From positions 1-25,347 of IMG/VR virus record IMGVR_UViG_3300031746_002794: a stretch of 25,347 nt of DNA. The stretch is one strand, 5' to 3'. Below the pieces are notes generated by a model. That model searched no databases. It was not told the origin of the DNA and saw nothing but the letters and a program-made list of their open reading frames with translations. Below are positions 1 to 25,347 of this stretch, in pieces; positions within the stretch are counted from its first letter, which is position 1, and every line of letters begins with the position of its first letter. The DNA is from a virus. The position numbers were made by a program, and so were the translations under genes.

Positions 1-891
1 GGAAAAGGAAGAGTTTTTATTTATTTTTACGCGAAAGATCTTAATGCCAAGGATTATGCTAAAGAACTTCTGGGCAAGTTCAGCGGTTTTAAAACCAACA
101 ATACGATCAGGGGTGGCGTCTGGGCGTATTTTAGTTACATGATGGCTAACGGTGATGTAAACAAATTCAATGAATTTCTGAAGTGCCCGACGTGGAATTC
201 CATAAACAAAAATTACCCGACTGGAATAAAAGAAAAACTTGATGTTCTTGTTCGGGAAAAGCGTCCTTGGGAAAACGGAAGACTCGTCATTTTGTCCGGA
301 CCCGCTGGCACGGGAAAAACGTTTTTTATTCGTTCTCTTATGATGGCGTGGAGAAACAAATTTAATTTTTGTATTGTTACTGATCCTGAGCGTTTGGCTT
401 CTGATCCGGCTTATTATTATGATATTGGGTCCAGAAGAAGGGATTACGACGACGAGGACTATGATCCGTCTCCTGTAGCGAGAGCGCTCGCGAGAAAAAA
501 CAAGAAAATAGAAAGGTCGCTTCTGATTCTTGAGGACGCTGCTGATCTGCTTCTTACGGAATCCCGTCAGAAGCATTACGACAAGATTGGAAAGCTTTTG
601 AACATGACGGATGGATTGCTGGGCCAGAGCCGCGAAGACATTTTTCTCATTACGTTTAACGAGGACGTCAAGGATATTGACGCGGCTTTCCTCCGACCGG
701 GGAGGTGCCTCCTGAACGCGGAGTTCCGCGAGTTTGAAGAGGCGGAGGCTACCGAGTGGCTTGCCGATCACAAGAAGACCGACTTTGCGGTTTCTGACAA
801 AATGTCGCTTGCTCAATTGTATGCGGCGCTGTATGCTAAGCAGGAAGGCAAGGACATTCCTGCAGAGGCCCGTCTAGGTTTCCACGCATAG
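1..891 (+). CDS. AAA+ ATPase, 5' end outside window
   Basis: The frame is open from base 1, so the gene probably begins upstream; 296 residues are visible. An ATG lies at 139 but the residues before it read as protein in the same frame. Walker A (GPAGTGKT) is encoded at 298-321, a Walker B-like LLILEDAAD near 520-546, a sensor-1-like LITFNE near 646-663, and an arginine-finger-like FLRPGR near 691-708. This order is that of classical AAA+ ATPases, which use ATP hydrolysis to remodel proteins or nucleoprotein complexes. The Walker B ends in ED rather than DE, a common variant. The partner and exact role cannot be told from the sequence. A 13-base gap separates it from the next gene. Family assignment is confident; function is not. 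Confidence 0.85.
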   Translation, partial: GKGRVFIYFYAKDLNAKDYAKELLGKFSGFKTNNTIRGGVWAYFSYMMANGDVNKFNEFLKCPTWNSINKNYPTGIKEKLDVLVREKRPWENGRLVILSGPAGTGKTFFIRSLMMAWRNKFNFCIVTDPERLASDPAYYYDIGSRRRDYDDEDYDPSPVARALARKNKKIERSLLILEDAADLLLTESRQKHYDKIGKLLNMTDGLLGQSREDIFLITFNEDVKDIDAAFLRPGRCLLNAEFREFEEAEATEWLADHKKTDFAVSDKMSLAQLYAALYAKQEGKDIPAEARLGFHA

Positions 892-904
892 GAGAGACCC
901 TCTC
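892..904 (+). promoter_or_regulatory. Short hairpin covering the ribosome site of the next gene
   Basis: GAGAG (892-896), ACC loop, CTCTC (900-904) sits directly between the stop at 889-891 and the ATG at 905, and includes the purine-rich ribosome site GGAGAG. A five-pair stem with a three-base loop could dampen initiation unless ribosomes arriving from the upstream gene open it. This is inference from complementarity only. Confidence 0.35.
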
Positions 905-1510
905 ATGTCGATTATCGCACGCTGGGGAGTAGAAGACGCACAGAGGAAGTTTTTCGGACGCCAGATCGAATACCGAAAAACACTCAACCTTCTCGTTGAG
1001 AAGAAAGGGCAGGAGATTGTCTCTAGAAACTCTATGGCCTTCAAGCTTCGAAATCTGGTCAAGACGCCAGAAGACCTGACGAAGCTTTGCTTGTCTCGCT
1101 ACATAAAGCCAATTCTCGAAAATGATGGTCCTATTCTTCCTCAGATTGTCGGGGTGAATAAGGAAAAGAACAGGTGCGTGATTTTCTCTTATGCGGCTAT
1201 CGTTAAAGAGCTAGACTCCAAGATTGCGGGCTTGGTAGACGTCCTTATCCGAATGCTGGCAAGCAATGGCTGCGAGCTTGTGGCTTTCGTTTCAGGGGGG
1301 CACAGTTCGAAGTTCGGGCACTTCGCAGCGGTTGCCGCGTACAATATTAATGAGAAAGAAACGATTAAGCGGGCCTTCCGCAAGCACGAGGACGGACGTA
1401 TAGACGAGTTTAATCTTCCACTCTCTATCTACGAGGAGATTTACGGGAAGTCGTTCGATGGAGATATCTGGACGGAGAAAGTCGTGTGGAAAGATGCTAA
1501 GCCCAATTAA
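905..1510 (+). CDS. Hypothetical protein, 201 residues
   Basis: I do not recognise this protein. It starts 13 bases after the AAA+ gene, with a GGAGAG ribosome site at 891-896. The protein is soluble-looking, with no signal peptide or membrane segment, and has a basic N-terminal third. A central glycine/histidine patch (SGGHSSKFGHFAAVAAY, about residues 136-152) faintly recalls the GGH...AA motif of DHHA1 domains, but no DHH catalytic motifs are present, so I do not assign that family. The close spacing suggests co-transcription with the ATPase upstream and the gene downstream. Confidence 0.75.
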   Translation: MSIIARWGVEDAQRKFFGRQIEYRKTLNLLVEKKGQEIVSRNSMAFKLRNLVKTPEDLTKLCLSRYIKPILENDGPILPQIVGVNKEKNRCVIFSYAAIVKELDSKIAGLVDVLIRMLASNGCELVAFVSGGHSSKFGHFAAVAAYNINEKETIKRAFRKHEDGRIDEFNLPLSIYEEIYGKSFDGDIWTEKVVWKDAKPN

Positions 1511-1533
1511 CCCACTTTAAAGAGAAAATCCAC

Positions 1534-2286
1534 ATGACGAAATCAGCAACCAAGGTAGAGCTTGATAAGATCATGGAGCGCCCTTCAGCAGAAGTCCGTG
1601 TCGAGGCGAAGGCGGTAGCGGTACGTTATAAGGACTGCTGGGCAGAGCTTGCGAAGCTTCTCTACCGGGTCAAGATGCTGCGCGATTTCGAGAAGTGGAA
1701 GTACGTGACGTTTGAGGCGTATGTTGAGGAAGAGCTTGGTCTAGAAGCTCGAACGGTTCGATATTGGCTCTCCATCTATGACAAGCTGGTTCTTCAGCTA
1801 GGCGTTTCAGAAGCACAGCTCAAGGGAAAGGCGTGGGGCAAAGTTAGGTATATCGTTCCAGTTGCCACGAAAGAAAACGTTGACAAGTGGCTGGAGAAGG
1901 CCGAGCGGCTTACACAGCCCGAGCTGGCCGTGTCAGTTCACGACGCAATCGAAGGCAAGGCTGAGAAGCCCGATACCGATCTGTTTACTCCGATCTCGTT
2001 CCGGGTTTCCCCGGACCAAAGAAAAACGATAGTGGACGCCATTGAACACGCGAAGAAGCTTTCCCCAAACAAGAACGACCACGACGCACACGCGCTGGAG
2101 ATGATCTGCCTGAACTTCCTCGGTGACAACCTTGAGGCCAACAAGGACGCTCTCGTTAAGATTCTCGCCAAGATCGAATCCGTTTTCAGAGTGAAGATGT
2201 TAATTCTTGACACCGACAATCCACGCTGGAAAGAGACTTTTGAGGAGGCGAGAGCGGTTATTCAGAAGTCTTCTGTGAATATCTAG
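1534..2286 (+). CDS. Hypothetical protein, possible helix-turn-helix DNA-binding protein, 250 residues
   Basis: The N-terminal half is strongly helical and contains a stretch (FEAYVEEELGLEARTVRYWL, about residues 63-82) that reads like a helix-turn-helix: an acidic first helix, a Gly turn, then a basic/aromatic recognition helix. Similar 'F-x-x-Y-x-x-E-x-L-G-x-S/A-R-x' stretches occur in phage and plasmid regulators. The C-terminal half is helical with no motif I know. It starts with ATG 23 bases after the previous stop, with a weak AAAGAG ribosome site. A DNA-binding regulatory role is inference; it could also be structural. Confidence 0.75.
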   Translation: MTKSATKVELDKIMERPSAEVRVEAKAVAVRYKDCWAELAKLLYRVKMLRDFEKWKYVTFEAYVEEELGLEARTVRYWLSIYDKLVLQLGVSEAQLKGKAWGKVRYIVPVATKENVDKWLEKAERLTQPELAVSVHDAIEGKAEKPDTDLFTPISFRVSPDQRKTIVDAIEHAKKLSPNKNDHDAHALEMICLNFLGDNLEANKDALVKILAKIESVFRVKMLILDTDNPRWKETFEEARAVIQKSSVNI

Positions 2287-2311
2287 GCAATAACGTTTTA
2301 GAGTGAAAAGT

Positions 2312-2845
2312 ATGAACGGACACGCAGAGCCGAAGACGCTTCCGACGACGTATGTAGTTAAGCGGGGAGAGCCCATAGATAAGTATATGGGCTACAAGAA
2401 GCTGACCTCCTATACCGCCAATGAGCAGCTCGGTGTTTGTGACTGCATCAGTTATTCCTATAGAGAAAGTTGCAAGCACCTCGTTTTTAAAGATTTGCTA
2501 GACCAGTTCAAGGTAAATGAGTTCGTGTTCTTTGGCAACGAGATCGGTGAGTGTCGGCCTCGGACAAAAGAAGATATTATAAAGCTGGCGGATTCCCTAA
2601 AAGAAGTCGTAAAAGCTCATTTTATGTACGATAGCATAGAGCTTGTGCAGCTAATTCAGAATCCGACGAATAGCGATCTTTATAATAGTGTTACTTTCGA
2701 AGGAGTGAGGGCGAGGAATGTTCTGGTTGTCGGGTACGTCAGGGGAATATTATTTAGAGTTATTCCAGTTGCAAAGAAGCAAGAAGCTGTTCCAGAAGAA
2801 AAGCCGAAGCAGGAGGGCGCGAAAAGTGTTCAAGTGGATTTTTAA
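2312..2845 (+). CDS. SWIM-type zinc-finger protein
   Basis: The protein carries C-D-C followed by C-K-H with eight residues between the second and third cysteine (C43, C45, C54, H56 from this start). This matches the SWIM signature CxCxnCxH, a zinc-binding fold that mediates DNA or protein contacts. The rest (177 residues in all) is unrecognised; the C-terminal 25 residues are Lys/Glu/Pro-rich and probably disordered. A GTG at 2303 is an alternative start three codons upstream; I prefer ATG 2312, with AGAGTG about six bases before it. It ends inside the reading frame of the next gene, so the two are probably translationally coupled. Confidence 0.7.
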   Translation: MNGHAEPKTLPTTYVVKRGEPIDKYMGYKKLTSYTANEQLGVCDCISYSYRESCKHLVFKDLLDQFKVNEFVFFGNEIGECRPRTKEDIIKLADSLKEVVKAHFMYDSIELVQLIQNPTNSDLYNSVTFEGVRARNVLVVGYVRGILFRVIPVAKKQEAVPEEKPKQEGAKSVQVDF

Positions 2846-3077
2846 CAGAAAGCCGAAGCCGGTTGTAAAGAGCTGGACAGACCGTAACGTTTTGTACTTC
2901 AAGTACAAGACCATTTACAATCATGACTTCGAGGTTTCGGTCTATCCGGACGTGAAAGTTCCCGGAACTTTTATTATTAAATCCAACGGTCTGGAAATTG
3001 GTCGAGTCGGAGTCTCAGATGATGGGTCTCGTTTGATTATTAGTGGTACGGTGGCCCCGCCAAGCTTTGTTAACTAA
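2826..3077 (+). CDS. Hypothetical small protein, 83 residues
   Basis: The frame is open further upstream, but a clear ribosome site AGGAGG (2811-2816) sits nine bases before the GTG at 2826, so I start here. The N-terminus is basic (VFKWIFNRKPKPVVKSW), followed by alternating beta-like segments (NVLYFKYKTIYNHDFEVSVYP, written only in part: strands near residues 22-40 and 48-60) ending in VAPPSFVN. It overlaps the end of the SWIM gene by 20 bases. No family recognised. Downstream lies the control region of the cold-shock gene. Confidence 0.6.
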   Translation: MFKWIFNRKPKPVVKSWTDRNVLYFKYKTIYNHDFEVSVYPDVKVPGTFIIKSNGLEIGRVGVSDDGSRLIISGTVAPPSFVN

Positions 3078-3093
3078 TTGTTGTAATTCCCTA

Positions 3094-3121
3094 TTGCATT
3101 TCAGGTTACTTCGAGTAAAAT
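3094..3121 (+). promoter_or_regulatory. Candidate promoter before the cold-shock gene
   Basis: TTGCAT (3094-3099), a 16-base spacer and TAAAAT (3116-3121, five of six matches to TATAAT) form a sigma70-like promoter with a weak -35. Transcription would begin near 3128, inside the left arm of the inverted repeat at 3121-3163. RNA from this promoter would then lack most of that arm. Confidence 0.4.
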
Positions 3122-3163
3122 CGCCTCCAGACGTGTTACAGTTCTCTCTAACTCTGGAGGCGA
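3121..3163 (+). promoter_or_regulatory. Perfect inverted repeat that hides the cold-shock gene ribosome site
   Basis: TCGCCTCCAGA (3121-3131) is the exact reverse complement of TCTGGAGGCGA (3153-3163). In RNA this gives an 11-pair stem with a 21-base loop. The whole ribosome site GGAGG (3156-3160) is paired, and the ATG follows at 3167. Such a stem would block initiation unless it is melted, or unless the transcript starts inside the left arm. Confidence 0.7.
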
Positions 3164-3166
3164 GTT

Positions 3167-3367
3167 ATGTCAGAAGGAACGATCAAGAAGGTCGTGTCGG
3201 AAAAGGGCTACGGGTTCATCACGACGGCAAAGGGCGATGTCTTTTTCCACTGCTCTGAACTTCAGGGCGTGGCGTTCACAGACATCAAGGCCGGTGATCG
3301 CGTCCAGTTTGAAGACGATCAAGGCCCCAAGGGCTCACGCGCCAAGAACGTTCGCGTAGTCGTGTAG
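3167..3367 (+). CDS. Cold-shock domain protein (CspA family)
   Basis: At 66 residues this is the normal size of a bacterial CspA protein, a five-stranded beta-barrel that binds single-stranded RNA or DNA and melts RNA structure. RNP1 (KGYGFITT, about residues 13-20) and RNP2 (VFFHCS, about 25-30) are both present, and the C-terminal G-x-x-A-x-N-V is typical. It starts at ATG 3167 with ribosome site GGAGG at 3156-3160. That site is locked in a perfect 11-pair inverted repeat, so regulation at translation is likely. Phages do carry Csp genes; whether this one is viral-adapted cannot be told here. Confidence 0.95.
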   Translation: MSEGTIKKVVSEKGYGFITTAKGDVFFHCSELQGVAFTDIKAGDRVQFEDDQGPKGSRAKNVRVVV

Positions 3368-3383
3368 TTTACGCGACGTACCC

Positions 3384-4037
3384 ATGTGGTGCCGCATGCA
3401 GGATGTCTCAGTCTACTGGGACGTTGACGGGGTTCTTCTGTCTTACGACAGAGGCCTTGAAAATGTCTCCGATAGGCAACTACGCCCCTACGCCAAGGAT
3501 CTCATACAGGCGCTGGAGTCTGTCGGCGTGACAAACTACGTGTGGAGCCGCGCTGGCGAGGGGAACGCTAGGGATGCGGCCAAGCGCGTTGGCCTTCCGG
3601 AAGACAGAGCGTTTGCCAAGCCGGAGTTCGAAACCCCAGACGTCATCGATTATCTTCCAGCACGCCCAGATCTTGTCATTGATGACAGGCCTGACGAAAC
3701 CATAATGATGTATCCCCACATTCTGGTCACGCCATATAAGGGTGGGGAAGACAATAATATCCTTGACATCATCCCTCAAATAAGGGATCATTTCGACGCG
3801 ATAGTTCAGGACATCATTTCCGAGATGAGAGTGTCCTTCAGGCGGAAGAAGAGCACACCGTCCAAGCTGAAAGCACAGAGGAAGAAGTACTACAGAAGGC
3901 ACAGAGCCTATTACAAGCGATACAAGAAGCGCTGGAAGAAGACCGCTCGCGTCAAGAGAGCGCAGAAGATGCGCAAGCGGTTTGCTAGCCGCTTTAAGAA
4001 GAAGATGGGGAAGTATAGAATGCGCGTCAGCATGTGA
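3384..4037 (+). CDS. HAD-like phosphatase domain with strongly basic C-terminal tail
   Basis: The N-terminal 150 residues look like a HAD-superfamily hydrolase: motif I YWDVDGVLL (nucleophile D13, general acid D15), a motif II-like VWSRAGEG (Ser), and a motif IV-like DLVIDDRPDE with paired Asp. HAD enzymes transfer phosphate through an Asp intermediate. The last 69 residues are roughly half Lys/Arg with Tyr and Phe, suggesting nucleic-acid binding. ATG 3396 is an equally good start; neither has a clear ribosome site. The stop codon (4035-4037) touches the end of the tnpB element, so the tail may have been cut by the insertion. Substrate unknown. Confidence 0.75.
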   Translation: MWCRMQDVSVYWDVDGVLLSYDRGLENVSDRQLRPYAKDLIQALESVGVTNYVWSRAGEGNARDAAKRVGLPEDRAFAKPEFETPDVIDYLPARPDLVIDDRPDETIMMYPHILVTPYKGGEDNNILDIIPQIRDHFDAIVQDIISEMRVSFRRKKSTPSKLKAQRKKYYRRHRAYYKRYKKRWKKTARVKRAQKMRKRFASRFKKKMGKYRMRVSM

Positions 4038-4180
4038 CTACTCCACGGGCTTTAAACCCGTGGCTTCTTGAGGCTTTCGCCCCGCGCCTTGTAGTCCCAA
4101 GGCGAGTATGTTTTTCGCCGCGTTCAGGTCCCGGTCGATTGATAATCCGCAGCACGGGCAGGCATACGTGCGATCCGAAA
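4034..4180 (-). ncRNA. Candidate omega/reRNA (TnpB guide RNA), extent approximate
   Basis: In characterised TnpB elements the guide RNA overlaps the 3' end of tnpB, runs through the right-end hairpin, and carries as guide the bases just beyond the element. Here that would place the scaffold over the last part of tnpB and the 4043-4063 hairpin. The guide would read into the end of the HAD gene on the minus strand. Only the hairpin is seen directly; the RNA is inferred from the family. Confidence 0.3.
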
Positions 4181-5177
4181 GCGGCATCTTCTGACGATGC
4201 CCGCACTGGCTGCACGTCTGGCTCGTGTACGCTGGATTGACTCTGACATGCTGGCGACCGGCCCATTCTGCCTTGTACGCCAGCAAGCCGTCGAACATAC
4301 TCCACGCGGCGTCTGAAATGCTCTTTGACAAGCAGCGGTTGTGAAGCATACGATTAACTGATAGGTCTTCGACGGCAATGAAACCGAAGCGGTTGACGAT
4401 CTTACGGCTGTGTTGATGCGCGAAGTTCTCCCGTCTCCACGCGATGCGCTCGTGAACGCGGGCAACCGCCTTTACGTGCTTTCTTCTTTCCGGGGTTCCC
4501 TTAGCAAGTTTTGCGTGCTGGCGCTGAACGTTCACAAGAGCCTCTTCTTCCTCACGGAAGAATCTTGGATTTTCGATCTTATCGCCGTTACTTAGCGTGG
4601 CAAATGTCGCCAGACCAACATCTATACCTGTTTTCTCTTTGGACTTTTTGAGTTTCTTTGGCGCATCCACTTCGCAGGAAAACGTTACGTACCACTTGTC
4701 TGTACGGGATCTCTTGATAGTTACCGTCTTTGGAATGCCCTCAAGTTTTCGGTGGAGTATAACCGGAACAACTCCGATTTTGCTTAGGTGAAGAAACTTG
4801 CCGTGCAACGCACACCCGCTCGGCGCTTGCGGATAGGTGAAACTATCATAGCGGTCAATTCCGTGGAATCGCGGGTATCCGGGTTTCTCCCCCGCCTTGC
4901 AACGGCGAAAGAAGGCTTTGAATGCAAGGTCTACTCTGACAGCGGCGTTCTGTAGAACTTGGCTGTGTACCAGAGCAAGGTCTGTGTTTTTTTCTTTCAG
5001 GTCAGGAATAACCGCGTGTTGATCGTACAGAGACACAGACTTCTTATCCTTTTTCCAAGCGGAGGTTCTTTGCTCGACAAGATAGTTGTAGAGCCAGCAA
5101 CACGCGGAGAGAGCCTTACGCATCCGCGTGCTCTGTGCACGGGTCGGATAGATCCGGTATTTGAATGTTTTACGCAT
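4038..5177 (-). CDS. tnpB: TnpB, RNA-guided nuclease of an IS200/IS605-type element
   Basis: At 379 residues this is normal for TnpB (OrfB). The N-terminus (MRKTFKYRIYPT) is typical. RuvC motifs are GIDVG (D186), VEDLS (E270) and DRDLNAAKNI (D348/D350), and a zinc ribbon is present: CSQC (322-325) and CPCC (340-343). All catalytic residues appear intact, so the nuclease could be active. TnpB proteins use a guide RNA from the element's right end to cut DNA beside a short target motif, and are ancestral to Cas12. A promoter with TTGTAA and TAGAAT 17 bases apart puts the start of transcription about one base before the ATG. It is the only minus-strand gene in the window and clearly an insertion. 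Confidence 0.95.
   Translation of the reverse strand: MRKTFKYRIYPTRAQSTRMRKALSACCWLYNYLVEQRTSAWKKDKKSVSLYDQHAVIPDLKEKNTDLALVHSQVLQNAAVRVDLAFKAFFRRCKAGEKPGYPRFHGIDRYDSFTYPQAPSGCALHGKFLHLSKIGVVPVILHRKLEGIPKTVTIKRSRTDKWYVTFSCEVDAPKKLKKSKEKTGIDVGLATFATLSNGDKIENPRFFREEEEALVNVQRQHAKLAKGTPERRKHVKAVARVHERIAWRRENFAHQHSRKIVNRFGFIAVEDLSVNRMLHNRCLSKSISDAAWSMFDGLLAYKAEWAGRQHVRVNPAYTSQTCSQCGHRQKMPLSDRTYACPCCGLSIDRDLNAAKNILALGLQGAGRKPQEATGLKPVE
4043..4063 (-). repeat. Right-end hairpin of the tnpB element
   Basis: CCACGGG (4043-4049) and CCCGTGG (4057-4063) form a perfect seven-pair stem with a seven-base loop. It lies inside the last codons of tnpB, as usual for the right-end palindrome recognised by the transposase and included in the guide RNA. 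Confidence 0.75.
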
Positions 5178-5184
5178 AATTAGT

Positions 5185-5213
5185 ATTCTAGCAAAAAAGA
5201 ACTTGTTTTACAA
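5185..5213 (-). promoter_or_regulatory. tnpB promoter, near-leaderless
   Basis: On the minus strand TTGTAA (5213-5208) and TAGAAT (5190-5185) are separated by exactly 17 bases, a good sigma70-type arrangement. The expected start is near 5178, with the ATG at 5177, so the message would have almost no leader. Consistent with this, no ribosome site precedes the ATG. Confidence 0.6.
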
Positions 5214-5250
5214 CCCAGTTTAAAGGAAAATTTGTTCGGGTTAAAATTTG

Positions 5251-5264
5251 ATAGCTTTAGCTAT
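5251..5264. repeat. Possible left-end palindrome of the tnpB element
   Basis: ATAGC, TTTA loop, GCTAT: a five-pair stem about 75 bases upstream of tnpB, where a left-end hairpin is expected. Short, so it may be chance. Confidence 0.35.
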
Positions 5265-5318
5265 TTCTGTAAATTTTCTCTTATTTTAATGTCACTTCTC
5301 ACACAATATACTAAAACG

Positions 5319-5368
5319 CACCCCGAAGCGGGTGATTCCAACAAAAGGGCCGTAGCGCCCATTTTTTG
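5319..5368 (+). terminator. Two small stem-loops, the second followed by a T-run; weak terminator
   Basis: CACCC (5319-5323) pairs with GGGTG (5330-5334) around a CGAAGC loop. GGGC (5347-5350) pairs with GCCC (5357-5360) around CGTAGC and is followed by a run of six T. They share a C-G-N-A-G-C loop pattern and lie just before the ribosome site of the next gene. The stems are short, so termination strength is doubtful; they may instead act in the leader of the next gene. Confidence 0.35.
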
Positions 5369-5381
5369 TCAAGGGGGACGC

Positions 5382-6011
5382 ATGTCATTTTCACACCTTT
5401 CTAGCCTTTCTCTACCAAAAATTCGGAAACTTTTGAAACTTGTCAAAGAGAAGGATGCCACCCTAAAGAGGGCCAACAAACTTCACGCCCGGATTAAAAA
5501 AATTCTAAACGGCGATTCGGTTGTACGCAGGAAGAGAAAGTACCAGCGTCGGATCAAAATCGTTTCACAGGAAATCAAAAGCTCAAATGGGCGTTTCGAC
5601 GTGAAGTTCGAAAACCCCGTGGTTACGAAGCTGACGGGAATGTGTTTTCAGGTTCTCCGATTTTTTCCTAAAAAATTAAAGGCCCAACTTCAGAGAAACG
5701 GGAAGTGGGACGACGTGGCGCAGACTATGTATACGACCGCAATTGAATTTTTTCGGGCCAAGAACGGGAATCTGACAACGGAACTTTCAAATTCCGACTA
5801 CAAGAAGTTGATGCGTCTTGCCAACCACAATATCCGGGAGACCTTGAGCGAGCTGGTTTCCGGGTTCGGAGGAAGGAAAACCATGGAGAAGTACGTTAAT
5901 CCGAAAAGGCTCAACAAGATTCCGATGTCAAACGAGGGGGCTTCTCCTGCGTATATCCACGAGAAGACATTGTATTCAGCGGGAGATACAAAGGCGGCGG
6001 AAGTTCTATAA
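5382..6011 (+). CDS. Hypothetical basic protein, 209 residues
   Basis: I do not recognise this protein. The frame is open upstream to 5232, but that stretch overlaps the left end of the tnpB element; ATG 5382 has a ribosome site AAGGGGG (5371-5377) and is preferred. The first 70 residues are helical and rich in Lys/Arg (KIRKLLKLVKEKD, RRKRKYQRRIKI), consistent with a coiled coil or nucleic-acid contact. A second helical part follows, with a disordered-looking C-terminus. A strong terminator directly after it suggests a short transcription unit separate from the genes downstream. Confidence 0.7.
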   Translation: MSFSHLSSLSLPKIRKLLKLVKEKDATLKRANKLHARIKKILNGDSVVRRKRKYQRRIKIVSQEIKSSNGRFDVKFENPVVTKLTGMCFQVLRFFPKKLKAQLQRNGKWDDVAQTMYTTAIEFFRAKNGNLTTELSNSDYKKLMRLANHNIRETLSELVSGFGGRKTMEKYVNPKRLNKIPMSNEGASPAYIHEKTLYSAGDTKAAEVL

Positions 6012-6028
6012 ATTTAACTTACTCGAAG

Positions 6029-6060
6029 ACCCCGCCAAACTTACTTGGCGGGGTTTTTTT
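6029..6060 (+). terminator. Strong intrinsic terminator
   Basis: CCCCGCCAA (6030-6038), a six-base loop and TTGGCGGGG (6045-6053) form a perfect nine-pair GC-rich stem, extended by an A-T pair, then seven T (6054-6060). It ends the transcription unit of the gene at 5382-6011. Confidence 0.9.
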
Positions 6061-6074
6061 ATGTCCACACCCTC

Positions 6075-6103
6075 TTGACGCCATACCGCATCTGTAGTAT
6101 CTT
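6075..6103 (+). promoter_or_regulatory. Candidate sigma70-type promoter
   Basis: TTGACG (6075-6080), a 17-base spacer and TATCTT (6098-6103) lie directly after the terminator and about 50 bases before the next ATG. The -35 matches five of six positions and the -10 four of six. Confidence 0.45.
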
Positions 6104-6149
6104 CCATATTAATATCCTAGACGGATGCTGTATACAGGGAGAACACCCC

Positions 6150-6500
6150 ATGGGTAAGACACTGCAAGTTCGTGGGACGATTCAATGCGTCGATCTGAGA
6201 ACACTGAACGCGGAGATTTCAGAAGTCATCAAAGAGGACATGTCTGAAGTTGACAAGCGATCCATCAAGGAACTTGTTATTGCGGGGAGTACGGAGGATT
6301 TTGAGGTTAACTTTGAGAATGATGGTATCTGCCCAGCAAAGTTCCTTTACTTCAAATCCGACAACGCGGTCCTCGTGAAGACAGAGAACAGACTCGCAGA
6401 TGGGAATCCGTGGACTTTCGCTGTTCTTTTCGGCGAGTTTAACAAGCTCTATATCACGACGACCGTCGAGACCAAAATCCGAATTATCGCGCTCTCGTAA
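6150..6500 (+). CDS. Hypothetical protein, 116 residues
   Basis: This is the first gene after the terminator and promoter. The open frame extends upstream across the terminator, so the start must lie later; ATG 6150 has AGGGA (6136-6140) nine bases ahead. The protein looks like a small alpha/beta fold: a helical segment near residues 15-40, then several beta strands ending in TVETKIRIIALS. No motif recognised, no signal peptide. Two bases after its stop is the first of four GGAACTKAGTTCC stem-loops. It opens a run of likely virion genes. Confidence 0.7.
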   Translation: MGKTLQVRGTIQCVDLRTLNAEISEVIKEDMSEVDKRSIKELVIAGSTEDFEVNFENDGICPAKFLYFKSDNAVLVKTENRLADGNPWTFAVLFGEFNKLYITTTVETKIRIIALS

Positions 6501-6502
6501 CC

Positions 6503-6515
6503 GGAACTGAGTTCC
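6503..6515 (+). repeat. GGAACTKAGTTCC stem-loop, copy 1
   Basis: GGAAC-TGA-GTTCC, two bases after the stop at 6500 and before the ribosome site of the next gene. It is one of four near-identical copies in the window, each just downstream of a stop codon. No T-run follows. Confidence 0.7.
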
Positions 6516-6539
6516 ACCATAAAAAGATGAGGTGAGAAC

Positions 6540-6923
6540 ATGGCGAACTTTCAGTTTAACATAAAGAACGAGCTGCTCCTTTCCGACGGGATGCGCTTTG
6601 AGCAGCAATTTTGCAAGCAGGACGCGAACGCCAAGATGATTTTGGACGATACCTACGTGGCGGGCTCAGTCGTTGATCTTTCCCCCTACCTAGCCCAAAT
6701 TGCAGTTCCTCTGTGGCTTTACATGGTTGCCTCGGGAAACGGAGTGACATTGGACTTTGATGCTATCGGTGAATCAGCTCTTTATTACAAGACGCTCATC
6801 CTTCAAGTTTGTCCAATACTCAGCGGCGGACCCCAAGGTCCCATCCAACTTCAACTAAAACTCGCCGTCGCCTCCGGATCTGGGCCTCAGCGAATTCAGG
6901 TTTTCGCAGTCGGCTTCTGCTAA
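6540..6923 (+). CDS. Hypothetical protein, possible virion structural protein, 127 residues
   Basis: ATG 6540 follows a GAGGTGAG ribosome site. The protein is beta-rich and hydrophobic, with no charged clusters, a proline/glycine turn region (SGGPQGPIQLQL) and alternating strands at the C-terminus (QRIQVFAVGFC). Such composition is common in small phage capsid-decoration or fibre proteins, but no family is recognised. No transmembrane helix or signal peptide. The short gap to the next gene suggests the same operon. The structural role is inferred from composition and neighbours only. Confidence 0.7.
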   Translation: MANFQFNIKNELLLSDGMRFEQQFCKQDANAKMILDDTYVAGSVVDLSPYLAQIAVPLWLYMVASGNGVTLDFDAIGESALYYKTLILQVCPILSGGPQGPIQLQLKLAVASGSGPQRIQVFAVGFC

Positions 6924-6942
6924 AACTCGGCGAGGGCTACGG

Positions 6943-7224
6943 ATGCAGGGCTTCGAGAGAATAAATATTCTCTTAGAGTCGCTCCTCACCGAAGGTGAGC
7001 TGAACTGGAATTCCCTCAAATATCTGGCCAATCTGATGTCGCAGATTGGAAAAGACCTAAAGCAGTCCGTCATCGAGAAGAGCGCGAAAGACGTTCTTTG
7101 GCAGGCGGAAAAGATCGCCAGCTATTCAAACGACATCAAACAAATGCTGAAGAACGCCGTTCCGCCCGTTATTACTTCTCCACAGACGGTGGAGAAGAAG
7201 GCGGTTTCAAATGAGTTGCACTAG
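6943..7224 (+). CDS. Small helical protein with head-protein-like N-terminal leader, 93 residues
   Basis: An almost entirely helical protein. Its N-terminus (I7-N8-I9-L10-L11, then L15-T16-E17-G18) aligns in register with the N-termini of the genes at 7727, 10248 and 10994. L-T-E|G fits the cleavage pattern of T4 gp21 prohead protease, so it may be an internal head protein cut after E17. A middle segment (VLWQAEKI...NDIKQML, about residues 51-70) resembles part of the 10248 protein. The start codon follows CGAGGG. An 18-base palindrome (6956-6973) lies just inside the gene. It overlaps the next gene by 14 bases. Function otherwise unknown. Confidence 0.75.
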   Translation: MQGFERINILLESLLTEGELNWNSLKYLANLMSQIGKDLKQSVIEKSAKDVLWQAEKIASYSNDIKQMLKNAVPPVITSPQTVEKKAVSNELH

Positions 7225-7714
7225 GTGCTTTAGATCTTTTTTGAACGATTGCGGAGAAGAAATCCAAAAGGATTCCAAAGAGAATACCGAACGCGTAGAC
7301 CTGAGAAGATATATAGCGCTTGGCTGCGACTGCTGCGTGCCGCAGCCAACAACAATATGCGGTCAGGCGGAGATCGGCGGACGCCATATTTATATCGACT
7401 TCTCCGGGATCTCTGGACAGATAGTGGCGGATGCGGTCGAACAAATATTTTTGAACATTGTTAACGAATACGCAGCAACCACTTTTCAGTGTTTTTCTAG
7501 CGTTGGCGGAACGGATTATTACGATCCTTGTGAGAGACCTAGTTTTGTAAGCGAGTTTTACCATAACGGAAGAATTGATTACGGTATTCTGACGTACCTG
7601 TTTAACAAAGAATTTCGTATAGAGGCCGAACAGCTAGCGATACAGATAACGAACGACATTAATGTCGCACTCGCTAGCGCGGGATTGCAAGTGACTGCGT
7701 TGTACCGGTTTTAA
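7211..7714 (+). CDS. Hypothetical cysteine-rich protein, 167 residues
   Basis: ATG 7211 lies inside the end of the previous gene with an AAGAAGG ribosome site. The N-terminal 50 residues hold six cysteines (MSCTRC, C14, then ALGCDCC and TICGQ), which could bind metal or make disulphides. The following part is a mixed alpha/beta sequence with a helical C-terminus (QLAIQITNDINVALASAGLQV). No family recognised. The overlap with its neighbour suggests translational coupling and a shared role in the virion block. Confidence 0.7.
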   Translation: MSCTRCFRSFLNDCGEEIQKDSKENTERVDLRRYIALGCDCCVPQPTTICGQAEIGGRHIYIDFSGISGQIVADAVEQIFLNIVNEYAATTFQCFSSVGGTDYYDPCERPSFVSEFYHNGRIDYGILTYLFNKEFRIEAEQLAIQITNDINVALASAGLQVTALYRF

Positions 7715-7726
7715 AGGAGGCGGTGG

Positions 7727-8818
7727 GTGTTCGATACCAAAGAGGTGGACAGGCTCCTTTCTAAACTCTGCGGAAAGTCCGAACGAGTCGAACTCGTAAA
7801 GACTTCCGCTATGGATAAGCTGCGAACCGGATTTCTCGGTGAAAAATCAGCTAAAAATAATTTTAAGGAAAACGACATGGCGACCAGCAAGATGAACGAG
7901 ATCCTCGTGAACCTCCGCCACGCAATCGGCGAGGAAACCATTGCAGCCATGACCGGCCCCATCGCTACCCCGCTCGCGCAGAAGAAGATCGAGCGGACCT
8001 TCCCGAAGGACGAGGAAGAGGATCTGAAGGGGACAAAGCCGGTTGGCAGCCCCGCGCCTCAGGCGGGCGGCGATCCGCGCAACTACGGCAAGGAAGCCGT
8101 CAAGTCGGCTTATCCTCACGGAATCAAGACGGAAGAGAAGCTGGGTGGTGGCGGGGACGCGTTCAAGTCCGCGCCCAAGGCGGTCAGCACCGTGAAGGAC
8201 CCCGGTCTCGGGAAGAAGGAAGCCCCCGAGGGGAAGGCCGTCATGGGAAGCTCCCCGAAGCAGCAGGCAGGCGGCGATGCAAAGCACTACGGAGACGAGA
8301 AGGCAGCCCCCAAGGCCGACCTGAAGGATACTCAAGGCGGCGCTCCCAAGTCCACGAGCGAGGTAAAAACTCAGAAGCTTCCGTCGGTAGACGTGAAGGG
8401 CAAGAGCATCGTGGGAGCCCCGAAGGAAGCCAAGGTTGATTCCAAGGTCAAGGCATACGACGATGAAAAGAAGGTGAAGGATCTTGGCAAGGGCGGAAAG
8501 CTAGCCGAGGACGATCTGCCCCTTGGAGCACCAAAGACCGCCCCAGTGCAGACAGCGGCGATGGCGACGACCGGGGCTCCTGCGGCTACTGCGCTTCCTC
8601 CCGCTGAGCCAAATCCGGAAGAGGTGAAGTACCGCGAGATCCACATCAGCGATGAGCTGATTCCTGAGGTTGCCGCTAAGGTGAGGGAACTCGTTCAGGG
8701 CGTTCTTCCTGACGCGGTTCCTTCCGTGGTCCTGAAGTTCCAAGCCAATATGCTGGCCGCAGAGGCTGGAAGGGCGGCTCTGGAAGCGGCGGGCGTGAAG
8801 GTTACGGAGATCGACTAA
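7727..8818 (+). CDS. Protein with head-leader N-terminus, long disordered linker and compact C-terminal domain, 363 residues
   Basis: GTG 7727 has an excellent ribosome site AAAGGAGG (7713-7720). The N-terminus (V7-D8-R9-L10-L11-S12-K13-L14) is in register with the shared leader. Residues about 95-285 are a low-complexity Lys/Pro/Ala/Gly linker containing two related units around QAGGD-x-x-x-YG (near 110 and 185). The last 80 residues form a compact alpha/beta domain (from KYREIHISDELIPEV). An in-frame ATG at 7877 (M51) with AAGGA (7865-7869) could start a shorter form whose own N-terminus (MNEILVNL) again resembles the leader. The linker is visibly richer in GC than its neighbours. Likely virion-associated; no named family. 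Confidence 0.75.
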   Translation: MFDTKEVDRLLSKLCGKSERVELVKTSAMDKLRTGFLGEKSAKNNFKENDMATSKMNEILVNLRHAIGEETIAAMTGPIATPLAQKKIERTFPKDEEEDLKGTKPVGSPAPQAGGDPRNYGKEAVKSAYPHGIKTEEKLGGGGDAFKSAPKAVSTVKDPGLGKKEAPEGKAVMGSSPKQQAGGDAKHYGDEKAAPKADLKDTQGGAPKSTSEVKTQKLPSVDVKGKSIVGAPKEAKVDSKVKAYDDEKKVKDLGKGGKLAEDDLPLGAPKTAPVQTAAMATTGAPAATALPPAEPNPEEVKYREIHISDELIPEVAAKVRELVQGVLPDAVPSVVLKFQANMLAAEAGRAALEAAGVKVTEID

Positions 8819-8838
8819 TTCTGAATCAGGAGAATTAG
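8815..8838 (+). promoter_or_regulatory. Intercistronic hairpin overlapping stop and ribosome site
   Basis: CTAATTCT (8815-8822) is the exact complement of AGAATTAG (8831-8838), with an eight-base loop. The stem includes the stop of the upstream gene, and the ribosome site CAGGAG (8827-8832) lies in the loop and stem just before ATG 8841. It may couple the two genes. Confidence 0.5.
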
Positions 8839-8840
8839 AG

Positions 8841-10208
8841 ATGTCTATTTCTTTACAAGGACATCCTTTTCCAAAGGATACCGAGCCCTCGGATGTTCCT
8901 AAAGAACAGGCTGAAAAGATAAAGGCAGTAGAAACTACAGGTTTTAAATTTGTAGGCTGGAAAACTGAAGATTCTCCTGATGAAGACGATCAGTATTATC
9001 ATGGCATCGCAATTCTTCGGAAGGGAAGCAATACGTTCATGGCCGTATTTCCAGACGGGGATTCAGGCCTAGTTCGTGACGAGCACGCCATGGAATCCGG
9101 CGAGAATTCGGAAAAGATTGCCTACGATGTTGACGAGGCGGTTGCCGCTCCGCCCGATGAAAAGAAGGTGGACGGCCTTGGGATGATCGCCTTTGTCGGC
9201 CCGAAGAACAAGGCGAAGGCTAAGCAGACAAAGAACTACGGGCATATCACTTCAGCGGAAGACTATATCGACGCACTCAAAAAGATCGGAATCGAGGCGA
9301 AGCCAACGGATTGGGTGGTATACTTTCCCGAATCACGAGCACGCTTAGGGGGCGGGAAAATGAAGAGCATTGACGAAATGCTGGCGAAACTTTCAGTAGA
9401 GGAAGTAGATCCAGTTTTTTCAAAGGTTGGCGGGATAGCCAGTCCGTCGGCTTTTGACAAAAATATTTCAACAAATGAACAACGAGAAATAGTTAAGATG
9501 TATAAAAGGAAAGGTTTTACTCCAGTGGCAAAGGTTGATCGCAACGCAGAACACGGGGTAGGCGTTGGTCTTGTTCCGGGGCCAAAGAGCAATTGGCCGA
9601 TCCCTATCGGTGACGGAGATGTTGTAATTGTTTATCCAGACGGACACGTAATAGAATACTACAGTGACGGAAACGTAAACGAGATTCCAGCCGATAGCAT
9701 TGACGAAATGCTGGCGAAGCTTCAGAAAGAGACGGGGGACGCGCCGGAAGACGAAGACAAGTATGATGTTGCAGACTTGTTGTATGATGACAATTCCAGA
9801 AAAATTTTTGATGATAGCGTAGACCGCCACAATGTTGACGATTTTGATTATGACATTACGTCTGTTCAAGGCCCGGAAAAGGATGTCGGGATAACGCATT
9901 CTTATATTGAGGAAGTGGCGTTTGCTGAAGTAAAGTTCCATGTCGATTTGTCCGACTTTCAAGAAAGAACGGTTAGACCCATTGAAGTCAACGACATACT
10001 GGCTATCTTGGATAAATGGTCTGAGGAAAAATGGCCTGTCGTTTTCCGGGGGCGCATCAAAGCGCATGACAATCAAGATGACGTGATTGCCGATGCGATG
10101 GTTGTAATGGAATTGAACTCCAAGAATACAACTGTGAAAAAGAGAGCGGCTGAAGGAGCCGTTTTCGATATTCGTGTTTACGAAAAACGTCCAGAAATCG
10201 ATCAATAA
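8841..10208 (+). CDS. Modular protein with repeated domain and two internal leader motifs, 455 residues
   Basis: The protein is built from repeats. A roughly 55-residue unit (E-x-I-x-K-x-x-G-F...HGI...DG) occurs near residues 22-76 and 213-283, and again in the next gene. The leader motif SIDEMLAKL occurs at about 176-184 and 286-294, encoded by nearly identical DNA. An in-frame ATG at 9360 (M174) has AGGGGG seven bases ahead, so a shorter 282-residue product starting with the leader is plausible. The C-terminal third is acidic, then beta-rich. It may be a fusion of ancestral separate genes. Function unknown; neighbours suggest a head or virion protein. Confidence 0.75.
   Translation: MSISLQGHPFPKDTEPSDVPKEQAEKIKAVETTGFKFVGWKTEDSPDEDDQYYHGIAILRKGSNTFMAVFPDGDSGLVRDEHAMESGENSEKIAYDVDEAVAAPPDEKKVDGLGMIAFVGPKNKAKAKQTKNYGHITSAEDYIDALKKIGIEAKPTDWVVYFPESRARLGGGKMKSIDEMLAKLSVEEVDPVFSKVGGIASPSAFDKNISTNEQREIVKMYKRKGFTPVAKVDRNAEHGVGVGLVPGPKSNWPIPIGDGDVVIVYPDGHVIEYYSDGNVNEIPADSIDEMLAKLQKETGDAPEDEDKYDVADLLYDDNSRKIFDDSVDRHNVDDFDYDITSVQGPEKDVGITHSYIEEVAFAEVKFHVDLSDFQERTVRPIEVNDILAILDKWSEEKWPVVFRGRIKAHDNQDDVIADAMVVMELNSKNTTVKKRAAEGAVFDIRVYEKRPEIDQ
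9369..9388 (+). repeat. Leader-coding direct repeat, copy 1
   Basis: The 20 bases starting ATTGACGAAATG encode IDEMLA and are identical at 9699-9718 and 10266-10285. Copies 2 and 3 remain identical for 27 bases (9699-9725 and 10266-10292). Identity at the DNA level points to recent duplication or gene conversion. Confidence 0.8.
9699..9725 (+). repeat. Leader-coding direct repeat, copy 2
   Basis: Identical over 27 bases to 10266-10292 and over its first 20 to 9369-9388. It encodes IDEMLAKLQ inside the 8841-10208 gene. Confidence 0.8.
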
Positions 10209-10217
10209 CGGATAACC

Positions 10218-10230
10218 GGAACTTAGTTCC
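10218..10230 (+). repeat. GGAACTKAGTTCC stem-loop, copy 2
   Basis: GGAAC-TTA-GTTCC, nine bases after the stop at 10208; the stem gains one C-G pair (10217/10231). The ribosome site of the next gene follows at 10235-10239. No T-run. Confidence 0.7.
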
Positions 10231-10247
10231 GCTCAGGAGACAGGGAA

Positions 10248-10994
10248 ATGGGGCCTCTCAAGAATATTGACGAAATGCTGGCGAAGCTTCAGGAAGCCGA
10301 TTGGGGAAAATCTTTGAAATTTGTTTCGGATCAACTCGCTCTGCGCAGTAAAGACCTTGCTGATATTGCTGACAAGGTTATCTGGCAGGGAGATAATATG
10401 GACGGGCGTTCGGCTCGTCAAGCACGCGATATACAACAGAGTATTGACGAGTTGGCTACGAGATTAAGAAAGGAACTTGCAGGTTTTTCCGAGTCAAAGC
10501 TTCAAGATGCGACGGACTATGGCCCATACGAGGCAACTGACGCTCAGCTAAAAGCAGAAAAAGAAATTGAGAAGCAGGGTTTCCGGTTTTCGAATTGGAT
10601 TCCAGCTCAAGATCCTGACGATGGAGATCACGGTATAATGGTTATGTCCAAACGAGGCATAACACGTTTTGGGAAAGAATATAGAGAAATTGATCTGGAT
10701 GGAAGTGTAAACGAGAACATTACATCTAAAGAAGAAGTAGACGAAGCTAAAATTTCCATGCCACAAGTTATTGACCAGATTACACGTAGCTTGGACGAGT
10801 TAGCACAAGCTGAAGACCCGCACTCTTCTGTGGACGCCCTTAGAGATATCATTTCCGCCGTAGCGGGTGGCCTACTCAAGCTCGGCGAAAAGAAATCCGC
10901 CGCCGCGCTTTCCAAGATTGCCATGGAAATTCAGCCTTCCGAGGAACCCGCAGTTGCAACGTCCAAGGAATCGACCAGTTTCACCAATATATAA
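10248..10994 (+). CDS. Candidate internal head protein with leader and repeated domain, 248 residues
   Basis: ATG 10248 follows AGGAG (10235-10239). The N-terminus I7-D8-E9-M10-L11-A12-K13-L14-Q15-E16-A17 is the clearest copy of the shared leader, and L-Q-E|A matches the T4 gp21 protease pattern, predicting cleavage after E16. Residues about 20-75 are helical and resemble the 6943 protein (VIWQGDN...DIQQSIDEL). Residues 98-157 are a copy of the repeated domain of the 8841 protein. The C-terminus is helical, ending in a short Ser/Thr tail. The stop overlaps the next start (TAATG), indicating coupling. No named family. Confidence 0.8.
   Translation: MGPLKNIDEMLAKLQEADWGKSLKFVSDQLALRSKDLADIADKVIWQGDNMDGRSARQARDIQQSIDELATRLRKELAGFSESKLQDATDYGPYEATDAQLKAEKEIEKQGFRFSNWIPAQDPDDGDHGIMVMSKRGITRFGKEYREIDLDGSVNENITSKEEVDEAKISMPQVIDQITRSLDELAQAEDPHSSVDALRDIISAVAGGLLKLGEKKSAAALSKIAMEIQPSEEPAVATSKESTSFTNI
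10266..10292 (+). repeat. Leader-coding direct repeat, copy 3
   Basis: It lies at the start of the 10248 gene and is identical over 27 bases to 9699-9725. Here the encoded leader is truly N-terminal. Confidence 0.8.
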
Positions 10995-11365
10995 TGGAAG
11001 ATTTCGGGAAAATTGACGAATTATTGAATCTCGCGGAGGACGGAGAGGGAACCCCGCGTTGGGCACAAGTGTCAAATCAGGCGCGAAATCTTATTACTTT
11101 TGCTCGAACTGTTCGGGATCAGACGTCGAAGGATAAGGATATCAAGGAGTTCAAGAAGTACGCGTTTGACATGCTGAAACAAGGAACTCAGATGTTGATG
11201 AGCCTTGGGTATAGGACGTTTGCAAGGAAGCTGGACGTTCAGATAGCCAAGTACGAAGCGATGCCTGAGCCGAAGGTTTCGCCAGAGGAAGAACCGGAAG
11301 AGGAGCCGGGAGCGAAGCCCGTCGAGAAGCCGGGAACCGCGCCGGAAGAGGAGCCCAAGACGTGA
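10994..11365 (+). CDS. Small helical protein with leader and acidic tail, 123 residues
   Basis: The ATG overlaps the previous stop (TAATG) and has no ribosome site of its own, so translation is probably coupled. The N-terminus I7-D8-E9-L10-L11-N12-L13-A14-E15 aligns with the shared leader; L-A-E is a possible protease site after E15. The middle is helical and basic (DIKEFKKYAFDMLKQG). The last 30 residues are Glu/Pro-rich (PEEEPEEEPG), probably disordered. This build of leader, basic helical body and acidic tail would fit a small internal head protein. It ends in a GTGA overlap with the next gene. Confidence 0.8.
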   Translation: MEDFGKIDELLNLAEDGEGTPRWAQVSNQARNLITFARTVRDQTSKDKDIKEFKKYAFDMLKQGTQMLMSLGYRTFARKLDVQIAKYEAMPEPKVSPEEEPEEEPGAKPVEKPGTAPEEEPKT

Positions 11366-12408
11366 TTAAGCTTGACGAAAATGCTTTTAAACCGGGAATG
11401 CTATCCGCTCTTCAGCCGCTGCACGCGAATCTGAAGAGAGGCGATATTGACTTTGAAGACGGAAAACGTGCTCTTATTCACCTTATTCGGACGTATGCGG
11501 CTGTTCCAAAGATTGGGGAAGAGCTGGTTGTCCAAGTAGATCGTCACGCAAAAGACGAAGCTGCGCTGATTAGAAGCATTGAGACTCTTCTACTTATAAT
11601 GGGTGGGACTCCGCAGGCGCAGGCTCTTTCCGCAGTCGCCGAAACATCAGAAGAGGACCCAGACATGGACAAGGACATGCAGGAACTCAAGTCGGGGTCC
11701 AAGTACATGGGAATCTGTCCAATCTGCAAAAAGCCCATTACTGGAAAAACAGATACCAAGGAAGCCGATAAAATTGAATACTGGCACGGTAAGAAGGCTC
11801 ACGCCGAATGCGTAGCCGCCGAGAAAGAGACGGCGGGCAAGGAGAAGGAACCAGAGCCCGCAGCGGTGACCGAGACAATGAGCTACGAGAGCATGGACGC
11901 CGCTCTCCAGAAGCTTGAGGCCGAAGAGGAAGCAACCGACCAGCAAGAGTCAGGTGAGAGCTTTTCTCGTCAGCATTATAACGTCGTTGCCAATCTTCTA
12001 AAAACCGCCAACGACAAGGACGAGATCGCAGCAGGACTTGCGGACCTCTTTGCAAGTGATAATCCGAGATTTGACCGCGAGCGTTTCTTTAAGGCAGCGG
12101 GGATTAGCCTTGCGGAAGAAGAGGAGACCGAAAAGAGTACCGCGCAGGATTTGCACGACAGAATGGTGGCGAAGGCAAAGGACCAATTTAAGTCGTCCGA
12201 GTTTGAAGGGCTCGACTTTGATATAGAGGCGGCTATCTACTGGCTAGCTTCGGATTATCATGGCGGGCAGTCATCGCCGCTTTATAGTATTTTGTCTACT
12301 TCAGAGTTTAAGCCGGGGCCGTCGCATTCTTCCGTCGATGACGAAGGCGAAATAGCGAAGGAAATTTATGATATGCTAGCGAAAGAGTTTGCCCGCGAAA
12401 TCAAGTAA
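11362..12408 (+). CDS. Protein with zinc-ribbon-like motif and NPRFDRERF segment, 348 residues
   Basis: The GTG start overlaps the previous stop (GTGA) and has GAGGAG about ten bases ahead. Residues 1-95 are helical. A CPICKKPI...HGKKAHAEC segment (about 118-151) has the C-x2-C and H-x3-H-x2-C spacing of a treble-clef or LIM-like zinc site. A leader-like stretch starting at the in-frame Met 173 (SMDAALQKLEAEE) follows a Glu/Pro/Ala linker. Next comes HYNVVANLLK...DNPRFDRERFFKAAG, a segment I recall from many small phage proteins without known function. The C-terminus is helical and acidic. Probably modular; role unknown. Confidence 0.75.
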   Translation: MIKLDENAFKPGMLSALQPLHANLKRGDIDFEDGKRALIHLIRTYAAVPKIGEELVVQVDRHAKDEAALIRSIETLLLIMGGTPQAQALSAVAETSEEDPDMDKDMQELKSGSKYMGICPICKKPITGKTDTKEADKIEYWHGKKAHAECVAAEKETAGKEKEPEPAAVTETMSYESMDAALQKLEAEEEATDQQESGESFSRQHYNVVANLLKTANDKDEIAAGLADLFASDNPRFDRERFFKAAGISLAEEEETEKSTAQDLHDRMVAKAKDQFKSSEFEGLDFDIEAAIYWLASDYHGGQSSPLYSILSTSEFKPGPSHSSVDDEGEIAKEIYDMLAKEFAREIK

Positions 12409-12411
12409 AAG

Positions 12412-12435
12412 TTCTTAAGACGACACGCTTAAGAA
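12412..12435 (+). promoter_or_regulatory. Intercistronic hairpin
   Basis: TTCTTAAG (12412-12419) and CTTAAGAA (12428-12435) form a perfect eight-pair stem with an eight-base loop between two genes. The geometry equals that of the hairpin at 8815-8838. A GAGAGGAAAG ribosome site follows before ATG 12452. There is no T-run, so RNA processing or stabilisation is likelier than termination. Confidence 0.55.
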
Positions 12436-12451
12436 TAGAGAGGAAAGAAAA

Positions 12452-13396
12452 ATGCCAATAGATCAGGGCAAGCTGAGCCAAAGCCTTGAAAAGGCTGCTA
12501 AGGCTTTTGTTGGCAAAGAGGGAGTCGGTTCGTATGAGGATGAAGTTATTATCAGCCTTAATAAATTGGCCACACCAATACACATAGAATACAGGCCCAA
12601 TGACGACGAATTTTACATCTGGTTTGAATATGAGACCTCCTTTCAAGCGGGTGGCGAAGACATCCCACCATCTAGCGAGGATTTTGAGTCGGTTAGCGAC
12701 TCGCGTTCCATGGAGTTAGCTGAGAAGGCGCTAGAGGATGAACTGAGAGATGAACTAAAATCAGTACTAGACAGCTTCTTCATTCCGCAGTATGATTACG
12801 ATGTTCACTTCTCCAAGTTCGGAACCGTAGAGATAGAAGTTTACCCAAAGGGAAAGTACGATAAGAAAGAAGATTCGTGGCCTGCGGACATGTCGCGCCC
12901 GACAAAAATCGTTTCGGCAGGAAACAAGATGGAAGGTGACAGGAAACATCTGCCAGAGCCGCCGAGACACCGATCTCCCATGCCTCCTCGGACTGGAGGC
13001 CCCATGGGGAAGCGTACCGATTACAAACCAGCTGAAAGACAAAGAGTCAAAAAAGACATCGAGAGGGAGTTAGATTACAGAGAAGCCGCCGAGACAGCTC
13101 TCGCAACAGATATAAAGGAAATCGCCAAGAAGGAAGTTCTCGTGCACACTCCGACGGGGGATGTCCAGTTTGATGTTTGGGATGATATTATTGATCCAAG
13201 CGCGGACAGCGTCGAAGTCCGGAATTACGTTGATCTTAAGACGGGTACAACTCGTTCAAGCCTGAAGTACCCGATGTCTAAACTACAGAAATTCTTGGAT
13301 GCTGGAGACGTAGAAATAATCGGTAGCCAGAGAGCACGTAGCTTGGCCGAGCAGATCGAATTGCTAACGCGTGCGCTTTCAAGGTTCTGTTCATAA
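12452..13396 (+). CDS. Hypothetical protein, 314 residues
   Basis: ATG 12452 has a GAGAGGAAAG ribosome site. The N-terminal 150 residues are acidic alpha/beta, with an amphipathic first helix (KLSQSLEKAAKAF) and aromatic strands (DEFYIWFEYE). A Pro/Arg-rich linker follows (about 165-190), then a charged helix (RQRVKKDIERELDYREAAE) and a C-terminal domain containing VLVHTPTGDVQFDVWDD. No family recognised and no shared leader at the N-terminus. It is the last gene before a terminator that separates the virion block from the packaging genes. Confidence 0.75.
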   Translation: MPIDQGKLSQSLEKAAKAFVGKEGVGSYEDEVIISLNKLATPIHIEYRPNDDEFYIWFEYETSFQAGGEDIPPSSEDFESVSDSRSMELAEKALEDELRDELKSVLDSFFIPQYDYDVHFSKFGTVEIEVYPKGKYDKKEDSWPADMSRPTKIVSAGNKMEGDRKHLPEPPRHRSPMPPRTGGPMGKRTDYKPAERQRVKKDIERELDYREAAETALATDIKEIAKKEVLVHTPTGDVQFDVWDDIIDPSADSVEVRNYVDLKTGTTRSSLKYPMSKLQKFLDAGDVEIIGSQRARSLAEQIELLTRALSRFCS

Positions 13397-13397
13397 C

Positions 13398-13423
13398 AAA
13401 GCGGAACTGAGTTCCGCTTTTTT
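13398..13423 (+). terminator. Intrinsic terminator built on the GGAACTGAGTTCC stem-loop (copy 3)
   Basis: AAAGCGGAAC (13398-13407), TGA loop and GTTCCGCTTT (13411-13420) form a ten-pair stem ending in six consecutive T (13418-13423). The core GGAACTGAGTTCC (13403-13415) is the third copy of the recurring stem-loop, six bases after the stop at 13396. Confidence 0.85.
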
Positions 13424-13451
13424 ATTCTCCTTTTCTGTGCTGAATAAACAT

Positions 13452-14270
13452 ATGGAAAACGAGAATTTACCTGACGAAAATTTAGAGGATGAGGAAGAGG
13501 AGAAGGAAAATACGACCCCTTCTCCGACGCCTTCCCCCGCGCCAGCTCCTGCGGCTCCTCCGGAGTCTAAGGGCCAAGCTCTCATAGAGGGCTCTAAGGC
13601 TTCTGGCGAGGTAAAGAATCGCCTTACCTACAAACAGCGATTTGAGCGGCGAGAGCGGATCAAGGAGTTCCTTGATAAGGGGATTACGAACGCAGCTAAG
13701 ATTGCCGGACTTCTTGGCGTCACAGACGTGACTGTCAGAAAAGATATCGCAATTATTACCAAGGAGAGAAAGACCGGGCTGACAAGAGAATCTGCTCCGG
13801 AACATGTTGGAACGCTGCTCGGGCAGATGGAAGAGATCATCAAGAATTCAACGATGGATTATCTTAATATCACGGGGAACGACCCAAAGAGTAACGCGGC
13901 CAAGGCGTCTTTGTTGCAGACGGCTCTTCGAGCAATCATGGCCAAGAGCCAGCTTCTAATGCAGACTGGGGTTGTTCCTCCTGATATAACGACCATGGAC
14001 AAGATTATCGAAGCCCAGATGATTGAATCCAAGGCTAAGGCGATATTGGACCCGAAGATAGCTGAAGTCGTGACGAACGCTGACAGCCGCAGAAAGGTTC
14101 TGGATGTTGTCGAAAAGCTGAGAGGTGTTAGCCCAGAAGTAGCCGCTGTCGTCATGGAGAGGCTGGACGCGAAGGAAGAGCAGGACAAGATCGACAAGGA
14201 GCATCCAACACCCGAGCCGCCTAAAGAAACACCTCAACCGCCGTCCCCGAGTGAAAAGCCAGTTGCATGA
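13452..14270 (+). CDS. Candidate terminase small subunit (TerS)
   Basis: The 272-residue protein sits immediately before the large terminase and overlaps its start (ATGA), the usual TerS position. An acidic Pro/Ala-rich N-terminus leads to a basic helix (KQRFERRERIKEFL) and a helix-turn-helix (ITNAAKIAGLLGVTDVTVRKDI), the kind of DNA-binding fold TerS proteins use to recognise packaging sites. A long helical middle could be the oligomerisation region, and the tail is Pro-rich. The open frame extends upstream into the terminator, so I start at ATG 13452; GTG 13437 is an alternative and neither has a clear ribosome site. The assignment rests on position plus the HTH. Confidence 0.7.
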   Translation: MENENLPDENLEDEEEEKENTTPSPTPSPAPAPAAPPESKGQALIEGSKASGEVKNRLTYKQRFERRERIKEFLDKGITNAAKIAGLLGVTDVTVRKDIAIITKERKTGLTRESAPEHVGTLLGQMEEIIKNSTMDYLNITGNDPKSNAAKASLLQTALRAIMAKSQLLMQTGVVPPDITTMDKIIEAQMIESKAKAILDPKIAEVVTNADSRRKVLDVVEKLRGVSPEVAAVVMERLDAKEEQDKIDKEHPTPEPPKETPQPPSPSEKPVA

Positions 14271-17200
14271 TTATCAAGAACGTAGAAGGCCGGTGGCAGA
14301 CCGTTCGGACGGACTCGGAATCCATCGAAGGTCTGTTCGGTGCTATCGACAAGATGTCCGTGGAAGAGCGGAAGCTTCTGCGGATGGTTTTCTCACAGTT
14401 GTGCAAGAACGAGACAACGGTCATCAGGACACTACAGAATCTGGAATATGAAGAGCCGCCCGCTTCTCCCGAAAAGTTCTTGACGGACCCGTACTATTTT
14501 GGTGAAGTTGGGAAAGGACTTTATCCGTGGGTAAAGGAAGATATTGCGAGACTCTTTAACCAAGGATTCGAAGAAATCGTTCTAACGGGAGCACAGAGAA
14601 CTGGAAAGGACACCTTTGCGCACATTGCCGTAAGCTACCTTCTTCACCTGTTGCTATGTTTGAAAGATCCAGCCACCAGCTACGGGCTGGCAAAAGGAAG
14701 CATGATTCACACTGTGTTGCTGTCGGCAACGCAAGAAATGGCCAAGGAAATCGTGTTTGGCGGTTTGATTGAGAAAATAAAACAATCGCCGTGGTTCTCG
14801 AAGTTTGGCAAGTCGATGAAAGTCCTTTCGGAAGAAATCCGGTTTCCGAAGGGACTCGTGGTGAAGGGCGCGGAATCCACCGACTTAGGCGTGATCGGTT
14901 TGTCAACGTGCGTGACGGGAGATACCAGAATAAACACGCCGCTCGGTGAAAAAACAATCGATTATCTTCTGATAAAATACGGCAAGGAGAAGTTTCCCAT
15001 ATTTAACTATTCCGGCGATATTGTGGAATCCGATCTAGCGTTTATTACAGAGATGGGGGTGAAGCCCGTCTACGCTCTAAAGCTCACAGATGGGTTTTCT
15101 TTAAGAATTACAGGGGATCACAAAATACTGATAGATCCAAAATTGATGCAGTATAAATCGCTGTCCGAGCTGTCCATTGGGGATTCCGTGTGTTGCGAGC
15201 TAGACCTGAAAGTCGTTTTTAGAAAGATAGAAGAAAAGATGCTGGCAGAGGACTGCAAAGTATATGATCTGACTGCAAGAAAGAATCCAAATTTTATTGC
15301 CAATAGAACATTTGTGCATAACTGTGCGGTAATTATTGACGAGGCCAATATCGGTCGAAAAGTAAAAGCGGTTCACGAAAGGAACCAGCTTACAGATAGA
15401 ACTGAAGCAATTTATCAAGCAGTCAAACGGCGCATTAGAACTACATTCATGAAGCAGGGGCGTCCGCCGACGCTTCTGATGACCATCGGGTCACGTCGCT
15501 ATCCGTCCGACTTCGTGGAAAGAAGAATTCGTGAATTGCAGAACGACAAGAGTGCACTCTGTAAAGATCTCTCATTGTGGCAAGCGAGAGGCTTGGAAAA
15601 TTTCAGCCCGAAGATGTTTAAAGTTCTCGTTGGTAACGACACGATCCCGTCACGAGTTCTTCCAGAAGGGGAGCAGCCTCCGCAGGGCATGCAAATTATT
15701 TCTGTTCCGTATGATTTTTACAAGGACTTTGTGGATGACTGTGAAGGGTGCTTTACTGGGGATACGCAAATATCTTTGCTAGATGGCAGTGAAGTCGCTA
15801 TTCAAGATTTGGTTGGAAGAAAAGAATTCTGGACGTATTCTTATACATCAGATGGAAAACTTCACTCCGGACGAGGTCATTCAGCAAGGCTTACGCGCAA
15901 GGATGCACCTATAGTTGAGGTACTTCTAGACAACGGAGAGAAAGTAAGGTGTACGCCAAATCACAGGTTCATGCTTCGCGACGGAACCTATAAAGAGGCG
16001 GGTTTTCTTCAAGCTGGCGATAGCCTAATGCCTTTATACCGAAAAAGAGACAGGCATGGGTACGAACTAGTTAAGTCTAACGTTGGGGGCAAGTGGGTTT
16101 ATACGCATCGCGTCGTGTCACGGGAAGCGTTTTTTAACGGTGGGCAAATTCCAGAAGACTTGGTTATCCATCATCGAAACTTTAAGATAATTGACAACAG
16201 CCCGGAAAATCTTGCGCCACTAACGACTGAAGCGCATATTAATATTCATAAGTCAAATTTGATCAGATCAATTCACAGTCCCTACGCAAAACTGAAGTCC
16301 GTTTTTACAAGAAAGCGAAAAGTCTCTGATGATCCAAGTTATCGAAAGATGTTGTTAAAAAATTTAAAAATTGGTCTCGATAAATATGTTGGATCGGACG
16401 CACATCGTGCTACGGCCTCAAAGATCGGAAAGTTTTACGGATTCGGATCTAATAATCCAAACATTCTTAGGGCAAGAAGCGAAAACGGAACGAGGAATAT
16501 TACTTTGTTAAATCTGTCTTCAAATAATCCGTGCTACAAAGAAGAAAATCGTAAAAAGGCTTCTGAAAGGCTAAAGCGCATGCCAATGGAGGCGCGTCTT
16601 CGTTCGATACAAACGGTCATACATAATAGATTTCACAAAGGGCCAAAAGAGGGGTGTCTTCGCTGTGCAAATCCAAAACGCAGACGTCCGAAAAACATTC
16701 CTCCAATGTCACCATTTGAGTGCAGCCAGCGAGGGGCTCACAAGTATTTTCATGAAGGCCCATACGAAACCTGTCAGAAATGCCACGGGCCGAAACCGCT
16801 TAAGATAAAGTTTTCTTCACCAGCAGAGGCTGGCCGATTCAATATGCACAAGCGCTGGAAGCATCCCACGTCTTTTGAAACTTGTGGGATTTGCCACAGA
16901 AAACAAAATGCAAAGTACAGTACGTGTGTTCATGAAAAGTGGCATTCGGGAGAATACGAAAATTGCAAGAGTTGTTTTCCTGTAAATAATCACAAGGTTG
17001 TTTCTGCTACGCCAGCTGGGGTTGCGGACGTTTATGATATTACAGTAGACACGTACAATAACTTTTCTTTATCTTCCGGGATTGTAGTACATAACAGTCT
17101 TCGGGATATCGGTGGAATTTCAATTCGCACACTTTCACCGTACTTCAGTAACCAGAAGATGTTACGCGAGATGTTCGATGAAGGACGGTCGCATCCGTGT

Positions 17201-18763
17201 CGCACGGTGGAGTGGAGAATTGACGAGCACTTGGATATCCAATGGGAAAAACTTACTCAGGTTGTTGGCGGAAAAATGCAACCGATATTGTTTCCAGACA
17301 AGGCGAGATGCATCGCGATTGACCTTGGAAGAACGAAGAACCCCACTGGTTTTGTGTGCGGGTTCGTCAAGGGCTTCAAGACGGTCGAAAGGAAGCAGCC
17401 AGATGGAAGAATTTACCACGAGAACCAGCCATACATAGTGGTAGAGTTTACACTTCGCATAAGCCCGGTGGCAGGCGAAGAGGTGAAGTTCTGGCAGGTT
17501 AGAGAACTTCTATTTAAGTTTATCGAGCACGGAATTCCTATAAAGTACGCGGTCATGGACCATTGGCAGTGTCTAACTGGTGATACACGAATAATTCTTC
17601 TTAGTGGTAAAGAGATCCCGATCAAAGACTTAGAGTCTCTATATCCAAATAATACCCCGTTCTGGGTTTATTCTTATGATACCAAGAATGGAAAAGTTGT
17701 TCCCGGAAAAGCGAGTGCGGTTGGTAAAACAGGAGAGAAAGTTCCAATAGTAGAGGTGACTTTAGATAACGGAGAGAAAATACGTTGTACAAAAAACCAT
17801 CCGTTTCTTCTTTCAAACGGAACGTATAAGAACGCTGAGGGGCTTAAAGAAAACGATTCACTCATGGCGGTTTACAGAAGAATAGACGCTCAAAAAGTTG
17901 TTAGCGTCCGCGATGCCGGGTTTGAAGACGTTTACGATATTTCTGTAGATACCTATCATAATTTTGCGGTCGTTTCTGGGCAAGAGAGGCTTCTCGAAAA
18001 GCAAGGGCTCAATTCGGGTGTTTTTGTACATAATTCGGACGATTTCGCCCAGCTTCTAACAGAACAAGGAATTGAGACGACTAAAATAAAAACAGACATC
18101 AATGCATACGAAACTTTAAAAAATGCTGTTTACGAGGGAAGAATTCGGACGTATCCGTACAAGCCGTTGCTCGATGAGTTGTCGATGCTTGAGTACGACG
18201 CCAAGAAGATGAAGGTGGATACAGCCGTCGAGGATTTCGGCAACATCCACCACGACGTAGCGGACTCTGTCTGCCTTCTGGTGAACCGGCTTTCCAAGGG
18301 GTTCCGAGCGCAGGACTTCTCGCCCGTGTCACCCGAGACGGACTACGTGAAACCACAGGGCGAGAATGGGCCGTATCAGACAGTAGGGATTGGTGAGACA
18401 CCCTTCGAGCTTCTTCCGGGGGAGAAATCAGCCATGCAAGAGAATGCACAGCCCGAGCCCACACAGGCTTTCCCCTCCTACGGTTTGATGTTTAACGGAA
18501 AAGAGACGGGGTGGGGGGACGAGGTTAATCCAAAGACGCCGCAGGGGTATGTTCCAATATCAAAACAGCCTATTATTCGGCTTGAGGTTTTAGCGCAGGA
18601 ATTTTGCAGCCGAGTCGGGATTGACAAACTACCCACCGTGACGGTAGAATCTATAAAAGCATTTCTGTTTGAGAAACAACTGACTGACCATCGTTACGTA
18701 AACGCGATAAAATCGCACATAGAGCGGGTCTATGTCGATAAACTGGGAGGCAAAACAATATGA
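14267..18763 (+). CDS. terL: Terminase large subunit (TerL) interrupted by three inteins
   Basis: TerL is the packaging motor: an ATPase drives DNA into the prohead through the portal and an RNase H-like nuclease cuts it. The 1498-residue precursor shows Walker A GAQRTGKDT (108-116, K114), Walker B VIIDEA (355-360), and nuclease Asp residues in AIDLG (D1019), VMDHW (D1098) and HHDVADS (D1330/D1333). Three in-frame inteins with Cys first residues and His-Asn ends occupy 215-352, 495-943 and 1102-1256. Removing them leaves about 756 residues, somewhat longer than T4 gp17. The start overlaps the TerS stop, so translation is probably coupled. The unspliced protein should be inactive, because inteins separate the catalytic motifs. 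Assignment is certain. Confidence 0.95.
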   Translation: MIIKNVEGRWQTVRTDSESIEGLFGAIDKMSVEERKLLRMVFSQLCKNETTVIRTLQNLEYEEPPASPEKFLTDPYYFGEVGKGLYPWVKEDIARLFNQGFEEIVLTGAQRTGKDTFAHIAVSYLLHLLLCLKDPATSYGLAKGSMIHTVLLSATQEMAKEIVFGGLIEKIKQSPWFSKFGKSMKVLSEEIRFPKGLVVKGAESTDLGVIGLSTCVTGDTRINTPLGEKTIDYLLIKYGKEKFPIFNYSGDIVESDLAFITEMGVKPVYALKLTDGFSLRITGDHKILIDPKLMQYKSLSELSIGDSVCCELDLKVVFRKIEEKMLAEDCKVYDLTARKNPNFIANRTFVHNCAVIIDEANIGRKVKAVHERNQLTDRTEAIYQAVKRRIRTTFMKQGRPPTLLMTIGSRRYPSDFVERRIRELQNDKSALCKDLSLWQARGLENFSPKMFKVLVGNDTIPSRVLPEGEQPPQGMQIISVPYDFYKDFVDDCEGCFTGDTQISLLDGSEVAIQDLVGRKEFWTYSYTSDGKLHSGRGHSARLTRKDAPIVEVLLDNGEKVRCTPNHRFMLRDGTYKEAGFLQAGDSLMPLYRKRDRHGYELVKSNVGGKWVYTHRVVSREAFFNGGQIPEDLVIHHRNFKIIDNSPENLAPLTTEAHINIHKSNLIRSIHSPYAKLKSVFTRKRKVSDDPSYRKMLLKNLKIGLDKYVGSDAHRATASKIGKFYGFGSNNPNILRARSENGTRNITLLNLSSNNPCYKEENRKKASERLKRMPMEARLRSIQTVIHNRFHKGPKEGCLRCANPKRRRPKNIPPMSPFECSQRGAHKYFHEGPYETCQKCHGPKPLKIKFSSPAEAGRFNMHKRWKHPTSFETCGICHRKQNAKYSTCVHEKWHSGEYENCKSCFPVNNHKVVSATPAGVADVYDITVDTYNNFSLSSGIVVHNSLRDIGGISIRTLSPYFSNQKMLREMFDEGRSHPCRTVEWRIDEHLDIQWEKLTQVVGGKMQPILFPDKARCIAIDLGRTKNPTGFVCGFVKGFKTVERKQPDGRIYHENQPYIVVEFTLRISPVAGEEVKFWQVRELLFKFIEHGIPIKYAVMDHWQCLTGDTRIILLSGKEIPIKDLESLYPNNTPFWVYSYDTKNGKVVPGKASAVGKTGEKVPIVEVTLDNGEKIRCTKNHPFLLSNGTYKNAEGLKENDSLMAVYRRIDAQKVVSVRDAGFEDVYDISVDTYHNFAVVSGQERLLEKQGLNSGVFVHNSDDFAQLLTEQGIETTKIKTDINAYETLKNAVYEGRIRTYPYKPLLDELSMLEYDAKKMKVDTAVEDFGNIHHDVADSVCLLVNRLSKGFRAQDFSPVSPETDYVKPQGENGPYQTVGIGETPFELLPGEKSAMQENAQPEPTQAFPSYGLMFNGKETGWGDEVNPKTPQGYVPISKQPIIRLEVLAQEFCSRVGIDKLPTVTVESIKAFLFEKQLTDHRYVNAIKSHIERVYVDKLGGKTI
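14909..15322 (+). other. TerL intein 1, mini-intein of 138 residues
   Basis: It begins CVTGDT (C215) and ends FVHN (N352), with Cys as the first residue after it. Other splicing blocks are ITGDHKILID (block B-like His) and VYDLTARKNPNF (block F-like). No endonuclease domain is present. It is inserted exactly before the Walker B strand (GLST^CAVIIDEA). Its sequence is clearly different from inteins 2-4, implying a separate origin, and it looks richer in AT than the flanking gene. Splicing activity is predicted from intact terminal residues, not shown. Confidence 0.92.
15749..17095 (+). other. TerL intein 2 with HNH endonuclease and four zinc-knuckle repeats, 449 residues
   Basis: It starts CFTGDT (C495) and ends VVHN (N943), followed by Ser. 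Block B is CTPNHRFML and block F is VYDITVDTYNNF. In between lies an HNH homing endonuclease (VIHHRNF...NSPENLAPL...H, about 16165-16250). Then, over about 16620-16990, come four units of the form H-x-x-[FW]-[HK]-x-x-x-x-E-x-C-x-x-C, likely zinc-binding DNA contacts. The endonuclease looks intact, so the intein could still home. It interrupts TerL between the ATPase and nuclease parts (VDDCEG^SLRDIGG). Confidence 0.93.
17570..18034 (+). other. TerL intein 3, mini-intein of 155 residues
   Basis: It starts CLTGDT (C1102) and ends FVHN (N1256), followed by Ser. Block B is CTKNHPFLL and block F is VYDISVDTYHNF. It resembles inteins 2 and 4 closely (WVYSYD, VEVTLDNGEKIRC) but lacks the endonuclease, so it probably derives from such an intein by deletion. 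About 14 extra residues (GQERLLEKQGLNSG) sit between block F and the terminal block. It splits the nuclease site at VMDHWQ^SDDFAQLL, four residues after D1098. Confidence 0.92.
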
Positions 18764-19671
18764 AGAAGCCGGAAGATCTCTTCGAACAGATGCATCGACT
18801 TCTTCAAGAGATACACGCTCTAAAGAAGAGCGGAAATCTTTTGGCAGAAGGAACGAGTCCAGCCAATATTAAAAGTGTTATTCACAAGACCGAGAAGCTG
18901 GCGGACACTTGGAATACCGTTTATACCAAGTTTAGAGTGCTCCGCGCAAAACTCAGAGACATCTTTTCAACGTATGGAATGCAGACGCTTCCAAAGCGTG
19001 GGAAGTACGCAAAGTCCACGAGTGATATCCGGCAAGTCTCGGAAGGGCTTCTTGCTGAAAATCTTAAATGGACCGCTTCCCGATTTGTGGGAGAGTTTGA
19101 GAATCACGTTTCAAAGCAATTTCCAAGCCTCAAGCTTCGTATTGAGGAAGTAGAATCTGCAGCAGATGTAGCTAAGTCATTGGGTGACGAGAATCTTAGA
19201 AGCATGGTGGAAGAGCTTAATGAAGCCTATCTTCCCTTTGACTTGGCTGTGAGTGATCAGCTTTTTGGATCACTGACTAACATTATCCGCTCTGTCGAAG
19301 CTATCGTTGACAAGCATCTTCCGCCCGAGCAGCGGCTGGAAAGACTTCCGCGTGAGGGAAAGGGCAAGGGAAAGTATAAGGCGGAAAAAATCCAGCGCCT
19401 TGAAAAGATAGAGGCAAACGCGAAAGACGCAGCAATCAGCTTAGGCGGAATCGAGAGCAACACGATGGGCACCAGAACAGAAATAACCGATATCGTTTCG
19501 TCCGCGTTCAGCATGACTCCGCCAGACAAAAGAGTTGCCGCCGAAGAGGAAGAAGACCCGTCTATGGAGCCCAGAGAAGTTCCCGATCCAACCATTCAGC
19601 GTCAGCGCAGGACGTGGATCAAGCTGAACTGGCTGGACGACCCCGAGATTACGACCGAAATTAAACTCTAA
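18760..19671 (+). CDS. Hypothetical helical protein between TerL and portal, 303 residues
   Basis: The ATG overlaps the TerL stop (ATGA), with GGGAGG at 18745-18750. The protein is mostly helical, with a coiled-coil-like N-terminus (LFEQMHRLLQEIHALKK), a Gly/Lys-rich linker near residue 205 and an acidic Pro-rich C-terminus. Its N-terminus loosely fits the shared leader (L7, M11, L14), and LLAEG (about 27-31) fits the L-x-E|G pattern of T4 gp21-type cleavage, so it may be processed in the prohead. No named family. Its position between motor and portal, where T4 keeps tail and neck genes, suggests a role in head or connector assembly. Confidence 0.75.
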   Translation: MKKPEDLFEQMHRLLQEIHALKKSGNLLAEGTSPANIKSVIHKTEKLADTWNTVYTKFRVLRAKLRDIFSTYGMQTLPKRGKYAKSTSDIRQVSEGLLAENLKWTASRFVGEFENHVSKQFPSLKLRIEEVESAADVAKSLGDENLRSMVEELNEAYLPFDLAVSDQLFGSLTNIIRSVEAIVDKHLPPEQRLERLPREGKGKGKYKAEKIQRLEKIEANAKDAAISLGGIESNTMGTRTEITDIVSSAFSMTPPDKRVAAEEEEDPSMEPREVPDPTIQRQRRTWIKLNWLDDPEITTEIKL

Positions 19672-19685
19672 GTAAGGTGACAGAA

Positions 19686-22412
19686 ATGGGAATGATCGAC
19701 ACGGTTCGCAATCGCATCAAGTCTGTTTTTAGCCGCGAACGGACCAACATCGAGAGGGCGACCGACCTGTCTGTCGGCGCACAGCCTGTCGGATTTGACA
19801 CTGCATCTATTTATGGCCGCTACGGCATCGAGCCTCTCGTAGACTATCTCCGCATCGAGCAGGAACTCGTTTCGCGGTACATGGATTATAATGAGATGTG
19901 CGTGTACCCGGAACTAAGTGCCGCGCTGGAGTGCTACGCGGACGAGTCCTGCCAGTTCGACATCCTGACGGGAAGAACCGTTTGGGTCGAATCGGACGAC
20001 GCCTTCGTTAAGCATGTTCTACAGGAACTTATTGACAAGGGTCTTCAGCTTGATGAAGAGATCTGGGGGCTAAGTCACGAGCTTTGCAAATACGGAAATT
20101 GTTTTTCCGAATTGCTTTGTACGGGTGAAGGCGTGATTGGTTTGAACGCCCTTCCTCCGGAGACAATCCGCAGATACGAAAAGGGCAAGGGCATCCTCGT
20201 CGGATACGCCCAAGACCCACGCGGCGTGTTCGGCGTCACGGTTGAAGACGTCGAAAAGGCTCTTAGCGGACATGATCCGACTGCGACTGGAATGGCCTAT
20301 TTTGAGCCGTGGCAGATTCTTAATATGCGGCTGATGGGTCTTCAGCGGCAAGCGCCTTACGGCCACAGCATTTTAGAGAGCGCAAGATGGTTGTGGAGAA
20401 GGCTGCTTTTGCTCGAAGACTCTGCGCTTTTGTATAGGCTGACCCGGAGCCCGCAGAAGTGGCTCTTCTACATCGACGTCGGAAAGCTTCCGCCGAATCA
20501 GGCGCTCGGTTATCTTCGCAGAATTAAAAACGAATTCACGAAGAGTAAATTTGTTAACGAACGCGGGTGCTTGACGGGAGATACCTGTGTTGAGACTTTG
20601 TCTGGCAAGATTAAAACGATGAAGGAGCTTGCGGACGAAGGAAAGGAAACTTGGATTTATTCATACGACATAAAGAAGAACAAGGTTGTTCCTGCGCTTG
20701 CTAGCGCCCCAAGAAAAACCTCCAGTAACGTTGAAGTCTGGCGAGTTGTTTTAGATAACGGAGCGGTTGTTCGCTGTACTCCGGATCACCGATTCCTCCT
20801 TAGGGATGGAACATGGAGTGAAGCGAAAGACTTGAAGCGTGGAAGTTCTATGATGCCGTTCCATCTTATGCGCGGGAGTAAAGGAACATACGGATACGCA
20901 AGAGTTAAGCACGTCGGACGTGGACAATGGCAATTTGCTCATCAGATGGTTGCCGAAGAAGTACTTGACCCTAATTATAAAGAAAAAGGACTGGTTGTTC
21001 ATCATCTCGATTCAAAAACAAACAATGATCCGCGATTCCTTGAACTCTTAGACCCAAGAACACACACTTTGGTGCATTCTGACAATCTACTTCCGCGTCG
21101 TGTCATGGGTTGGAAGCGCAAGGTGCGCGAAGACGCCAATTTCAGATTTGAGCTTGGGCAGAGAATGATTCGTAACAATAGAAAGTGGATGCAATCTACA
21201 CGAGGAGCCAGAAAGCAGTTGATGGAAGTCCTTGAAAGCAAGGTTCGGTCAAACCCGGATTGGAGCCTTCGGGACTATGCGGATTGGATGAATGTGTCTG
21301 AAGATACTACGCGTCTTTTTAAATCTCTGAGATCTTCAACGAAGAAGATTTCTAAAGAAACAATTTTTCAATGGATTAAGAGCTGCGGGTATACCGGTGT
21401 GCACGACTTCAAGAACGACTGTGCGAGGAAGCCGAGAAAGTCTAAAAAGTTAGTCAAAGTCGAAAATCACAAAGTTGTTGAAGTTTGTTTTGACGGTTAC
21501 GCAGACGTCTACGATCTGACGATTGATGGTACAGAGAATTTCGCTCTTACCGCAGGGATCTTCGCGCATAATTCGCTCGATATGCGTTACAGCCCATTAG
21601 CTTCTGACGAAAATTTATTTCTCCCTGTTGTAGATGGAAAGAGAACGACGGAAGTCGAATTGATGGCGACACCTGAATGGCAGGTGATGGACGACATCAA
21701 TTACTTCCGTGACAAGTTGTTTACTGCCATTCGGATTCCGAAAGCTTATCTGGCTGCGGAAGAGGTTTCACGGTCAAGGACGCTTTCACTCGAAGACGTC
21801 AGATTTGCCCGTTCCATCATGCGTATTCAGCGTGAGCTGAAGAACGGAATCAAGCGGCTCTGCAAAGTGCATCTGGCCGCGATGAACGTTGATCCCGAAA
21901 AAGTTAACTTTGAAGTTTTCATGACTGTTCCTTCATGGGCTTACGAAATGGCACAGATCGAAGTCCGTTCGGCCCGCGCCGATTTCGCCGAGAAGGTCGG
22001 CGACCATCTTTCCGAGAGAGCCATTCTTCGTCTCGTGTTCGGATTCTCGGACGAAGAAATTAATGCACTCCGTAAAGAGCGCAAAGAGGAGATGAGAGAA
22101 GCGGCGGAAGCCGAAGGCGGCGGCGGAGCAGAGCCCGAGAAGAAGGCTCCCGCGAAGACGGAAGGCTCTATTATGGATCTTCCACGGCTATCCCGTGTCG
22201 CCGCGAAAGACGAAGAAAGAGAAGACAAGAACATGCGTATTCTAAAAGAGAAAATGGACGAGATGCTTGGACAGAACAAGGACATCGCCGAGAGTCTTGA
22301 CCAGAGCAAAGACTTCATGAAGAATTTGAAGACGTCAATTATGTTCCAACCTTATCGAGGGCAGCAAAGGGTTGTCAAGTCACTCGGTATGGGTCCTCGA
22401 AGAAACGCATAG
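19686..22412 (+). CDS. Portal protein (T4 gp20-like) with an intein
   Basis: The portal is the dodecameric ring at the unique capsid vertex through which TerL pumps DNA. Extein segments typical of gp20-like portals include the N-terminal RYGIEPLVDYLRIEQELVSRY region, DMRYSPLASDENLFLPVV, and WQVMDDINYFRDKLFTAIRIPKAYL before a helical C-terminal domain with an acidic coiled-coil tail. One intein interrupts the gene; without it about 573 residues remain, close to T4 gp20. I choose ATG 19686, with TAAGGTGA about six bases before; GTG 19677 is an in-frame alternative and ATG 19692 another. A stem-loop and strong terminator follow. Confidence 0.92.
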   Translation: MGMIDTVRNRIKSVFSRERTNIERATDLSVGAQPVGFDTASIYGRYGIEPLVDYLRIEQELVSRYMDYNEMCVYPELSAALECYADESCQFDILTGRTVWVESDDAFVKHVLQELIDKGLQLDEEIWGLSHELCKYGNCFSELLCTGEGVIGLNALPPETIRRYEKGKGILVGYAQDPRGVFGVTVEDVEKALSGHDPTATGMAYFEPWQILNMRLMGLQRQAPYGHSILESARWLWRRLLLLEDSALLYRLTRSPQKWLFYIDVGKLPPNQALGYLRRIKNEFTKSKFVNERGCLTGDTCVETLSGKIKTMKELADEGKETWIYSYDIKKNKVVPALASAPRKTSSNVEVWRVVLDNGAVVRCTPDHRFLLRDGTWSEAKDLKRGSSMMPFHLMRGSKGTYGYARVKHVGRGQWQFAHQMVAEEVLDPNYKEKGLVVHHLDSKTNNDPRFLELLDPRTHTLVHSDNLLPRRVMGWKRKVREDANFRFELGQRMIRNNRKWMQSTRGARKQLMEVLESKVRSNPDWSLRDYADWMNVSEDTTRLFKSLRSSTKKISKETIFQWIKSCGYTGVHDFKNDCARKPRKSKKLVKVENHKVVEVCFDGYADVYDLTIDGTENFALTAGIFAHNSLDMRYSPLASDENLFLPVVDGKRTTEVELMATPEWQVMDDINYFRDKLFTAIRIPKAYLAAEEVSRSRTLSLEDVRFARSIMRIQRELKNGIKRLCKVHLAAMNVDPEKVNFEVFMTVPSWAYEMAQIEVRSARADFAEKVGDHLSERAILRLVFGFSDEEINALRKERKEEMREAAEAEGGGGAEPEKKAPAKTEGSIMDLPRLSRVAAKDEEREDKNMRILKEKMDEMLGQNKDIAESLDQSKDFMKNLKTSIMFQPYRGQQRVVKSLGMGPRRNA
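20568..21572 (+). other. Portal intein with HNH endonuclease, 335 residues
   Basis: It starts CLTGDT and ends FAHN, followed by Ser (VNERG^SLDMRYSP). Block B is CTPDHRFLL and block F is VYDLTIDGTENF. The endonuclease core VVHHLDSKTNNDPRFLELL matches HNH, followed by a helix-turn-helix-like region (RDYADWMNVSEDTTRLFKSL). The splicing domain resembles TerL inteins 2 and 3 (WIYSYD, LDNGAVVRCTPDHRFLLRDG). Terminal residues are intact, so splicing is expected. It sits in a conserved segment of the portal, as inteins usually do. Confidence 0.93.
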
Positions 22413-22422
22413 TTAAAAAATT

Positions 22423-22435
22423 GGAACTTAGTTCC
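22423..22435 (+). repeat. GGAACTKAGTTCC stem-loop, copy 4
   Basis: GGAAC-TTA-GTTCC, ten bases after the portal stop at 22412 and immediately before a separate intrinsic terminator. Confidence 0.7.
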
Positions 22436-22436
22436 G

Positions 22437-22464
22437 AAACCCCCGAATAAAATCGGGGGTTTTT
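22437..22464 (+). terminator. Intrinsic terminator after the portal gene
   Basis: CCCCCGA (22440-22446), loop ATAAAA and TCGGGGG (22453-22459) form a perfect seven-pair stem, extended by AAA/TTT, followed by TTTTTGTTTTT. It closes the packaging operon. Confidence 0.9.
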
Positions 22465-22491
22465 GTTTTTATAGAATCCGTTCATGGGGGA

Positions 22492-22532
22492 TTGACAACG
22501 TAAGATATAAATGTTACTTACTCTTATATATT
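22492..22532 (+). promoter_or_regulatory. Promoter-like sequence before the 22602 gene
   Basis: A perfect TTGACA (22492-22497) lies just after the terminator, but the best -10 at normal spacing (TACTTA, 22515-22520) is poor. TATAAATG (22506-22513) is one base off the T4 late promoter TATAAATA and is an alternative. A promoter here is likely from context; which type is unresolved. Confidence 0.45.
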
Positions 22533-22591
22533 ACTTGCTCCAAGCAAGTATTGATTGCAATCACCGTAGTAAGTCTATCCGTGTAACACGG
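22532..22591 (+). promoter_or_regulatory. Three consecutive palindromes, possible operator or leader structure
   Basis: TACTTGCT-CCA-AGCAAGTA (22532-22550), TGATTGCAATCA (22552-22563) and CCGTG-TAA-CACGG (22579-22591) are all perfect. They lie between the promoter-like sequence and ATG 22602, and the last overlaps the ribosome site GGAGAG (22590-22595). They could be protein-binding sites or RNA hairpins controlling the head-gene operon downstream. Confidence 0.5.
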
Positions 22592-22601
22592 AGAGATAAT
22601 C

Positions 22602-23825
22602 ATGACTGAGATACTCGCCAAGCCGGAAAAGATGCCCGCCGACGATAAGACTGGGTATGTTTCCGCTGGCCAAGAGATACAAGATCCTTTTACTCGTGCC
22701 ACGCCGAAACCTCCCCAGAGTCCGGAAGGCGGGATGGGAGAGGCCGATTTTATTAACGCCGCCTTGAAGTTAGTTGAATTCGGAATCGGGTCTTACGAAG
22801 AAGCGGTTCCTGTTCTTCTCATTGCCCGATCCTCAAATCCCGCGTTTGATTACGGCGCACTGAAGAGTGTTGTATCTGAACCAGCAAAGCAAGTCGCGGA
22901 AAGCCTTAAGAGGAATTCCGCGCTCATTAAAGAACTTTTTGAACACTCCAACGAGCGCAGACTGGTTAAGATCGCAAGCGCTCTCGGGGCAGTTAAAGGG
23001 ATTCTCGAAGACAAGGACGGCTGGGTGGCACCGATTGCCACCTTCCACAAGCATGCCATTGCGATCAATTCGAAGGGCGATATCTTCCGCGTGGAGTTTG
23101 ATGAAGCTAATGACGCGATTCGTGTTATTAAGTCCGAGAAGATTGCAGAGGGTCACGCCACGAAGGTTAATCTGAGCAAGACGCTGTTCGACGCAGCCAC
23201 CGCCCTCGTGGAAGGGAAGTCCCACAAGGCCAAGGTTCACCTTCGCGATCTGCTCTACGCGACCGAAGGAAACGATGCACTCGAATTCTCCAAGAATCGC
23301 TTCCAGCACGTTCTTGACAGCGTAAAGCAGTCTTCGTTCTGGAAGAAGCACGTTCGCGAGAACAGCGCAAAGATCAAGAACTTCCTTCGTGGAGAGCTTC
23401 AGGAACTCAATAAGCTCACCATGAAGCCGAAGTTCCGCAAGCTAACTCTCGGCGAAGTGAACGAGAAGTTTGTTGAGCAGTATAAGACGCCGGTCCAGAA
23501 GGCTCTTTCCGAGCTGGTGGACCGAGTTGAATACATGCAGAAGGACTTGCAGGAAACCTATGCCAAGGATCAGTGGCTTGTTAATAGCCTAGCGTCTTAC
23601 GACCGCCAGTTCGGAGCGCAGACTTCTAACTTCTTGAATCGCTTCGTCGGCGATCTTTCTAGCTCGCTGACGTCTCTTGCCGAGAACGTTCGGCCCGTTT
23701 CGAGCGAGCGGGACATTCCATTCCAAGCGATGGTCTACGACACTCTGGCTGAAGAGTTCCCGAACTACGCGCTCGCGTATCTGTTTGCCAAGAAGGCACT
23801 GGGTGAGCTGAAATCTGGAATTTAG
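22602..23825 (+). CDS. Hypothetical protein of the head operon, 407 residues
   Basis: ATG 22602 has GGAGAG (22590-22595) six bases ahead. A 50-residue disordered N-terminus is followed by a long mostly helical protein with charged helices (KKHVRENSAKIKNFLRGELQELNKL) and a short beta segment (FHKHAIAINSKGDIFRVEFDE, about residues 148-168, quoted in part). It opens the operon that leads to the prohead protease and is the first gene after the palindrome array. No recognised family. Abundant-protein codon style and position suggest a virion or prohead-core component, but that is inference. Confidence 0.75.
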   Translation: MTEILAKPEKMPADDKTGYVSAGQEIQDPFTRATPKPPQSPEGGMGEADFINAALKLVEFGIGSYEEAVPVLLIARSSNPAFDYGALKSVVSEPAKQVAESLKRNSALIKELFEHSNERRLVKIASALGAVKGILEDKDGWVAPIATFHKHAIAINSKGDIFRVEFDEANDAIRVIKSEKIAEGHATKVNLSKTLFDAATALVEGKSHKAKVHLRDLLYATEGNDALEFSKNRFQHVLDSVKQSSFWKKHVRENSAKIKNFLRGELQELNKLTMKPKFRKLTLGEVNEKFVEQYKTPVQKALSELVDRVEYMQKDLQETYAKDQWLVNSLASYDRQFGAQTSNFLNRFVGDLSSSLTSLAENVRPVSSERDIPFQAMVYDTLAEEFPNYALAYLFAKKALGELKSGI

Positions 23826-23850
23826 CAGCCTGATAAAAGGAGGAATGGAC

Positions 23851-24420
23851 ATGTACGGACCCGTTCGCCCCATCGGTGAAAACTTGAGGTCGTGGGGTCT
23901 GGTTAAGTCAACCCCGAAGCCTGCAAGCAAGCCGGTTATCGCGGAATCCAAGGTAAAGCCCGCCTCCAAGGCGGCTGCGCCTCTGGCCCCCGCGAAGAAG
24001 GCTGAGAAGAAGCCCGTTGCAGCCAAGAGCCGCATCGAGGCCCTTCTTGAGCAGGTCGAAACGATCTCTCAGGAAATGAAGACAGTATTCTCGGAAGTTC
24101 CGTCGCCTAAGGTCCGCAGTGTTGTCGAGAGCCTTGAGCACATCCAGAAGGTTTCCGACTCCGTTGTGAAGAAGTTCGGCTGGAGGATGGACGAAAAGAA
24201 CAAGACGATTACCGAGCTGTTCAAGGCGCTGAGTGGGAAGGCCGACGAGATTCGTCAGGCCGTGTTCGGAGGTGCCCTCGCCGAAGAGAGCGCTGTCCGC
24301 TCCGACGCGAATGAGCTGCTCAAGAGATTCGTGAAGGCAGTTGGTATCGTTCGCAAGGACTTGGGCATCAGCGAAGAGATCTTCAAGGGGCTCGTGCAGG
24401 AAGCGTCGAAGATCCAGTAA
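23851..24420 (+). CDS. Hypothetical helical protein with Ala/Lys/Pro-rich N-terminus, 189 residues
   Basis: A strong ribosome site AAAGGAGG (23836-23843) fits ATG 23851 (seven bases); ATG 23845 is only one base away from it and is rejected. Residues about 15-55 are an Ala/Lys/Pro-rich linker (SKPVIAESKVKPASKAAAP), then a leader-like IEALLEQVE and a helical body. This build recalls T4 prohead-core or scaffold components encoded next to the protease (gp67, gp68), but there is no direct sequence evidence. The next gene starts 20 bases after its stop. Confidence 0.75.
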   Translation: MYGPVRPIGENLRSWGLVKSTPKPASKPVIAESKVKPASKAAAPLAPAKKAEKKPVAAKSRIEALLEQVETISQEMKTVFSEVPSPKVRSVVESLEHIQKVSDSVVKKFGWRMDEKNKTITELFKALSGKADEIRQAVFGGALAEESAVRSDANELLKRFVKAVGIVRKDLGISEEIFKGLVQEASKIQ

Positions 24421-24440
24421 CCCTGAGAAGGTAATTAAAA

Positions 24441-25347
24441 ATGCCTACGATTACAGAAACTCAGAAGCAAGTCAAGCTTCTTGTCGATACCGGATCGGTC
24501 TTCGGTAGCACCGGCAAGAGACTTGTTATGGAGCGGACGACTGACGGAAGGATCTTCCTCCGTGGCGAGCTTGGCCACACGGACGTCCCGACATCGAATA
24601 ACCGCGTTTATACGAAGGAAGTTATTGAGAGAGAGATTTCAAAGCTTCAGAAAGAAGCCAAGGGCAATAAGCTGTACGGCGAGTTGGACCACCCTGCTGA
24701 TGGGAGAACCCAGTTCCAGCGCGTGTCCCACATTATTCGTGACCTCCACGTTGCCCCCAACGGGGCAATTGTCGGGGAGCTTGAGCTTCTGGGGACGGCG
24801 CGTGGGAATGACCTCGCCGCTATCATTAAGGCGGGTGGCGCGGTTGGGGTTTCCTCTCGCGGGACTGGAACGACGCACAAGCGCGACGACGGAGTGGATG
24901 TGGTGAACGACGACTATACGCTTATTACCTATGACGTGGTAGCTGATCCGGCGCATTCAGGTGCGTACCCTGATGTGTTTTTTGAGTGGAACGAGGCGAA
25001 GAATTTAGGGAGGGTCGAAATGTCTGACTTTGCAAAGGACGTTCAGGGCGCAGTGGCTCCCGCAGCCGAACCCGCACCCCAGTCCGCCGCTTCCGATGCT
25101 CCCGCTTCCGACGTAAAGCCACAGGGTGATGAAATGATCACCGTTGAGGCTTGCTCGGCGCAGACAGCACAGGCAGTGGAAAAGGCGGTAACAGAGATGC
25201 GAGATCAGGTTCGCGCAGAAGAGCGCGAAGCGATCAAGGAGCAGGTGCAGAAGGAACTCATGGCTCAGGTCGAGTCTGTCAAGCAAGAAGCTTTCGAGAG
25301 TGCAAAGAGCGAAATTATGAGCGACCCTAAGATTGCTGACGCAAAGA
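24441..25347 (+). CDS. Prohead protease (T4 gp21-like, S80-type), 3' end outside window, with scaffold-like C-terminal part
   Basis: This serine protease would cleave scaffold and head proteins during capsid maturation. The frame is open to the end of the window (302 residues visible). NNRVYTKEVIERE (53-65), GELDHP with catalytic H84, VGVSSRG with catalytic Ser at 138 or 139, and YDVVADPA (Asp 165 or 169) match the S80 pattern of N-G-R-x-Y, H and S-S-R. After about residue 190 the sequence changes to an Ala/Pro linker and then a highly charged coiled coil (VRAEEREAIKEQVQKEL), as in scaffold proteins. An in-frame ATG at 25020 has its own ribosome site. AGAAGG (24426-24431) precedes ATG 24441. 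The major capsid gene is expected downstream. Confidence 0.88.
   Translation, partial: MPTITETQKQVKLLVDTGSVFGSTGKRLVMERTTDGRIFLRGELGHTDVPTSNNRVYTKEVIEREISKLQKEAKGNKLYGELDHPADGRTQFQRVSHIIRDLHVAPNGAIVGELELLGTARGNDLAAIIKAGGAVGVSSRGTGTTHKRDDGVDVVNDDYTLITYDVVADPAHSGAYPDVFFEWNEAKNLGRVEMSDFAKDVQGAVAPAAEPAPQSAASDAPASDVKPQGDEMITVEACSAQTAQAVEKAVTEMRDQVRAEEREAIKEQVQKELMAQVESVKQEAFESAKSEIMSDPKIADAK
25007..25347 (+). promoter_or_regulatory. Internal in-frame ribosome site and nested scaffold start within the protease gene
   Basis: AGGGAGGG (25007-25014) lies five bases before ATG 25020 (Met 194), in frame with the protease. It sits exactly where the protease domain ends and the coiled-coil part begins. 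Translation from here would give a free scaffold protein, as in the lambda C/Nu3 arrangement. The nested product continues beyond the window. Confidence 0.55.

Follow-up and report, generated by a model that had tools for sequence, protein, structure and literature searches.

A predicted RNA hairpin lock on the ribosome-binding site of a phage cold-shock gene and its possible bypass by a local promoter

The csp gene and its genomic context

The stretch of DNA analyzed here (the window) is the 25,347-base viral record IMGVR_UViG_3300031746_002794, covered from positions 1 to 25,347. Its + strand encodes, at 3167..3367, a protein of 66 aa with the RNP1 and RNP2 motifs KGYGFI and VFFH, which matches PHROG 729 (cold shock protein) and recovers the Pfam CSD family as a full cold-shock domain (PF00313, E=4.1e-19, residues 3-64). 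Judged by these sequence features it is a genuine cold-shock-domain gene, hereinafter csp. The top-scoring matches recovered from viral contigs, phages and ~85,000 genomes share only ~45-52% identity with it and, hence, csp itself gives no pointer to the host. The flanking genes, both taken from the list of open reading frames and both on the + strand, recovered no Pfam or PHROG matches. The upstream gene (2718..3077) is the candidate source of read-through RNA, while the downstream gene (3384..4037), which starts 17 nt past csp, codes for a product with a basic C-terminus and a DxDG motif that suggests a HAD-like fold. The 89 nt gap ahead of csp is the only sizeable one between 139 and 4037, the other gene spacings ranging from -128 to 23 nt. 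The upstream genes lie on the same strand, and a terminator scan found no terminator-like site from 1286 to csp. At the extreme end of the gene after csp an IS200/IS605-type tnpB (4038-5177, - strand; within window positions 4018-5230) has been inserted, and the tnpB end carries the hairpin CCACGGGCTTTAAACCCGTGG.

The window also contains portal and terminase genes, each interrupted by intein-like insertions: in both the terminase large subunit (14267-18763) and the portal gene (19677-22412) these are in-frame, with intein-like junctions and matches to HNH endonucleases. The portal protein is at most ~37% identical, over partial length, to portals of described phages, with the best matches coming from a Microcystis phage and Flavobacterium phages. 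Searches with this protein recovered two contigs that, at 99.6-99.9% identity, belong to the same phage; their overlap with the window starts at 10,289 and 11,159 and proceeds rightwards only, so that both stop short of the csp region. No relatives spanning the csp locus emerged from searches with the neighboring proteins and the portal protein, and a DNA search of a phage collection returned no near relatives of the csp region.

A further feature of this phage is the palindrome GGAACTKAGTTCC, which is present in four exact copies (6503-6515, 10218-10230, 13403-13415 and 22423-22435), each 3-11 nt past a stop codon, against an expectation of 0.04 with one mismatch allowed. Two more exact copies are found in the contig that extends the phage rightwards (L105), and a longer form, CCGGAACTKAGTTCCG, recurs in other viral contigs, where 22 stretches contain it and one 57-kb contig accounts for four. 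We take GGAACTKAGTTCC to be a repeated gene-end hairpin.

A perfect inverted repeat encloses the Shine-Dalgarno sequence of csp

The csp leader contains a perfect 11-bp inverted repeat on the + strand, with the left arm TCGCCTCCAGA at 3121..3131, the loop CGTGTTACAGTTCTCTCTAAC at 3132..3152 and the right arm TCTGGAGGCGA at 3153..3163. The arms are complementary at 11/11 positions, lie 21 nt apart and form the longest perfect inverted repeat of the window. The Shine-Dalgarno GGAGG (3156-3160), 6 nt from the ATG at 3167, falls entirely within the right arm and would thus pair with the left one. The predicted RNA fold adds an inner GUUA/UAAC helix in the loop that stacks on the arms, bringing the hairpin alone to -22 to -23 kcal/mol; the fold of 3094-3200 has a z-score of -3.35. 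For comparison, the duplex of the Shine-Dalgarno with the anti-Shine-Dalgarno amounts to -9.3 kcal/mol.

To express the strength of such locks we used an opening cost, defined as the ensemble energy with the Shine-Dalgarno bases forced open minus that of the free ensemble. For csp this is 16.3 kcal/mol, the highest of the 24 starts in the window. The same measure peaks at 15.6 among 112 genes of phage T4 and at 13.7 among 83 genes with a strong Shine-Dalgarno from other viral contigs, all below csp. Likewise, it does not exceed 8.3 in 20 csp genes of viral contigs and has a median of 3.5 and a maximum of 11.0 in 80 bacterial csp genes, which rules out the idea that csp leaders are locked in general. 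The exceptions are the csp genes of certain Streptomyces phages (see below) and a few from Thermoleophilia/Actinomycetota with 7-8 bp versions. The prior claim that a perfect 11-pair inverted repeat locks the csp ribosome site is borne out at the level of structure prediction.

The arm length by itself is unremarkable: when the whole window is dinucleotide-shuffled, 18% of the shuffles contain an inverted repeat of at least 11 bp. However, the chance of such a repeat sitting on the Shine-Dalgarno of a gene is ~0.002 (a rough estimate from that shuffle rate), and none of 500 leaders with a shuffled upstream part attained 16.3 kcal/mol. The same position and cost were matched by none of the 112 T4 genes or the 80 bacterial csp genes. 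Thus, the predicted hairpin is beyond chance in its placement on the Shine-Dalgarno and its strength, and we regard an inverted repeat without any role as very unlikely.

The window has a second strong lock at 7175-7211, where a 9-bp hairpin (CTTCTCCAC/GTGGAGAAG) located 13 nt upstream of the ATG at 7211 yields an opening cost of ~12 kcal/mol. No -10-like hexamer is positioned to truncate this hairpin, indicating that locks exist also on genes with no visible local promoter.

A candidate promoter at the left arm and a proposed bypass of the lock

Immediately ahead of the hairpin on the + strand we found a -35-like hexamer, TTGCAT (3094..3099; 3/6 matches to TTGACA), separated by 16 nt from a -10-like hexamer, TAAAAT (3116..3121; 5/6 matches to TATAAT), with a predicted transcript start at ~3128. 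Both are weak: together they have 8/12 bases of a consensus that is sigma70-like and may not be that of the host, and a kilobase contains on average 3.6 sites that match as well. The pair is the sole site of its class with a predicted start in 3000-3200; nevertheless, such a start falls within any 31-nt stretch with a chance of 5.4%, and the csp -10 by itself is not significant. The first-pass annotation had placed this -10 over the left arm. This holds for a weak predicted promoter and for one base, the last of TAAAAT (3121) being the first of the arm.

The 12-mer CGARTAAAATCG was considered as a possible promoter motif. Its three copies (3112-3123, 22444-22455 and one in the rightward extension contig L105) are all intergenic and on the + strand; one adjoins the csp -10, and the others lie in the loop of a terminator and in a hairpin that follows another gene. 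With one mismatch allowed, finding it twice in the window is no rare event (8/100 shuffles); hence, we do not take it as evidence.

Several T4 genes provide a precedent for a leader of this kind. The locked-gene section of a T4 review (PMC3014915) describes the Shine-Dalgarno and/or AUG of e, soc, 49 and I-TevI as lying in a helix, names e, 49, I-TevI and I-TevII as locked and implicates segB. Long transcripts of gene e are silenced about 100-fold, while transcripts from late promoters that are devoid of the 5' portion, including the locally started e RNA, are well translated (PMC3014915).

By analogy, we propose that the csp hairpin is an RNA lock on translation that is bypassed by a local promoter, a reading we put at about an even chance and regard as the best-supported explanation. 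RNA entering from the upstream genes would hold both arms and fold, the Shine-Dalgarno would be hidden and csp would stay silent. In contrast, transcription from a local promoter at 3094-3121 would begin at ~3128, within the left arm; the resulting RNA would retain just ~4 of the 11 bases of that arm and leave the Shine-Dalgarno accessible, so that csp output would track the local promoter instead of read-through. The arms, the enclosed Shine-Dalgarno, the opening cost and its loss on truncation are computed directly: in silico, RNAs that start at or before 3100 have an opening cost of 16-17 kcal/mol, which falls to 0.5-2.5 for those begun at 3127-3132. On account of this fall we consider the T4 gene e-like reading anatomically sound. 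Thus, of the gene e-like switch claimed in the first-pass annotation, the geometry and the effect of truncation at the predicted start stand in silico, with a lock tighter than that of gene e, while the activity of the promoter, read-through, an effect on translation and timing are steps that we infer. The solitary sizeable gap ahead of csp and the -10-like hexamers of other strongly locked genes (see below) favor the proposal; the low promoter match and locks such as that at 7211, which lack a visible local promoter, weigh against it.

Alternative explanations

The main rival, which we consider unlikely, retains the hairpin as a lock but has it released in trans or by processing, be it by a phage or host protein, an antisense RNA or cleavage in the left arm or loop. 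The lock is indeed tight enough that some release is needed. The protein could even be Csp itself, acting on the pyrimidine-rich stretch GUUCUCUCU in the loop, an autoregulation that has no other support. Shorter Shine-Dalgarno hairpins are also seen at some bacterial csp genes with no obvious phage timing (L160 and L159, together with L200, L199 and L202, which are csp genes of the same genomes or related csp genes). However, csp leaders are generally unlocked, none of the 80 bacterial csp genes reaching 12 kcal/mol or more; no binding sites, antisense genes or processing motifs were identified, and release in trans would make the truncating -10 coincidental. It is decidedly unlikely that the hairpin is instead a constant brake, with csp expression simply being low, or a boundary or stability element, such as the end of the upstream message or an RNase barrier, with no switch at all. 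Its position 44 nt past the stop codon of the upstream gene and the many gene-end hairpins of this phage are compatible with such a role; however, an element of that kind need not include the Shine-Dalgarno, there is no U-run after the hairpin on the + strand, and an unreleased lock of 16 kcal/mol would nearly abolish the use of a good Shine-Dalgarno.

Two further readings fit the hairpin poorly. On the - strand the sequence reads ...TCTGGAGGCGATTTTACTCG, i.e., the stem followed by TTTTA, and with tnpB oriented leftward downstream of csp this could in principle be a terminator of leftward transcription. We consider this weak and highly improbable: there are only four Ts, the arms are 21 nt apart and the site is absent from the terminator scan, whereas short loops and long T runs characterize the clear terminators of the phage (6026, 13398 and 22437); moreover, the leftward gene is part of an inserted element. 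The least probable of all is an RNA thermometer, which the first-pass annotation had entertained and which would suit a cold-shock family member with its Shine-Dalgarno within a hairpin. This reading fails since the Shine-Dalgarno is predicted to be paired throughout 4 to 80 C. Opening on warming would also run counter to what is expected of a cold-shock gene; moreover, Rfam returned no thermometer matches, and up to E = 1 the window has no match to the cspA thermoregulator RF01766.

Locked genes in T4 and other phages

We then compared the csp lock with predicted locks elsewhere. Among the 112 T4 genes four that the review names as locked or implicates rank near the top, with opening costs of 13.6 for e, 11.5 for I-TevII, 10.6 for gene 49 and 9.4 for segB. 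The cost for soc, likewise a documented case, is just 2.8, which shows that this measure misses some locked genes. Conversely, it adds regB, nrdC.8, denV and modB as predicted locked genes, which are absent from the locked-gene section of the T4 review (PMC3014915). These four (L106, L107) have a sigma70-like -10 that lies within the loop or shares bases with the left arm, that of regB being TATAAT, and would by prediction follow the logic of gene e, albeit early.

Several Streptomyces phages have csp-like genes with comparable leaders. In JustBecause and Kela, as in the window, a perfect repeat, here of 12 bp (GTTTCTCTCCGG/CCGGAGAGAAAC), lies over the Shine-Dalgarno; in Frankenweenie, Quantum, Kradal and Satis it is found in a shorter repeat with a CTCCGG/CCGGAG core. 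In each of these six phages the -10-like TAGRTT immediately precedes the left arm. These phages are unrelated to that of the window and have Streptomyces as their host, and homology between the leaders is not demonstrable: alignment misplaces the hairpin and shows none, and we do not claim common ancestry. The csp lock is the strongest among 80 genes in JustBecause (over a 40-kb stretch), and in Frankenweenie it is the eighth of 79, with another gene at 20.7. Since several other genes are locked too, the lock is not specific to csp in the Streptomyces phages. For instance, gene 196 of Frankenweenie (L248 5437-5811) has its Shine-Dalgarno in a long near-perfect hairpin costing 20.7 kcal/mol, with TATCCT at the left arm.

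When T4 was pooled with two Streptomyces phages, 12 of the 18 strongly locked genes had a -10-like hexamer (at least 4/6 matches) that would truncate the left arm, versus ~5 expected from shifted windows; this test (nominal P ~2e-5) is exploratory, with thresholds set post hoc and the two Streptomyces phages related to each other. When viral contigs were searched for the arms of the csp hairpin, 79 and 12 stretches were obtained. In two unrelated viral contigs (L090 4890-4928 and L092 9747-9780) the arms CGCCTCCAG/CTGGAGGCG lie over a well-spaced Shine-Dalgarno and ATG that precede ORFs of 135 aa and 158 aa, respectively. These two resemble real locked starts, as perhaps does a third (L272), but none of them sits on a csp gene or is evidently related to the csp leader of the window. 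On the whole, locked genes appear not to be rare in phages.

Significance and comparison with known systems

It is possible, albeit short of probable, that unrelated phage lineages have independently placed csp and other genes under promoter-containing Shine-Dalgarno locks, which would constitute a general device, early or late, for uncoupling one gene from operon read-through beyond the few documented T4 genes. We found no earlier report of a Shine-Dalgarno lock on this class of genes. If the proposal holds, the switch that T4 uses for lysis, recombination and homing genes would extend to an RNA-chaperone gene in an unrelated phage. It would also furnish a searchable rule for any phage genome, namely a strong Shine-Dalgarno lock with a -10 at its left arm, which is testable with simple reporters. 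The interest of the locus thus lies chiefly in the gene controlled and in the hint that phages may commonly combine a lock with an embedded promoter.

The csp leader shares with the cspA thermoregulator and other csp leaders the predicted presence of a structure governing a cold-shock gene, but it differs from the cspA thermoregulator in being short and in having a single rigid hairpin with no predicted temperature response. With respect to T4, the csp stem is longer than that of gene e and perfect (11 versus about 9 bp), and its promoter-like hexamer is sigma70-like rather than the T4 late promoter TATAAATA. It precedes a cold-shock gene, in a phage unrelated to T4, and the switch there is proposed from the sequence, with the promoter and all the functional steps inferred. 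In its layout the csp leader nevertheless parallels the T4 gene e-type leaders: the left arm lies upstream, the Shine-Dalgarno resides in the right arm, the upstream genes are on the same strand, and a promoter-like hexamer is placed at the left arm such that a locally started RNA would lack that arm.
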